Source: Chitinispirillum alkaliphilum (lineage in GTDB: Bacteria; Fibrobacterota; Chitinivibrionia; Chitinivibrionales; Chitinispirillaceae). From it: a DNA stretch of 64,000 nt. The notes below the pieces were generated by a model that ran no database searches, had not been told where the DNA came from, and was given only the letters and a program-made list of their open reading frames with translations. A program made the position numbers and the translations under genes. Positions 1 through 64,000 of the stretch are shown in pieces. The DNA is taken from NCBI GenBank assembly GCA_001045525.1, contig LDWW01000002.1, positions 62,001-126,000 of the forward strand. The letters run 5' to 3'. Position 1 is the stretch's first letter, and the number at the start of each line of letters is the position of its first letter.

Positions 1-1631
1 GCCCCATCATGCATTGTTATGTACCCAAAGAGATTCTCCCTGAAAAAGAGCGATGCCACTATAATGGCCTGAGCATCCTCTCCCCCCAAGGTTCCCGGAG
101 GCAGGAAATCTTTTGTGGGGAAAGGTTTAAAACCGGAAATATCCTTCGATTTACCGTTCATAAAAGCGAGGGAAAGTTTTACGTTTTCTGTCTGACCGTA
201 TGGTTCATAAAGGCATACGCTGCCGCTTTTTACTCCGGTTTCAGGGAAAGTGTCAGAAATTGTTTCAAGCAGCTTATCGAGTTCAAGCACATTAAGAACC
301 TCATTTGCAGTATCTCTGATAGAGGCTGTATGGTCAAGCAGCTTGATTCTGTGCCGGCCCTGTGTTCTTGAGGCACAGAGGGCAAGAAGGCTTGCCGCTT
401 TATTTGTGATATCATGCACTATTGCACCAATTTGTGATGACTTACTGCTTGCAAGAGCACTTTCCTTTATAAGATTCAATGTATTGCTCCAAAGCGCTAT
501 GGCATAATCGCTTTGAAGCTGATCACAGAGGACCCGCTCAAGGGTAAAAAGAAACATATCGGGTTTCTCCTCTGTTACACTTTTTCTGAAATCAGCAAGT
601 ATCTCTATGAGCGAATCGAACTCAACGGTATCTGACCACTCACTGCTCTTTTCCTGAAACTCCTTAATCTTCTCCGCAATTGAAAGACAATCCTCCTCAA
701 AAAAGTCGACCGTTTCAGGCAGCATATCGGAAGTAAACTCAAGAAAGCACCCGCATGATCTTCTTACAAGAAGCTTGGAGGGTTTGTCAACATGAGGGGG
801 AAACTGTTTCCCATCAAAATAATCACAAAGCGACTCAACTGCCACAGCCCCCAACTCCGACATCGACTGGCAGACCGTTGTTACGGGAGGTGTGGCAAAC
901 ATACTTTCATCTACATTATCAAATCCGGTTATGGCAATCTCCTGAGGAACCTTAATCCCCTCCTGGGTAAGATACTCAAGAGCCCCCACCGCCATACTGT
1001 CATCAGCGGCAACTATAACCTCTATACCTTTTTTGAACCCAATTAACTTCTCAGCAGCCTGAAACCCACTCGGTTTATCAAATGTGCCGTTTATCACCAG
1101 TTGGGGATCATGCGTGATATTGTGCTTATTGAGGATCTCAAGAAACGCTTCGAACCGGTCGTTACTCTCCGGATTTGTCTCGGGCCCTTTTATAAATGCA
1201 AATTTCTTATAATTGTGAGTTTCAATCAGATGATTTATAAGTGCTCTCATTCCCGATTTATTATCTATACAGATAGAAGAGATCTTCTCAACTTTTGGGC
1301 CTACTGCAATTACAGGAACATCTCCCCACTGGCTCTTAAGGGAGTCGAGTATAGAAGGAGAAGAGAATGTGGGCAGATTCCCGTTTATGATAATTCCATC
1401 TATCGTCCTGCTGTTCAGGAGACGGTACAGAGTATTGCGCTGGAACTCCCAGGAATCATAGGCAGATTTCTCAAGATATCCCCCCACGAAGCAGAGTACA
1501 TTTATGTTCCGCTTGAGAGCTTCCTCCCGAATTCCCCGCCACATGTCGATAGTATAGGAGTCATGTATACTCTCGCATAAGAATGCGATTTTTTTGAGAT
1601 TATTACAAAATATCGAACTGTCTTTTTTCAT
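1..1631 (-). CDS. Sensor protein with LacI-type periplasmic-binding domain and GAF-like region, C-terminus cut by window edge
   Basis: The frame is open from an ATG at 1631 to the left edge (about 543 residues). The N-terminal ~290 residues look like a Peripla_BP_3 sugar-sensor fold: an opening strand KIAFLCES, then AADDSMAVGALEYL and ITGFDNVD, which are typical LacI/PurR core motifs. No helix-turn-helix precedes it. A RRSCGC motif closes the sensor domain, as in hybrid sensor proteins of spirochaetes and fibrobacters. A helical stretch and a GAF-like segment follow. The output domain, often GGDEF, histidine kinase or AraC in such proteins, lies outside the window. The role is inferred to be ligand-responsive signalling; the ligand cannot be told. 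Confidence 0.75.
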   Translation of the reverse strand, partial: MKKDSSIFCNNLKKIAFLCESIHDSYTIDMWRGIREEALKRNINVLCFVGGYLEKSAYDSWEFQRNTLYRLLNSRTIDGIIINGNLPTFSSPSILDSLKSQWGDVPVIAVGPKVEKISSICIDNKSGMRALINHLIETHNYKKFAFIKGPETNPESNDRFEAFLEILNKHNITHDPQLVINGTFDKPSGFQAAEKLIGFKKGIEVIVAADDSMAVGALEYLTQEGIKVPQEIAITGFDNVDESMFATPPVTTVCQSMSELGAVAVESLCDYFDGKQFPPHVDKPSKLLVRRSCGCFLEFTSDMLPETVDFFEEDCLSIAEKIKEFQEKSSEWSDTVEFDSLIEILADFRKSVTEEKPDMFLFTLERVLCDQLQSDYAIALWSNTLNLIKESALASSKSSQIGAIVHDITNKAASLLALCASRTQGRHRIKLLDHTASIRDTANEVLNVLELDKLLETISDTFPETGVKSGSVCLYEPYGQTENVKLSLAFMNGKSKDISGFKPFPTKDFLPPGTLGGEDAQAIIVASLFFRENLFGYITMHDG

Positions 1632-1700
1632 AATTGTTCCGGATGTGAAATTTTTAAATCCCCGGCCCCGACAAGGCGGTTTAAGAATAAAATTTTCTTC

Positions 1701-1732
1701 GTGCTGATTATATACAATTTGTGCTGATTATA
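1701..1732. repeat. Two direct copies of GTGCTGATTATA, 20 bp apart
   Basis: The 12-base word GTGCTGATTATA occurs at 1701-1712 and again at 1721-1732. The start-to-start spacing of 20 bp is about two helical turns. It lies between the divergent sensor gene and prmA. The spacing is what tandem protein-binding sites show, so this could be an operator, but no partner is known. Confidence 0.4.
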
Positions 1733-1856
1733 CTATTAATGTAATAAAAATGACAGTATCATTTCATCCTGAAGATGTTTTTTTATAATTTTATGGCTCG
1801 GGTTGGTATTTTAAGGTTTGAGCAACACAACATTTGAACACAACAAAGGAGACACA

Positions 1857-2699
1857 GTGCAGAGCTACTGTATCAAATGTATCGTCCCAATGGAGCGCTA
1901 TGATATGGCTGTAGGGATAGCCGGCAGTAATGAGACCGATGGATTTCTGGAGGAGATTAAAGGTAGTTCAGCAGCTCTGAGTTTTTTTTTCCGCCAAGAA
2001 CTCAAAGCAAAATCAGTTATGGAACAGTTCAAAGACTCGCTCTCGATCTCAGAGTGCAGCATGGAGATAGTTGAGAACCAGGACTGGAACGCCAAATGGA
2101 GGGAAACTATGGAACCGGTTGAACTCACCGGAGGATTCTGGGTCTCTCCCCAATGGCTTTCACCCCCAGAAAGCAGAAAAGCCTGGATAAAGATAGAGCC
2201 AAAAATGGCATTCGGTACGGGGCACCATGAAACAACCCGCTTAGCAGCCCGGGAACTGATCAACTCCAGGGAGTGGCTCAAGGAGAAACGGCTTCTTGAC
2301 ATAGGGACCGGTTCTGGAGTTTTATGTTTTGTAGCTCAAATCTGTGGCTCTGCATTTTCTCTTGGCCTGGAGATCGATAGTGAATGCAGAGAAAATCTTG
2401 CAGAAAACAGGGAGTTGAACAGTGTGGAGGGAGGGGTGGAATTTATTATTGGATCCCTTGAGTGTGTAAAAATTGAGTCTCTGTTTGACACTGTTGTTAT
2501 GAATATGCTCTACAGAGAGTCAGTGCCACTTCTGAGGAATGTTACAGAGCTGCTCAGTGATTCAGGTGAGCTGATATGGTCTGGGATATTATTGGAGGAA
2601 AAGGATGAGATAATCAGGCTTGCACGGGATTTTGGTTTAAAAATTGCTGCTGAGAGTATTGAGAATGAGTGGTGGTGCGGGAAATTCAAGCGCAAGTAA
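1857..2699 (+). CDS. prmA: Ribosomal protein L11 methyltransferase
   Basis: PrmA uses S-adenosylmethionine to methylate ribosomal protein L11 in the cytoplasm. The SAM-binding glycine loop DIGTGSGVL and the upstream GTGHHETT motif are both present, and the length (280 residues) fits the family. The frame opens at a TTG (1818), but GTG at 1857 is the better start: AAAGGAG at 1845-1851 sits five bases before it, and the protein then begins directly with the first strand of the substrate-recognition domain. The C-terminal ~140 residues form the Rossmann methyltransferase domain. The PRPP-synthetase homologue follows 22 bp downstream, so the two are probably co-transcribed. Confidence 0.88.
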   Translation: MQSYCIKCIVPMERYDMAVGIAGSNETDGFLEEIKGSSAALSFFFRQELKAKSVMEQFKDSLSISECSMEIVENQDWNAKWRETMEPVELTGGFWVSPQWLSPPESRKAWIKIEPKMAFGTGHHETTRLAARELINSREWLKEKRLLDIGTGSGVLCFVAQICGSAFSLGLEIDSECRENLAENRELNSVEGGVEFIIGSLECVKIESLFDTVVMNMLYRESVPLLRNVTELLSDSGELIWSGILLEEKDEIIRLARDFGLKIAAESIENEWWCGKFKRK

Positions 2700-2721
2700 A
2701 GCAATCCGGAGAGGAGCCTGA

Positions 2722-3834
2722 ATGCAACTTCTCGATTCAACTCTTTTTATCACTCCAGAACAATTCAGACAGAAACGGGAGTTGAAGATTTCAGGCCCCA
2801 ACGGCTGGTTACTCTTTGTAGCCTGCAATGATGGTATCGAACTGGCAAAATCTGTTAAACGCAAATATGAGTCTTTGCTCAAAAATCATGGAAGTGCCCA
2901 AACCAGAGTGCCTCTCACCGGCACTGAAAACCAACCTCTCACCAGAATTTTCTCCGACTCGGAGACCTGTCCCAGGTTAACCCAACCTGTAGCAGGAGCT
3001 AACGCGTATATATTCCAAAACATTCACCACAATTGCTCCCCTAACAGCGTAAATGAAAATATCCAGCAGCTTTTACAGGCTGTTCGCACCCTCAGCGCAC
3101 ACAGAGCAAAATCAATTACAGTGGTCACTCCCTACATCCCCTATTCAAGACAGGAAAAACCCAGCTACATGTCCAGAGAAGCTGCCTTAGCATCTCTTTT
3201 CGCTGATCAGCTCAAGGCTGCAGGGGCTCATATCTGTCTGACCTACCACCCACACACCCTCTCACTCTACGGTTTCTATGAACCGGAAATGGTCCTTGTT
3301 TCATTAAGTGGGTTAGACCTTTTTGCATCCATCTTTTCCCATTTAGATATCAACAATGCCATAGCGGTATCAACCGATGCCGGAGGAGCTAAATTCACCC
3401 TCCATTTTTCCGATCTTCTGGATATCCCCTACGCAATAGCTAACAAATTTCGCCCTGGAAAAGAGAAAACAAACTTCCTGGGAATTATTGGAGATGTAGA
3501 GGGAAAAAAAGCTGCGATCGTTCTTGATGATGAAACTGTCACCGGATCATCTCTTATAAACACCATCAAAACAATACACCAATCCTACAAAGTACAAGAG
3601 ATTTATGCGGCTGTGAGTCACAACAAAATCCAAAAAAAGTATATCCCACTCCTCATTGAAGCATGGGAAAAATATGGGCTGAAAGAATTACACACAACTG
3701 ATTCCATACCACAAACCGATGAGGTCAAAAGCCTCCCTTTTGTTAAAACACACCCACTGGATAATCTGTTTGCTTCTACTATTAACCGACTTCATTATAA
3801 TCAGTCCGTGAGTGAACTTTTCCTCCATTCCTGA
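2722..3834 (+). CDS. Divergent ribose-phosphate pyrophosphokinase (PRPP synthetase homologue)
   Basis: PRPP synthetase makes phosphoribosyl pyrophosphate from ribose 5-phosphate and ATP. Recognisable elements are PYIPYSRQEK (family form PYxxYARQD), a DAGGAKF segment, KFR in the place of the flexible catalytic loop, and DDETVTGSS as the PRPP-binding loop. At 370 residues it is about 50 longer than the usual enzyme, with insertions near the N-terminus and C-terminus. Several usually invariant residues differ, so it may be a diverged isoform or a related phosphoribosyl enzyme. Its product would feed nadC two genes downstream, since nadC consumes PRPP. Confidence 0.75.
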   Translation: MQLLDSTLFITPEQFRQKRELKISGPNGWLLFVACNDGIELAKSVKRKYESLLKNHGSAQTRVPLTGTENQPLTRIFSDSETCPRLTQPVAGANAYIFQNIHHNCSPNSVNENIQQLLQAVRTLSAHRAKSITVVTPYIPYSRQEKPSYMSREAALASLFADQLKAAGAHICLTYHPHTLSLYGFYEPEMVLVSLSGLDLFASIFSHLDINNAIAVSTDAGGAKFTLHFSDLLDIPYAIANKFRPGKEKTNFLGIIGDVEGKKAAIVLDDETVTGSSLINTIKTIHQSYKVQEIYAAVSHNKIQKKYIPLLIEAWEKYGLKELHTTDSIPQTDEVKSLPFVKTHPLDNLFASTINRLHYNQSVSELFLHS

Positions 3835-4034
3835 ATTTATTTACATTTTGAGTAAATCTCTGCTCTTTTCGCTCCCAATATGTTGCATTTAAACCTTTAC
3901 TATTAAAGCCTTGTAACGTATCATTCTAAGAGGTACTTTTTACAGCGTTTTGCACATTGGCTTTTAATAATGTGTCTGAAGCCTGTTTTTCATCAATCCT
4001 GACAGCTACCGAAACTGAACCGGTGAAAGTAATT

Positions 4035-6185
4035 ATGTTTTTCTCAAACAAACGATTCCTGTATAATGCCACAATCCTTGCCTTATTTATTTTCTCATTG
4101 CCCCTTGGTGCCCAGAACACCTTTGAAGTGATTGGGTTGGAAGGTAGAGCCACTATCCAGCGCGGAAACGAAAGAACAGAACTCTCACCCGGAGAGCGGA
4201 TTTCCGATAACGACCTTGTAGAAACTCATTTTCAGTCGAGGCTTACTGCTCGTCTGGGGGATAACAACCTCATAATCTTAGGTTCAAACTCAAATACTTT
4301 ATTTAATATTTCAGAAACCCAAGAGGATGACAGTCCTTTAGTGGAAGCAAATTTCACACTTTTTGCCGGTGGTATTTTTGCCAGAGCGGAATCCGGGTGC
4401 ATTCTGAGGATTTATACATCAAATGCTGTTGCAGAAACACAATATGGTGCAATCTCTACGGTGGTAGAGGCAAGGACAGGTGAAACAGGTATACAGGTTT
4501 TAGGTGGTACAGCTTCAGCCCGCAATATCGCTCAGCAGAGGGGAATAGAACTCAACAGCGGATTTACCACGATGATTCATCCCGGAAGAGAGCCAACTGC
4601 CCCGCTTTATATGACGATGCGTCATGTCACAGTGCTGCGCCACTTTTTCGGTGAAGAGTATATCAGCTCACAGCTTACCCGCTCAGGGATTAATCCAACT
4701 CAGGAACGAAGCGGCACCGGGCGTTTGAGTATGTCACAAACCGCCGCAGGCAGAGATTCCGGTGATGAGGAGATCCACGGTCCGCTTTTCAGTGAAAAGG
4801 TGATATGGGGTGCCATATTAAATGACAAATACAGCTTTGGGGGGAGATGGAGACCGGTGGAGCCTCTGAGTGATATGGATAGACAAACGTTTATCGGGCT
4901 CAACACCGGAATCTCCGGAGCTTACTCCACTAATCCACACTTTCTCCTTCTGGGTGGTTTCAATTTCTCATTCATGAGTTTAGGCCTGAGCTTCAGAGGT
5001 TTAACCAATGCGGACGGAGAGTTTGTATCCAACTTCTCATCACTGGATGGACTCTTGGCCTTTATTGATTATGTAACAATCGGGTCGGACAGAAATTACC
5101 TTAGATTAGGTAGTTTCGAAAACCTTACCTATGGTAATGGGCTCATTGTGAATAATTTCCGTACATTCAGTCCCAATCACGTATTCAAACCTTTAGCACT
5201 GAAATTTCAGTTTGCAAATGTCGGAACATACAATTTGGGCGGTTTTCTCCAAAACATTTTCAATCCTTCTGTCGGTGGGATAAATCTCGAACTGACTCCC
5301 GGTGTGTACCGTTTCTCTGCAGGATATTACTTCGATTTTGACCAGCACGATATATTCAAAGATAAGGTAAACAGTCGTTTTATCTATACCCCCTCCCCAG
5401 ACAGCATAGTTTTCAGGAATGAGAACCAGACAAAATCAGCGCTGCAAATAGTAGAAAGCGGATTTGAAACAGAACTTTTTCACAGCTACAATTTTACACT
5501 CAGGACCTCTTTCGATTATGCTTTTCTTATCCATAACGGCCGAAGAAAGGGCAAACTCTTCAGAGCTCCTGCGTTTTCTTTCGATTGGAATGGGATTGAG
5601 GCAGGACTTGGATTGATTACAGAATCGGGCCATATGATCTCCGCTCAGTTCAACGGTTCTTACATTGGAAACCGTGCCCATCTTTTCTACTCTGAACCCT
5701 CCGGAGTGTCTGATACCTTGGTTTCACAGAATATGCAACTCTCCTCCGAGAGAAAAAGTCAGGGCATTTTTGCCGGTTTCAGGATCAATCCGGTTTCAGG
5801 CTCTTCCGTTGAAGCCTATTTTAAACACGATTATAAAAACAGTGTATATTCAGGCAGCGACAACGATTCAACAATCTCTCTAAGTGCAGATTTTTCTTTT
5901 GACCTGCGTCTATCCATAAACGACACACTTCTCTCTTTCTGCCGATATGCTTCTGTTTTTATCAGACAATCTAATGGTACACTTTTTTCTGATGGCAGCA
6001 CTTATTTTAACTCTCCTGGTTTCGAATATGGCTTTGAAGTGATCACAAAACCCTTATTTTTAAATCTTTCTTTCATGACCCAGGGCAGATTTTACTATAT
6101 TAACAGCGGCAAAATGGTAAATGATTCTAAGAATGGATTAAAAGCGGCCTTTGATGCCCAAATGGGAGTGATGTGGGAGTTTTAG
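4035..6185 (+). CDS. Exported FecR-domain protein with outer-membrane beta-barrel-like C-terminal part
   Basis: The start is placed at ATG 4035 because it gives a clean signal peptide (basic FFSNKRF, hydrophobic core, SLPLGAQ cleavage region); an upstream TTG frame extension lacks this. Residues ~25-190 resemble a FecR domain (GRATIQRGNERTELSPGERI, later ARTGETGIQVLGGTA). The remaining ~500 residues are rich in alternating aromatic and glycine strands and end in the aromatic tail GVMWEF, as outer-membrane barrels do. FecR domains usually sit in anti-sigma regulators; a FecR-barrel fusion points instead to a surface role. The function is not known. Its 3' end overlaps nadC by 13 bp. Confidence 0.6.
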   Translation: MFFSNKRFLYNATILALFIFSLPLGAQNTFEVIGLEGRATIQRGNERTELSPGERISDNDLVETHFQSRLTARLGDNNLIILGSNSNTLFNISETQEDDSPLVEANFTLFAGGIFARAESGCILRIYTSNAVAETQYGAISTVVEARTGETGIQVLGGTASARNIAQQRGIELNSGFTTMIHPGREPTAPLYMTMRHVTVLRHFFGEEYISSQLTRSGINPTQERSGTGRLSMSQTAAGRDSGDEEIHGPLFSEKVIWGAILNDKYSFGGRWRPVEPLSDMDRQTFIGLNTGISGAYSTNPHFLLLGGFNFSFMSLGLSFRGLTNADGEFVSNFSSLDGLLAFIDYVTIGSDRNYLRLGSFENLTYGNGLIVNNFRTFSPNHVFKPLALKFQFANVGTYNLGGFLQNIFNPSVGGINLELTPGVYRFSAGYYFDFDQHDIFKDKVNSRFIYTPSPDSIVFRNENQTKSALQIVESGFETELFHSYNFTLRTSFDYAFLIHNGRRKGKLFRAPAFSFDWNGIEAGLGLITESGHMISAQFNGSYIGNRAHLFYSEPSGVSDTLVSQNMQLSSERKSQGIFAGFRINPVSGSSVEAYFKHDYKNSVYSGSDNDSTISLSADFSFDLRLSINDTLLSFCRYASVFIRQSNGTLFSDGSTYFNSPGFEYGFEVITKPLFLNLSFMTQGRFYYINSGKMVNDSKNGLKAAFDAQMGVMWEF

Positions 6186-7030
6186 ATAACGAGATTTTCA
6201 ATTCTATTGTTGCGACTGCACTTAAAGAGGACCTGGGGGCGAGAGGCGATATCACCAGTGATTCGATTTTCAGTGATGAGGATAACGCTGAGGCTGTTGT
6301 TAGGAGCAAATCTGATGGTGTGATATCGGGAATTTTTCTTCTTGAAATTATTTTGAAGCAAATTGGAGGAGGAGTTAAGGTAGTTAATCCAATCAGCGAC
6401 GGAGAAATCATTGCACCAGGAACTGAAATCTGCAGGCTGAAGGGTCCTGTGAAGAAAATTTTGCTTGCAGAAAGAACCTTATTGAACTTCCTTCAACACC
6501 TAAGCGGAATATCAACAGCAACAAACAAAATAGCCTCACTAATCTCATCAACAAACACCCGTCTTCTCGACACCAGGAAAACCACTCCGGGGCTAAGGAT
6601 GGTGGAAAAGTTAGCAGTAATGCATGGAGGGGGTTTAAACCATCGCTTTGGTTTGTATGATATGATTCTCATAAAAGATACACACATAAAAAGAGCCGGT
6701 GGTATAAAAGCAGCCTTAGAGAAGGCACTTGAGTACAGGGAAAAGATTAATGGCCCCAAAATTGAAGTGGAAGTACAAAATGTATCAGGTTTTTCAGAAG
6801 CCTTATCTCTGAAGCCAGACAGAATAATGTTAGACAACATGAGCATTGAAGATATGCAGTTTTGTGTTAATGTAAGGAATGAAAAGGATTCTGAAATTGA
6901 GCTTGAAGCCAGCGGTAATATTGATATATCCACTGCTGAGAAAATTGCCCGTACGGGAGTCGATTATATCTCAAGTGGCGCAATAACTCACAGTGCAGGC
7001 TCTTTGGATATTCATCTTTTAATTCTCTGA
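6173..7030 (+). CDS. nadC: Nicotinate-nucleotide pyrophosphorylase (carboxylating)
   Basis: NadC (quinolinate phosphoribosyltransferase) converts quinolinate and PRPP to nicotinate mononucleotide, CO2 and pyrophosphate in de novo NAD synthesis. Visible family motifs are ERTLLNFLQHLSGIST, DTRKTTPGLR, HRFGLYDMILIKD, KIEVEVQN, IMLDN and the ending DYISSGAITHSA. The length of 285 residues is normal. The GTG start at 6173 follows GGGAG (6164-6168) inside the end of the barrel-protein gene, so translation is probably coupled to it. No other nad gene is in the window. Confidence 0.95.
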   Translation: MGVLDNEIFNSIVATALKEDLGARGDITSDSIFSDEDNAEAVVRSKSDGVISGIFLLEIILKQIGGGVKVVNPISDGEIIAPGTEICRLKGPVKKILLAERTLLNFLQHLSGISTATNKIASLISSTNTRLLDTRKTTPGLRMVEKLAVMHGGGLNHRFGLYDMILIKDTHIKRAGGIKAALEKALEYREKINGPKIEVEVQNVSGFSEALSLKPDRIMLDNMSIEDMQFCVNVRNEKDSEIELEASGNIDISTAEKIARTGVDYISSGAITHSAGSLDIHLLIL

Positions 7031-7073
7031 TTTTCCTTTTTCAGACAGTTCAACTCTTAAGGAGGGGTGTGCA

Positions 7074-7343
7074 ATGAAAGTAGTAATAACCGTAACCGCA
7101 GTATATGATCTTCCTGACAATGTGGAGATTAAGGAAGTTGAAAGTGAAGGGGTATCCTATGGTCAGCATATCAATATTAACGGCCATAAGCTTCAGCCGG
7201 TAATTGAATTTTTGGAATACGAGGGTAAAGTTGAAGACAGTCACAGCTGGGGTGAGCCTAAAGAAGATATTGACGGAGTCTATGAAAGATTAGAAAACGA
7301 AGAGTATAATATTTTAGCAATAGAAGAAAATGAGGAAGAGTAA
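7074..7343 (+). CDS. Small acidic protein of unknown function
   Basis: This 89-residue frame is preceded by a strong AAGGAGG at 7059-7065 and followed by an intrinsic terminator, which supports it as real. It begins with a strand-like MKVVITVTAVYDLPD and ends in a very acidic tail (EEYNILAIEENEEE). It has no signal peptide, membrane segment or cysteine. I do not recognise the family. It is the last gene of the plus-strand run starting at prmA. Confidence 0.6.
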   Translation: MKVVITVTAVYDLPDNVEIKEVESEGVSYGQHININGHKLQPVIEFLEYEGKVEDSHSWGEPKEDIDGVYERLENEEYNILAIEENEEE

Positions 7344-7375
7344 CAGCCCCAATATCCGATTCTCTTTTTAATCAT

Positions 7376-7413
7376 ACCGGATCCTGTGTTATACACTGGA
7401 TCCGGTTTTTTTT
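7376..7413 (+). terminator. Intrinsic terminator
   Basis: The arms ACCGGATCC (7376-7384) and GGATCCGGT (7398-7406) pair perfectly. Four more base pairs extend the stem inward past a T-T mismatch. A run of T residues to 7413 follows. It ends the plus-strand operon before the convergent tssM gene; there is no T run in the other direction. Confidence 0.9.
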
Positions 7414-7486
7414 GCCCAAGAAGTATTCTCTCCCCCACCACTTCACTGTTGAAAAAAATCAGATAGTTTCTCAAATCCTGATCGGC

Positions 7487-10400
7487 TTAAAATATCTCTA
7501 CAGGACAGTTAAATGAGGTAAAAACTGATCGTGCGAAAGGATGCGATGTTCCTGCTACCTGAACCTGACAACCATACTGTACCATCATGACATTCTGGAT
7601 ATTTCTCTCCCATGTAGCGACAAAAGTAGTGTTGTTCATCACATTCACCCTTGACGCTTCAAACAAACGAAAAATCCCCCACGGACCGCTGTATTGAATC
7701 TCGGTGTTAAAATTGTCGTTTACATGTATCTCAAGTTTTACATCCTGGGCTGGGTCCCTGAAAGGCCATTGCAAACGAATTCTGTTTCCCCTGTCAAGAT
7801 TGTATTTATGATCACCGACAAACATTGAACCCTGAAATCTGTTCTGAGGCAAGGGTTGAATTGTTAATGTCTGGTTTCTCAGGGTTCCATCTCTGTTGAA
7901 AAAAGTTGAAGTAACTACTTCGGCACTTCTCATTGCAGAGAAAAACTCATCATTAAAAGTAAGGTTTACAACTCCCACAGGTTGTGAACTCCAGGCATTG
8001 TTCTCTTTTTTCAGATAGGGTCCAAGATTTTGTGAAACGAAACTCCAGAACAATCCTGTATTAGGACGGAAGAAGTTCATAACCTCATCAAAAGGCACCT
8101 CGTTTTCAGAACGGCTGAAAGGATATTTCCCAGAGAGGTTATTAGTGAAAAATCCCGCAATATCATTCTGCCATTTTTGATTCAATTCTCTTATGATCAG
8201 GCGCTCTACTGCAGCACCGGACATCTCAATAGGCTTGGTCAAAACAGGTCTAACCGATGCGGCTATTCGTTCTGGCATAGAACCGGTGATGTTCTGGGTG
8301 AGAGTCCATGCAGAGAGTAGCGGGTCATTACTTTTGCCATCAAAATTATTCAATACAGAGCTGCTCTGTTTTGAACATTCCAACAATGCCTCTGCAAGCC
8401 TGCTCAGCTCCTGGGAGTATCCGTTAAGTCCCCCAAGGCGCCCTCTGGAATTAACAAAAGAAACAAGCGGATCTAAAGCATTTGTCTGTTGAGCTGCCCT
8501 ATCGCCTGCTCCAAATCTTCCCAGACGAGAATGATTGGCAGTGATATCATCCGCTTTGTTTTTTGCAATCGCCTTAACAGCTCCAAGCGCACCATCAGCT
8601 TCCCTTGTAACATCAATAGTGGAAAGACTTATTACATTGTTAAGCAAAACAGCCAGCTCAGAATTATCGGCCGAAAGACGCTGGAGCATTCTCCCCATCC
8701 TGGTCACATCAGAAGTTGTTTCAATATTTACCGAGCTCAAAAACCCGAGCCACTTATCTGTAACATCCTGCAGGTATAATTCTATTATCTCTGTTCGCAT
8801 TCTATTTTTGTCAAATGCTACATTTTCTGTTTGCTGATTTCTCAAACCCAATACCCAATCCACACGAAAAGGGTCTTGAATTATGGTTTCGATCTCATCA
8901 GCAACAAATCGATCCCACCCCTCCTGGGTATATATCCTGCTGACATTTCTGGAACTGGTGAGTATTCCATCTCCACCGGCTCCCGACAGATCACCTATCG
9001 ATAATACCGGCACTTGTGTTAACAGACGATTTCGCATCGACTCAAACAGTGTTTTAGCATCTGGCAACCTGGATAATCTATGCTGAGCATTTCTGACCAG
9101 CATGTTATCCTGTTGATACAAAGGCATTTCTCCAGCCAACAAATATTGACAATAAATACCTGCGTTTACACTAATAATATTCTCCAGATGTCCGGGTAAT
9201 CTTTCCCTGTTTTCACTTATTTTTATTGTCTGGTGAATCGCTTCTTCGATCTTCTCCCTCACCAGTACTGTATCTATTTTTCCGGGAGAACCCGAGATCA
9301 TTTGAGAAACAGAGAGATAGGCTTTAAGTAACCTGTAAAGCTCGTTGTATTCATCTCCCGAAAGCTCGCCGATCCCCATATTCCTGTTTCTGATATTGTG
9401 CTCGAAGTAGGACACCGATGGCACAACAAGATAATCGTAAGAGAGCTTTAGGTACACTTCTTTTAATGCCTCATAGATCTCCCTTCCACTCAAAAAACCA
9501 AACCCCTTTGAAATGGCAGCCCTACGTCCTGAATATCTTCTGTACTGACTTAGAAGCTCACTGATCCTGCCCAGCTGCTCGTATGCTTCTATGCGGTTCT
9601 CCGGAGTTTTCATGGCTGCAGATATTTCTTCTCTTGTCTGCTGATGAAGTTCAGCCACTCTTTGGTAGGATGAAAGCAGATACCAAAACGACAACGAGCA
9701 TACAAGTGTTATGATGGCAGCTACGGACCAGTACCTTATAGTCTGTTTGCGGGAAAACCGCTGTGTTCTTCTGATTTGCTGTGTACCGGAAGAGAAAATT
9801 TCCTCAAAAAGTCTGGTGAGGAAAAAAGACTTAACCTGTTTTCTGTTACTGGACTTGGTATTATTTTCTTTTGGTGCAGCCATTCTGTTTGGGTTAAGCG
9901 GATGATTGACAATAGTTTTGCTCAGGTCTGATACCTGCGGTAATGATTCGTTGTCGGAGTCGCCGCCGGAGATTTCGATTGTTTTACAACTTACAAAATA
10001 GAAACCTCTGAATACAGGTTTTCCTTCAAATGCACTTTCCTTGAAAAGCTCTGCCACAAAAGAAGTTATCTTAGATTCCAAACCTTCAAACTGAATAACA
10101 AATCTACAGATATTTCTGCGGTTATCCTCCTTTTTCTCTTTGGATAACCTTTTCAGACGCAGTGCTTTCAACGAATCGTTAAGAAGATCAAACTCCTGTT
10201 TGAGAACCTTTGCAGCTGGCTGAGATTGCTGAGTTTGGTTAAAAGTAGCTCCAAGTACATGTTCAGACCAGTTAACAGAAGCATCATTGAAAAACTGGTA
10301 AAATCCACCAATTTCATCAGCTTTACTGAAAACGCAAAACACAGGTAATTCCATGCCCCAAAAAGCTATAAGCTCATCAAGTTTCCTTCTCAATCTACCC

Positions 10401-10891
10401 GCCAGCGCTTTTACATATTCATTATCTCCGGCGAGAAATTCATCTACACTTACAACACAGATGATTCCATCTACAGGACGTTCCGAGCGGCACTCAGACA
10501 AGGATTGATACACAGCTTTGAACATATCAGAGGAATCATCTTCCAGATGTCTCCCCGGCATTTCAAGGTAAACTGCTTTGTTCCCGAAAAACCACTTCAT
10601 GCCCGAGACCGTGTCTCCATCCCTGTCCTCGGGGTACTTAAGGGGGAAATCCACTTGTCCACCTGTAAATAGTGATTTTTTACCACAATTCTCCGGCCCC
10701 ATCATCAGGAACCATGGATTTCCATATATTGCGCTGCTTTTAAATATGTTACTGCGTTTAATGGAGTCAGCATAGCGACTGCTGGCAACCCGGAACTCTT
10801 TTGTAATTCTTGAAAGCATCTCAGTATTCTGGCCAAAAGCCTGTGATTTCTTTGATGCTTTTTTCTTTCTTTTTTTTCTAAATATTGCCAT
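7487..10891 (-). CDS. tssM: Type VI secretion inner-membrane protein TssM (IcmF)
   Basis: TssM spans the inner membrane and forms the T6SS membrane complex with TssL and TssJ. The 1134-residue protein has a Walker A loop GPENCGKKS at residues ~65-73 and the strand VDGIICVVSVDEF in the cytoplasmic GTPase-like domain. One clear transmembrane helix lies at ~385-408, followed by a long periplasmic part that ends in the family's beta-rich C-terminal region. The usual N-terminal two-helix hairpin is absent: the protein begins with a lysine-rich soluble segment (RKKRKKKASKK). It is the last gene of the operon, 19 bp after clpV, and no tssL or tssJ adjoins it. Confidence 0.93.
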   Translation of the reverse strand: MAIFRKKRKKKASKKSQAFGQNTEMLSRITKEFRVASSRYADSIKRSNIFKSSAIYGNPWFLMMGPENCGKKSLFTGGQVDFPLKYPEDRDGDTVSGMKWFFGNKAVYLEMPGRHLEDDSSDMFKAVYQSLSECRSERPVDGIICVVSVDEFLAGDNEYVKALAGRLRRKLDELIAFWGMELPVFCVFSKADEIGGFYQFFNDASVNWSEHVLGATFNQTQQSQPAAKVLKQEFDLLNDSLKALRLKRLSKEKKEDNRRNICRFVIQFEGLESKITSFVAELFKESAFEGKPVFRGFYFVSCKTIEISGGDSDNESLPQVSDLSKTIVNHPLNPNRMAAPKENNTKSSNRKQVKSFFLTRLFEEIFSSGTQQIRRTQRFSRKQTIRYWSVAAIITLVCSLSFWYLLSSYQRVAELHQQTREEISAAMKTPENRIEAYEQLGRISELLSQYRRYSGRRAAISKGFGFLSGREIYEALKEVYLKLSYDYLVVPSVSYFEHNIRNRNMGIGELSGDEYNELYRLLKAYLSVSQMISGSPGKIDTVLVREKIEEAIHQTIKISENRERLPGHLENIISVNAGIYCQYLLAGEMPLYQQDNMLVRNAQHRLSRLPDAKTLFESMRNRLLTQVPVLSIGDLSGAGGDGILTSSRNVSRIYTQEGWDRFVADEIETIIQDPFRVDWVLGLRNQQTENVAFDKNRMRTEIIELYLQDVTDKWLGFLSSVNIETTSDVTRMGRMLQRLSADNSELAVLLNNVISLSTIDVTREADGALGAVKAIAKNKADDITANHSRLGRFGAGDRAAQQTNALDPLVSFVNSRGRLGGLNGYSQELSRLAEALLECSKQSSSVLNNFDGKSNDPLLSAWTLTQNITGSMPERIAASVRPVLTKPIEMSGAAVERLIIRELNQKWQNDIAGFFTNNLSGKYPFSRSENEVPFDEVMNFFRPNTGLFWSFVSQNLGPYLKKENNAWSSQPVGVVNLTFNDEFFSAMRSAEVVTSTFFNRDGTLRNQTLTIQPLPQNRFQGSMFVGDHKYNLDRGNRIRLQWPFRDPAQDVKLEIHVNDNFNTEIQYSGPWGIFRLFEASRVNVMNNTTFVATWERNIQNVMMVQYGCQVQVAGTSHPFARSVFTSFNCPVEIF

Positions 10892-10910
10892 AAAAAATTC
10901 AATTCCTCAG

Positions 10911-13544
10911 TTAACAAACAACAGCCTGCTCTCCAAACTCAATCACTACATCTCCAGTTTCGTCAATATCGATCACTACCTTTCTCTCTTCTGATTCGCC
11001 TTCTTCTATTCCCACATTGGAGAGTATGTGGTCAGAAATCGCCGGCAAGAGCACACTGTTTATCACAGCATCGATATTCCTTGCTCCGGCTTCAGCTGCA
11101 CAACACCTGTTTGCAATAAACTTCACCACATCATCACTGTATGAGCAGGACATGGAATGGTTCTCCATCAAACGAGTCTCTATCTTTCCAAGCTTCATCC
11201 TAATCACTGAATCTAAAACCTCGGGGGTCAGTGACATGAATGGGATAATGTTGCATCTTGCAAGCAGCGCAGCCCCAAAGTGCTCAGTCAATTCTGGGCG
11301 AACCATTTCGATCAACATTGACTGATCACTGATCTGCTGAGTTTGAGCCTGGAGAATAGTTTCAGAACCGAGATTGGAAGTCATGAGGATAACAGTATTT
11401 CTGAAATTTATGTCGCGTCCTTCACCATCTCTCATAAATCCTTTGTCAAAAACCTGGTAGAACATATTGAGAATATCTTTATGAGCTTTTTCCACCTCAT
11501 CAAGGATTACAATGGAATAGGGTTTCTGTCTTACCGCTTCTGTTAAAATGCCGCCTTCACCATAACCCACATACCCAGGAGGCGAACCCTTGAGCTGAGA
11601 GACAGTATGTTTTTCCTGATATTCGGACATATTTATTACAGTGCTGAATTTTTCACCACCAAACAGAGTTTCTGCCAAAGCAAGAGCACACTCTGTTTTA
11701 CCCACTCCGGAAGGTCCTGTGCAGAGAAATACTCCTAAGGGAGCGTCGGGGTTTTTCATCCCAACTTTGGAACTTCTTATGGCAGAGGCAATCTCAGAAA
11801 TGGCGCAATCCTGCCCTTTTACCTTTTCTGAAAGTTTCTGCTCAAGTTTAAGCAGTACTTTTGCTTCATCTTTCATTATCGACCCGACAGGAATACCGGT
11901 CCAGTCTGCAATAACCTTAGCACAGATATCACCAGAGACATGTGAATACACCAATGGATTTTCTCCCGCGATCGACTCGAGTTCTCTGTTTTTACTCTCC
12001 AGTAATAACTGTATTTCTTTAGACTGCTCAGAATCCCTTCCGGCATCTCTTGCTTTTTGGTGGAGTTCGACAATCTCCTCTACACATGCCCGTTCCTTTT
12101 CCCACTTTTGCATCAAGTTGTCAACGTCTTGAGATATAGTCTGAGTTAACGAATCCAAACGTTCGATTTCGTTTTGATCGATTTCGATTCCTGCGGCAGA
12201 GTCATTTTTTATGGTTTGCAGAGCTCTGTGGATATCTGCCAGTTTCTTTTTCTTTGATTCGATACAGGATGGAGTTGTTGTTCGGCTCATTTTTACTCTG
12301 GTAGAGGCGGTATCAAGTATATCTACAGCCTTGTCGGGTAATTGTCTTCCGGATATAAATCTCTTAGAGAAGTGAACAGCTGCCTTTATCCCCTCTTCAC
12401 TTATATGCACACCGTGGTGTTTTTCATATGTCGGGGCGATACCACGCAGCATTGCACATGCTTTTTCTTCATCAGGCTCTTCCACTTTGACAAGCTGAAA
12501 ACGTCGGGTAAGTGCGGGATCTTTTTCGAAATATTTACGGTATTCAAGCCAGGTTGTCGCTGCACAGGTTCTCAGTTCACCGCGGGCCAGCGCTGGTTTA
12601 AGAAGGTTTGCAGCATCCCCCACGCCTGCTGAGCCTCCGGCACCGATAAGCGTATGTGCCTCGTCAATAAACAATATAATCCTGCCACCACTCTTTTTGG
12701 CTATATCGATAACTTCCTTAAGCCTTTTTTCAAACTCTCCCTTTACACTTGCTCCAGCCTGAAGAAGTCCAAGGTCCAGTTCCCAGACCTCAACATCTTT
12801 TAACGAATCTGGTACATCGGTGGAAACAATCTGCTGGGCAAGTCCTTCAATGATCGCAGTTTTTCCTACCCCTGCATCACCAACCAAAATGGGATTATTT
12901 TTCCTTCTCCGGCTCAGGATATCAACAACCTGAAATATTTCACTGTCTCTGCCAAGAATGGGATCAATTTTCCCCTCACGGGCTTCAAGTGTAAGATTTT
13001 TGCAATATTTTTTCAGTATCTCATTATTGCCAGCTTCCTGCCCCTGTGCATTCGTGGAAGATTCCTGACAGCTCTCTGAGGAACCGTCAATTATTTCGAG
13101 GAGATCCTTCTTGAGGACATTTTCATCTATTTCATTCAATATACCGGCTACCGGAGATATTGAGCGGGTTATATCTTCGTAAGCTGCAGTAAACACCACA
13201 CCCGACCTTATCTTCTCACATCCATACCTCAGAGTACCAATACTCCATGATTTTTCAAGTAAACTTACAAGTGAAGGGGAGAATGTGGGCTTTGAACTGC
13301 TTCCGGTAGGAAAATTTTCTATTTCCAGTACTAACATTTTTTTCAGTCTTGCAATATCAATTCCGAAATGTCGACAGATAAGGGCAATATCATTGTCCAC
13401 ACTATCAGTAAGCGCATAAAAAAGGTGTTCATACGTGAGCTCATAATTTTGCTTGTTTACACAGCTTCCAACAGAACTCTGAAACGCTTTTTGACAATGA
13501 TCATTTAATTTATCAAGAATTATACGAATGTCAGACACTACCAT
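10911..13544 (-). CDS. clpV: Type VI secretion AAA+ ATPase ClpV (TssH)
   Basis: ClpV disassembles contracted TssB/TssC sheaths so that they can be reused. Two AAA+ modules are visible: GDAGVGKTA with LFIDEAHTLIGAGG in the first, and GPSGVGKTE with VILDEVEKAH in the second. An N-terminal Clp repeat domain and a middle coiled region lie around them. The total of 877 residues is normal for ClpV. ATG at 13544 is chosen over the GTG three codons upstream because AAGGAG stands eight bases before the ATG but overlaps the GTG. It is the penultimate gene of the T6SS operon. Confidence 0.93.
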   Translation of the reverse strand: MVVSDIRIILDKLNDHCQKAFQSSVGSCVNKQNYELTYEHLFYALTDSVDNDIALICRHFGIDIARLKKMLVLEIENFPTGSSSKPTFSPSLVSLLEKSWSIGTLRYGCEKIRSGVVFTAAYEDITRSISPVAGILNEIDENVLKKDLLEIIDGSSESCQESSTNAQGQEAGNNEILKKYCKNLTLEAREGKIDPILGRDSEIFQVVDILSRRRKNNPILVGDAGVGKTAIIEGLAQQIVSTDVPDSLKDVEVWELDLGLLQAGASVKGEFEKRLKEVIDIAKKSGGRIILFIDEAHTLIGAGGSAGVGDAANLLKPALARGELRTCAATTWLEYRKYFEKDPALTRRFQLVKVEEPDEEKACAMLRGIAPTYEKHHGVHISEEGIKAAVHFSKRFISGRQLPDKAVDILDTASTRVKMSRTTTPSCIESKKKKLADIHRALQTIKNDSAAGIEIDQNEIERLDSLTQTISQDVDNLMQKWEKERACVEEIVELHQKARDAGRDSEQSKEIQLLLESKNRELESIAGENPLVYSHVSGDICAKVIADWTGIPVGSIMKDEAKVLLKLEQKLSEKVKGQDCAISEIASAIRSSKVGMKNPDAPLGVFLCTGPSGVGKTECALALAETLFGGEKFSTVINMSEYQEKHTVSQLKGSPPGYVGYGEGGILTEAVRQKPYSIVILDEVEKAHKDILNMFYQVFDKGFMRDGEGRDINFRNTVILMTSNLGSETILQAQTQQISDQSMLIEMVRPELTEHFGAALLARCNIIPFMSLTPEVLDSVIRMKLGKIETRLMENHSMSCSYSDDVVKFIANRCCAAEAGARNIDAVINSVLLPAISDHILSNVGIEEGESEERKVVIDIDETGDVVIEFGEQAVVC

Positions 13545-13611
13545 CTTTTTCACTCCTTGTTTTTTATACAGGTCTTTACCTTTATTACTTGCATATAAAA
13601 AAGATTATTAT

Positions 13612-14562
13612 TCAGCATTCAAATGTAATTGCACATTGTTCTTCTTTGTTGAGATTTTCCCCGCAACTTGAGCAAATACCCAGTGCAGAATTGTCTTCAC
13701 CCAGTATAACCGGGATAAGATTTGCAGGTGTAAAATTAAGCTGTATATCAAATTCCAGCGGTTCGGAAGTGAACAGCGGAACAATTTCTGTGATTTTTTC
13801 CACGTTTGGAGAATTTGGAAGAAAAGATCCGACATCATCTTTGCTTTCCAGATCAATAATGATTCGAATTTTTCCCGAGCGATCATACACCCTCTCCCCA
13901 ATCATCGCCTCAGAGCCCAATACCAGATTTATTCCAAGCTGATTTTCACTCTCAACTCTGGCCCACCTTCCAACCCACTGCTCCACTCTCACATTTACAC
14001 CCTGTAATATATCGCTTAATATTTCTTCCAGTGCATATGAATTGTGATTTACCCCTGAAAACAGTCCAGCGTACGCTAAGAGGGAGGGTGCCTTTTGGTC
14101 TTTGAGGTCCAAACCGGCAAGTGAAGCCAGGCAGGTATAAATATCAGAAGTGTGACTCCATTTAGTGGTATGCAATAACCGGTATTTTTTCCAGGCAGCA
14201 TAAAACAAAGTATAAAACCGGTGATCAAATATATTCAAAAAGTCTACCAGTGCTTCTGACCCATCACGTTGAGTTGCCCCATACTCCGTAAAGTAATGTG
14301 GCAATGGTGAACTGATACCCAAAAGCCCCATAAAGGAGAGGTAAAACTCAACAGCACGGTCTGAATCTGATTCTATATGATGTATATCACTCGATGGAAA
14401 AGTGATTCCGGTATCAGCCCAGAACCTTAAATGAAATTTTTCATGTAAGGTTTCCTTTTCCCTGCACTCCTCAGTACCAAAGTACTCCTCCAGAAGAGTC
14501 ACAGCCTGGAAAAAGTCAAATTCCATGCAGCGTTCTTTAAGCAGCTCTATCAGATCAGACAC
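13612..14562 (-). CDS. tssG: Type VI secretion baseplate protein TssG
   Basis: TssG is a baseplate wedge subunit that works with TssF and TssE. This 316-residue protein shows the family's opening (FDFFQAVTLLEEYFG), the LSFMGLLGISSPLPHYFTE block, FLNIFDHRFYTLFYAAWKKYR and a conserved LAYAGLFS segment. The GTG start at 14562 has a GAGGG ribosome binding site and overlaps the end of tssF by 13 bp, so translation is likely coupled. The C-terminus carries a CSSCGEN motif that could bind metal; I do not know this feature from TssG generally. Confidence 0.9.
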   Translation of the reverse strand: MSDLIELLKERCMEFDFFQAVTLLEEYFGTEECREKETLHEKFHLRFWADTGITFPSSDIHHIESDSDRAVEFYLSFMGLLGISSPLPHYFTEYGATQRDGSEALVDFLNIFDHRFYTLFYAAWKKYRLLHTTKWSHTSDIYTCLASLAGLDLKDQKAPSLLAYAGLFSGVNHNSYALEEILSDILQGVNVRVEQWVGRWARVESENQLGINLVLGSEAMIGERVYDRSGKIRIIIDLESKDDVGSFLPNSPNVEKITEIVPLFTSEPLEFDIQLNFTPANLIPVILGEDNSALGICSSCGENLNKEEQCAITFEC

Positions 14563-16298
14563 CGTTCACCCTCAACATTATTGAATTTAACAATTTTACC
14601 GGATGGTTTAAGTATAAATTCAACTTTACAGAAAGAATTAATTGATACATATTGACTTAAAAACCTTGATATCACCAAACCAAACAGATGCAAATCCCCA
14701 CTATCTATAAATGCCTGTTCTTCGAGTGTAATCTTAAATTTAACACCCCTTATTACCCCCCCCTTGTACACTGCATCAACCGGCTCACTTTCAACATCCG
14801 TTATTGATTCGATTCTCCGCGTTCTGCCCTCCTGAGCAGACCAGTTGTATAACTCAAGAAATTTTTTCAGCACATCTTTTGACGCCAAACTTATCTGGGT
14901 GGCTGCCATATGTGCCTGAAATCTCCAGAGCAGATCGTGATTTGATGGCGGAAAAAATGGAAGTGTGGGGCGGGTGATGTTTGAGGCACTCACGAAATCA
15001 GGAAATCCACGTCCGGGACAATTTATATCACCCTCTCTGATGTGATCCCTTGGCACATTGCCGTTTGTACACCAAGCCTCTATTACAAGGCTCTCTTCCC
15101 TGATTTGCTTGTTGTCCAACTGAGAACCACTCAGCATGATATCCACTTCCCGTGTACCGGCCGGAGTTTGAACAGACCTGAAGGCATATGTTTTACCACG
15201 ACGATTTCCGATATTTCTGAATGTATACATCGGTTCATACGTAAATTTTTCACCGGTCACCCTATCTATTCCCAAAACACTTATTAAGCTATGCACCCGA
15301 ACAGAGGTAGAGTAGGAGGAGTCAGCGATTACCCGGTAATCAGATTTTTTCCCGGTCTTAATGATAGGTTCAACATTTTTGGTGAACATATTTGTTGCGG
15401 GGCAACAATTTAATTTGAACATATCAGGACGAATCTGTTTATCGTGAGGGAAGGGTTCCTTTATTGTAAATGTAAAAGTGATGATATCCGGAGTAGTTTC
15501 AGGTGCGGGGATTGAGTCAATACCATTGAGATCGATAAACAAAAACTTTTCAGGATAAACAAAATATTCCCTGAGAATATTGAATCCTGCAAAACTGCGG
15601 CGCATCTGCGGCAATACAGCTTCACTTGCGTCCATTCCCCCCGGTGTGATTGCATTTTTGGGATTAATCTGAAAGACCTCTCCTTCGGCTCCCATTTTAA
15701 TCTCCGCATGCTTAACCATCGTTGTTAATGCACGATGTACCATCAGTGCAACAGGGAATTCCGCATGCAAAAAGAGACGGATTTTTTTCAAATCATAATT
15801 TAACCATTCAACATCACTATCCAGATTGAACGTAAAAGAGATTGTCTCATTATTCATTTTATCAGTATGGCGCTGTACGGATCTCAGCGATATTGGATTC
15901 ATAACCAGAGAGTTTGTTGTAGTAAATTTACACACTACACCATCCTCCCCAACAGAACCTGAGACAATTTCTGAACGTGCCGGCAGAACCCGGCTCTCCT
16001 GGAGAAATCCCTTACGAGGCGTAAACTGCATCATTGTCAGAGATGGAATTTCCTGAAGAAACTGAGGCCATAGAAGGTTAACAAGCCCTTCTGTTAGCTG
16101 CGGAAAGGAATCATCCAATTTTTCCCTTATTCTTGCAGCTAAAAAAGCAAATCCTTCAAACAATCTCTCTACATATGGATCCCTGTCCCCTACTGAATCG
16201 ATATTCAGATATGGAGCTCTGTCAGGGTGAGCTTTTGCGAATTCACATCCCGATTGATACAGATATCTCAATTCTTCTTCGTAGTATTTCTCAATCAT
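14550..16298 (-). CDS. tssF: Type VI secretion baseplate protein TssF
   Basis: TssF is the main baseplate wedge component. The family signature is at the N-terminus (YYEEELRYLYQSGCEFAKAHPDRAPYL, then DPYVERLFEGFAFLAARIREKLDD and PQLTEGLVNLLWPQFLQEIPS). The later blocks CPATNMF and YRVIADS also fit. At 582 residues it is of typical length. No clear ribosome binding site precedes the ATG, which lies 9 bp after tssE, so it probably relies on coupling. Its neighbours on both sides are baseplate genes. Confidence 0.92.
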   Translation of the reverse strand: MIEKYYEEELRYLYQSGCEFAKAHPDRAPYLNIDSVGDRDPYVERLFEGFAFLAARIREKLDDSFPQLTEGLVNLLWPQFLQEIPSLTMMQFTPRKGFLQESRVLPARSEIVSGSVGEDGVVCKFTTTNSLVMNPISLRSVQRHTDKMNNETISFTFNLDSDVEWLNYDLKKIRLFLHAEFPVALMVHRALTTMVKHAEIKMGAEGEVFQINPKNAITPGGMDASEAVLPQMRRSFAGFNILREYFVYPEKFLFIDLNGIDSIPAPETTPDIITFTFTIKEPFPHDKQIRPDMFKLNCCPATNMFTKNVEPIIKTGKKSDYRVIADSSYSTSVRVHSLISVLGIDRVTGEKFTYEPMYTFRNIGNRRGKTYAFRSVQTPAGTREVDIMLSGSQLDNKQIREESLVIEAWCTNGNVPRDHIREGDINCPGRGFPDFVSASNITRPTLPFFPPSNHDLLWRFQAHMAATQISLASKDVLKKFLELYNWSAQEGRTRRIESITDVESEPVDAVYKGGVIRGVKFKITLEEQAFIDSGDLHLFGLVISRFLSQYVSINSFCKVEFILKPSGKIVKFNNVEGERCLI

Positions 16299-16307
16299 AA
16301 TTTATTT

Positions 16308-16727
16308 CTACTGAGGTTTTTTCCAAGGTATAATTTTTGATGGTTCACTTGCTGAAAAAGTTGTCTGGAACCGAACTTGTTTTCCATTCCTAAGTTCTGC
16401 AGACAAAATAAAAATTAATCGGGCATCCCTTTCTTCAGAATCAAGTGATAGAACTTTGGTGTTTGTAATACGAGGTTCATATTTTTCAATAGTTTTTCTG
16501 ATTGCTGCCCGCAACTCTTCCATACCTTCAGGCAATTTTCTGTATAGTTCAGAAATATCCGGCAGCCCATAGTCTACCAGATGTGGTATACTTCCTCTTC
16601 TGGTATTAAAAATTCTTGTCAGATGATCCATAATGGATTTAAGTTGTCTGTGACTCTCGGGTACTTCATCAATAGGAGTTCCGTCATGGAACTCACCTGT
16701 CAAGCTTTCAAACAGGCCCTGTTTCAT
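16308..16727 (-). CDS. tssE: Type VI secretion baseplate protein TssE
   Basis: TssE is the gp25-like baseplate subunit that helps start sheath assembly. The 139-residue protein has the family's LFESLTGE opening, NTRRGSIPHLVDYGLPD and the IRKTIEKYEPRI segment around the gp25 core. It lies between hcp and tssF. A strong hairpin separates it from hcp, so it may be transcribed at a lower level than hcp. Confidence 0.9.
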   Translation of the reverse strand: MKQGLFESLTGEFHDGTPIDEVPESHRQLKSIMDHLTRIFNTRRGSIPHLVDYGLPDISELYRKLPEGMEELRAAIRKTIEKYEPRITNTKVLSLDSEERDARLIFILSAELRNGKQVRFQTTFSASEPSKIIPWKKPQ

Positions 16728-16780
16728 TTATCTCATTTCCATTTGTATTTTCAATTAACTCTCTTCAAATCCATAGAGAA

Positions 16781-16815
16781 AAGACAGTTCTTCTTTCCAA
16801 AAGAAGAACTGTCTT
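16781..16815 (-). terminator. Perfect 16-bp hairpin between hcp and tssE, probable attenuator
   Basis: The arms at 16781-16796 and 16800-16815 are exact 16-base inverted repeats with a three-base loop. Read on the minus strand, the stem is followed by TTCTCT after an AT-rich lower stem, giving a partial U tract. It lies just after hcp inside the operon. It would let most transcripts stop after hcp and protect that mRNA end, giving high Hcp output relative to the baseplate genes. Confidence 0.65.
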
Positions 16816-16834
16816 CTTATACTGAACCCTGATA

Positions 16835-17311
16835 CTATCTGCCCTCAAGCCAGGAATCAGAATGCATATATCCACCATCGGGATATTCCCATGTAATTTT
16901 CCCGTAACGGAAACTTACCTTTTCCATGTGCACAAAGCGCTCAAACTCCTTAGCTTTCACATTGTGCATGATCGGCTCAACCGAGCAGACCTTGACAGTT
17001 TCCAGAAGATGGGTAAAATAGAGAACCTCAGCTCCTTCGTCATCTATTTTGTACCAATCGAGTTTCAGGGTATCATAGGTCAATCCTTCACATACCGCTT
17101 TATACAAAAGTGGTGATGACTGATCGAATGCTTTTACGATCTGAAAAGACTCATGCTTCCTTGTACCAGTAAGCTGTCCGGTGTCCGGATCCGTAGGGAT
17201 ACGAACTTCGTGATGAAACTCAATAACTTCAATACTGTTCTCACGACCACCAACAGTACATCCGCCTTTAACCTTACCGTCGTTAATCCACATATACGCA
17301 GGTATTGGCAT
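16835..17311 (-). CDS. hcp: Type VI secretion tube protein Hcp (TssD)
   Basis: Hcp forms the hexameric rings of the inner tube and is secreted. The 158-residue sequence has the family start (PIPAYMWINDG), GREN followed by IEVIEFHHEV, the TGTRKHESFQIVKAFDQSSPLLYKAV block and a YGKITWEY strand near the end. The ATG has AAGGAG six bases upstream. It sits between tssC and tssE, with the hairpin described at 16781-16815 immediately downstream. Confidence 0.93.
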   Translation of the reverse strand: MPIPAYMWINDGKVKGGCTVGGRENSIEVIEFHHEVRIPTDPDTGQLTGTRKHESFQIVKAFDQSSPLLYKAVCEGLTYDTLKLDWYKIDDEGAEVLYFTHLLETVKVCSVEPIMHNVKAKEFERFVHMEKVSFRYGKITWEYPDGGYMHSDSWLEGR

Positions 17312-17376
17312 TTAAAACTCCTTTATGAAAGTTAAATGTGATAGCACTCCGCTTACCTTAAGTAAGTAAACGTGTA

Positions 17377-18897
17377 CTATTTACCCTTTGGCATCTGTGA
17401 CACCAGCGAAAGATTGATATCAATACCTTCAATCTGAAAGTGCGGCATAACAGACAATGATACAGAGAAAAAACCTGGATTATCCGGAACAGCATCAACC
17501 AGAACTTCCGCAGCCTTGAGAGGATGGGTTGCAATGAGCTGTGGTCCCGGATCGGGCATCTCTGTTACAAGGCCCTTGATCCAATTGTTGAGTTCTTCCT
17601 GCAGTACAGCCTGGCTCTTTGTCGTTCCGATATTTTCCCTTTGAATTACTTTAAGATAGTGTGCAATCCGTGAAACCATAAAGATATAGGGCAATCTCGA
17701 ATTAACACGCATATTAGCAGTAACAATGGGATCATCGTACTCCTGAGGTCTCTGTGAAGAGTTTGCAGAAAAGAAACATGCATAATTTCTGTTTTTGTAA
17801 AAAGAGAGCGGAATAAATCCTTCATTGGCAAATTCAAACTCTCTTGTTTCCGGAATAAGTATTTCGGTTGGAATTTTCATCTGAGTACCTTTTCCGACAT
17901 CAAAGAAATGTACCGGCAGGTCCTCTACCTTTCCGCCCGACTCAGGTCCACGGATCTGAACACACCATCCATTATCAATGAATGATCTGACCATATTTGC
18001 AGCGAATGCAAATGAACTGTTACCCCAGAGATATTTGTTATGATCTTCTCCGGTGATTTTCTCAGTGTAGTTAAATTCCTTTACCGGAATAGTATCGGGA
18101 CCGTACGGGAGCCTCAGAGCAAATCTTGGCAGTGTAAGCCCTACATAACGGGAATCTTCAGTTTTTCTGAATGCATTCCATCTCATGAATTCAGATCTGT
18201 CCATGAAGGTGTGTAAATCTTCTATTTTCGGGAGATCATGAATATCATCTTTCCCAAAAAACTTTGGCGTCACAGAGCCAACAAAAGGACAATGACAAGC
18301 GGCAGCGACTTTAGAAATATTCTGCAAAAACCCGATATCTTCTGGGCCGCTTCCAAACTCATAGTTGGAAATCATAACACCGTAAGGCTCTCCACCCGGT
18401 GTGTCGTATTCATCAGTATATACCTGCTTATACAAGCCAGACTGAATAATCTCAGCAGCATCCTCGAAATCCTCGATGAGTTCATCTTTAGCCATGTCAA
18501 GAACATCGATTTTGACGTTTTTCCTGAAATCAGTTCTATCAACTAGAAACTTCAAACTTCTCCAGGCAGACTCCATCTTCTGGAAATCAGGGTGATGCAG
18601 CACCTCATCAAGCTGATCAGAAATTTTACTGTCGATATCGGCAATGATCTGATCAAGAACGGTTTTGTCAATCTTATCAATTGTTAAACCGCTCTGAATA
18701 ACACTATCCATAAAGAAACTCAGCGCAGCACCGATTCTCTCATTGGTTTTGCTCTCAGCAAGTGCTGCTGCATCAGAGTAGGCCATTACATCTACAGCAT
18801 CCTGCGGAACAGTCAGATCCATTGTCTGGTAGATAAAGTCCAGACAATTTTCAGTTGGCACTGAATTGTCCTGTGTTTCCTTTTCTTCTACTGCCAT
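17377..18897 (-). CDS. tssC: Type VI secretion contractile sheath large subunit TssC
   Basis: TssC (VipB) builds the contractile sheath together with TssB. Family motifs include the HPDFQKMESAWRSLKFLVDR block, YGVMISNYEFG, FGKDDIHDL, the LRLPYGPDT segment and the C-terminal NPGFFSVSLSVMPHFQIEG. The ATG at 18897 is preferred over GTG 18906 because AAGGAG lies eight bases before it. This gives 506 residues, a normal length. The gap to tssB is 65 bp. Confidence 0.95.
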   Translation of the reverse strand: MAVEEKETQDNSVPTENCLDFIYQTMDLTVPQDAVDVMAYSDAAALAESKTNERIGAALSFFMDSVIQSGLTIDKIDKTVLDQIIADIDSKISDQLDEVLHHPDFQKMESAWRSLKFLVDRTDFRKNVKIDVLDMAKDELIEDFEDAAEIIQSGLYKQVYTDEYDTPGGEPYGVMISNYEFGSGPEDIGFLQNISKVAAACHCPFVGSVTPKFFGKDDIHDLPKIEDLHTFMDRSEFMRWNAFRKTEDSRYVGLTLPRFALRLPYGPDTIPVKEFNYTEKITGEDHNKYLWGNSSFAFAANMVRSFIDNGWCVQIRGPESGGKVEDLPVHFFDVGKGTQMKIPTEILIPETREFEFANEGFIPLSFYKNRNYACFFSANSSQRPQEYDDPIVTANMRVNSRLPYIFMVSRIAHYLKVIQRENIGTTKSQAVLQEELNNWIKGLVTEMPDPGPQLIATHPLKAAEVLVDAVPDNPGFFSVSLSVMPHFQIEGIDINLSLVSQMPKGK

Positions 18898-18962
18898 ATA
18901 AATCACTCCTTATTTTACATTCTAAACTGATATGCATTAATCTGATTAGTCCTTGCGCGCTG

Positions 18963-19487
18963 TTAAGCGTCCTGTTCTTCTTTCTCCGAAGTTTCCTCAG
19001 GAACAATGTTTTTAAGCTGCTCCATCAACGCTTTTGTGGCATCACCATCTTTAAGGATTGTTTCCAGTCTCTTTCTGAACTCTCTGTTGTCGAGAAGATT
19101 TGATTTTAAATCTTTCACCAGATTTCTGGCAGCTAACAAACGACTTATTGATGGAATGTTTTTGGCAACGACTTCAGGATTGAATGATTTCATATTCTTA
19201 ACTTTAAGACTGACAGGAATTGCCTTTTCAGAATCACCCGAGAGTTTATCATCCACAGCATAGTTTAAGGAAAGATCCATACCTTCCATTACCTGTTCAA
19301 AGTTGTTTTTATTGATCTCGATCTTTTCTCTGTCAATCACACGCTGATCTTTGGGTTTAATTGAAAAATCACCCATAACCATCATTTTAAGAGGTAATTC
19401 AACTTTCTTTTTCGCATCCCCTTTACCCACATCGAGTTTAAGGTTTATTCGCGCCGGGGGTATTTCGTTTTGGAAACTTCCAGCCAT
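18963..19487 (-). CDS. tssB: Type VI secretion contractile sheath small subunit TssB
   Basis: TssB (VipA) pairs with TssC to form the sheath. The protein begins PPARINLKLDVGKGDAKKKV and MMVMGDFS, both characteristic of the family, and has the LKVKNMKSFNPEVV and RNLVKDLKSNLLDN helices. ATG at 19487 is taken as the start (174 residues), since AAGG precedes it at good spacing while the GTG at 19496 abuts that site. It is the second gene of the operon. Confidence 0.93.
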   Translation of the reverse strand: MAGSFQNEIPPARINLKLDVGKGDAKKKVELPLKMMVMGDFSIKPKDQRVIDREKIEINKNNFEQVMEGMDLSLNYAVDDKLSGDSEKAIPVSLKVKNMKSFNPEVVAKNIPSISRLLAARNLVKDLKSNLLDNREFRKRLETILKDGDATKALMEQLKNIVPEETSEKEEQDA

Positions 19488-19511
19488 TGTCTCCACCTTT
19501 CTGTTTAAGAG

Positions 19512-21083
19512 TTACTGTTTTTGTTTATATGCAGCTTTTGGGTTAACAAAACTGAGTTTTTTCATGACATTTTCTCTTTTTTCCAACAGACACAGCTGTG
19601 AAGGCCCTTGTTTTCCCTGTGCTGCCGAAGCATAAACTCTTGCCAACAGACTAAGAGTTTCAGAGCAAAGTTCAGGCTCCCATGCACATAGATTAAATTT
19701 ATCGATAGTTTCTGCCAGAGTTTCAAGAATATACAGCGCAAGGTCGGTTCTCTTTGCATTATACATAACCGATGCAACAATAACTCTTCTGCGGAAGTTA
19801 TCTCTTTCTGAGTTTGAATCCGAAATCTTTCCAAGAAGTAAATCCAAAGCAGAATCCACCTTCTTTTGAGAAACCAGCCCGTTAACCTCCTTGCGATCCT
19901 CTTCAACTGAATCATTTACCTTTCCGGCATTTGACGCACTCTCCGAAGAGAAGAGGCTGGCCACTTCATCCTCGATCCAATCAACTGTTGCCGGATCACA
20001 GAAAGGAGTTCCGTCGCTGTAGCAGAGATTTTTCACCTCCGGGAGCCGTTTTAAGAACAGTGCGGTCTCAAGCACTATAGCATCCCTGACAGAGGCATAG
20101 GCAGGCCCAAGCTGTGACGCTGCAGTGGCAGAAATTCTCTGAAGATCCAACCAGTAATGTGTTGGACCAGAACTGAATACCTTCTCAGCGGTATCAAGAG
20201 CGGATTTGTAATCACCTTTTTCCAAAAGAGCACTTATGGAATTACGTCTCTCCGGCGGAGGGGGTTCAAGTCTTGTGGTAGTACCATCTGAAACCGGAGC
20301 ATTTTCCACACTGCCCCATCTTACGGCTCTGAGAAAACGATAACCACGTGGACTTTCCGGCTGTTTACCTATTAAAAAAAGAGCAGATTTGCGAATGCTC
20401 TCCAGTGCATCTTTGGGGGAATCCAAAGGCCCTGTGGATGCAGCAGAGGCAGAAGCGGCGCTGGAAGATGCTTGAGTTCCGGAGGCGGCAGCACCTGAAG
20501 CGGAACCACCCGTTTGGGCCTGAGAAGTTTGTGGTTTGGGTGGCTCTTCCTTCTTCGGCTCAGTCTGTTTTTCCCATTTTTGAGCGGCGGAATACAACTT
20601 AGCGGGAAACGGTGCACCGTTAGGGAATTCGGCATTGAGCACATCTTTCATTTTCAAGAGTGCTGCAGATAATCTTTTCACATGCTCATGAGCTTCAGTA
20701 TCAGGCTTGGCGTTTTCGATGGTATCGACAAAACGATTTTCGCTTAACCACTTAAGAGAAAGTTGTTTAGCTCTTGGACGAATAGGAAACAAAGAGCCAT
20801 AATCTTTTCCCATAAGCTGTCCAAGAGAGTCAAAAACATCACAAAAACACTGCCACTCTCCTTTTTTGAGATAACAAAAGCCAAGAAAAGAGAAAAGACG
20901 AATATCCTTAGACTTTTCCGTCAATAGGGAAAAGGACTTCTGTTCAAGAGTATCAAAATCTATGTTGGCCAGTTTTCCGATCTCAGCTTTGACCAATTCG
21001 AAATCATGATCGTAGTTGATATCTTCACCATAAGAAGTACCATCATCAAACAGTGCAGTTAATTGAGTAAGATGTTCAGAAAT
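19512..21083 (-). CDS. tssA: Type VI secretion protein TssA, apparent ATT start
   Basis: TssA primes and caps tail tube and sheath assembly. The ImpA N-terminal motif GEDINYDHDF is encoded upstream of the first ordinary start codon in the frame (TTG 20996), so that TTG would remove conserved sequence. Between the in-frame TAA and that TTG the only well-placed start is ATT at 21083, nine bases after AGGAG (21097-21093). This gives 523 residues. A Ser/Ala/Gly-rich linker (~residues 175-220) joins the ImpA_N domain to a VasJ-like C-terminal domain (DSPKDALESIRKSALFLI onward). It is the first gene of the operon. The start is inference; the function is clear. Confidence 0.85.
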   Translation of the reverse strand: MSEHLTQLTALFDDGTSYGEDINYDHDFELVKAEIGKLANIDFDTLEQKSFSLLTEKSKDIRLFSFLGFCYLKKGEWQCFCDVFDSLGQLMGKDYGSLFPIRPRAKQLSLKWLSENRFVDTIENAKPDTEAHEHVKRLSAALLKMKDVLNAEFPNGAPFPAKLYSAAQKWEKQTEPKKEEPPKPQTSQAQTGGSASGAAASGTQASSSAASASAASTGPLDSPKDALESIRKSALFLIGKQPESPRGYRFLRAVRWGSVENAPVSDGTTTRLEPPPPERRNSISALLEKGDYKSALDTAEKVFSSGPTHYWLDLQRISATAASQLGPAYASVRDAIVLETALFLKRLPEVKNLCYSDGTPFCDPATVDWIEDEVASLFSSESASNAGKVNDSVEEDRKEVNGLVSQKKVDSALDLLLGKISDSNSERDNFRRRVIVASVMYNAKRTDLALYILETLAETIDKFNLCAWEPELCSETLSLLARVYASAAQGKQGPSQLCLLEKRENVMKKLSFVNPKAAYKQKQ

Positions 21084-21097
21084 AACAACCAGCTCCT

Positions 21098-21761
21098 GTT
21101 AAGTTTCGACAATTAAAACCTGCTCATGTATACAACCTTATAAATAACCACATAAATATACAAACCCTGCCCCAAAGGGTTTTCTTACTGATTTTTCAAA
21201 GAAAAAATCTAACGAACTGCTTTAAAAACAGGCCTGACAAAAATGGCCATTGCATTGCAATTATGGAGATAACAGGTCCAGTTTTTAAATAAACTTATTG
21301 TGGTAAATGTCGTGGTGCGGAGTAGTGTTTATCTAAATGTAACCAAACTTACAAACAGCAAAATTGATTAAGGGCTGAAAACCTGTTGTTCTTCAGTATA
21401 ACCCATAAACTAAAATAGAAATAATAATAAGACAATATAAAAGTAAAGGAGTTTGTTAATTTTCTGTGAACAAATGTAATTTCTTAAGTTAACTGTAGAA
21501 AAAAGAATCCAATAGTAATGTACTGAAACACTACAATTATCAGCTTACGCATAAGATAAATTTGCAAATCAGCTCTGAAAAACTTATATAAATTATGGTT
21601 TCTATACCGACGGGATAATATGTATTTTGTTTGAAGAAACCGCAGTGCTTATTTCTAACGAAGCAGAATTTTTTACCGATATACCTTATCGCCTTTTGGG
21701 AAAGACTTCGAAGTGTAATAACCTGAAAACTTGAACTTTATAAGGACCAAAACAAACAATT
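21098..21761. other. Long divergent intergenic region between tssA and the FHA-transglycosylase gene
   Basis: About 660 bp without a credible gene separates two divergent T6SS units. It must hold both promoters, but I see no -35/-10 pair good enough to call. A hairpin with AAACCCT (21162-21168) and AGGGTTT (21176-21182) lies in the tssA leader. Lower GC than the neighbouring genes is evident by eye. Confidence 0.5.
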
Positions 21762-23315
21762 ATGGCATGTTTTTATCTTGAAGTAACAAGTGGCTATGAC
21801 TCAGGAAAACGCTTTAAGCTATCGGATGGGGCAAATACCATTGGCAGAAGTAAGGATAATTCAATTTGCCTGAGCAAAGAGGAACGTGTCGTATCAAGCC
21901 ACCATGCAATAGTTTACAAGTATCAGGACAAAGTTACCATTCAGGATATGTCCAGCACAAACGGGACATATAAAAATGGTGTTCGTATAGTTCAGGAAGA
22001 CCTCTCAGAGGATGAAGATTTTGGTTTCGGAGAGAAGGGGCCCAGGTTAAAACTCATTATCAGTGAAGAAGAACTTACTACGGCCGCCCCAGCCGTGGCA
22101 ACCAAAACGATCTCCAAAACTAGCCATACCGATAACACCGGGTATGAATTCGACAATCATCAGGACAATGATTCCCTGTTTCCCAAAAAAACACAGAGTA
22201 CCCCTTTGAACCCAAATGCCCAATTCGGTTCATATACCATGGACATCGAGCAAAAACTGATAAAGAATCAAATAAGCAGTGAAGACATGCACAAACTGCT
22301 CAGTAAGGGTGAACGGGTGGAAAAAATAATGCAACAGGGGAATTTAAGCAAAACCCAAACCCACTTTCTTCACATGGCATATAACTCACAAAGTAAGCTT
22401 CGTAAACAATTTATGCTTATTATTGGGTCTATCTGTTTGATATCTATTATTGTAACTGCGCTTTTCTCTGTAAGAATCATCCAATACAGAAGAAATCTAA
22501 ATGAAGCTCAACTGCTGAAAAATCAACTGGAAGGATATGAAAAGGAAATTCACGAAGCGCAAAGAAGAGGCGCCGGGGAAAGAGAGATTTCCGGACTTAT
22601 AAATGAGTTAGAAGAAACACAGTCCAGGTTCCACTCTTTGACAATGGAACTGAGGGAGGAGGATTTCAATAAATTTTACAAAGATACCGTAGAATTGTTC
22701 CTCCATGACATACTCGCCCGCTTCGGCGAGACTGAATTCCATGTACCACCTCAAATGCTCGAACGGGTGAAACATCACATAGATATTTATTCCGGTCCAA
22801 TGAGGCGAACCATAGGCCGCTTTTTCGAAAGAAAAGAACTCTATTTCCCGATGATCCACCGGATATTTACGGAAAACAATCTACCACCCGAACTTGCCTA
22901 TATCTCGATGCTTGAAAGCGGCTTTGACACTCTTGCTATCAGCCATGCCGGAGCTGTGGGGTTGTGGCAATTTATGCCCCGCACAGGACGACAATACGGC
23001 CTTAGAGTCGACGATGCAATTGACGAACGAAACAACCCTCTGAAATCAACCTATGCTGCGGCTGAATATTTAAAGAATCTTATTTCCATCTTCGGAAGCA
23101 GAAGCTCCATTATGCTTGCTATTGCAGCCTATAATGCCGGCGAAGGGAGAATCATAGGAGCACTCAAGAGAATAGAAAACCCAATGAGAGATCGCTGTTT
23201 CTGGCACATATACAGATTGGGTCTGCTTGCTGAGGAGACAAATGAATATATCCCACGCATACTCGCCCTCATCATTTTAGATGAAAACCGTGAGTATTAC
23301 GGATTCTCCAGATAA
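21762..23315 (+). CDS. FHA domain - transmembrane - lytic transglycosylase fusion, T6SS-associated
   Basis: Residues ~5-100 form a forkhead-associated domain with the phosphothreonine-binding signatures TIGRSKDN, SSHHA and SSTNGTYKNG. A single transmembrane helix lies at ~215-237 (MLIIGSICLISIIVTALFSV). A coiled coil follows, then a soluble lytic transglycosylase domain at ~365-500 with YISMLESGFD (probable catalytic Glu ~385), GAVGLWQFMPRTGRQYGL and IAAYNAGEGRI. The topology is therefore cytoplasmic FHA and periplasmic peptidoglycan cleavage. Its place beside tssA suggests it opens the cell wall for T6SS assembly under control by protein phosphorylation. That link is inference; no kinase gene is in the window. 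Confidence 0.85.
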   Translation: MACFYLEVTSGYDSGKRFKLSDGANTIGRSKDNSICLSKEERVVSSHHAIVYKYQDKVTIQDMSSTNGTYKNGVRIVQEDLSEDEDFGFGEKGPRLKLIISEEELTTAAPAVATKTISKTSHTDNTGYEFDNHQDNDSLFPKKTQSTPLNPNAQFGSYTMDIEQKLIKNQISSEDMHKLLSKGERVEKIMQQGNLSKTQTHFLHMAYNSQSKLRKQFMLIIGSICLISIIVTALFSVRIIQYRRNLNEAQLLKNQLEGYEKEIHEAQRRGAGEREISGLINELEETQSRFHSLTMELREEDFNKFYKDTVELFLHDILARFGETEFHVPPQMLERVKHHIDIYSGPMRRTIGRFFERKELYFPMIHRIFTENNLPPELAYISMLESGFDTLAISHAGAVGLWQFMPRTGRQYGLRVDDAIDERNNPLKSTYAAAEYLKNLISIFGSRSSIMLAIAAYNAGEGRIIGALKRIENPMRDRCFWHIYRLGLLAEETNEYIPRILALIILDENREYYGFSR

Positions 23316-23417
23316 TATAAAACGATCTCTGGTTTTGGTTTCAAATAGCCGAATCTTCAAAAAAAAATTTTTAAGCAGCCCCAATGCATTTACATTCGCA
23401 AAGAACTGCCCATAAAA

Positions 23418-24635
23418 CTACTCCTGCCTGTAGTTGTGTAAGAATGTTTTTACACAATTCATCGCTTCCCTCAGTTCATCGGGACGTGGCAGAAAAACAA
23501 TCCTGAAATGATCAGGTTCTGGCCAGTTAAAGCCAGTTCCATGTACCATAAGTATTCTCTGATCTCTAAGCAGGTCAAGCATAAACTTCTCATCACTTTT
23601 AATATTGAACCTTTTAATATCAATCTTAGGAAAGATATAAAAGGTGCCCTTGGGTTCCACGAAACTGATTCCTTCAATTTCCGAGAGAATCGAGCAACAG
23701 ATCTTTCTCTGTTCGTACAGTCTTCCACCCTTTGCGGTAAGATCTTTAATACTCTGATAACCACCAAGTGCAGTCTGGATAATTGATTGACCTGGTACAT
23801 TGCTGCAAAGCCGCATAGATGCAAGCATTGTCAATCCTTCAAGGTAATCGGATGCAATAGCTTTGTTTCCGCTTACAATCATCCACCCAACCCGAAATCC
23901 TGCAACTCTGTACGTTTTTGACAATCCATTGAAAGTTACAAAAAACACATCATCGGCAAGGGACGCCATTGAGGTGTGCTCATTGTCATCGTAGAGAATT
24001 TTATCATATATTTCGTCAGAAAAAATTATGAGCTTATTTTCACGTGCGATCTCAACGATCTCTTCAAGCAGCTCTCTTGGATAAAGAGCACCTGTTGGAT
24101 TATTGGGATTTATGACAACGATCCCCTTTGTTTTAGGAGTGATTTTTTTCCTGATATCTTCCAGATCAGGATACCACTCAGACTGTTCATCACAGTGGTA
24201 ATGTACAGCCCTCCCCCCTGAAAGATTTGCTGCAGCAGTCCAGAGCGGATAATCGGGAGAAGGAATGAGAATTTCATCTCCATTGTTGAGAAGAGCCTGC
24301 AATGACATCTGAATAACTTCACTCACACCGTTTCCTATATAGATATCCTCAATATCGACTCCTTTGATGTCCTTTTCCTGGCAGTACTGCATGATTGCCT
24401 TGCGGGCGGGAAACAAACCTTTGGAATCACAATAACCCTGAGTCTGGCTGAGATTCAGAATCATGTCATGGATCACCTCATCAGGTGCCAACAATCCAAA
24501 CGGAGCTGGATTTCCGGTATTGAGCTTGAGAATTTTATATCCCTCTTCTTCAAGCAGTTTTGCCTCATCTAATACAGGCCCCCGGATATCATATAGGACA
24601 TTATCAAGCTTTGCTGATTTTTTTATTGAATCCAT
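23418..24635 (-). CDS. alaA: AlaA-like glutamate-pyruvate aminotransferase
   Basis: This is a PLP-dependent class I/II aminotransferase of 405 residues, the same length as Escherichia coli AlaA. It shows KLNTGNPAPFGLLAPDEV near the start, INPNNPTGALY, FSDEIYDKILYDD and the PLP-lysine region FNGLSKTYRVAGFRVGW. AlaA makes alanine from pyruvate with glutamate as donor. Aspartate or tyrosine specificity cannot be ruled out from sequence alone. It stands alone between the convergent T6SS transglycosylase gene and the terminator of the OmpA-type gene. Confidence 0.88.
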   Translation of the reverse strand: MDSIKKSAKLDNVLYDIRGPVLDEAKLLEEEGYKILKLNTGNPAPFGLLAPDEVIHDMILNLSQTQGYCDSKGLFPARKAIMQYCQEKDIKGVDIEDIYIGNGVSEVIQMSLQALLNNGDEILIPSPDYPLWTAAANLSGGRAVHYHCDEQSEWYPDLEDIRKKITPKTKGIVVINPNNPTGALYPRELLEEIVEIARENKLIIFSDEIYDKILYDDNEHTSMASLADDVFFVTFNGLSKTYRVAGFRVGWMIVSGNKAIASDYLEGLTMLASMRLCSNVPGQSIIQTALGGYQSIKDLTAKGGRLYEQRKICCSILSEIEGISFVEPKGTFYIFPKIDIKRFNIKSDEKFMLDLLRDQRILMVHGTGFNWPEPDHFRIVFLPRPDELREAMNCVKTFLHNYRQE

Positions 24636-24657
24636 ACAGGAAACCCTTCCTTAAATT

Positions 24658-24692
24658 AAAAGTAGGTATACACAAGTTTTGTGCATACCTAC
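24658..24692 (-). terminator. Intrinsic terminator after the OmpA-type gene
   Basis: The arms GTAGGTATACACAA (24662-24675) and TTGTGCATACCTAC (24679-24692) pair over 14 bp with one mismatch and a three-base loop. On the minus strand TTTT follows the stem. It lies 55 bp past the end of the 24747-26885 gene and ahead of alaA; it could alternatively act as an operator for alaA. Confidence 0.7.
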
Positions 24693-24746
24693 AGAATTAT
24701 ACATCCTAAATAGCCTTGTTTTCAAGCAGAATGAAAAGTCAGCAGC

Positions 24747-26885
24747 CTATCTTATGCCTCTGATATTTGCTTCCCTGACTCTTCTCATGAGGTTTGCCTC
24801 CTCCATTCTGAGTTCTTCGAAGCGAAAATCAGATTCTACCAGTCTGAACTCAACCCTTCGGTTAGCAGCCCTTCCTTCTGCTGTTCTGTTATCAGCTATC
24901 GGCATTGTCAGACCATAACCAACTGCTACCAGATTTTTCTCAGGTACACCTCTTGAGAGCAGATAGTTTTTGACTGATGCTGCTCTTGCCGCAGAGAGAA
25001 GCAGGTTATAATCTGCAGCCCCGCGTGAATCGGTATGACCCTGAATCTCATATCTCAGATGAGGATATCTCTTCAGGAAGTCTGCTATAAAATCCAGTCC
25101 TGCAAAGGATGTAGAGATAATTTCTGCACTGTTGGTTTCAAAATTAACCGCACGCAACCTGGTATCGATCTCTTTAGTTTCCTCCTCAGTCGGCATTTCA
25201 AACTCTTCGATCTCAGGCTCTGGTTCCGGTTCTGGTTCTGGCTCTGGTTCCGGTTCTGGAACAGGCTTTGGTTCCGGTTGTGGTATAGGTTCCGGTTGAG
25301 GTTCTATTTCAGCCAGCACAATCGGCATCGGTCTTGGTTCATCCTCTCTTACAGGTTCCGGGGCACACTTTTCACCCTGATTACCCCAGTTAAACCTCAC
25401 ACCACCCATGAGTTCAACACCTCTTGAAGGAAAAAAGTAGGGTGTGCCGACAGCCTTATATGCTGCATCGATTGAGAAATGATTGAAATCAAATCCAAGA
25501 CCCAAAGCAGAAGCAATTTTCTCCGGCCCTCCGAAGATAAATCCCATGCGAAAAGGAACAAATCCTCTCATCAAACCAGCTTCACCACCCAGTGAAAAAC
25601 GCGGTATGAAAGATCTTCCGGCTCCCCTGGTCAGCTGCTGTTCGTAATGAATGCCCCATGAAGCATAATCGATATTAAAAGGGTTATCCTGTCTGCTTTT
25701 TGTGGTGAAATCGTGATTATTTGAGTAACCTATATTGAATGCAAGCGGAAGGTAGGTGATAAAATTTGAACTTGACAGAGTATCGTGCTCTGTTGATATA
25801 TACTCACCGATATCTCTATTAAATATGTAAAGAAGCGGATCTCCATCTTCATCTTCTGCTCTCTCCACTCCCCTTATGATCTCCATAACATCAAGATTAC
25901 GTTTATCGATTCTGTAGGTCACATCCATAGCATCTTTAACCCAAAAAATGAGTCCCAAATCCTGGATATTTATAGTTAACGAGTGGTTATCGTTATATAA
26001 TATTCCCCCGATATCAAATCCTAATCCATGCCCGTGAGCTGGAAAGCCCTGTTCAAATGGGTTTGTGTATCTCCAGGGTCCATGAAATCCCATTCCGGCA
26101 GTCCTGATTGTCATATCACCTTTTACATCCAGAGCATTAGTCTCTTCATTGTAAATGATACGGCTGTCATCATCAACCTGCACATCCATGATTGAGTGCC
26201 CCATGACATACTTTACACCGACTCCCCCTGCACCACATGCAAGCCCAAAAAGATCATGCAAAGCGGGAATGTTCACCGGTAGCCCTATATGAAATGTAAA
26301 ATCGGTAGCCCATATACCATGTTGATGAAGATCGGAAAAACCCAGGAAATTCCCTCGTCTCAACCCATCATGCTCTGAAAAAATCATTTTCAAAGGACCA
26401 CCGGGGATTCTGAATTCCTCCTCAATTCTGGTGGACACGCTGAAAGCCATGTTTCTGTGTGCAACATTCAGCAGGTTAATACGTGTTCCGACATATACCC
26501 CCAAACCACCATCCAACTCTCTTGACAATGCAGCACTAACCTCTTCAGGAGATAATCCATCCAGACCAAAACTGGCCCTGAAAATTTTTGAAGCTAAGGC
26601 TGATGCCTCCTGAAGACTGTCAACCCAGTACCGATTGAAAGGTGAAAGAGCAAGTTTATCGCTCCAAACTCCAAAACTGTAATTGGTAAAGGGTGCCACT
26701 GTCAAACCACTTCTGGGAGCTCTTGGGATACCCAAAAGAGCAGGATTATGATAAGTAGCATCCAGGGCACCACCTGAAGCATTTATGGCTTGTGTAGTAC
26801 CCACGCTTCTTGGGTTATTGTCAAGAGCGGCCAACAAAGAGAATGTAAAAAGAAGAACTGTTGTATATACCTTAATTTTTAACAT
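24747..26885 (-). CDS. Outer-membrane barrel protein with Pro-Glu linker and OmpA peptidoglycan-binding domain
   Basis: A signal peptide (MLKIKVYTTVLLFTFSLLAA) precedes ~480 residues of barrel-like sequence beginning NPRSVGTTQAINASGGALDATYHNPALLG, as in the PorV/DUF5723-type barrels. Next comes a linker of PEP and EPEPEP repeats (about residues 525-560). It ends in an OmpA C-terminal domain with FETNSAEI, IQGHTDSRGAADYN and LSAARAASVKNYLLSRG, which keeps the Asp and Arg used to bind diaminopimelate. The protein is thus expected to tie the outer membrane to peptidoglycan. It follows a large lipoprotein gene by 30 bp and may form a complex with it. Confidence 0.82.
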   Translation of the reverse strand: MLKIKVYTTVLLFTFSLLAALDNNPRSVGTTQAINASGGALDATYHNPALLGIPRAPRSGLTVAPFTNYSFGVWSDKLALSPFNRYWVDSLQEASALASKIFRASFGLDGLSPEEVSAALSRELDGGLGVYVGTRINLLNVAHRNMAFSVSTRIEEEFRIPGGPLKMIFSEHDGLRRGNFLGFSDLHQHGIWATDFTFHIGLPVNIPALHDLFGLACGAGGVGVKYVMGHSIMDVQVDDDSRIIYNEETNALDVKGDMTIRTAGMGFHGPWRYTNPFEQGFPAHGHGLGFDIGGILYNDNHSLTINIQDLGLIFWVKDAMDVTYRIDKRNLDVMEIIRGVERAEDEDGDPLLYIFNRDIGEYISTEHDTLSSSNFITYLPLAFNIGYSNNHDFTTKSRQDNPFNIDYASWGIHYEQQLTRGAGRSFIPRFSLGGEAGLMRGFVPFRMGFIFGGPEKIASALGLGFDFNHFSIDAAYKAVGTPYFFPSRGVELMGGVRFNWGNQGEKCAPEPVREDEPRPMPIVLAEIEPQPEPIPQPEPKPVPEPEPEPEPEPEPEPEIEEFEMPTEEETKEIDTRLRAVNFETNSAEIISTSFAGLDFIADFLKRYPHLRYEIQGHTDSRGAADYNLLLSAARAASVKNYLLSRGVPEKNLVAVGYGLTMPIADNRTAEGRAANRRVEFRLVESDFRFEELRMEEANLMRRVREANIRGIR
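25213..25308 (-). repeat. Tandem hexamer-like repeat encoding the Pro-Glu linker
   Basis: GGTTCC/GGTTCT-type units are repeated imperfectly here and encode PE/PEP repeats on the minus strand. They form the flexible spacer between barrel and OmpA domain and could expand or contract by slippage. Confidence 0.7.
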
Positions 26886-26915
26886 TACTACTACCTTTTG
26901 TTTAAATGCTCCGGT

Positions 26916-29147
26916 TTACCATATAAAAAGTGAATCTGTATTATTAATGCCACGCAAAAACAGCCATGAATTGATCTTTATATTACATGTATCCGAGGCG
27001 CGATCGCGGGGATTTTCATACCAGGTTTTCAACCATCTCCATGAAAGCGTATCTGAATCAAACATCAATTCTGTTTGCTCATGAGTAAGCTCAACGGAAC
27101 TGAACACACTGTCCGGTGCAACGGTAGCTGTTGACCTTTGAGGAATAAAAACGCCATTCTCACTCATCAGATTTATGAAACCATGATTTTCTGCTTCCCC
27201 GGAAGTGATGAGATTATGAACATCATCTATTGTCATTGCTTCAAGTTCCTGCATTTTGTTGTCTCTGTTGGGAGCAATCAAAGCATAGAGTCTACTGTTT
27301 AAATTAGAGTTGTTTCTGATCCACATATTGAACTTTAAATACCTGTCATCCATTTTCCTGAAGATATCAAGTTCACCAGGGACACTAAACGTATCGATGC
27401 CAAGATCCATAACGAATGTGTTTGTCACCCTCCAGTCAAGAGATGCATTCATCTGGTAGGTCACGTTGGCATTAACCGTGAGCCGCCCAACATAGCTGAC
27501 ATAATCGGGATCAAGGGGATCTATAAGGTCATTGATCGCCCTAATTGTAGTACCCGCTGGTACTCTAACCCTGACAATTGCCATAATGGAATCCGGAAAC
27601 TGATTTACCACATCTGTAATATCTATACCTCTCATAAAGGTGGTATCATTTTTAACATGGTTTAAAACAGTATTTGTATCACTGCTGACCTGAGAGAGTA
27701 TGTCGACCATCCTGAATTCAACTTCCATATGCTCCATCTCGGAGCCCTGAGTCATCTCTGTGTGTACAAATATGTTTGCAGACACATCATCAGCAAATTC
27801 AAAATTCCCCCTTAACCTCTCTTTGTTGCCCTCATGCCATGGAAATGGAATCTCCACGTAAACTGTATCACCTTCACGTTCGTAATCAAGCATTACTTCA
27901 CCAAAAAACTCCTTGAATTTGTATTCCCCAGTGCTGACAGTCACAGTGATGACATCATTTTCGTTCAGAGTTACGACCTGCCCTCTTGGCGCAACTTCGA
28001 CCTCGTACCAAACCTGGGTAAAACACTCGCCTCTGTGAGGATCCCATTGGGGGAACATTCTCACACCGGAGAGATTTTTCAGATCAAACTCACGAAATTC
28101 ACCGGCTCCAACATTCGTTTCAATAATAGTACCGAAATAACCGTCTAAACTATCCTGCCTCGTAAACCCTGCGGCACCGAGATGTGCTCTGTTTTGGTGA
28201 CCTTCGCTAATACTGAAAGAACTTCTCCACAAATCTCTGTGGTGCCCACCGACCCGCAAATTCAGATCTGTGTTATTCTGGATAGTATACCTATAGAACC
28301 CATCTAAAACATCGATATAGTGCATAAAAACAGTATCTGTAATATCGTAGTCAACGTTAAAAGAAACACCCATACCGGCAAGCATATTATCATTTACCTG
28401 AACAGAAGAAGCTAGAAGCCCGTCAAAATCAAATGCCACATCAACATTCCCTGTACCACCGGTTGCACTTACCGATACCGGAACAGAATTGCCAAAAGTT
28501 CTTCCTGCCACAGGAATTACAGCAGTAGCCTGACCGTTGGCGGGAATACTAACAGAAGACGACTGAGCTCCAGCAATACTTGCAACAACATTGGAAAGAG
28601 TGCTGCCGGTGTGATTTGTAAGAACCACACTCATTGTGGGACTGGTTGAGTGAAACTCAATCAGGTGGATACCAAAAGGTGTAAGATCAAGATTTTGTAC
28701 GCCACTGTTTACAGGAATTGTTCCGGTGACCAGATTCGATGAAAGCGGAAGAGGCCCAAGGTGCTGATGATGTATCTCGTCATCAATATTTTCTTCTTTA
28801 ATCTGAAAGTCTGTTGTATCACGTTTGATATAACTGAATATCAGCGTACTGTCTCCATGCCGATATGGTTTATCAGCGTAGATGGGATTGCCTTTCTCGT
28901 CAAATTTCAAAGTGTCCTTAAAGAATTTCTGGTCCATATTGATAATGGCCAAACTGTCTCCTTTAATGAACATGTTTTCCAGTTCTTCACCAAGAAAAAA
29001 CTTGTGATTTGTTATTGGTAAATCCATTGCGGAAGTCCATCTCAAAGGCTCTTCATCAACCGGATTTGCACATTGCAGTAACAACATATTAACCGTTACA
29101 ACAGCAATGCAGAGACCAACCCGTGAAATTTTTGGCACCCTAAACAT
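26916..29147 (-). CDS. Large lipoprotein of unknown function
   Basis: The 743-residue product starts after AAGGAGG with a lipoprotein signal ending LLLQC (Cys ~26), so it should be lipidated and anchored, probably in the outer membrane. The rest is predicted to be mostly beta-structured: many Thr/Val-rich strands, an SSSVSIPANGQATAVIPVAG segment like an immunoglobulin-type fold, and few charged helices. No catalytic motif is visible. It lies 30 bp upstream of the OmpA-type barrel gene in the same direction, which suggests a shared envelope or adhesion role. I do not recognise the family. Confidence 0.65.
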   Translation of the reverse strand: MFRVPKISRVGLCIAVVTVNMLLLQCANPVDEEPLRWTSAMDLPITNHKFFLGEELENMFIKGDSLAIINMDQKFFKDTLKFDEKGNPIYADKPYRHGDSTLIFSYIKRDTTDFQIKEENIDDEIHHQHLGPLPLSSNLVTGTIPVNSGVQNLDLTPFGIHLIEFHSTSPTMSVVLTNHTGSTLSNVVASIAGAQSSSVSIPANGQATAVIPVAGRTFGNSVPVSVSATGGTGNVDVAFDFDGLLASSVQVNDNMLAGMGVSFNVDYDITDTVFMHYIDVLDGFYRYTIQNNTDLNLRVGGHHRDLWRSSFSISEGHQNRAHLGAAGFTRQDSLDGYFGTIIETNVGAGEFREFDLKNLSGVRMFPQWDPHRGECFTQVWYEVEVAPRGQVVTLNENDVITVTVSTGEYKFKEFFGEVMLDYEREGDTVYVEIPFPWHEGNKERLRGNFEFADDVSANIFVHTEMTQGSEMEHMEVEFRMVDILSQVSSDTNTVLNHVKNDTTFMRGIDITDVVNQFPDSIMAIVRVRVPAGTTIRAINDLIDPLDPDYVSYVGRLTVNANVTYQMNASLDWRVTNTFVMDLGIDTFSVPGELDIFRKMDDRYLKFNMWIRNNSNLNSRLYALIAPNRDNKMQELEAMTIDDVHNLITSGEAENHGFINLMSENGVFIPQRSTATVAPDSVFSSVELTHEQTELMFDSDTLSWRWLKTWYENPRDRASDTCNIKINSWLFLRGINNTDSLFIW

Positions 29148-29734
29148 CCATCCTCCTTATGTAAAACAAAAGAATCCGTGTTCCTAAAATACCTGAAAAA
29201 AACGCTTCTTGCAGATAAATCATGTGTTTACGACCATTTAAACGCATATTCAACTTCAAAATAATATAATAACCCCCCGGTGTTGTGCAAAAAACTAAAC
29301 TATTCGAAATTACAATAGTATTTCATAATCCACACTCCTCCGGCATAACACTAAATGAATAGAAAAAAACACTCTCTTAAGAGTCGCTTTCGGGGAAGTG
29401 CTGCTCAGCTTGAATGAATTCATAATTATTTTTGATGCCTGATTATCGGGGGTGATAAGTGATCCCAAGAGCAAAGAGGAAGTCAAACTGGGCTGTGTTT
29501 TCTCTCAACAAAAGCTTCCTGAAACAGATATCTTCTTGTCCTGATCATCAAATCAGGGCATTTCCATTTACCAGAGGAGCTCCTTTTCTTAACTACTTTA
29601 TGTAAGTCGTCAGTTTGCACCCATTCAGGATTTGCATTTTTTTTGTAGGTTCCATGGATGACACAAAAAAAAGCCCCCGTGTCGAATGACACGGAGGCTT
29701 TCAGTTATAAAGAACCGATTTTTTTCAGATGTTA
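29148..29734. other. Gene-poor interval with the lipoprotein promoter region and the ftsH terminator
   Basis: Nothing convincing is encoded here. A 69-codon minus-strand frame (29483-29692) starts inside the ftsH terminator and is probably chance. The 29230-29360 part is AT-rich and upstream of the large lipoprotein, so its promoter should lie there. A short inverted repeat CCTGAT/ATCAGG occurs near 29540-29558. Confidence 0.5.
29665..29700 (-). terminator. Intrinsic terminator of the tRNA-tilS-ftsH unit
   Basis: On the minus strand AAGCCTCCGTGTC and GACACGGGGGCTT form a 13-bp stem with one T-G wobble and a four-base loop, followed by eight T residues (29672-29665). It begins 35 bp after the ftsH stop. 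Confidence 0.92.
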
Positions 29735-31833
29735 TCAGGAAGCATGCGGTTTACCGGAGTTTTCTGCTCCCAGGGCAATCGCAGATTCCTCCTGCTCATC
29801 ATCACCCCCCTTGTCTTCAATGAGGGTTTCTGATTTTTGTTTTCGTGAAACCGCTCTTGGCAAAACCCTCGCTTTTTTGGCACTTTCAAGTGTATCACCG
29901 TTTATTACCTTGAGGATTTCTTCCCTGTCGAGCATCTCATGCTCAAGGAGTGCATTAGCCAGCAGCTCAAGCTGATCATGGTGATCATTTAAGATCTGCT
30001 GTGCCCTCTTAAGCTGCTCTTCGAAAATTTTACGCATTACCGAATCGATTGTTTCAGCAGTTTTATCTGAAAAATCCCGGTGACGGTTTACCTCTCTGCC
30101 CAGGAAAATCGCCTCATCCTGTTCGCCATAGGCAATTGGTCCCAATTCGTCGGTCATACCATAATCGCACACCATCTTTCTAACCAGATTGGTTGCCTGT
30201 TTTATATCATTTGAAGCGCCGGTTGTCTGATGATTAAAGATCATCTGTTCAGCAATCCTTCCACCCAGCATTATACACACTCTATCCAGTATGTACTGTT
30301 TAGTGTAACTGTATCTGTCTTCTCCGGGCAGTGAGAAAGTGACTCCCAAAGCACGTCCCCTTGGAATAATTGTAACCTTATGCAACGGATCGGCTTCTGT
30401 GCAATGGATATTACAGATCGCATGTCCCGCTTCATGATAGGCAGTTACCTTTTTCTCTTTTTCCGAAAGCACAAGGCTCTTACGCTCTGTTCCCATAAGC
30501 ACTTTATCCTTAGCCTCTTCAAAATCCAGCATTGTAACATAGTCCTGCCCGAATCTGGCAGCCATCAATGAAGCTTCGTTTACCAGATTTGCAAGATCCG
30601 CCCCCACAAAACCCGGTGTACCCCGTGCAATGGTGTGAAGATCAACATCTGATCCAAGAGGGATCTTCGCAGTGTGTACTTTAAGTATTCCCTCACGTCC
30701 CTTTACATCGGGCATATCCACCACAACCTGACGGTCAAAGCGCCCGGGCCTGAGAAGTGCAGGATCAAGCACATCGGCACGGTTTGTTGCAGCTATAAGG
30801 ATCACTCCGGAATTAACCTCAAAACCATCCATCTCAACAAGCATCTGATTAAGAGTCTGTTCTCTCTCATCATGCCCACCACCAAGTCCTGCTCCACGCT
30901 GACGCCCCACAGCATCAATTTCATCTATGAAGATGATACATGGCGAACTCTTCTTAGCTGTGTCAAAGAGATCTCTCACCCTGGATGCACCAACACCCAC
31001 AAACATCTCAACAAAATCAGATCCGCTCATGGACAGAAACGGTACCCCGGCCTCTCCGGCCACACATCTGGCAAGAAGAGTTTTACCTGTTCCCGGAGGA
31101 CCTAAAAGAAGAACCCCTTTGGGAATTTTACCACCAAGTTTTTTGAACTTGTTTGGATCCTTTAGAAATTCGATAATTTCAGACAGTTCACTTTTTGCCT
31201 CCTCTACACCCGCAGCATCAGCAAAAGTAAGCTGAGGACGATCGAGTGAATGCAGTTTTGCCTTGCTCTTACCGAAAGAAAACATACCTTTCTGTCCGGA
31301 ATTCATTCTGCGAATAAAGAAAATCCAGATCATTATAAGAAAAACATATGGCAACATACCGATAAGCACATTCCCCCACACATTTTCCTGTTCAAAGGTA
31401 TACTCAAAACCCCTCTGATCCCATTCACTAAGCATCTGAGAATCCACAAAGGGCAGATTTACCACAAAATAACCGGTTGTTGCAGCCTCCTCATCACTGG
31501 AGAGATTTGTTATAACCGAAGGATCTGCCACCTCACCTCTCAGAACCGCCCTGTTATCACCTTTCTGAATAACACTGGCCTCAGTTATTTCAGCATCACT
31601 CTTAAGCAGTTCCCTGAACTGACTGTACGAGAGCTCAGTTTCCTTCTGAGAATTAAGAGGATCTACAGTTCTAAATGCAAGTATAGCTATTACTGTTACA
31701 ATCAGCCATAATACAATTTTCTTTGACGGATCCTTACGAGGCCCTTTTGGTTCATTCTCATTATCTTTACGCCTATGGCCAGCCGGATCGTTTCCTAATC
31801 CGAAGCCCTTCTTTTTTTGTTTTCAGATCCCAA
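29735..31833 (-). CDS. ftsH: ATP-dependent zinc metalloprotease FtsH, needs a one-base shift near its 5' end
   Basis: FtsH is the membrane AAA protease for membrane-protein quality control and regulator turnover. Clear motifs are GPPGTGKT (Walker A), [16 protein letters not shown] (Walker B), the second region of homology [21 protein letters not shown] and the zinc site HEAGH. The first membrane helix ([17 protein letters not shown]) and the SYSQFRELL periplasmic part are encoded upstream of GTG 31531, so that codon is too late. The only good ribosome binding site is GGAGG (31844-31840) with TTG at 31833. That frame joins the FtsH frame only if one base is re-read or added at the seven-A run 31818-31812. 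The joined protein is 699 residues. Confidence 0.9.
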
Positions 31834-31893
31834 ATGTATCCTCCGCATTATATGGTTTTAAAAAAAATAAACCTTGTAAACAAAATATATAAA

Positions 31894-33267
31894 TCATTTG
31901 TGTGGTTGAAAGGAAATGATAAAAACTCTCCTGCACCCTTCTGTAACCCTGAATTTATGGGAAATACGCATCCCGGGTACCCACACCACTTCTCCCTGAG
32001 CCGAAACTACAACACCCATGTGCTCATATTCCCACCTCGATACTCCCTGTGCAGATAAGAACTGCTTCAAATTCATGCTTCCTTTTGCCCCTAAAGGCCA
32101 AAATTCATCCTCATCATTGACAGCCCGAAACGAAAGCGGAAGTTCATTTCTCTCTACGTTAAGCCAGACAGTTTTATTGTCCCGGGGCATAATGCCATTA
32201 TTCTTTTGGTATCCTGATACCAGAAACCGTGCAGCAATCTCTTCACATATGATTTCCCCGGGGTAATCCAACAGATAATTGAAACTGACCCTCGGAGCAT
32301 TAACTCTGTAAATAAGCAGCTGATTCTTCCTGTTCATGCAACACCAACCCGATGGGAGAAGGAATTTGGTTTTATTCACTGTTAGCGCTGCGTCTACGAC
32401 CCTTTGAATATGATCTCTCAGTACTGTTATTCCGTTACGTCTGAAAAGCTCTATTACCGCAGATGACGCCAGTGCGGTGTCTGTAAACCCCTCTCTTTTT
32501 ACCCTAACTAGATCGGGGTTGCAATCTATTACGTTGGAACGGATCCATATATTGACTTGAGCCTCTGTTTGTTCATTCAGTTTATTCATCTGTCTGGCAA
32601 AGCAACTCAGATTATTCACCACATCCGGCTCACCAAGTTTGATTGCGGGAAGAATGGTGTGCCTTATCCAATTTCTCTTAAAGTTCTGATCCTCATTGGA
32701 TGAGTCATTCCTGTATCTTATATTCCTTTCATTTAACCACTTCAGCAACTCTTCCCTCTGCAAAGACAAAAGAGGACGTATAACTCCATCTTCACGTGCC
32801 GGCAAAATACCCCTTAATCCCCTGATCCCAGCTCCCCTCATAAGCCGCATCAAAACCGTTTCTGCCTGATCATCCTTTGTGTGAGCCGTAGCTATATAAT
32901 CAAAACAGTGTTTTTTCTTAACCTGATGGAAAAATTTGTATCTTTCATTTCTGGCCCACTCCTCTATTCCACCACTTTTTGGGGTTCTCTTCGAAAGCCT
33001 TTTGTTAAAAAACTCCAGCCTTAAGTTATTTGAAAAAGCCTCTACCAATTTCTCATCTTCATCAGACTCCTCTCCCCTGAGAGCGTGATTTACGTGAGCA
33101 ACAGCAATTTTTTTCAGCGGCAACTTTGGCATAAGTTCATATAGAAGATAGAGCATTGAAACGGAATCCGCTCCCCCGCTGACGCAGAGAAGAACAGAAC
33201 TATTCTGCTTAAGATTTTGATTGCAAAAATGAAGAACTTCTGATTCACAAGACTGGGAAAGATACAT
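31894..33267 (-). CDS. tilS: tRNA(Ile)-lysidine synthase
   Basis: TilS attaches lysine to C34 of the CAU-anticodon isoleucine tRNA, so that it reads AUA. The N-type ATP pyrophosphatase loop SGGADS is at residues ~30-35, followed by AVAHVNHALRG, TAHTKDDQAETVLMRLMRGAG and GIRGLRGILP, all typical. The 457-residue length includes the usual C-terminal tRNA-binding domains. No ribosome binding site is obvious before ATG 33267. The gene is 29 bp downstream of a CAU tRNA on the same strand and upstream of ftsH, an order also seen around tilS and ftsH in other bacteria. Confidence 0.93.
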   Translation of the reverse strand: MYLSQSCESEVLHFCNQNLKQNSSVLLCVSGGADSVSMLYLLYELMPKLPLKKIAVAHVNHALRGEESDEDEKLVEAFSNNLRLEFFNKRLSKRTPKSGGIEEWARNERYKFFHQVKKKHCFDYIATAHTKDDQAETVLMRLMRGAGIRGLRGILPAREDGVIRPLLSLQREELLKWLNERNIRYRNDSSNEDQNFKRNWIRHTILPAIKLGEPDVVNNLSCFARQMNKLNEQTEAQVNIWIRSNVIDCNPDLVRVKREGFTDTALASSAVIELFRRNGITVLRDHIQRVVDAALTVNKTKFLLPSGWCCMNRKNQLLIYRVNAPRVSFNYLLDYPGEIICEEIAARFLVSGYQKNNGIMPRDNKTVWLNVERNELPLSFRAVNDEDEFWPLGAKGSMNLKQFLSAQGVSRWEYEHMGVVVSAQGEVVWVPGMRISHKFRVTEGCRRVFIISFQPHK

Positions 33268-33296
33268 GGGATGTATAGTTTTATAAGAGGGGGAAA

Positions 33297-33373
33297 TGGT
33301 AGCAGCGGAGGGAGTCGAACCCCCGACACGTGGATTATGATTCCACTGCTCTAACCTACTGAGCTACGCTGCC
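33297..33373 (-). tRNA. tRNA with anticodon CAU (elongator Met, or possibly Ile2)
   Basis: Read on the minus strand, the 77 bases fold fully: acceptor GGCAGCG/CGCTGCT with a G1-U72 wobble, D stem GCTC/GAGC, anticodon stem GTGGA/TCCAC with loop ATCATAA, a five-base variable loop, T stem GGGGG/CCCTC with loop TTCGACT, and encoded ACCA. The anticodon is CAU. It is not an initiator, which would have a C1-A72 mismatch. Methionine elongator and the lysidine-modified isoleucine tRNA share this anticodon; its position directly before tilS makes Ile2 worth considering. Confidence 0.95.
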
Positions 33374-33388
33374 ACTTGTGTGATGCTT

Positions 33389-33417
33389 AATATATGTTAA
33401 CAGAAAAAATATGTCAA
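33389..33417 (-). promoter_or_regulatory. Consensus sigma-70-type promoter for the tRNA-tilS-ftsH unit
   Basis: On the minus strand TTGACA (33417-33412) is followed by a 17-base AT-rich spacer and TATATT (33394-33389). Transcription would start near 33382, nine bases before the tRNA 5' end. Confidence 0.85.
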
Positions 33418-33453
33418 CAAAAATATCTGATTTCAGGCAATTTTATGCAAAAA

Positions 33454-34215
33454 TCACTCAATTTCGAGAATATTTTGGACCATCTGAGCTTCCTGGGATT
33501 CAGGACACTGTTTGATAAGTTTTCTCCAAACCATCTCTCTGGATTTCATTTTCTCCTGACGCTCGTAAGACAATCCAAGTTTATAGAGAGCAACACAAAT
33601 CTCCGTTCTTTCCGGATGACTTCGGATAAACTCCAAATACACTCTTTCTGCAGTTTCGAAATCTCTTTTGGCGTAATAACTCTCTGCAATCCAGTACTGA
33701 GACTTTATTGCCTCTTCACTTTCAGGAAACAGGGCTTTAATATCCTCAAACCCACTTATTGCCAGATCATACCTTGCAGCAGTGAAATCGCTCATGGCGA
33801 TCTCAAATAATTTCTCAATTTCTCTTCTCCTTACCATCTCTTCAGACGCTTCGAAGGCAAGTTTTTCCTCTAATCTCCGACTGAACTCGGTTGTTTTCTG
33901 ATCAATTTGCGCCAGCCTCATAAGATTTTCAGAAATACTAATTTCAATTCCTGATACTCTTCGCTCAACCTCATTGAACCGAACCTGCTGATCGGCTCGC
34001 AGAAGTCTTATCATTTCACTGTTTGCTTTCTGCTCCTCCAGGAGCTGGCGCTGCAATGTTGTGAGATTATCATGCAAGGAATCAACTCTTGTCTGAACTT
34101 CACGCAGCTCCTCGGTGCGAAGAACAGTAAGATGAGTACAACCTTGAGAAAAAACAAGGAGAAAAGGAACCAAAATTAACAGATAACCCTTTTTCACTAA
34201 AAACCATCCTTTCAT
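33454..34215 (-). CDS. cpoB: Tol-Pal cell division coordinator CpoB (YbgF-like) lipoprotein
   Basis: CpoB links the Tol-Pal machine to peptidoglycan synthesis at division. This protein has a signal sequence with lipobox FSQGC, so unlike the soluble E. coli protein it appears to be lipidated. A coiled coil (~residues 35-120) is followed by tetratricopeptide repeats (YDLAISGFEDIKALFPESEEA, YWIAESYYAKRDFETAERVYLEF). The ATG overlaps the pal stop codon as ATGA. A GTG at 34197 with AAAGGA upstream is an alternative start that gives a tidier signal peptide. It is the last gene of the tol operon. Confidence 0.85.
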   Translation of the reverse strand: MKGWFLVKKGYLLILVPFLLVFSQGCTHLTVLRTEELREVQTRVDSLHDNLTTLQRQLLEEQKANSEMIRLLRADQQVRFNEVERRVSGIEISISENLMRLAQIDQKTTEFSRRLEEKLAFEASEEMVRRREIEKLFEIAMSDFTAARYDLAISGFEDIKALFPESEEAIKSQYWIAESYYAKRDFETAERVYLEFIRSHPERTEICVALYKLGLSYERQEKMKSREMVWRKLIKQCPESQEAQMVQNILEIE

Positions 34216-34775
34216 TGTGATAATACCCTAAACTCTGCGCGCCTGTTAAAAAAGTGACACTCCTCATCAGCACCACACCCTGGCCTTGCAGGAGATTCTT
34301 TTCCGTAGGAGGTAATCTCCAGACGTATAGGTCTTACCCCTAAACTATGCAGATAATTTCTGACCACCCGCGCTCTGTTCTCTCCCAGTCCCATATTATA
34401 GTTTGATGTGCCCCGCTCATCACAATGCCCCTCAATAAGAATTCGCACTGAGGAGTTTTCGTTGAGAAAAGTAACCACATTGGCCAGGCTTTTAAGTGCA
34501 TCATCAGTGAGAGTATAACTGTCATATTCAAAATAAACAGGCTGAAGTGCTTTACTGGCCCTGCGCTCCATATCTTCAGAAAGAGACACGGTGCGGAAAA
34601 CAGCTGATTCAGATGTGTCAACAGAGCTGAAATCATAAATATCGCTGAAAGCCGTATCAACAGGTATCTGCTCATAATCAGCATCCGTTACAACTGTGCC
34701 CCGCATTCTGCAACCTCCCGACATTATCGCAATCAGAAAAACCAGCAAGAGAAATGATGAAGAAAGTATTCGCAT
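34212..34775 (-). CDS. pal: Peptidoglycan-associated lipoprotein Pal
   Basis: Pal anchors the outer membrane to peptidoglycan and binds TolB. It has a lipoprotein signal with SGGC and an OmpA-type domain with VYFEYDSYTLTDDAL, IEGHCDERGTSNYN and LGENRARVVRNYL, retaining the Asp and Arg used for peptidoglycan binding. ATG 34775 lies seven bases after AAGGAG and gives 187 residues; a TTG one codon upstream is less likely. It sits between tolB and cpoB as in most Tol operons. Confidence 0.95.
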   Translation of the reverse strand: MRILSSSFLLLVFLIAIMSGGCRMRGTVVTDADYEQIPVDTAFSDIYDFSSVDTSESAVFRTVSLSEDMERRASKALQPVYFEYDSYTLTDDALKSLANVVTFLNENSSVRILIEGHCDERGTSNYNMGLGENRARVVRNYLHSLGVRPIRLEITSYGKESPARPGCGADEECHFFNRRAEFRVLSQ

Positions 34776-34802
34776 CAAAAAACTCCTTGTGAGATTGGGT
34801 TA

Positions 34803-36041
34803 TCAGAAATCAGACCAGTCCGGCATACGTACATCACCTGTTGATGTCACCCTGCGCAAACGGGTTCCATCAGGCCTAACAACATACAGATCACTTCTGT
34901 CTCCACGGATATTGGTGAAAGCAATCAGACTCCCATCCGGTGACCAGGTAGGATATTCATTTGATCCGGGTAAATCTGTTACCTGAAACGGATCACTTCC
35001 ATCCGGGGATACTGTCCAGATATCAAATTTCCCGCTCTGACCCATCGAGACATAGGCAATTCTGTCACCCCGTGGCGACCATGCCGGAGCGTCTGCATAT
35101 CTGCTCTCAAAGGTGATCCTTTTCTGATTGGCACCATCTGCATCCATTACATATATCTGAGGCCCTCCAGCCCTGTCTGAGGTGAAAGCCATACGAAATC
35201 CATTTGGTGACCAGGTCGGACTCGTGTCAATTCCCCTGTGGAACGTAAGCTGGCGAAGGTTGCTGCCATCCGGTTCGCACACATAAATATCGAGATTACC
35301 TCTTCTGGAGCAGGCAAATGCAATCATCCCATCAATGCGGGATATTGCCGGAGATACCTGCATCGCTCTGTTATAGATGAATATCTCATGTGTTCCCTTT
35401 GCGATGGAACCTCTGAACAAATCAGGCTTCCCTCTTTGGTAAGAAGTCCAAATCACACCATTTTTGCCCTCAAATTTGGGAAAGATATTTATCACATTAG
35501 TGTTGGTTAGTTGCTTCTGGTTATGGCCATCAAAATCCATAACGGCAATGTTTCTTCTTGCTCCCTCTGTTCTGACAAACAGAATTTTGCTTTCAAAAAT
35601 CCCCCTGTCACCAAAGAGCATTTCAACAATTTCATTGGAGTAGCGGTGAGCCATATTGCGCAAAAACCTCTTCTCTCCGCTGTACTTTTTTCCAATAATC
35701 AGACTCCTTGTTTCTACATCTCTCAGGTAACACTCAATTGTGATACTATCCCCTTCGACGGTATATTTCCCGTCTATATAGATACCAATCCCGCTGTCGA
35801 TAAATAAAGCAGAGTCATACTCTTCACTGCTTACAACCGAAAACCTCCCGGAGAAGTCCAAGTTTGATGCAATCACTTCCCAGGGGGCGTTTTGTGCGAC
35901 CTGAATATCATTGGTAGATTCAAATCCAACAACACCGATCGGGATACTATCAAACCTACTTGCGTAAACTTCAAGATCAAAACGCTGTTGAGCTGAAATC
36001 CAAAAAGGGAAAATCAAAAACAGCAGAATCAGTTTTTTCAT
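34803..36041 (-). CDS. tolB: Tol-Pal periplasmic protein TolB
   Basis: TolB is the periplasmic beta-propeller that shuttles between Pal and TolA. A signal peptide (MKKLILLFLIFPFWISAQQ) is followed by an N-terminal alpha/beta domain and propeller repeats such as GIDTSPTWSPNGFRMAFTSDR, DAPAWSPRGDRIAYVS and EYPTWSPDGSLIAFTN. The 412-residue length is typical. AGGAAG precedes the ATG. It follows the tolA/tonB-like gene and precedes pal. Confidence 0.95.
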   Translation of the reverse strand: MKKLILLFLIFPFWISAQQRFDLEVYASRFDSIPIGVVGFESTNDIQVAQNAPWEVIASNLDFSGRFSVVSSEEYDSALFIDSGIGIYIDGKYTVEGDSITIECYLRDVETRSLIIGKKYSGEKRFLRNMAHRYSNEIVEMLFGDRGIFESKILFVRTEGARRNIAVMDFDGHNQKQLTNTNVINIFPKFEGKNGVIWTSYQRGKPDLFRGSIAKGTHEIFIYNRAMQVSPAISRIDGMIAFACSRRGNLDIYVCEPDGSNLRQLTFHRGIDTSPTWSPNGFRMAFTSDRAGGPQIYVMDADGANQKRITFESRYADAPAWSPRGDRIAYVSMGQSGKFDIWTVSPDGSDPFQVTDLPGSNEYPTWSPDGSLIAFTNIRGDRSDLYVVRPDGTRLRRVTSTGDVRMPDWSDF

Positions 36042-36181
36042 AGTTACTTCCTGGCGGAATAATTGTTATACAGGTTTCAACATTTGTATCCTGAATCACT
36101 TACAGATAATCTACTAAAAGACAACACCAACCTCATAAACCTTTTACATTTCCACTTCTTATCCCGCTTACCCAAAAGAGA

Positions 36182-36901
36182 CTATCTTCTGGCAGGTATG
36201 AGTGTCACATTAAGCTCTACATTACCATCAGATAAACCATAAGGCAAGCGGCTAAAGGGCGAAGCCAAAGTCACAGCTCTCAAAGCAAGATTGTCCAGAG
36301 TTGAGTCCCCGCTTGATCGTGAAATGGAAAGATCCGAAACAGAGCCATCCTGGTTTATAGTAAAGCTGACAACAACAGAGATATTGGGATTTTCTCTGTG
36401 TGGTGTCCAGTGTCGCTCAATTCTCTGACGCACAAGATTGAGATAGTGATTGTGCCTGAAATCACTTGAAGATGACCTTACCTCAACTGGCACCGGAAGC
36501 TCACTAAGAATGGACTCCAGTTCAGAAAGATCCTCCACAGGGGCGGCAGGCTCCTCCTCTGCCCTGGGTTGTTCCACCGGTTCCGGTTCAGGGGGCGGTG
36601 GAACCGGTTCCTCTGCAGGAACTGGTTTTGGCTCAGGTTCGACTTCAGGTTGAGGTACCGGCTCTTCAGGTACCGGCTCTTCAACCGGTACAGGTTTTGG
36701 CTGGGAAGGAGGCAAGGGCATCTCAACAAGCTGAAAAGTCTGAGGCCGTTCAAATTCGACCGGTTTCCAGAAATGTCTGGCTAACAGGGGTAACACCACC
36801 AGAACAATTAAGTGGAACAAAACAGAAATACCAAATACCTTAAGCAAAGAGGTATCTCTGACATTGTATCTGTTGTAATCAGACGTGGAAGAATTCACCA
36901 T
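36182..36901 (-). CDS. TolA/TonB-family energy transducer
   Basis: The protein has one N-terminal transmembrane anchor (VFGISVLFHLIVLVVLPLLA), a long Pro/Glu/Val-rich periplasmic spacer (~residues 55-125) and a TonB-type C-terminal domain (YLNLVRQRIERHWTP, VVVSFTINQDGSVSDLSISRSSGDSTLDNLALRAV). In sequence it is TonB-like, but its place between tolR and tolB suggests it does the TolA job of carrying proton-motive energy to TolB-Pal. The start lies close behind tolR with no strong ribosome binding site. Confidence 0.85.
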   Translation of the reverse strand: MVNSSTSDYNRYNVRDTSLLKVFGISVLFHLIVLVVLPLLARHFWKPVEFERPQTFQLVEMPLPPSQPKPVPVEEPVPEEPVPQPEVEPEPKPVPAEEPVPPPPEPEPVEQPRAEEEPAAPVEDLSELESILSELPVPVEVRSSSSDFRHNHYLNLVRQRIERHWTPHRENPNISVVVSFTINQDGSVSDLSISRSSGDSTLDNLALRAVTLASPFSRLPYGLSDGNVELNVTLIPARR

Positions 36902-36904
36902 CGA

Positions 36905-37321
36905 TCAATACCCGTCCCCGGTTATCGGTGTAGTGAAAAAGCCCAGTTTAACAACCCCTGCATTCTGGATTTCAGAAATGACCCTCATCACAAATCCGTA
37001 GGGAACCTTTTGATCTGCATTCACAAATACCGGCACATCTGCCCTGCCACCAAAGACTTCCCTGAATCTGCGTCTGAAATCAACCAAAGCCACCTTTTCC
37101 TGATCAATGAAAATCTCTCTCTGAGCATTGACCGAAACCTGTATCGACTCGTGTGCCTCCACACTCTTTGATTCTGTTTCAGGCAAATCTACCTGTATTC
37201 CCTGTGTCATCATTGGCGCAGTAATCATAAATATTATCAATAACGCAAACACCACATCAATCAGACTGGTTAGATTCAGTTCGCTTATAACGTGACGGCG
37301 ACGTCTTCTTTTATTTCTCAT
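36905..37321 (-). CDS. tolR: Biopolymer transport protein TolR/ExbD
   Basis: TolR is part of the proton-driven motor with TolQ. The single transmembrane helix LTSLIDVVFALLIIFMITAPMM carries the conserved aspartate used for proton transfer. The periplasmic part has the family ending (VFVNADQKVPYGFVMRVISEIQNAGV). At 138 residues it is of normal length. GGAG precedes the ATG. It lies between tolQ and the TolA-like gene. Confidence 0.92.
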   Translation of the reverse strand: MRNKRRRRRHVISELNLTSLIDVVFALLIIFMITAPMMTQGIQVDLPETESKSVEAHESIQVSVNAQREIFIDQEKVALVDFRRRFREVFGGRADVPVFVNADQKVPYGFVMRVISEIQNAGVVKLGFFTTPITGDGY

Positions 37322-37365
37322 TTTTGCTCCGCAAAAAAGGCATGCATATACAGTTCACAGCAGTT

Positions 37366-38109
37366 TCAGGTATTGCTGCTATCAGGTGAAGTCTTCACTG
37401 GCGGTCTCTGTCCATAGAGCAAATTGAATATTTCCCGTTTTAAACGAACAGTGAGCTGTTCCCTGAACTCGTCCATTTCATCCTCAATTTTCTCTGCCCT
37501 GTTATTAATAAAATTGTAGAAAAACAGGGAAGGTATCGCTACTGCCAGCCCCACAATCGTGGTGATTAGTGCCTCTGCAATCCCCGGAGCAACAACCGGT
37601 AAACTTGCAGAACCCTGCTGGCCGATTTCGAAAAATGAGTTCATTATTCCCCAAACTGTACCAAGAAGCCCAAGGAAAGGAGCAATACTGCTTATCATTG
37701 CCAGAAGAAAAACCCCCTTATCAAAAGAGGTGATCAATGAACTGTATACCGATTGAAGGTGGTCTGCAGCCATAGAAAACTGATTCTGCAAAAAGAATGA
37801 CCAATCTTTCACCCCTGTGTGAGATTTGGCATCCTGAAGAATTCTGCGATATTCCATGGCACCACTTCTGCCAAGCTGTGCCATTGGAGAGCTAAGTTCC
37901 TTATGACTGAGATTCTCAACATCCAAAAGACGCTTCATTCCCGAAAATCTGTTGCGAAACTGCCTGTTTGCAGAACCCAAACGGCTCAGCACATAAACCC
38001 TGTTAAAAATTATCGCCCAGGTAACCAAAGAGAAAAAAACAAGCAAAAGGATTATTATCCTTGCAACCAATCCTGAACGCATTATCATATCCAACACCGG
38101 AATACTCAT
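37366..38109 (-). CDS. tolQ: Proton channel protein TolQ/ExbB
   Basis: TolQ has three transmembrane helices, visible near residues 10-33, 130-160 and 170-200. The conserved APFLGLLGTVWGIMNSFFEIG and GIAEALITTIVGLAVAIPSLFFYNFI segments mark the MotA/TolQ/ExbB family. The length of 247 residues is normal. AAAGGGG precedes the ATG. It is the first gene of a six-gene tol operon, with a possible promoter about 85 bp upstream. Confidence 0.93.
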   Translation of the reverse strand: MSIPVLDMIMRSGLVARIIILLLVFFSLVTWAIIFNRVYVLSRLGSANRQFRNRFSGMKRLLDVENLSHKELSSPMAQLGRSGAMEYRRILQDAKSHTGVKDWSFFLQNQFSMAADHLQSVYSSLITSFDKGVFLLAMISSIAPFLGLLGTVWGIMNSFFEIGQQGSASLPVVAPGIAEALITTIVGLAVAIPSLFFYNFINNRAEKIEDEMDEFREQLTVRLKREIFNLLYGQRPPVKTSPDSSNT

Positions 38110-38190
38110 GCAACCCCTTTCATTAGCATTCTATATACTGCAAAATCAGTTTTCCCACCAAAACAATCAACCATTGAGGCAAAGAGTAAA

Positions 38191-38220
38191 AAATTACTTC
38201 CTGATAGAAACGCAAGTCAA
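38191..38220 (-). promoter_or_regulatory. Candidate promoter of the tol operon
   Basis: On the minus strand TTGACT (38220-38215) is separated by 18 bases from TAATTT (38196-38191), about 80 bp before the tolQ start. The same two hexamers form the candidate gdhA promoter elsewhere in the window. Confidence 0.45.
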
Positions 38221-38422
38221 TTTAATATGTAAACAGATGACAATTCCTGTTATTGCGTTCCGGATTTATCCTTTATTGTACAATTCATGAACATTCAGTT
38301 TTTTGCCCAATTCATTTGTTTTGAAGAAAATAGGGGCCTCTCTTCTAGGCGTTATATCTGAACACACCGGAGAAATTCAAAAACAGCAGTGCATGGAGCT
38401 GCGAAAAGCTGAAAACCCTGTC

Positions 38423-38451
38423 AAAAAAAGAGGGTAGACCTGCACCCCTCT
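38423..38451 (-). terminator. Intrinsic terminator of the DHOD-like operon
   Basis: On the minus strand AGAGGG and CCCTCT pair around an 11-base loop and are followed by a seven-T run (38429-38423). It lies just after the small gene ending at 38453. Confidence 0.75.
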
Positions 38452-38452
38452 A

Positions 38453-38662
38453 CTATGCAGGTTTACAATCTGAATCAAAAACACCAACAACTTCTCCCTC
38501 ATCATCCCTTATATTCAGAATCTTGCCCTCGCTGCAATGGTTTGCGGGCATGAGACAACCAAGGTCGGATGAACTACTGCTGAGCACCTGGTATTTTTTG
38601 TTTCTGCTGACTTTGGCAAAATGAGCCTGTTCGGGATCTACAAAGACACTGAAAGTATTCAT
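38453..38662 (-). CDS. Small protein of unknown function
   Basis: The start is set at ATG 38662 because GGAGG lies five bases upstream; the product is 69 residues. It has no signal peptide or membrane helix. Three cysteines occur (SDLGC, NHCSEG, DSDCK). Its opening MNTFSVFVDPEQAHFAKVS suggests a small beta fold. I do not recognise it. It is the last gene of a four-gene operon, before a terminator. Confidence 0.55.
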   Translation of the reverse strand: MNTFSVFVDPEQAHFAKVSRNKKYQVLSSSSSDLGCLMPANHCSEGKILNIRDDEGEVVGVFDSDCKPA

Positions 38663-38677
38663 TGAGACCTCCATATT

Positions 38678-38887
38678 TTAGATTTGTACCTCTTTGCCCC
38701 CCCATAAATCATTATGGCTGTTGTGCATTAGGATGTAATGTTTTGCATTATCGGCGAAAACCTTGAAATAAACCACCCCGGAGCTGTACCACCGGTCCTC
38801 AATCTCCAATACCTCCAAAGGGCTCCCTTCATACCAGAACCGTACCGGGTCTTCGGAACCGGACTCCTGTGTGGTCTCTACAATCAA
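38678..38887 (-). CDS. Small protein, possibly DUF6504-like
   Basis: TTG 38887 is the likely start, eight bases after GAGGAA, giving about 69 residues. The segment PVRFWYEGSPLEVLEIEDRW resembles small proteins with an RFxWxGxxYxVxEVLDRW pattern (DUF6504); this match is from memory and moderate. No function is known. The gene lies between the BON protein and another small gene and is probably co-transcribed with both. Confidence 0.5.
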   Translation of the reverse strand: MIVETTQESGSEDPVRFWYEGSPLEVLEIEDRWYSSGVVYFKVFADNAKHYILMHNSHNDLWGGKEVQI

Positions 38888-38914
38888 AAGCAATTCCTCT
38901 TTTTATCAGGTATA

Positions 38915-39589
38915 TCAGGCAGCTCTTCGGGCTATGTCCAGAAGATTCACAATTTCCCGTACCCCGCGGGTGTATTTTATTATCCTTATGATTTCAAAAA
39001 CCTCATTGCGACTCTCAAGAGTACCTGACACTGCAACTATTCCATTGTCAACCTGAAGTTCCACCCTCTGGGGATCGATGTATTCATTGCGCTCCATTGC
39101 ATTGGTTATGACATCGGCGATCTCTTTGTCACTGTATTCTTTTGAAGGCACCACTGCTATTTCATTGCGTACATTTATTACCCCGCTCATCCCGTACACA
39201 ATTTCCTCAGCCCTGACCTTTTTCCAATACCCATCCACACTCCCCTTAAGGGATACAACCCCATCACTTACACCCACATCGATTTCCGAAGCTGGAATGT
39301 TGGGGTTCCAGAGAAAACGGTTGAGAATAGAAACCTTCAACTCCCTGTCCTCCAATTTCTGCTCACCGTAAGGGAACCCTATAACTGTTCGGTTATCGAC
39401 TTCCATGACACCCGGAACCATCAGAGCATCGGTCTCTGCGGCCTGCCTTGCGGTAAACGAGCTGACTTCACCAGACATGGTAACCTTTCCCCCCTGAACA
39501 GAGATTTCAATCTGGGAGTTTGACAACCTCCCGTCCCAGGCCAGCTGATCCTGAACCACTCTGCGAATCTCTTCATCTGTATAAGCCAT
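38915..39589 (-). CDS. Triple BON-domain protein
   Basis: Three consecutive BON modules can be seen in 224 residues: VTMSGEVSSFTARQAAETDA with GVMEVDNR, VVSLKGSVDGYWKKVRAEEI with GVINVRNEI, and IVAVSGTLESRNEVFEII with GVREIVNLL. BON domains bind phospholipid or other ligands and are usual in envelope stress proteins such as OsmY. This one has no signal peptide, so it may act in the cytoplasm. ATG 39589 has GGAGG upstream and overlaps the end of the DHOD-like gene by 17 bp, so the two are translationally linked. Confidence 0.85.
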   Translation of the reverse strand: MAYTDEEIRRVVQDQLAWDGRLSNSQIEISVQGGKVTMSGEVSSFTARQAAETDALMVPGVMEVDNRTVIGFPYGEQKLEDRELKVSILNRFLWNPNIPASEIDVGVSDGVVSLKGSVDGYWKKVRAEEIVYGMSGVINVRNEIAVVPSKEYSDKEIADVITNAMERNEYIDPQRVELQVDNGIVAVSGTLESRNEVFEIIRIIKYTRGVREIVNLLDIARRAA

Positions 39590-40604
39590 CTTTGTCCTCC
39601 GGATCCTTGTTTTTCTTGGTTTGTTGTATGTAAGACCCCAGAACTCTGAGATAGTTAACCCTCTCAGTCGATTTAAGGTAGTGCAGTGAGATCGTGGGCA
39701 TGATTCCAATCAGTTGCCTGACAGAAGAATACCCGTGATACTCAAGCCAACGGGGAACATCCCTTAAAACTTCCCGGACAAAATCTATGCCATTTATCAA
39801 AAGCGCTGAGGTCATCATTGCCGCATTGGCTCCTGCCGCCAGACATTTTATAACATCCCCCCCACTGTGAACCCCACCCGTTACCGCCTTGTCGATATCT
39901 ACCCTGCCATGAAGAGCCGCCATCCAGTGAAGACGTATCGTCAGCTCATCAGAAGTACTCAGCCTTATCTTCGCAAGAGGCTCAAACGTACGCAGATCAA
40001 TATCTGGCTGATAAAACCTGTTAAACAAAACAACCGCATTAACCCCACTGTGCTCTATTCTCGAAACGATATTGGGAATAGAGGAAAAAAAACAACCGAT
40101 CTTCACCCCAAGAGGTATGGACACCCCCCTTCTCACAGCCCTGATAAGCTCAAAAATCCTGCTCTCAACCTGTGAACAGGTGAAAGCAGGATTATCTGCA
40201 ACATCATATATGTTAAGCTCCAGTCCATCCGCCCCACATCTCTGAACCTCCCTTGCATACTCAACCCACCCCTCCGGACTTATGCCATTTATACTGGCTA
40301 TGACCGGAATGTCCACCGACTCCTTTGCCCTTTGCAAAACCCTGAAATACTCCTCCGCATCATAGGAGTAAGAGCCGAAATCCGGAAGATAAGTGATATA
40401 TTCCGCATCCTCCGGATCAACTGCCGAAACGTTATGTTCTTGTTTTGAGAAAAGCTGTTCCTCGAAGAGTGAGTGCAGAACTATCGCCGCCCCCCCACAG
40501 TCCTCAAACAGTTTTATATTGTTTATATCTGTCCACAGCGGTGATGATGAACCGATCAGAGGATTCTTTAAACTTAAGCCCATGTAATCGGTTGAAAGAT
40601 CCAT
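39573..40604 (-). CDS. Dihydroorotate dehydrogenase-like flavoprotein
   Basis: The 343-residue protein has the FMN-barrel pattern of the dihydroorotate dehydrogenase family: DYMGLSLKNPLIGSSSPLW, IPVIASINGIS, CGADGLELNIY, LGVKIGCFF, AVTGGVHSGGDVIKCLAAGANAAMMTSAL. It belongs to the DHOD-like side group often annotated as dihydroorotate dehydrogenase-like, whose substrate is not established. No other pyrimidine gene is near, so a true PyrD role is doubtful. ATG 40604 follows GAGG by six bases; a TTG four codons upstream contains that site and is rejected. Confidence 0.82.
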   Translation of the reverse strand: MDLSTDYMGLSLKNPLIGSSSPLWTDINNIKLFEDCGGAAIVLHSLFEEQLFSKQEHNVSAVDPEDAEYITYLPDFGSYSYDAEEYFRVLQRAKESVDIPVIASINGISPEGWVEYAREVQRCGADGLELNIYDVADNPAFTCSQVESRIFELIRAVRRGVSIPLGVKIGCFFSSIPNIVSRIEHSGVNAVVLFNRFYQPDIDLRTFEPLAKIRLSTSDELTIRLHWMAALHGRVDIDKAVTGGVHSGGDVIKCLAAGANAAMMTSALLINGIDFVREVLRDVPRWLEYHGYSSVRQLIGIMPTISLHYLKSTERVNYLRVLGSYIQQTKKNKDPEDKDGLYR

Positions 40605-40737
40605 CCCTAACCTCAATCAATACATGTGTGTTTTCATATCCTGACCCTGCACCTAAAAAAAAAGCAACAATTCTGCCATAAAGCCTTTGGCCCCGTTTGC
40701 TACACTCTTACTCTTAAGGAAAGGAGAATTTATCCCC

Positions 40738-41250
40738 ATGGTCACTACTCTGCCTTACCCCTGCTTACTTTTACTTGTCGGTCCGGGCGGATCAGGCAAA
40801 ACAACCTTCGCACAAAATCATTTTACCCCCACCCAAGTCGTCTCCTCAGACAAATGCAGAGCAATGATTAGCGATGATGAAAATGATCAGAGTGTCTCAT
40901 ATGAGGCTTTTAAACTGCTCTATCATATAGTAAGCAAAAGAGTAATGCTGAGAAAACTTACGGTTGTGGATGCAACCAACACTCAAAAATATGCCCGTAA
41001 GCGACTGATTGAGATCAATAAGCGCTTCGGTCCCCTGCCTGCAGCAGCCATAGTGTTTAACTTACCAGAACAAAAGTGCATAGAAAGGGATGCAAATCGA
41101 AAAAGATCTATAGGACAACATATAATCCGGAGTCAATACAAACAGTTCAGACAATCACTGAACAGGCTTCCGGAGGAGGGCTTTTCACCCATAATATTTC
41201 TCTCTGAAACAAGATCGGTTGAACAACACACCCTAACTCTGCTTGGATAA
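40738..41250 (+). CDS. Stand-alone P-loop kinase like the Pnkp 5'-kinase domain
   Basis: The 170-residue product has Walker A GPGGSGKTTFAQNHF, then VVSSDKCRAMISDDENDQS, VVDATNTQKYARKRL and a C-terminal FNLPEQKCIERDANR lid region. This order matches the polynucleotide 5'-kinase domain of bacterial Pnkp RNA-repair enzymes, which there is joined to phosphatase and ligase domains. Here it stands alone. It may phosphorylate 5'-OH RNA or a small metabolite. AAGGAG lies 11 bases before the ATG. Its 3' end overlaps the convergent acyltransferase gene by 18 bp. Confidence 0.72.
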   Translation: MVTTLPYPCLLLLVGPGGSGKTTFAQNHFTPTQVVSSDKCRAMISDDENDQSVSYEAFKLLYHIVSKRVMLRKLTVVDATNTQKYARKRLIEINKRFGPLPAAAIVFNLPEQKCIERDANRKRSIGQHIIRSQYKQFRQSLNRLPEEGFSPIIFLSETRSVEQHTLTLLG

Positions 41251-41778
41251 CAAATCAGTATAGGGCCTCAAGCCGCTCAGAAACCTGTCATACCCGTTTT
41301 GTGAAGTAAGCGGAACGGTAATTCTTGCCAAAGGCCCCGCTTTAGGCAATCCCCAAAGAGTATTCGGTGGCACATCCCTTGAAACCACAGTTCCGGCCTG
41401 AATCACCGAACCACTACCAATTGTAACATTGGGAAGGATGACACAGTGCGGACCTATAAATACATCATTTTCTATTTTAACCGGCCCCGCAGAGTGGGAA
41501 GAACGTTTGGGTCCCCAGTAAAAATGGGACACAATGGTTGTATGCAAACCGACAGTACAATTATCCCCGATTGTAATCACCTCCGGATGGAGTTCATCGA
41601 TATACACATACTGACTTATCCAAACATTTCTGCCGATTTTAACACCACGGAGCTTGTGAAGTTTTGGACGTACAGAATAACCACCCGGTGCAATATAGGC
41701 GATTTTTCTGAAAACTCTGTTTAGTATATTATCCACACACTCCCCCTGTATCTTTAACCACCATTCCCTGAAAACCAT
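41233..41778 (-). CDS. Left-handed beta-helix acyltransferase (hexapeptide repeat family)
   Basis: Hexapeptide-repeat strands run through the 181-residue protein (IGRNVWISQYVYIDE, ITIGDNCTVGLHTTI, VKIENDVFIGPHCVILPNVTIGSGSVIQAGTVVSRDVPPNTLWGLPKAG). This is the WbbJ/maltose O-acetyltransferase fold, using acetyl-CoA or another acyl-CoA. The active-site histidine region is probably TTIVSHFY. The gene overlaps ubiX by 50 bp and is the last member of the nine-gene minus-strand run. It is likely to acylate a sugar or small-molecule product of that run. Confidence 0.82.
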   Translation of the reverse strand: MVFREWWLKIQGECVDNILNRVFRKIAYIAPGGYSVRPKLHKLRGVKIGRNVWISQYVYIDELHPEVITIGDNCTVGLHTTIVSHFYWGPKRSSHSAGPVKIENDVFIGPHCVILPNVTIGSGSVIQAGTVVSRDVPPNTLWGLPKAGPLARITVPLTSQNGYDRFLSGLRPYTDLLSKQS

Positions 41779-42346
41779 CTCTTTTCCCGGTCCACCCCTT
41801 CAACCCCTTGCATTCTATACCTACAAAAGAGATTAATTTCCCCGCAACCTGGCCAATATGATCCAGAAGAGACCGGGGATGAAGATAAAAGGAGGGAATA
41901 GGGGGACAAATTACAGCTCCGTTGTCTGCAGCCCTCATCATCAAATCCAAATGTCCCTTATGAAAAGGCGTTTCTCTTACACACAAAACCAAAGGTCTTC
42001 TCTCCTTAAGCGTCACATCCGCAGATCTGCTGATCAGTGTAGAACAAAATGAATTTGCGATTGCAGAGAGTGACTTTACCGAACACGGAGCAACAATCAT
42101 CCCATCGGTTCTAAATGAACCACTGGCAATAGATGCGGTAAAGTCACTCTCTGAGTATGAAAAGGTCGCCATGTTCTTAATATCTGAAACTGAATAATCG
42201 GTCTCAAGACTCATCACTTCTGAAGCAGCCTCGCTTATTATCAGATGAGTCTCTGCTTCTGCCTCCCTGAGCATCTCAAGTACCCTTACCCCGTAGATAA
42301 CCCCGGAGGCTCCGGTGATTGCAACAACGATTCTTTTTTCTTTCAT
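41729..42346 (-). CDS. ubiX: Flavin prenyltransferase UbiX
   Basis: UbiX joins a dimethylallyl group to FMN to make prenyl-FMN, the cofactor of UbiD decarboxylases. Family motifs are VAITGASGVIYGVRVLEML, MIVAPCSVKSLSAIANS, RPLVLCVRETPFHKGHLDLMMRAADNGAVICPPIPSFY. The protein is 205 residues, a normal length with a slight C-terminal extension. The ubiD gene two genes upstream in the same operon is the clear partner. Confidence 0.93.
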   Translation of the reverse strand: MKEKRIVVAITGASGVIYGVRVLEMLREAEAETHLIISEAASEVMSLETDYSVSDIKNMATFSYSESDFTASIASGSFRTDGMIVAPCSVKSLSAIANSFCSTLISRSADVTLKERRPLVLCVRETPFHKGHLDLMMRAADNGAVICPPIPSFYLHPRSLLDHIGQVAGKLISFVGIECKGLKGWTGKRDGFQGMVVKDTGGVCG

Positions 42347-42361
42347 TTGTTGTCTCTCCCC

Positions 42362-43348
42362 CTAATACTCAAACCGTATGAAAAGATTTCTCCTGTAACC
42401 ATCAACACAGGCAATCCACTCATCATCTCCAATTAAGTGCGCATCGATATGATGCATCCCTCTGCGTCTCCAGCTTTCCTGCCCAGGGCGCAAGACCGGG
42501 TTCCCATCATAGGGTCTCTCTTTGTACACTTCACGGGTTAACTTAACAATTTCAAAGGCATTTAGTTTTCTTCCATAAGTTGGTTTGCAATCCTGAGCCA
42601 GCCAGAAAATTGAATTGTCAAGCATCGGGACTCTCCCTCCAGGCCTGGCCCTTGAGGCATCATCAATAACAATGGGGCTCATGGGATGCTCTGTCCACTC
42701 CCCTTTCAGACTATCTGCGAAAAACAACCGGGTATTATCATGTGTGTACGGTGAGGAATTTGCAATTATCCACCAGCTCTGGTCATGCTCAAACAACACA
42801 TGGTCGCCAAACTCACCCTCTATCATCGTACGTTCAAATTCCCAACCGTAAGGAAAATCCAAAGCCCGGTAGAGTCTCAGCTCAGAAGCTTCAGCACTCT
42901 CGGGAATCATGTAATACTCACCTCTGTATTCAAACACCAATGGATAAGAGAGATGAAACGGTTCATCAAGCACCACCCTGTCGTACTCCCAGTTAAAGCC
43001 ATCAGCACTTTTGGCCAGTGCAATATCCCCCTGGTTAGTTAAAGAATTCAAAACTTCGAAAAACATATACCACCTGGAATCGACCTGAATCATAAAGGGA
43101 TCCGCAACGAAATCCGCCTTTATATCGGTAACGTCAGCGGCTGTAATTACCGGGTTGTTTATCTGGGGCGGATCAGAGAGGTTAAGCGGAGATGAACCGG
43201 TGTAAATACCAATAGCCCACTCATTCATGGTAAAAGTAGAGACCCGGGACTCCACACTGTTTTTTACGGAAAAACTCACCACACCTGCGGTTAAAAGAGA
43301 GATAAAACCAAAGAACAGAAATCTATTTTTCTTCTTTCTATTTCTCAA
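42362..43348 (-). CDS. Exported five-bladed propeller protein (GH43/GINT1 N-terminal-like)
   Basis: A basic start and hydrophobic helix (FLFFGFISLLTAGVVSF) indicate export or membrane anchoring. The rest carries propeller features: FVADPFMIQVDSRWYMFFEVL, KSADGFNWEYDRVVLDEPFHLSYPLVFEY, YYMIPESAEASELRLYRA, WWIIANSS and GGRVPMLDNSIFWLAQD. Such blades occur in glycoside hydrolase families 43/32 and in the N-terminal domain of plant GINT1. It is probably a carbohydrate-acting or carbohydrate-binding enzyme; the substrate is unknown. A TTG start follows GGAGGGGG by five bases. It lies between ubiD and ubiX. Confidence 0.7.
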   Translation of the reverse strand: MRNRKKKNRFLFFGFISLLTAGVVSFSVKNSVESRVSTFTMNEWAIGIYTGSSPLNLSDPPQINNPVITAADVTDIKADFVADPFMIQVDSRWYMFFEVLNSLTNQGDIALAKSADGFNWEYDRVVLDEPFHLSYPLVFEYRGEYYMIPESAEASELRLYRALDFPYGWEFERTMIEGEFGDHVLFEHDQSWWIIANSSPYTHDNTRLFFADSLKGEWTEHPMSPIVIDDASRARPGGRVPMLDNSIFWLAQDCKPTYGRKLNAFEIVKLTREVYKERPYDGNPVLRPGQESWRRRGMHHIDAHLIGDDEWIACVDGYRRNLFIRFEY

Positions 43349-43364
43349 AAGTTCCCCCTCCGGA

Positions 43365-44405
43365 TTAAGATTTGTTTTTGATTCTTCCGCTCATCTGAAA
43401 AGCCTTATACATTCTGTTTTTTAATAGTACATTCTGAATGACATGCCTAATCCTTGATCCGTGAAAGTCAACCAAACCCGCCTTTGCCAAAAGCGAAAGC
43501 ATGTGGTGATCCTCTCCACCGGGCATACCTACTGATGTACCCCTGAAAATGGGATCGTCTCTGTACATTACAGAAGTTATTTCAAAAAGGAATGCCTGGG
43601 GGTTGCTGCTTGGAACACCGGCATAATCAAGATAAGGACCATCGGATATACGCACATGGGGTAAAAGTACTCCCTCCAAAATAATTTCTGAACTTGCAGG
43701 TACTTCAAGGTCGACACTTAAACAGTTTATAAGTTCAAGAGGTCTTTGCATCAAAGCACCAGCCATGCAGTACTCATCTACCCCGCTGTCAAATGCTCCA
43801 CCAGCAGCCATGACTGCCAGTTCATCCACTCCAATCGCGACAGCCATCTCCAAAGGTTTTGACTCTTTTTCTGCCAAAGCCATGTGGTGTGCAAGATGAC
43901 TTCTGGGAGACACACTCACGGTCGCTCTCCTCTTATCCATCACCTGCATTCTGTAGACACCTACATTGCGTTTTCCGGTTTGTATATTCTTTGTAATATT
44001 GAGATGCCATGTACCGATAAATCTGCCCCCATCGATATTGCTCCACCATGGAACAGCAAAGCGGTTGATATCAATGGAATTTTTGCGTTGAACATTTTTC
44101 AAAACAAGACTCTCTTTGACTACAACAGGCTCAAGCGGTTGAGCTGTGCGCTGTCTGATAACCTTTGCAATCTCAGCACTTTTTGCCCCCGTATTTACTC
44201 CCATTGAAAGGGACACCAACTCATCTCTTCCAAGCCCACCTGTAAACACACTCTGACCCGGATAATCTTTTATATTGGTAAACAACAGAGGGTGAAATGA
44301 TCCCCTTGCTATCTCCCCTATTTCAAATTTCCAGTTCACCCTTCGCTCAACAACTGTCAACCAATCCAGTTTTACAAGTTCTGATATATAAGTTCTGAGG
44401 TCCAT
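43365..44405 (-). CDS. ubiD: Short UbiD-family prenyl-FMN-dependent decarboxylase
   Basis: UbiD enzymes decarboxylate or carboxylate aromatic and unsaturated acids using prenyl-FMN. Motifs visible are LSMGVNTGAKSAE, FAVPWWSNIDGGRFIGTWHLNITKN, VYRMQVMDKRRATVSVSPRSHLAHH, and the catalytic acid block SEIILEGVLLPHVRISDGPYLDYAG. The length is 346 residues, against about 450-500 for E. coli UbiD, so the C-terminal part is much shortened. The catalytic residues remain, which argues for a genuine short subfamily. Whether it acts on a quinone precursor or on another acid is not shown. Confidence 0.85.
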   Translation of the reverse strand: MDLRTYISELVKLDWLTVVERRVNWKFEIGEIARGSFHPLLFTNIKDYPGQSVFTGGLGRDELVSLSMGVNTGAKSAEIAKVIRQRTAQPLEPVVVKESLVLKNVQRKNSIDINRFAVPWWSNIDGGRFIGTWHLNITKNIQTGKRNVGVYRMQVMDKRRATVSVSPRSHLAHHMALAEKESKPLEMAVAIGVDELAVMAAGGAFDSGVDEYCMAGALMQRPLELINCLSVDLEVPASSEIILEGVLLPHVRISDGPYLDYAGVPSSNPQAFLFEITSVMYRDDPIFRGTSVGMPGGEDHHMLSLLAKAGLVDFHGSRIRHVIQNVLLKNRMYKAFQMSGRIKNKS

Positions 44406-44451
44406 TGCATTCCTCTGTTAAATACCCCTGTTTTTTTAAACATCACTACAG

Positions 44452-45795
44452 TCAAAAGGAAACCCTGTTTTCCGCTTCAGAATACCGGATGATTTTCCTA
44501 TGGATATCTTCTGCAGCTTCCACTCCCATAGTGAAAGCATCCTCCATAGATGAATACTCCCAGGCTCCAAAACGTCCCACAGAGTAGATGTTTCTTTTTG
44601 TAAGGAAATCTTTAATGGTCTCAACAGACCTGTTTCTCTCTTTGTCGAAGATAACGTACCCATGGGGAATATCGATAATTTTCTCTGCTACAATCTGCTC
44701 AGGTTTCTCAATCACTCCCATTCTTACCAAAGCAGCTACAGAACTCCTCTTTGCCTCTTCAATGTTAATACCCTGTGCAGGATCGTAGGAAATCTCAAGA
44801 TAAACGGAGCTATGCCTCTTGGGAGCCATAAAGGGGGAGAAATTATGAGGAAAACCGATGCGGTGAAAAGGGAAATCGTTTTCTGGTGTATAAACCCAAT
44901 GCTTCTCACTTATATTTCCGGATATACCAAAATTAATATTTAATACAGATACATGATTCAGTTTTCCGGATGCCTCTCTTATCGTATCTGAAACCCCCTC
45001 CATATTTTCCACAAGTGAAGGAAGTGGCTGAGTGGAGACAAGGTAATCATAGGGAATCTTCTTTCCCGAGGAGGTGATAACCAATTGCTCCTGAGGCTTA
45101 ACAGCCACCACTGATTCGTTCAGCTCTATATTGTCGATTCGAGAAGAGATATTTTTGATCACAGATTCTATTCCCCCCCTTTGAGGGTAGTGAAAAACAG
45201 AATTGTAACCCAAATCACCCTCATTCTCAGCTAATGCCCCGGCAAGAAGAAGTTTGAGATTGCTTGATGGAACAAAACGCCCGGTAGTGTCGGGAGTAAG
45301 CTCCGCAGGGTGTTTTTTGAAAATTTTGGAGTTATAGGGTATCATGAAATGACGTGCAATACCGTCACCGAAATGTGCCCTGATCCAATCTTCAAAAGTT
45401 ACAATCTCTTCCTTTATTCCGCTGAAATATCTTTTACTGTATTCGTATATACACTCTATAACTATGTCTTTTGGAAGCCCATAGAGATTAGCCTGAAAGG
45501 GGTATTTTGTATAGACACCGTTTGTGAAAATCCAGGCCTTTCTGTTTTTCTGTTCAAATTTCTGATCAAATGAGAACACAAGGTCCCTGAACAGATCGGT
45601 CTGAAAATGGAGAAGATGTCCGGTGTAGTCAAAAAGAAAATCCCCCTGCTGCTCAGTGCGGCATAATCCACCAACGCGCCCCTCTTTCTCCAGCATGGTA
45701 TACTTTATCGGTGCCCCACCCATTTTTCTCTTTGAGAACTCCCACGCAGCACCCAACCCGGCAAGTCCTCCCCCAATTATCACCACGTTTTTCAT
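44452..45795 (-). CDS. FAD-dependent amine-oxidase-type oxidoreductase
   Basis: The N-terminus has the FAD-binding fold (VVIIGGGLAGLGAAWEFSKR) and the family GG motif region (EKEGRVGGLCRTEQQGDFLFDYTGHLLHF). The C-terminus has the second FAD contact (IYSVGRFGAWEYSSMEDAFTMGVEAAEDI). The closest look is to UDP-galactopyranose-mutase or protoporphyrinogen-oxidase-like proteins found in glycan clusters. ATG 45795 is chosen because the GGGLAGL strand then starts the protein; it gives 447 residues. Hem genes in the run make a tetrapyrrole role possible, but the glycosyltransferase next door fits a glycan role equally well. Confidence 0.75.
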   Translation of the reverse strand: MKNVVIIGGGLAGLGAAWEFSKRKMGGAPIKYTMLEKEGRVGGLCRTEQQGDFLFDYTGHLLHFQTDLFRDLVFSFDQKFEQKNRKAWIFTNGVYTKYPFQANLYGLPKDIVIECIYEYSKRYFSGIKEEIVTFEDWIRAHFGDGIARHFMIPYNSKIFKKHPAELTPDTTGRFVPSSNLKLLLAGALAENEGDLGYNSVFHYPQRGGIESVIKNISSRIDNIELNESVVAVKPQEQLVITSSGKKIPYDYLVSTQPLPSLVENMEGVSDTIREASGKLNHVSVLNINFGISGNISEKHWVYTPENDFPFHRIGFPHNFSPFMAPKRHSSVYLEISYDPAQGINIEEAKRSSVAALVRMGVIEKPEQIVAEKIIDIPHGYVIFDKERNRSVETIKDFLTKRNIYSVGRFGAWEYSSMEDAFTMGVEAAEDIHRKIIRYSEAENRVSF

Positions 45796-45827
45796 ACACC
45801 TGATTCCCACTCTTGTTGTCGGTTAGT

Positions 45828-46970
45828 TTAAACTGTTAATTTTTTCCTATCGTAAAGATCACGGTAAAGCACCTCAAGAGAATCGGAGAACTTTGAAGGG
45901 TGAAATTTGGTAAAAGCGACCTTCCTACCCTCTTTACCCATTCTGCTTGCCTTACCGGAATCGGCTGTAAGTTTAAGAATCGCCTCCGCCATAGCTGCGG
46001 GATCGCTATGGGGAACTAAAAATCCGGTTCTGCCATCTTCCACAAGCTCAGGATTCCCCCCAACCCTCGTTGCCACCACCGGAACACCGGCAGCCATCGC
46101 CTCGAGTATAACAATGGGACACCCCTCGGTTCGTGATGAGAGAACGAATATGTCAATCTCTTTGAGCGCTTCGAATACATTAGACCTGTAGCCTGCAAAA
46201 TTCACCCTCTTATCAACACCGATCTTCTCTGCATATCTTTTAAGGGATTCCTCAAGCGGCCCGGTCCCTACTACCGTAAGCTTAGCCTCCGGCTCATACT
46301 CCCCCACAATACTCATAGCCTCCAGAAGAATATCAATCGACTTTTCATCCGAGAGCCTCCCAATAAACCCGATCCTTTTGGAATAGGCCCCTCTTTTAGC
46401 TCCATTGCGCTCTGTGTCTCTGATTTTCCGCAGGTTAAAAGGGGGATAGACAATTTTAAACAGATTCGGGGCACATGACTTTTCCCACTCACTTTTTATA
46501 AACTTTGAAGTGACCACAAATGAGTCGCATCTGTTTATAACCATTGAAGTAAACGGTTGAATAAAACGATCACGGACCCTTGCAACTTTCGAAGGCGCGG
46601 TGTCTTTTAACGTCATCTCTGTTCCTATCACCACCGGAACCCGGGCAAGTTTTGCAGCTGCTATACCCATAAGATTAGCCTTCAGTACGTGTGTTTGAAC
46701 GATATCGGGCCTGTATTCTTTAAAAAACCTGTAAAGGCGGTAAAAACTACGTGGTTCATTGACAGCATTCTGCTTTACAGAAAGGTTGAATATCTTTCCC
46801 CCCAGCTCTTCAAATCTTTTCCCAAACGGATTTGTTTCATATTCAAATACACAAACCGCAAGTTCCATTGTGTTGTGATCGAAATTCTGAGCCAGAATAT
46901 CAAGTATTTCGATCAGGCCGTTGTATACATTGAATGACTTGTAAATGTGAAGAACCTTAAGTTTTTTCAT
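45828..46970 (-). CDS. GT4-family glycosyltransferase
   Basis: The 380-residue protein has the GT-B layout: an N-terminal Rossmann domain (VLHIYKSFNVYNGLIEILDILA) and a C-terminal donor-binding domain with RIGFIGRLSDEKSIDILLEA and the SSRTEGCPIVILEAMAAGVPVVAT motif holding the E-x7-E glutamates. It is a retaining glycosyltransferase; donor and acceptor are unknown. The ATG overlaps the hemB stop codon as TGATG, so expression is coupled to hemB, an unusual pairing. Confidence 0.88.
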   Translation of the reverse strand: MKKLKVLHIYKSFNVYNGLIEILDILAQNFDHNTMELAVCVFEYETNPFGKRFEELGGKIFNLSVKQNAVNEPRSFYRLYRFFKEYRPDIVQTHVLKANLMGIAAAKLARVPVVIGTEMTLKDTAPSKVARVRDRFIQPFTSMVINRCDSFVVTSKFIKSEWEKSCAPNLFKIVYPPFNLRKIRDTERNGAKRGAYSKRIGFIGRLSDEKSIDILLEAMSIVGEYEPEAKLTVVGTGPLEESLKRYAEKIGVDKRVNFAGYRSNVFEALKEIDIFVLSSRTEGCPIVILEAMAAGVPVVATRVGGNPELVEDGRTGFLVPHSDPAAMAEAILKLTADSGKASRMGKEGRKVAFTKFHPSKFSDSLEVLYRDLYDRKKLTV

Positions 46971-47959
46971 CACCCCTCTCCCCCCCTTTTCATCAGCCTG
47001 GCAATATCCTTTGCATGATAGGAGATTATCAGATCTGCACCAGCTCTCTTAAAAGCGGTGAACACTTCCTCCCTTATCTGCCCTTCGTCGATTCTGTTAA
47101 GCTCAGCTGCGGCTTTTATCAGTGCATACTCCCCGCTGACATTGTATATTGCAAGAGGCATTTTAAATTTCTCCTTAGCCCTGTAAACCACATCGAGATA
47201 AAACATCCCCGGTTTCACCATCACTATGTCAGCACCTTCTTCTATGTCAAGAGCAATCTCTCTGAGCGCCTCATTGGCGTTTGCGCAATCCATCTGGTGA
47301 GTTCTTTTGTCCCCGTAACTCAGTACCGAAGCAGTACCTTCCTTAAAGAACGGATCATAAAGTTTGGAGGCAAACTTTGCAGAATAAGCCATGATTGCCA
47401 CATTGCTGAAAGATTGCTCATCCAGAGCATATCTCATCTTCCTTATCTGCCCATCGAGCATTGCAGCAGGAGCCACCATGTCTGCACCCGCTTTTGCATG
47501 TGAACATGCCACCTCAGCAATCAACTCAAGCGAAGCATCATTCATCAGATATCCATCTTTCATTATCCCACAATGCCCATGATCCGTATACTCACACATA
47601 CACACATCTGTTATAACAACCAGCTCCGGAACACTCTCCTTTATTGCCCTGACCGCCTGCTGCACTATACCCTGAGGGTCATAACTCTCTGATGCACCGG
47701 GATCCTTTCTTTTTGGAATTCCAAAAAGTATGACCGCAGGTATCCCAAGATCCCTTATCTCCTCGGCTTCATAAACCAACCGGTCAACAGAGAGGTGGTA
47801 GTTTCCAGGCAATATGTCTATCTCCCTTTTTATGTCCCTGCCATGCACAACAAAGAGAGGACAAATAAGATCCCTGACATCCATTCTGCTCTCTTTGACC
47901 ATGTCGCGGATAAACTGATTCCTGCGAAGTCTTCTGGGCCTGTGAAGGGGGTATCCCAT
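46970..47959 (-). CDS. hemB: Delta-aminolevulinic acid dehydratase (porphobilinogen synthase)
   Basis: HemB condenses two 5-aminolevulinate molecules to porphobilinogen. The metal-binding cysteine motif CMCEYTDHGHCG is present, as are the two Schiff-base lysine regions AYSAKFASKLYDPF and VMVKPGMFYLD. The frame extends 47 codons upstream, but ATG 47959, nine bases after AAAGGA, gives the normal 329-residue enzyme starting YPLHRPRRLRRN. It lies between the PaaK-like gene and the glycosyltransferase. hemL, hemC and hemD are not in the window. Confidence 0.95.
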   Translation of the reverse strand: MGYPLHRPRRLRRNQFIRDMVKESRMDVRDLICPLFVVHGRDIKREIDILPGNYHLSVDRLVYEAEEIRDLGIPAVILFGIPKRKDPGASESYDPQGIVQQAVRAIKESVPELVVITDVCMCEYTDHGHCGIMKDGYLMNDASLELIAEVACSHAKAGADMVAPAAMLDGQIRKMRYALDEQSFSNVAIMAYSAKFASKLYDPFFKEGTASVLSYGDKRTHQMDCANANEALREIALDIEEGADIVMVKPGMFYLDVVYRAKEKFKMPLAIYNVSGEYALIKAAAELNRIDEGQIREEVFTAFKRAGADLIISYHAKDIARLMKRGGEG

Positions 47960-47985
47960 AGCGCTCTGTCCTTTCTTCTTCTGTT

Positions 47986-49617
47986 TTAACCTCTTTTTGA
48001 TCCGTTGCTTTTGGTTACAAGATGAAACGGCAACACCTTGCCACTTGCTGTACTGACAGGATAATCTCTTCTCACTCTGACCATTCTGGCCTGATTCCAC
48101 ATCTCAGTTCCGGACTGTGCCCAAGACTCCGGACTGTTTTCTGAATTTTTCAACAAATCCACAAAAAACCTCTCAACCGATGCCTCATCCAAAATACCCA
48201 GCCGCGGACTCACCACCAGTCGCAAGCGGGTGAGCCCCTTTTGGTCCTCCTCCTCCAGGAGCTGGTAGTCGGTGCTGTCACCGCCAAACCTTTTTGGAAG
48301 ACTCTTCTCTATTATGCTTATAAGATCACTGTCTACAAAGGTGACACCCTCACCGGTAAGCTTCTCGTAGCTTCTTATGTTTGAGATATGGGTGTCAAAA
48401 CCCATCTTTCCAAAACCGCACTTACACTTCTCAGTGTGAACCCGCCCGTAATCACCCATCCCGACATTCAGAAGAAGCTTTGGGGATTCATAGAGAAGGG
48501 AGGTAAAAAGAAAGGAATCAACCATGATGTCGAAGTGAGGTACTCTGTATTTATGTGTTATGACTGCGGTTGTGTCTTTGTAGAGGTGACAGTGATCACT
48601 TCCTGATCCGGAAACACATCCGCACTGACGCTCACACCCCGCAGCTATAACCCCCGCTTCACTTATCCCATACACGGGAATTACAACAGCCCCCGTGGCC
48701 TCGATCTCCTTTCGTTTCTGGGCAGTAAGGGCCTCACCCGTTACCAGAAAGCGAAGTCCCCTGATGTTGTGCCCGTTTTCCTGAGCTGCCATGCACACTC
48801 TCACCGCAGAAGTGGCAAAGGTGTAGATAACACAGTTTGGATAGTGCTCAAGCATCGAAGCTGCCCAGCCCGCTATCTTGTAGGCGTGATTTAAATCCAC
48901 ATACTCCGGTTTTGCAAGCGATACCCCGTGAAGACGGCTGAGAAGAAATATCAGACCCGTACCCCAGGTTTTCTCCCAGTTTACCTTTATTCTGGCCTTG
49001 TCGACCTGTGAAAACCACCGCTTGGGAGGGTTACCCATGCGGGTGAAACGCAGAGAGGAGTTTATTCCCGGAGCACCGGGGAAAAGAGGAAACCAGTTTG
49101 CTATGGGAGAGGTCAGGCAGCCATGTACCCCCAGCAGAAAGGCATCGTATAGAGAGCGCTGACTAAGGTATTCAAAATCAATCCTCACCCTTGTTCCCGC
49201 ACTTCGCGTCGCCCCGCTTCTTACCTCATAAGCACTTGATAAAAACGGGTTATCAAAGCTGGATTCCCTGCACCTGAAAGACACCCCGTTTCTCTCCACC
49301 GGCTTTTTCCCCTTAAATTCATCAACCGTAAAGTAAACCCCTTCGGACTGAAGCCACTCAAGGGCATTTTCTATTCCACTGTTTTCAACATTTTTCTCTA
49401 AATCAGAATAGCTGATCCCCGCACTCTCGAGCAACTTGAGGTAGGGGCTTTTCGGGTATTCAAATATCCCCCTCCTTGTGATTTGCAGAAAATTCTCCTC
49501 CCGTTTCCGGATTCTCTCCCTCAAGAGCCCCTCAGCCAACTCCAGAGCCTGCGGCGGTTCCAGTCGGTTGCTTAAAAAACTGTTTAGTCCGGAGATAAAA
49601 CGAGCATACTTCTTCAT
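47986..49617 (-). CDS. PaaK-like adenylate-forming enzyme
   Basis: The 543-residue protein resembles phenylacetate-CoA ligase-type enzymes: SGATRSAGTRVRIDFEYL in the place of the ATP loop, LRFLVTGEALTAQKRKEIEATGAVVIPVYGISEAGVIA as the adenylation core, and GDYGRVH as the hinge Asp region. Cysteine clusters CERQCGC with CHLY and EKCKCGFGK could bind zinc, as in some PaaK relatives. It probably activates a carboxylic acid as an adenylate or CoA thioester. The acid is unknown. It is placed between hemA and hemB in the run. Confidence 0.75.
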   Translation of the reverse strand: MKKYARFISGLNSFLSNRLEPPQALELAEGLLRERIRKREENFLQITRRGIFEYPKSPYLKLLESAGISYSDLEKNVENSGIENALEWLQSEGVYFTVDEFKGKKPVERNGVSFRCRESSFDNPFLSSAYEVRSGATRSAGTRVRIDFEYLSQRSLYDAFLLGVHGCLTSPIANWFPLFPGAPGINSSLRFTRMGNPPKRWFSQVDKARIKVNWEKTWGTGLIFLLSRLHGVSLAKPEYVDLNHAYKIAGWAASMLEHYPNCVIYTFATSAVRVCMAAQENGHNIRGLRFLVTGEALTAQKRKEIEATGAVVIPVYGISEAGVIAAGCERQCGCVSGSGSDHCHLYKDTTAVITHKYRVPHFDIMVDSFLFTSLLYESPKLLLNVGMGDYGRVHTEKCKCGFGKMGFDTHISNIRSYEKLTGEGVTFVDSDLISIIEKSLPKRFGGDSTDYQLLEEEDQKGLTRLRLVVSPRLGILDEASVERFFVDLLKNSENSPESWAQSGTEMWNQARMVRVRRDYPVSTASGKVLPFHLVTKSNGSKRG

Positions 49618-49720
49618 TTGACAACCCTCTTTTTGTAGGTTTTCCCGGTTGTGTCAATTCCTGTATCTCAGAAAACAAAAGGTCTGCAAAAAGCAAACCA
49701 TGTATGTACAGCCTCCTGAC

Positions 49721-50920
49721 TCAGTACCCCTTCACCCTGTTTGAGTATTCCCTGAACTGGGTCTCTGAGTGGTGGAGAATCTTGTTAACCAGTGAACGGG
49801 TAAGGGATTCCACCGCTTCGCGCTGCTGAGAGGAGAGAGAGAGCTTGTCGAGTGCAGACTTTCTTATCTCCTCAGCCTTGAGACGGATGGAAATCATTGT
49901 GGGAATAATATCACAGGAACTTACGAAACTGTACATGTCTACCACCTTCTTCTCTATTATGCTCTTTGCTTTGGAGGCTTCGGTCTTTCTCTGATCTGCA
50001 CTGGAGTCACTCACGGCCCTTAAATCATCGATATTACAGAGATGACAGCCGGGGATATGGGCTATCAATGGATCTATGCTTCTGGGGACAGATATGTCTA
50101 TGAAAAAAACCGGGTGATCTGCCCGCCCCTCCATGATTTTTTCCATATCGGCGGTTTTTATCACAAATTCAGAGCTGTTTATCGAGGAGATTACGATATC
50201 GGTTTGACCAATGTATTCGCCGATCTCGTGAAGCATCACCGCCGTGCCCCTGAAGCGCTCTGAGAGCTCCACAGCCCTCTGAAAGGTCCTGTTTGCCACA
50301 TAAACGTTCCTGACCCCATGACTCATCAGATTTCTCACCGTCAACTCACCCATCTCCCCCGCACCCAGAATAAGAACACGCTTCTCATCTATCTGACCGA
50401 AAATCTCCCTTGCCATCCTGACCGCGGAATAACTCACAGAAACGCTCGCCTGGCCAATGGCGGTTTTGGAACGGACTTTCTTTACCAGACTGTAAACCTG
50501 TTGCATAAGATGCTCAAGCACATTGCCCACCGCACCACAACTCACCGCCTCACCATAGGCACTTTTCACCTGACCGAAAATCTGCGACTCCCCCAAAACC
50601 ATCGAATCAAGCCCCGATGCCACAAAACAGAGATGCCTTATGGCATCCTCGCCGATCTTTGTGTAGAGAACCTCCGAGAGATCTCCTCCGAATTTGTGAA
50701 AATCCCTGAAAAAATCCCGCAAAATCCCCACCCTCGGCTCACGTAAAAGAGCATATATCTCTACCCTGTTGCAGGTTGACAATATAAAACACTCCTCCAC
50801 CTCCTCCTTTGCCCTCAAAAGATAAAGAGCATCGGCTATCTCACACTCCCTGAACGAGAGCTTCTCTCTTAACTCAATAGGAGCTGTCCTGAAACTTAAC
50901 CCCGCTACACCGAAAAGCAT
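49721..50920 (-). CDS. hemA: Glutamyl-tRNA reductase
   Basis: HemA reduces glutamyl-tRNA to glutamate-1-semialdehyde, the first step of C5-pathway tetrapyrrole synthesis. The catalytic cysteine is Cys50 in FILSTCNRVEIYA. Other motifs are GLDSMVLGESQIFGQVKSAY and the NADPH fold RVLILGAGEMGELTVRNL. The protein is 399 residues with a C-terminal dimerisation helix. AGGAG precedes the ATG by six bases. It heads the nine-gene run; its N-terminal region is the usual site of heme-controlled turnover, but nothing shows that here. Confidence 0.95.
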   Translation of the reverse strand: MLFGVAGLSFRTAPIELREKLSFRECEIADALYLLRAKEEVEECFILSTCNRVEIYALLREPRVGILRDFFRDFHKFGGDLSEVLYTKIGEDAIRHLCFVASGLDSMVLGESQIFGQVKSAYGEAVSCGAVGNVLEHLMQQVYSLVKKVRSKTAIGQASVSVSYSAVRMAREIFGQIDEKRVLILGAGEMGELTVRNLMSHGVRNVYVANRTFQRAVELSERFRGTAVMLHEIGEYIGQTDIVISSINSSEFVIKTADMEKIMEGRADHPVFFIDISVPRSIDPLIAHIPGCHLCNIDDLRAVSDSSADQRKTEASKAKSIIEKKVVDMYSFVSSCDIIPTMISIRLKAEEIRKSALDKLSLSSQQREAVESLTRSLVNKILHHSETQFREYSNRVKGY

Positions 50921-51490
50921 CTGTTTCTCCTGTTGACAATCAATATCAAAAAAAAAACCACTCTCCTAACCTTTTATGAAAGGCAATACCCATACCAAAA
51001 AAACCTCAGATCAACTGGCCTGAATTTTGCCCCAAATGTTGCAACAGTAAAAAACAAATTGAGTGAGAATGAGTAAAAAATATGGAATATTCAACCAAAT
51101 CTACAGAAAAGACGAGATAAGCGTTTCATATATAATAGAAATATCCCCGGACAAATACTCAGACCCTTCCAGAGAGTGGGACGGTGGGCTCCCTTAAAAC
51201 TCAGAGACACCGACCCGGCCCTTGAAGTCTACCTCAAGGGCAAGAATTAAAGGCGCTGCAGCTCTTATGTTCCCTGAGCATCTGGCAGAATCGGTTTTTC
51301 ACACAATTTTAGTTGAGGAGCCTTCTATAGGGGGATGGGGGTTTCTCTGGAAAGCAAACTATCCCTGTTCTTTTCGCCACAAAAGACCTGCACCAAACCG
51401 CTGCCGCACCTATAAACGTCACGACAACTGGGATTAATAGAATTCAATGAAACCCCTCACGATCAAAACATTTCTGAAAAAAACATATAA
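50921..51490. other. Interval between hemA and the asparagine-synthetase-like gene
   Basis: About 570 bp with no intact gene. It should hold the promoter of the hemA run on the minus strand, but no clear hexamer pair is visible. It contains one small broken plus-strand frame (51069-51250). The remainder, including a 71-codon frame at 51222-51437, looks non-coding. Confidence 0.5.
51069..51250 (+). pseudogene. Small frameshifted gene remnant
   Basis: ATG 51069 opens 42 codons ending in TAA at 51195 (MSKKYGIF ... EISPDKYSDPSREWDGG). Shifting frame in the GGTGGGCT stretch continues as PLKLRDTDPALEVYLKGKN to a stop at 51250. The two parts together read like one small protein with an EWD-PLKLRD-DPALEVYL pattern. 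This suggests a recent frameshift, or a sequencing error. The function is unknown. Confidence 0.35.
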
Positions 51491-53008
51491 CTAAACTTTT
51501 CTGATTTTCTCAGAATAAGGCAGCATCTTTACTGTCTTTAGAAATGAATGAGCCTGTGATCTTTTGAATTTGCGCAACACAGCCCTGAATCTGTTTGGTG
51601 CAGGATTTATATCCCATTTAAGCAGTTGTGGCCACATTCTTGAAATAATTGCTTTGTGAAGTTTAAATCCGGGAGGATTTCTCAGCTCCGGCTTAACCCC
51701 CATGGTCACCTCTATAAGTTTGCGGCAGTTAAGGGGGGACAAGCTCTCGAAAGATATATCGTACTCACTGTAGGACATCGCAGCCCAGCTGCCCATCCGC
51801 TGTTCCCAGTAAAACAGATCGAGGATATGGTTATGATGACCGACCACCTGACGTGCCTCCTTTAACCACCGGGCAAAAGCCTCACGGGCCAGTGGGCTTT
51901 TTTCCATAAAAGCTATTTTTGCCAAAAGAGCCCCATGCAGCTTAATACTGGAAGGAACGAAATAGAAATTCCTGGTCATCTCTCCGCCCACACCGTTCAC
52001 CACCACAAGCTCCCGGCCATATTTTTTGAAAAACAGGTGCATGGTATAGGAATTACAGATCTTGTTCATGCGTGCAGTGGGAACATTTCTGTACATCAGA
52101 TTTTCAAACTGCGGATCGATACACCCCACATGTTTTACAAGATTGTAACTTAGTCCCAAATCTGACAGCATCTCAGAGGGGATCACCACATCGGGATCTC
52201 CATCAGAGAGGTTGTTATGGGTATGGGCGAAATAGAGAAGTCTGTGAGGAAAATCCCTGCATGCCGAGAGGATAATTCTGCTGTCAAGGCCTGCGGTAAG
52301 TGCAAGCGCAAGGTCAAATCTATTAATTGCACTTTCAACCATTCCTCTTACAACGCTGCAGACGTATTCTGTACAGGTATCAAAGGAGTATGGACGTATC
52401 TCCTCCCTTGGCCAGTACCGTTTCACCTCAGCGCTTTTGAGTTCAAGGTAATGGTTTGGCAGAAGCTGAAAAATATCTTCATAGAGGGTAAATTTATCCG
52501 GGTACCAGTATTCAACCGATTTTGTAAAAAGGGGAAGAGAAAACAGTTCATTTCTGATCTGAGGATTCACCTGATTTCCGCATTTCTCCGAAATCAGCGA
52601 TGGCTGCCCAGCACACCACACCCTGCCAAGGGTGTCTTTTGAATAAAAGAGCTGTCTGAAACCGGCCGAATCATTAAGCGCAACCAGATTCCCGCCAACT
52701 CCACCAATCAGAACATATCTCCCGCCCATGGTATCTACCATTTTGAAGAGATCTTCAGTGGTGAACATCTGAGAACTCATACTGCGTAAAATCTGCTCAT
52801 CGTTTCTCTCCGGATAGAGAGGATCGAGAACAAATCCCAAAACTGCAATAACCTTGCTGCCATCTCTGAAAGTGATGACCGGAAGATCGGGATGAGAGGT
52901 AAGAAACAGTTCTGGTGTTATTTCGGTTCGGTTCCACCCCTTTAACCACTCAACATACTCAGGGCCCAAAATATACTGCCGCCGAAAAAGAAGACTCTCC
53001 ATTTCCAT
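51491..53008 (-). CDS. Asparagine-synthetase-like protein
   Basis: The central block LALALTAGLDSRIILSACRDF is the ATP-pyrophosphatase loop of asparagine synthetase relatives, and VVNGVGGEMTRNFY further on matches the family. The N-terminal domain resembles the glutaminase fold (GGRYVLIGGVGGNLVALNDSAGFRQLFYS), but the nucleophilic Cys at position 2 is missing, so glutamine cannot be the nitrogen donor. Relatives make amide bonds in antibiotics, lasso peptides or modified glycans. The start is uncertain: ATG 53008 (505 residues) is used, and the frame runs on to TTG 53050. It may act with the downstream biosynthetic run. Confidence 0.7.
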   Translation of the reverse strand: MEMESLLFRRQYILGPEYVEWLKGWNRTEITPELFLTSHPDLPVITFRDGSKVIAVLGFVLDPLYPERNDEQILRSMSSQMFTTEDLFKMVDTMGGRYVLIGGVGGNLVALNDSAGFRQLFYSKDTLGRVWCAGQPSLISEKCGNQVNPQIRNELFSLPLFTKSVEYWYPDKFTLYEDIFQLLPNHYLELKSAEVKRYWPREEIRPYSFDTCTEYVCSVVRGMVESAINRFDLALALTAGLDSRIILSACRDFPHRLLYFAHTHNNLSDGDPDVVIPSEMLSDLGLSYNLVKHVGCIDPQFENLMYRNVPTARMNKICNSYTMHLFFKKYGRELVVVNGVGGEMTRNFYFVPSSIKLHGALLAKIAFMEKSPLAREAFARWLKEARQVVGHHNHILDLFYWEQRMGSWAAMSYSEYDISFESLSPLNCRKLIEVTMGVKPELRNPPGFKLHKAIISRMWPQLLKWDINPAPNRFRAVLRKFKRSQAHSFLKTVKMLPYSEKIRKV

Positions 53009-53310
53009 ATGTAGCCAAAACCTCTGGTTGAGGAAGAAAACATTCACCAAACTTAAAAAAAAGCAAAAGATATACCCTTTCCGCTGCGGCGGCTCAAAAT
53101 TGGATTTTTCTTCTGCGATCTGCTCTCATCATGATAACCTGAAAAATAATTTTATTTTTTTTCTCCTATTTGTGTGGATATTGTTATACTATATAGTAAG
53201 GTAAATATTATCTTGATGAAGTCTCCCACTACATCAAGAACTCAGTTCTCACCGGGAACACAATAAATCAGAACAATTTAAGCGCTTTTTCCTACTCAGG
53301 AGGATTCTTC
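53009..53310. other. Divergent promoter region
   Basis: About 300 bp between the asparagine-synthetase-like gene and the fibro-slime gene. A symmetrical TATACTATATAGTA lies at about 53184-53197 and could supply -10 elements in both directions. No matching -35 is convincing. Confidence 0.35.
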
Positions 53311-56300
53311 ATGAAAATCAATCTAAAGCTTTTTCAAGCTCTTGGGCTATTGCTGTTTCTGAATGTAACAGCACAGGACTTCGCTGACACTATCTGGATA
53401 CCAGTCACATTCTATGACTTCAATTCAGATACCGGCAGATACAACAACCCAGAATTTGAGATGCCCCACGGACCTGCTGTGGCTGGTGCCGGATGGGGTG
53501 ATGAAAATGTGCACACTAGAATGGTGGCAGACACTCTGGACAGCGACGGAAAACCCGTGCCTGGACCAGATCCATACATAAACCACTACATCAAGTACTG
53601 GTACAGACCATGGGAGGACTCAGCCAGAGGTGATTATACCATTCCTGTCTACAGAAACGACAATCCCCTCTATCCCGAATCCGATGAAGAAAACTTCTGG
53701 AGAAACCAATACGAAGCCGATATAGAATTTGTGGGAATCGATACAATCGATCACGACAGCACCTTTTTCAATTATGTAATCCATGACTCCCTTCCCTTTG
53801 TCCTGGTTCCCGGGTCAAACGGCATATACCAGTACACAGGCACAGACCACTATAAAACATACGATTGGATTGAGGGCCTTGAACCGGTTCAGCAGTTTTT
53901 CCCCATAGATGACAGGGGGCATGGTACCAGCAGATGGAATTACGAAAGAGATGTTGCGGGACATGAGGACGCAAACCACAACTACTCATTTACCATGGAG
54001 CTGAAACATGAATTTCAAATGAGGCCTGGACTTGTGTTTGATTTCCGAGGTGATGATGATGTGTGGGTTTTCATTAACGGCAGACTCGTTCTTGACCTTG
54101 GAGGTATTCACCTTCCGCAGGACGGAATTGTTGATCTTGACCACTGGGCTCCGATACTCGGTATTCAACCTGGGCAAAGGTGTACACTGCAGCTTTTCCA
54201 TGCTGAACGGCACAGTTTCGCCTCGACTATACGGATTACCACCAATATCGTGGCGATTCCGGATCAGTTGAATATCGAAGTTGATGGGGATCATACGATC
54301 CGCGCAGGCTATACTCTCGGTGCCCGGGCAACTATCACCTCCACTCAGGGAGAAGTTGATCTTACCAATCCCGTTCGCTGGGGTTTTATCGATATTGGAC
54401 CCGGTCCCAGAAATCCTCAGGACAGATTAGAGATAGTGGACCAGACCTCAATCCGGTTTACTCCCCATTTCGCACACAAGACAGTTCAAATTTGGGCTGA
54501 ATATGAGGATTCTGCTGAGGATGTGACTTTGAGAGACACAATTAATGTCACTATTATTCCCGGTGACCCGACCAGTGTGGTCATGGAACAATCAACTCCT
54601 GCAGATAACTGGACACTAAACCCACTTGATACGGTAAGGATCTCAGCGGCTCAGGACGTGAACAGCGACTTTTACGCAACCATACGGGACCCGTTTAACA
54701 ACTTTTATGGCTATGCAAACCCCTGCAGCTGGTCGAGCATGAGTAACAATATTGCTGAAGCTGGTCCTGGCCAGCAGCTTTCTCTTGGACAGGGGAGAGC
54801 ACAAAGAGGAAATAGTGCCGGTATAACCACCTTCACTGCAACTGCCACAAACTACGGCATATCCGGAACAATTCCGGTTCGCGTCAGCGATGTTGCCTAC
54901 AGAGGATTGCGAATATCTGTTTTTCATGAGGGTAGATATGTGCCGGTTGATATGATAAACATGAACACAACTCAGGACACCACTATCCATATCCAGGGAT
55001 TACCAACCAACAGTGATGTCTGGGAAACCATGACTGCAACTCTAACCGGTGAAGGAATAATTTTTAATCCACAAATTCCCACCGGATCTGTCTCAAATTT
55101 TGGTTTCACTCCGGGGAGTGCCGGAACAGGCAGAATCGTTGCCGTAGGTCAGGGACACACCGGCCCTATTACCGATGAAGTTACCATCAATGTATCTTTC
55201 GGGCCGCCGCAGACAATGCGCCTCTATGACAGGGATTCAGATCCAGCCACACTCACATCCCTTCCCGAAAGGATAACTGTGCGGGCCGGTCAGCATCAGA
55301 CTCTCAGTGCCTTTCTGTTCGATAACCTCGATAACTGGCTTGATCATTTTGCCTCCCCACCCGAAAACCAAAGGATCACATGGACTATTGATGATCCTTC
55401 AAATGGTACACTTTCAACCTATGAGGGTCATGTAACCCAGTTTCACAGCACAGTTGCACACAGAGAATACCAGGTCACCGCTACCTACTCTTACGGTGGA
55501 ACCGTTATCAGCAGAAGCATAACCATAGCAGTTGAGCCAGCGGCACCTGATATACTGGTCATAGAACCCAATGACAGAGGACGTACAGAAAGCCCCAATA
55601 ATGCTCAGTCATTCAGTAACAACACCATAGTCATTGCCTCCAATGAGAACAGCAGAGAAGCATTTGCTGTGCTCAGGGATGAATTTGAAAATTTCATCGG
55701 ATTTTCAAACAATACCGAGTGGACAAGCCTCAACACTTCAGTTGTAACCGCAAACCCGGGCAGAAGTATTCTGGGGGAAGTAATAGTTCGCAGAAGCGGC
55801 ACAGATGGTTCAACTCAGGTCAGGGCAAGGGATCTGGCATCAGGGCTTGAAGCAACGGTCAATGTGATGCTTTTAGCCTATACCTATACTGATCTGAAAA
55901 TTGTCAATTTCATACCCGACAATTTGCCCATAAATGATGAGGACCTGTCTTCGATGGCTCAGCTTGCCATGAATACCAATCAGGATACTACCCTCTACGC
56001 TATGGGACGTCGTGACAACGACGGCATGTGGGAACAGGTTGACGTTACCTGGCAGGTCAGTGAGGAACTTGGCAACGATAATGAACTCCGTCCGCCAAGG
56101 AATGTAAACCAATGGAGATTCTCTCCTTCACGTCCTGCTGAGGGCTGGATAAGAATTACAACTGGAAATGACTTAAGGACAGCTCCGGACACTTTGCCTG
56201 TCGTTTTCACCCCGGGACCTCCCAGAAGGGCTGAGATAACCATAAATACACCACCACAGCAAAGAATCGCCGGCAACCCAATCAGCGCAACGGTAAGCCT

Positions 56301-58014
56301 TTACAACGACAACGGACTTTATCCGGATGATCTGAACTATTCCGATATTTTCTATCAGAACATCCTGGACAAGGGTGAAAACAGACCTGACCCGACAATT
56401 TCAACCAATCTCTCAGAGGGTCTGATCAATTTCCGCCCACAGAACACTCACACAGTCGACCAGCAATTCACTGGTGGAAGAAGTGAAATTGAGTTTGTGC
56501 TTTATTATGCACCAGTCTCCCCCGACAGTCTCCATCAGCTCTTTGTTGATCTCGATGGTTTGGAAGGGAAATCAGAGCCATTCAGACTTTTCCCCGGTCC
56601 GATAGATTCAATCGCACTCGAAAGAGGTGACGGTTCTTCTGTCCCCGACACACTTGCGCTTGATTTCTCAAGCGGCCTTATTCAGATAATTGCAATCGGT
56701 TACGACCAGTTCGGAAACCGTATCGGACCAAGCAACGGAACCTGGAGCACTGATGGAACGATTCCGTCTCTAACCCAAATTCAGGGAACCCAGATTTTCT
56801 ACGATCCGGGCAGGGCCACCGAAAACTGCCAGGGTAATATCAGTGTAGTTTCAACCGATAATTCTGACGTGACCGGTAATGTATACATCAGAATCGAAGG
56901 CTTTGTGATTACAGCAACAGACGCTGTTACCAGAGATTTTAACGGAAACGGTAAGCTTGATCATATAGAAATCCGATTCAACAATGAGATCGAACTGAAC
57001 GATGATTTCAGACCAAACATCTCTTTCGGTGACCATGTGTTCAAGTGGGATTCCATCTACACCCAGTCTGGCAACTCACAGGATTCCGTATTCCTTATAA
57101 GACTGGAGGAGCTGGAGACTTCCGGAGGGCAAACCGCCTGGGAGCCCCTTATCACTTTTGATGGGTTTGGAGAGCGTGAAAACAGAGTTGGAGACGGAGA
57201 ACTTTTCGCCCGCGATGGAGCTGGACCGGTAGTATGGTCTGTTACCAAATATTATGGCAGGGAACGGGACAACACTGCTGACTCGATTGTCATTGTACTG
57301 AGTGAGAGGGTAAGATCTTCTGATGGTACAGATATCTCTCTGGACCTCAATCCCTCAAATACCTTTGCGGTTTGGGATGAAGAGGGTAATCTTCTTAACC
57401 TCTTTAATGGAATAGAGAGACTGGTCAGAATCGCAGGTGACAGCGTGGTGACATTCTACATGCTCAATGGTGAAGAGCTTTCGACCCGTCATTTTGTAAG
57501 CATAATAACAGACCCCTCACAGATAGCCGATGCCAACAGTATCTTACCCAATGAAAACAACCAACGGGTAAGGGTAACTCTTGGAAATCAGCGTCCTGTT
57601 GTGCTCATTCCTGTGCCCAACCCTGCACGTCCCGGTTTTGACTTTGAAGGACCGGGAGTGATTACATTAAAGCATAACAATGAGGCGCGCAGATGGTTTG
57701 AAACGGGTCAGGGTGTAGGAACGATATTCAATTTCGAATACCAGGTTCCTTCTGAAGGTACTATGCAGACATCCCTGAAAATCTACGACATTGCGGGCAA
57801 TCTGGTCCAGACCGCTGAAGTGGAAGATTTCATCAGGGCGTCAAACATCGACAGAAGTCTTGACTTCACAGAAGCAGACATATACTGGAATGGCTCAAAC
57901 AGCCAGGGGATGAAAGTGGCACCTGGTATCTACAGAGTTGTCATTTATCTTGATTACTCATCAAAGAAATACAATTCTGTTCGTATCATTGGAAATCTGG
58001 GAATAAGGAAGTAG
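53311..58014 (+). CDS. Very large secreted fibro-slime-domain protein
   Basis: A signal peptide ([22 protein letters not shown]) leads a 1567-residue secreted protein. Residues ~25-330 form a fibro-slime (PA14-like) domain, with the hallmark [26 protein letters not shown] and [17 protein letters not shown]. About 1100 residues of repeated Ig-like modules follow; [23 protein letters not shown] and the recurring [18 protein letters not shown] units show internal repetition. The C-terminus has a FlgD-like module ([33 protein letters not shown]), often a sorting or anchoring end. In Fibrobacter, such proteins bind cellulose or form the outer slime. It is probably an adhesin. AGGAGG precedes the ATG. 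Confidence 0.85.
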   Translation: [1567 protein letters not shown]

Positions 58015-58047
58015 CATAATCGTTACATCTAAGAGAAGTACACCGAG

Positions 58048-58074
58048 GCCCTGCAATTCCGGTAATTGCAGGGC
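58048..58074 (+). terminator. Terminator hairpin after the fibro-slime gene
   Basis: The arms GCCCTGCAATT (58048-58058) and AATTGCAGGGC (58064-58074) pair perfectly over 11 bp with a five-base loop. The following TCTCATTT is only weakly T-rich, so termination may be partial. Confidence 0.7.
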
Positions 58075-58181
58075 TCTCATTTAATATGCCCACTTTACTT
58101 GATAGCCGTATTAAAAGTATCTTTATGTTTGATTATTCCCTTGCTCACCAGATCAATTCCTAAAAGACGGAGCTCTCAACA

Positions 58182-59072
58182 ATGCACATTACAGACATCC
58201 TGAACCAAAACAAAATCAGTTTCAGTTATGAGTTTTTCCCCCCGAGAAGCGATTCCGCAGCAACTCAGCTATACCACGCCATCTCCAGGCTCAAATCTCT
58301 GCAGCCTGCATATGTCAGTGTTACCTACGGAGCGGGAGGTAGCACAAGAGACCTGACCCACGATCTGGTTCTCAAAATCCAGCGTGAAACCAGTATCACT
58401 GTAGTCAGCCATCTTACCTGTGTAGGAACAAGCAAAACGGAAGTTCACGGTATTCTGGAAGATTATCAGAAAAACGGTATCACCAATATCATGGCGCTAA
58501 GAGGCGATCTGACACCCGAGAGCCGCTCCCAAAACAGAGATTTCACATACGCAGGTGATCTGGTCAGATATATCAAAAAACATTTCCCATCCATGGGTAT
58601 AGGTGTAGCCGGCTATCCTGAGGGACACCCTGAAACCCCAAACAGACTCAAAGAGATGGATTATCTCAAAGCAAAAGTGGATGAAGGTGCTGATTACATC
58701 TGCACTCAGCTTTTTTTCGACAACAATGACTACTATGACTTTTGCGAAAGATGTCTTCTTGCAGGGATAAAAATACCTGTTTTAGCAGGGATAATGCCTA
58801 TCACTTCACGCAAGGGAATGATGCGCATGGCCGATCTTGCACTTGGCACAAGACATCCGGCGCGGTTGCTTAAAGCACTGTCAAGAGCAGAAGATGATGA
58901 ACTTTTTGCAAAGGTGGGCACACACTGGGCTACCGAACAGGTCCTTGATCTCATAGACAATGAGGTAAAGGGTATTCATTTTTACACTCTCAACCGCTCA
59001 AAAGCAACCATAGACATTTATAATTCACTGGGAGTAACAAGTTCTGCAGGCTTGACACAAAATCACACATGA
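58182..59072 (+). CDS. metF: Methylenetetrahydrofolate reductase
   Basis: MetF reduces 5,10-methylene-tetrahydrofolate to the 5-methyl form for methionine synthesis. The 296-residue length equals that of E. coli MetF. Motifs are SYEFFPPRS with the catalytic Glu at position 17, YVSVTYGAGGSTRD, ITNIMALRGD, YPEGHPE and DYICTQLFFDNNDYY. It overlaps the following GAF-ANTAR gene by four bases (ATGA), so the two are co-translated. No S-box or other riboswitch was seen upstream. Confidence 0.95.
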   Translation: MHITDILNQNKISFSYEFFPPRSDSAATQLYHAISRLKSLQPAYVSVTYGAGGSTRDLTHDLVLKIQRETSITVVSHLTCVGTSKTEVHGILEDYQKNGITNIMALRGDLTPESRSQNRDFTYAGDLVRYIKKHFPSMGIGVAGYPEGHPETPNRLKEMDYLKAKVDEGADYICTQLFFDNNDYYDFCERCLLAGIKIPVLAGIMPITSRKGMMRMADLALGTRHPARLLKALSRAEDDELFAKVGTHWATEQVLDLIDNEVKGIHFYTLNRSKATIDIYNSLGVTSSAGLTQNHT

Positions 59073-59770
59073 ACAAAAAGAACAATTCAAACGACAAATA
59101 CCTTCAGGGGATAACGCAAATAAGTAAAGCGATCATGGATCGTAACTATCTCGACGATCTGCTTGCATTGATTGTTTCAGTAACTGCAAAAATCACCGAT
59201 TCCCGGATTTGCTCCATTCTTTTACTGGACAAACAGAAAAATGAGCTTATACTTAAAGCGTGCCAGTCTGATCTTGGCAAGTACAGCCAACGCTCAAATA
59301 CCCCTTTGGGCAAGGGAATAGCAGGCAGAGTAGCACAAAGCAACAACCCAATCAAAGTTATAAACGTATGCAAAGATCCCCGTTTCATAAATAAAAAAAT
59401 CGCAGAGGAAGACGGGCTCGTATCACTTGTCTCTGTTCCTATGAGCGTTGAGGGTGAAATAATCGGGGTAATCAATTGCTATACTCCTCACGAATATGAT
59501 TTCTCCAAACAGGAAATCGATATGCTCACCACTATCGCAACCCAAGCCGCTGTGGTTATTAAAAACACGGAACTGCGCGTTATGAAAGAGATCGTTGAAC
59601 TGGAACTTCAGGAGAGAAAAATCATTGAACAGGCAAAAGAGATCCTGATGCAGAAAAAAAATATTTCTGGCAAAGAAGCTTTCAATCTGCTGAGACAACA
59701 AAGCATGAATAAACGAACCCCAATGATTAAACTTGCAAATTCTATCATTCTGGCTTCTTCATTTGACTGA
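59069..59770 (+). CDS. GAF-ANTAR antitermination regulator
   Basis: Residues ~20-165 form a GAF sensor domain (LLDKQKNELILKACQSDLG, LGKGIAGRVAQSNNPIKVINV, LVSVPMSVEGEIIGVINCYTPHEYDF, TIATQAAVVIKNTEL). Residues ~170-228 form an ANTAR domain: a long helix (ELQERKIIEQAKEILMQKKNISGKEAFNLLRQQSMNKRTPMIKLA) with the conserved basic and aromatic spacing. ANTAR domains bind paired RNA hairpins with six-base loops and stop terminators forming. Such an RNA lies immediately downstream, ahead of gdhA. The GAF ligand is unknown; nitrogen or redox status is a guess. No receiver domain is present, so control is probably by small molecule. Confidence 0.9.
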   Translation: MNKKNNSNDKYLQGITQISKAIMDRNYLDDLLALIVSVTAKITDSRICSILLLDKQKNELILKACQSDLGKYSQRSNTPLGKGIAGRVAQSNNPIKVINVCKDPRFINKKIAEEDGLVSLVSVPMSVEGEIIGVINCYTPHEYDFSKQEIDMLTTIATQAAVVIKNTELRVMKEIVELELQERKIIEQAKEILMQKKNISGKEAFNLLRQQSMNKRTPMIKLANSIILASSFD

Positions 59771-59791
59771 ATCGAGGGAATATTTTAATTT
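59763..59791 (+). promoter_or_regulatory. Candidate gdhA promoter
   Basis: TTGACT (59763-59768) overlaps the end of the ANTAR gene and is followed by a 17-base spacer and TAATTT (59786-59791). Transcription would start near 59798, directly at the first leader hairpin. Confidence 0.65.
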
Positions 59792-59798
59792 ATAGCCT

Positions 59799-59844
59799 GT
59801 GTAACAACGGCGTTACACTGAATGATGTGTGTCAATGATGATAC
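59799..59844 (+). promoter_or_regulatory. ANTAR-type dual-hexaloop RNA motif in the gdhA leader
   Basis: Hairpin P1 pairs GTGTAAC (59799-59805) with GTTACAC (59812-59818) around the six-base loop AACGGC. Hairpin P2 pairs GTGTC (59829-59833) with GATAC (59840-59844), including one G-U pair, around the six-base loop AATGAT. Both loops have A at position 1 and G at position 4, the conserved bases of ANTAR targets. A 10-base linker joins them. The 3' arm of P2 shares bases 59843-59844 with the terminator, so the two structures exclude each other. Confidence 0.8.
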
Positions 59845-59889
59845 CCGATCCTCTGGTAACCTTACCTATTGGATACGGGTTTTTTTTTT
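59843..59889 (+). terminator. Intrinsic terminator in the gdhA leader, probable antitermination target
   Basis: ACCCGATCC (59843-59851) pairs with GGAT and CGGGT (59871-59880) around a bulged A at 59875. The loop contains a small internal hairpin (GGTAA/TTACC). Ten T residues follow (59880-59889). It stands 45 bp before the gdhA ATG. It may simply end the metF operon, but its overlap with P2 points to regulated read-through into gdhA. Confidence 0.88.
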
Positions 59890-59916
59890 GAAATCACCTT
59901 TTTAATCTTATTTTAA

Positions 59917-61272
<1,356 letters not shown>

Positions 61273-61557
61273 TCAAGGCACTTTAATTTGGTTTAACGTG
61301 AAGCCAGGCCAGGCTCAAGTGTCCTGGTTTCGCTCCCCTTCCCTCGCTCTTCCCGTTGTTTTTTGCCTGTATTTTGAGATCAACTCTGTTTTTATCCATC
61401 TTTATTGTGTAATCAAAAAACATAAACACTTACCCAATACTTAGGCCCTTCACCCGGTTCGTGATCATCAAGCCCATCCTTTGCCTCAGACTTCCTTCAG
61501 TATGCTTCGCAGTAGAAACCGAATGCGCCCGTTCGGAACTTTCATCCTGAAAGAGAA

Positions 61558-61573
61558 GTGCCATGCATGGCAC
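61558..61573. repeat. Perfect 16-bp palindrome GTGCCATGCATGGCAC
   Basis: The word reads identically on both strands and contains an ATGCAT core. It lies three bases before the terminator between the convergent gdhA and lipoprotein genes. It may be a protein-binding site or part of a terminator; nothing nearby identifies it. Confidence 0.5.
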
Positions 61574-61575
61574 AC

Positions 61576-61610
61576 AAAAAAAGGCAGCAAATCATAATTT
61601 GCTGCCTTTT
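61576..61610 (-). terminator. Intrinsic terminator, possibly bidirectional
   Basis: AAAAGGCAGCAAAT (61579-61592) and ATTTGCTGCCTTTT (61597-61610) pair perfectly with a four-base loop. The minus-strand transcript ends in seven T residues (61582-61576); the plus strand has TTTT. It ends the lipoprotein gene and may also end gdhA. Confidence 0.92.
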
Positions 61611-61643
61611 ATAACCGACGCGGGTATTTTACCTAATAACTTC

Positions 61644-62837
61644 TTATTCTTCTACCCACATCTCAAGCTTGCTGTCAACTGCTGCTTTAAACTCATCAGC
61701 AGCACCCTGACCATTGAAATAAAATCTGATATTATCAAGATATAGCTCAACTTCGGGATAAGTGTTGTTAAAGCTGAATTCTACGCCGTTAACTCTGTCT
61801 GATGCATCAGCCCATGTCATATTGTCGCTTTCAAGAACTGAATGTTTAGTAGGTGTAAGACCGCTCATTGGAACTGTTACTTCCTGCCAATCAGGGGTGA
61901 GGATTACGTTGTAACCAAATACCCCCCAATCGTCCTCATAGTCACCAAGAGTTGTCAGATAAGTGAGAAGGTTAACTCTCACTTCCCCTGAGCCTTTTGC
62001 CCAGAATTTTATTTCTTCAAGGTTGCTCAAATCGAAATAGTATTCTTCACCTTCAGTGCTGATAATTGGAGCGACCACAGCAGCATAAGGATACTCTACC
62101 TCAGGAGTAGGGTTAAAGAAGGCTTTAGCAAACAGACCATTATCCCCGAACGCACCATGTGCACCCAAAGGACCGATCATAGCTTCCATATCCGGAGACT
62201 CAAACCATGCATGAGCGGAATCATTGGTCGGATCACTATAGTAATACCAGTAACCACCGTTTACGCTGCCTTCTGCTAATGTTGTCTGAGTGATGCTTTC
62301 ACTGTTGAAATCCTCAAAAACAATCATCCCACTTGCCCAACCAGCAACAAGGGTCATGTCTTCTGTGACAGGTTTTTCAAAACTCCACAGATCGCCCTGT
62401 TCTGTATACCATCCTTCAAAAATATAGCCATCTTTGACAGGGTCTGAAGGAGCAGAGATCGGCTGACCAACAACAGCAAGAACCGGTTCTATTTCAGAAC
62501 CTCCATCAGTGTAAAAAGTTACAGCGCGTACATTTTCAGGATTTTCGAAGCGTGCAAAAAGAGTAATATCCTGCGTAACCATATTGGAAGGATCCCATTT
62601 CTCGGTGAATTCTGGATTCAGGAACCAACCCATAAAAAAGTCATCTCCTCTGCTTGGCACTTCCCAGGCAATGAAATCACCATCTTTTACCTCCTGAGGA
62701 GAAACTTCGGTTCCTCCCTGAGAATCAAAAGTAACGGTATGAGTTACAGGTCCGGTAGAATCACTGCAGCCGATAGAGAGAACAGCTGCAAATGAAAGCA
62801 TTGCAGCAAGAGCAATTCCCTTTTTGAAGACAGTCAT
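61644..62837 (-). CDS. Lipoprotein with InlB-type repeats and a carbohydrate-binding-like C-terminal domain
   Basis: The signal peptide ends in the lipobox SIGC (Cys ~24). Two InlB B-repeat units follow: VTFDSQGGTEVSPQEVKDG through MGWFLNPEFTEKWDP, and VTFYTDGGSEIEPV through FEGWYTEQGDLWSFEKPVTEDMTLVAGW. The C-terminal ~220 residues look like a beta-sandwich of the CBM11/galactose-binding type (EEIKFWAKGSGEVRVNLLT, PDWQEVTVPMSGL, VELYLDNIRFYF). It is probably a surface lipoprotein that binds polysaccharide. No catalytic site is seen. It stands alone, with its own terminator. Confidence 0.8.
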   Translation of the reverse strand: MTVFKKGIALAAMLSFAAVLSIGCSDSTGPVTHTVTFDSQGGTEVSPQEVKDGDFIAWEVPSRGDDFFMGWFLNPEFTEKWDPSNMVTQDITLFARFENPENVRAVTFYTDGGSEIEPVLAVVGQPISAPSDPVKDGYIFEGWYTEQGDLWSFEKPVTEDMTLVAGWASGMIVFEDFNSESITQTTLAEGSVNGGYWYYYSDPTNDSAHAWFESPDMEAMIGPLGAHGAFGDNGLFAKAFFNPTPEVEYPYAAVVAPIISTEGEEYYFDLSNLEEIKFWAKGSGEVRVNLLTYLTTLGDYEDDWGVFGYNVILTPDWQEVTVPMSGLTPTKHSVLESDNMTWADASDRVNGVEFSFNNTYPEVELYLDNIRFYFNGQGAADEFKAAVDSKLEMWVEE

Positions 62838-63139
62838 GAAAAACTCCTTGATTAGTTGAAGATTAATATGGTTTGCTAAACCGCTTTAATACCAAATGAA
62901 ACTTAGCATATACAATTATAAATAATATTTTTTCACATCCGATTCCCAAAAAAGATATATACATTTTTCACGATAATCAAGGAAAGAGAAAAAAAGAGTT
63001 TAGAATGGAGTTTTTTGATAATGTTTTGGGGAAAATTGATAACAGATCTGGAAAAGCAGAGGTGTAATTATGCCTGCTTGCAGATATTCAGATATGAAAG
63101 AAAACAAGTGGAGGACAGGAAAAGGGCTGAGTGCTTAAT
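62838..63139. other. Intergenic region upstream of the InlB-repeat lipoprotein
   Basis: About 300 bp, very AT-rich, with no credible gene. GGTTTGCTAAACC (62870-62882) and TAAACCGCTTTA (62877-62888) are short near-palindromes about 35-50 bp upstream of the lipoprotein start and may be an operator. A TATAAT-like word lies about 80-90 bp upstream of the start on the minus strand. Confidence 0.4.
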
Positions 63140-64000
63140 TCATTCAACAGTACAGGGCCTGTCAATTATGCGGGAATAGAAAATTTCGTGCCTTTGCGCA
63201 AGATGAGAGAGTGTATAGTTGGTTTGAACGTTATTTCTTCCATTTTCGCCCATTTTTTTTCTTAGACCTTCGTCACAGAGCAGTTTTATTAGCAGGGAGG
63301 CGAATTTAGCCGTATCCCCGTAGCGACATATAAAACCGCTTTCATTATTTTTAATGCATTGGGAATTTCCCCCGACATCATATGCCACAACGGGCCTTGA
63401 CATCGCCTGAGCTTCAAGCAAAACACGGGCAAACCCCTCAGTTCGACTGGGAAGCACCACTACCGCACTTCTTGCATACCATGCCCTTAGCTCCTGCTGG
63501 TCACAGAATCCAAGGAAGAACACTCTCCTTGAAATTCCGCTTATCCGTGCTAATTTTTTGAGATACTGGAGCACCTCAGGAGAATCGATTCTACCTGCAA
63601 ATCCGAGATTAAACCCCACTCCCTGAGACTTTAGCTTAACTGCAGCACGAATCAGGTCAGCATGCCCTTTCCCGGGTGATACTCTTGCGGGGAGTAAAAT
63701 CAGCGGATAGCTAAGAGTGTTTTTCTGAACCAGCTCATCCTTATTGAAAAAATCTGTGTCAATTCCATCAAACACACTTATGAAGTTTTTCTGAAGATAT
63801 TTTGGGATCCCGGCAGAAGTAACCCCAGCCACCGCAGAAGCACCACTGATCTGCTCTCTGACACAGAAATCGTGGAATTTTTGGTTTGTATAATGGTTTA
63901 TATAGGCAAAAGGAATTTTTCTGTTTTTGGAAATATCTATCATTTTTGCGGTTTGTGCACTTCCGATAGAGTGGAGAACAAGCAAATCGGGTGAATATCT
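63140..64000 (-). CDS. GT4-family glycosyltransferase, N-terminus cut by window edge
   Basis: The frame stays open to the right edge; RYSPDLLVLHSIGSAQ precedes the first internal TTG, so the true start lies outside. The visible part has the donor-binding domain with LILLPARVSPGKGHADLIRAA, NLGFAGRIDSPEVLQYL and the motif PSRTEGFARVLLEAQAMSRPVVAYDVGG containing E-x7-E. It is a retaining GT-B enzyme of family 4. Donor and acceptor are unknown. It is not close to the other GT4 of the window in sequence outside the shared motifs. Confidence 0.85.
   Translation of the reverse strand, partial: RYSPDLLVLHSIGSAQTAKMIDISKNRKIPFAYINHYTNQKFHDFCVREQISGASAVAGVTSAGIPKYLQKNFISVFDGIDTDFFNKDELVQKNTLSYPLILLPARVSPGKGHADLIRAAVKLKSQGVGFNLGFAGRIDSPEVLQYLKKLARISGISRRVFFLGFCDQQELRAWYARSAVVVLPSRTEGFARVLLEAQAMSRPVVAYDVGGNSQCIKNNESGFICRYGDTAKFASLLIKLLCDEGLRKKMGENGRNNVQTNYTLSHLAQRHEIFYSRIIDRPCTVE

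Follow-up and report, generated by a model that had tools for sequence, protein, structure and literature searches.

The locus studied here raises the question of what is done by a single protein that joins a phosphothreonine-reading FHA domain to a wall-cutting lytic transglycosylase (LT) and is encoded next to the genes of a T6SS. It lies in a stretch of 64,000 nucleotides, hereafter the window, from Chitinispirillum alkaliphilum, which belongs to the Fibrobacterota, a phylum of mostly uncultured bacteria. The assembly of a T6SS, with the opening of the cell's own wall, and the action of kinases and FHA proteins on its membrane complex have usually been studied as separate questions, and the natural fusion of a phospho-reader with a wall enzyme suggests that both steps can be one event. 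C. alkaliphilum has previously been noted as a T6SS carrier (PMC4814513), and the T6SS of the Fibrobacterota appears to be little studied.

The fusion gene (21762..23315, plus strand) is an uninterrupted open reading frame with an ATG start, and its 517-amino acid product (P0001) is composed of an FHA domain, one transmembrane helix, a coiled coil and an MltD-like LT, in this order. The FHA domain occupies residues 1-103 (21762..22070, plus strand), as indicated by Pfam (match at residues 26-90, E 2.2e-13), alignment, predicted structure and PDB matches. The LT domain covers residues 330-515 (22749..23306, plus strand), according to Pfam (SLT match at residues 371-469, E 1.3e-25), alignment and both sequence and structure matches. 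A hydropathy scan has revealed a single hydrophobic segment in P0001 (residues 213-242; 22398..22487, plus strand) and one in every homologue. P0001 has no N-terminal hydrophobic signal, which would place its FHA end in the cytoplasm and its LT end in the periplasm; this topology is deduced from the domain functions, the charge pattern being indecisive. The AlphaFold2 model, obtained with a 15-sequence alignment, showed a mean pLDDT of 83.8 (about 90 for the FHA beta-sandwich and about 95 for the LT fold), with a long helix crossing the membrane and a disordered linker at residues 109-155. The top PDB structure matches found with Foldseek were P. aeruginosa MltD and phosphothreonine-binding FHA domains, mycobacterial ones among them, such as Rv0020c, GarA and OdhI. 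By sequence comparison, residues 357-515 matched MltD 8rhe (E 8.6e-25) and the FHA end matched Rv1747 and TB39.8/Rv0020c. The presence of FHA, transmembrane and LT parts in one protein, proposed in an earlier note made from the DNA letters, was therefore confirmed by Pfam, hydropathy, AlphaFold2 and Foldseek.

The residues of the FHA phosphothreonine site (G28, R29, S45, H48 and N67) were invariant in 24 aligned homologues with 32-58% identity to P0001, as were the LT residues E385 (the catalytic Glu), S386, G400 and Q403 (GxxQ, 400-403) and A455-N458 (AAYN). These key residues stayed invariant once distant Fibrobacteria copies were added, and because of this conservation both halves of the fusion look active as judged from their sequences. 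A frame or assembly artefact was excluded, since the fusion reading frame is unbroken in many independent MAGs.

To the left of the fusion gene, a T6SS cluster is located on the minus strand in the order tssA-B-C-hcp-E-F-G-H(clpV)-M. The divergent neighbour of the fusion gene is tssA (19512..20996; T6SS_VasJ in Pfam, E 5.5e-70), in agreement with the divergent arrangement originally described. The other genes, also on the minus strand, are tssB (18963..19496), tssC (17377..18906) and hcp (16835..17311), assigned by Pfam; tssE (16302..16727, about 141 aa), assigned by its position and its sequence, read from the frame; and tssF (14550..16298), tssG (13612..14562), tssH (ClpV, 10911..13553) and tssM (IcmF, 7487..10891). 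An aminotransferase and an OmpA-type protein are encoded to the right of the fusion gene. In the window genome, the genes for TssK and TssL share a different contig (L077) with those for a PEGA-domain protein and a Ser/Thr kinase, and a third contig (L099) carries those for a CHASE2-kinase and a FecR protein.

Homology to TssA and the open frame continue upstream of the TTG at 20996 (window 20996-21095, minus strand), a run that contains no ATG, GTG or TTG. An AGGAG is present near 21096, as read by eye, and an unusual start codon, CTG or ATT, may be used; the true tssA start is probably upstream, near 21090. At positions 26916-29147 of the window (minus strand), beside the gene of a DUF5723/OmpA protein, a protein of 743 aa is encoded that begins like a lipoprotein and has no match in Pfam.

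The fusion was found in 39 of 151 Fibrobacterota genomes, all of them with a T6SS (39/39), as expected of a T6SS-dedicated accessory, and in none of the 99 T6SS-negative genomes of the phylum. The T6SS was scored by TssC (PF05943) or TssK (PF05936), with TssK applied to the nearest 41 genomes and TssC elsewhere. When 61 relatives were considered, the T6SS set and the fusion set were exactly the same 32 genomes, and the co-occurrence in the 151 genomes gave a hypergeometric value of 3e-25, kinship being ignored. Pairs of genomes from the same genus share or miss the fusion and the T6SS jointly (G013 with both and G004 with neither in g4; G014 with both and G007 with neither in g7), which suggests co-loss. 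The T6SS was present in 52 of the 151 genomes, and 13 of these, from families f8 and f13, have no fusion, so the rule is one-way: the fusion implies a T6SS and is not universal among Fibrobacterota T6SSs. The link between the fusion and the T6SS is strong.

In a tree of LT domains, all FHA-LT proteins were placed on one side of a branch with SH-aLRT 91, apart from MltD-type enzymes, which is consistent with one origin. With FHA+LT orthologues in 39 Fibrobacterota genomes and this branch, the fusion can be taken as real and not as a chance product. No FHA+LT protein from outside the Fibrobacterota was among the best 80 matches listed in a GTDB r220 scan, the matches outside the phylum being FHA-less MltD-type proteins; the scan was built on LT-motif patterns, and unrelated FHA+SLT fusions may fall outside its reach.

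Genes of the tss group adjoin the fusion in 12 of 36 copies. Within this arrangement (A), the fusion is divergent from tssA in the window, G006 and G008, whereas in G005 hcp lies between both genes; it is also found beside tssA-B-C (G013), tssK/tssB (G018) and tssL/tssM (G021). The copy in G033 and the second copies of G003 and G005 are oriented divergently from tssM. The tssK-PEGA-kinase genes are near the fusion in G001, G005, G006 and G018, with tssL too in three of them, and in G001, G005 and G006 the fusion is flanked on its opposite side by the genes for the kinase, the PEGA protein, TssK and TssL. Arrangement B is an operon with the order FecR/LysM protein, CHASE2-Ser/Thr kinase, FHA-LT and radical SAM. 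Besides the 12 copies next to tss genes, about 13 adjoin a CHASE2-kinase gene, usually as an operon; about 14 copies in all are on the same strand as such a gene, and the kinase to FHA-LT spacing is about 10-30 bp in most arrangement B copies. Both arrangements are united in G032, where the CHASE2 operon with the fusion is divergent from tssA-B-C-hcp; the CHASE2 neighbour is truncated in G024. Neither a tss nor a kinase neighbour was found in 11 of the 36 copies (arrangement C). Eight of these belong to the reduced genus g10, two (L045, L054) lie at the edge of a contig, and the last one, in L044, has a TssB/TssC-like gene upstream of the fusion. The window genome has only six Ser/Thr kinases, so the repeated adjacency to kinase genes is unlikely to be due to chance.

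The pairing with a T6SS claimed in the earlier note is upheld at the genome level (39/39), but a position next to tssA is not typical: relatives mostly keep the fusion elsewhere, and many copies are located directly downstream of a CHASE2-kinase gene, away from the main tss cluster. Frequent occurrence outside T6SS loci, which that note regarded as a point against the pairing, was indeed observed, but the fusion was never found outside T6SS genomes in the 151-genome sample of the phylum.

The window genome has kept the CHASE2-Ser/Thr kinase and FecR genes that usually share an operon with FHA-LT, without FHA-LT beside them (L099:6689-10087, G000:C6), so the gene appears to have moved; this suggests a relocation of the fusion gene from the CHASE2 operon to the tss cluster. 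At L077:10348-13203, and at equivalent positions in nearly all these genomes, tssK-tssL is divergent from the genes of a PEGA-domain protein and a Ser/Thr kinase, which may serve the T6SS as sensor in the periplasm and as kinase, respectively. G003 (L070 and L092, G003:C193) and G005 (L071/L093) contain a second, divergent T6SS, for which a further FHA-LT copy is encoded divergently from tssM; one kinase there has about 900 aa. A VgrG or DUF2169 gene adjoins the fusion in a few genomes (L041, L042, L040, L120).

Single proteins of 532-609 aa that are TssB-like plus TssC-like are encoded at L052:4083-5768, L047:4052-5704, L104:6866-8620 and, in the window genome, L106:7947-9776. The matches were weak in the FHA-LT operon copies and strong in the window genome (VipA E 4e-16, VipB E 7e-32), and the protein is regarded as a fused sheath paralogue. 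In a fusion-less T6SS genome, the TssA reading frame (L212:11281-16776) spans 1831 aa and is extended by 1300 residues at its N-terminus.

With respect to possible phosphothreonine ligands, the N-terminal tail of TssL carries the motif T[M/L/I/S][D/N/R][L/I] in 21 of 21 distinct non-g10 loci, compared with a mean of 1.1 and a maximum of 5 in shuffled sequences (2000 shuffles); the motif was defined on the sequences in which it was afterwards counted, and this result is to be taken as a lead and not as a test. It was present in none of the three g10 TssL, although the fusion persists in g10, and in none of five TssL from fusion-less T6SSs. The motif Thr is residue 14 of the predicted TssL in L041 and L042, and QTMF/QTLF repeats take its place in the more distant TssL of f11 (L207). 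In A. tumefaciens, TssL Thr14 is the phosphorylation target of PpkA and is bound by Fha (PMC3953482), and by analogy the Fibrobacterota motif, which sits in the corresponding place, is a candidate ligand. A similar N-terminal Thr is found in the TssK-linked kinases ([D/E][K/R]T[F/I/V]xE), and the cytoplasmic linker of the fusion has its own motif, SxT[M/V/I/F][D/E]xE, with Thr159 of P0001 (codon 22236..22238, plus strand) as a putative phosphosite. The TssL of fusion-bearing T6SSs is short (about 250 aa), with DotU only and without a peptidoglycan-binding extension. The TssL proteins of fusion-less T6SSs (L209:4311-6284, L213:6753-8567, and also L215 and L216) have 604-657 aa, with DotU and a weak IcmF_C match (E about 0.001), and are possibly a TssL-TssM mini fusion.

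Considering that the fusion occurs only in T6SS genomes and often beside protein-kinase genes, it probably opens or grips the wall at the site where the T6SS is built. The interpretation preferred here, which on balance seems reasonably likely, is that the fusion is an inner-membrane LT dedicated to the T6SS, and that threonine phosphorylation recruits it and perhaps also switches it. One of the Ser/Thr kinases belonging to the system, either the TssK/TssL-linked one (with a transmembrane segment and TPRs) or the CHASE2-sensor kinase, would phosphorylate membrane components of the T6SS. The most likely site is the conserved N-terminal Thr of TssL, and Thr159 of the fusion is a further possible one. 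The cytoplasmic FHA domain would then bind the resulting phosphothreonine on TssL (or on the kinase), and through this docking the MltD-like domain would come to lie, on the periplasmic side, at the TssL/TssM complex and would cut glycan strands there so that the complex can cross the wall. Several observations weigh against this interpretation: 11 of 36 copies lack both tss and kinase neighbours, the Thr motif is missing from g10 TssL, both kinases of the window genome are encoded on other contigs, and the T6SSs of f8 and f13 have no fusion. In this simplest account a single fusion would do both the Fha and the wall-enzyme jobs. Phosphorylation, FHA ligand and local wall opening are predicted steps, and so is a gating of activity as opposed to placement; placement of the LT is better supported than allosteric gating. 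The specific version in which a kinase marks TssL inside the cell and the FHA domain reads the mark and brings the wall cutter, one polypeptide replacing Fha and a recruited transglycosylase, is proposed tentatively, its likelihood being somewhat below even. With regard to the merging of both jobs claimed in the earlier note, the part supported is that a canonical Fha is missing and that T6SS-associated Ser/Thr kinases are encoded beside the fusion. The fusion points to testable partners, namely the FHA domain, the N-terminal Thr of TssL and the two kinases.

Anchoring is a serious rival, since the short TssL of these systems (about 250 aa) consists of DotU only and does not extend into a peptidoglycan-binding part. 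The fusion would be a T6SS scaffold in which FHA holds phosphorylated TssL or the kinase while the LT grips peptidoglycan, thus substituting for the peptidoglycan-binding domain of other TssL proteins. The Myxococcus protein AgmT is described as an LT linking a machine to the wall (PMC11444678), which provides a precedent. However, a pure anchor would not need the catalytic residues, and their invariance in 24/24 aligned homologues argues that cutting is at least part of the job. Anchoring as the explanation is considered unlikely, and both roles are not mutually exclusive.

A slightly less likely explanation is that the fusion serves a general, kinase-controlled remodelling of the wall, in growth or in response to envelope stress, and that it is associated with the T6SS only because its carriers share a lineage and have larger genomes. 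The many copies located in the CHASE2-kinase operon away from tss genes are in favour of this, and many of the T6SS-negative members are small or belong to other families, but the fusion is found in 0/99 T6SS-negative genomes, it is co-absent with the T6SS within g4 and g7, extra copies lie beside second tssM genes, and the same CHASE2 operon is divergent from tssA in G032. It is very improbable that the fusion is a T6SS effector, a wall toxin delivered into rival cells. LT/muramidase effectors exist, and a few genomes have a VgrG or DUF2169 gene next to the fusion; however, the FHA domain and the transmembrane anchor are conserved, no constant immunity-like partner gene was found among the neighbourhoods compared, and the fusion is present in every T6SS-positive genome sampled from its order, in many cases without linkage to vgrG.

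When the T6SS-dedicated LT proposed here is compared with known systems, its layout of an FHA-like cytoplasmic domain, one transmembrane segment and a periplasmic part is shared with YscD/PrgH of the T3SS inner ring, and P0001 matched Yop-YscD_cpl in Pfam (E 5.7e-10). A YscD/T3SS ring protein was excluded by the T6SS context and the SLT domain: in contrast to YscD/PrgH, the phosphothreonine residues of the fusion are complete and its periplasmic part is an enzyme. The housekeeping LT MltE is another enzyme for which a role in opening the wall during T6SS assembly has been proposed. In enteroaggregative E. coli, the membrane complex of the T6SS recruits MltE, and TssM stimulates it from the periplasmic side (PMC10433429). 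MltE and the fusion have in common an LT tied to the T6SS with a proposed role in wall opening, whereas the LT of the fusion is of the MltD type, anchored in the inner membrane and provided with a cytoplasmic phospho-reader. TagX of Acinetobacter, a T6SS peptidoglycan hydrolase (PMC5061870), is likewise a dedicated membrane-associated wall enzyme tied to the T6SS, but it is an L,D-endopeptidase without an FHA domain.

The fusion shares with Fha/TagH/Fha1 of the PpkA-PppA-Fha pathway the N-terminal FHA domain, the phosphothreonine-binding residues (R29, S45, H48 and N67 are present and invariant), the T6SS association, Ser/Thr kinase partner genes and a TssL Thr as the likely ligand; no PppA was noticed near the fusion. 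Fha proteins are not known to have a transmembrane helix or a wall enzyme. They have been described as cytoplasmic (PMC5995506), whereas the fusion has a membrane segment. The C-terminal T6SS_FHA_C domain of the family (PF20232) was absent from P0001 and from all 41 genomes scanned, the E. coli control being positive. MltD, a family 1 LT (P. aeruginosa, 8RHE), is the closest solved structure and sequence for residues 357-515, and the SLT fold, the catalytic Glu and the GxxQ and AYN motifs of the fusion are those predicted for an MltD-type enzyme. However, MltD carries C-terminal LysM domains, lacks FHA and is secreted or a lipoprotein, while the fusion has FHA and a transmembrane segment instead of LysM; the window genome also encodes a separate MltD-like protein (L002). 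A description of an FHA-LT fusion was not found in the open literature (PMC), and the same applies to the single-polypeptide FHA-LT, its CHASE2-kinase link and its strict T6SS dependence. The fusion belongs neither to the Fha/TagH family as defined nor to standard MltD; each half is of a known kind, with a logic known in the T6SS, and together they would act like Fha plus a recruited LT.
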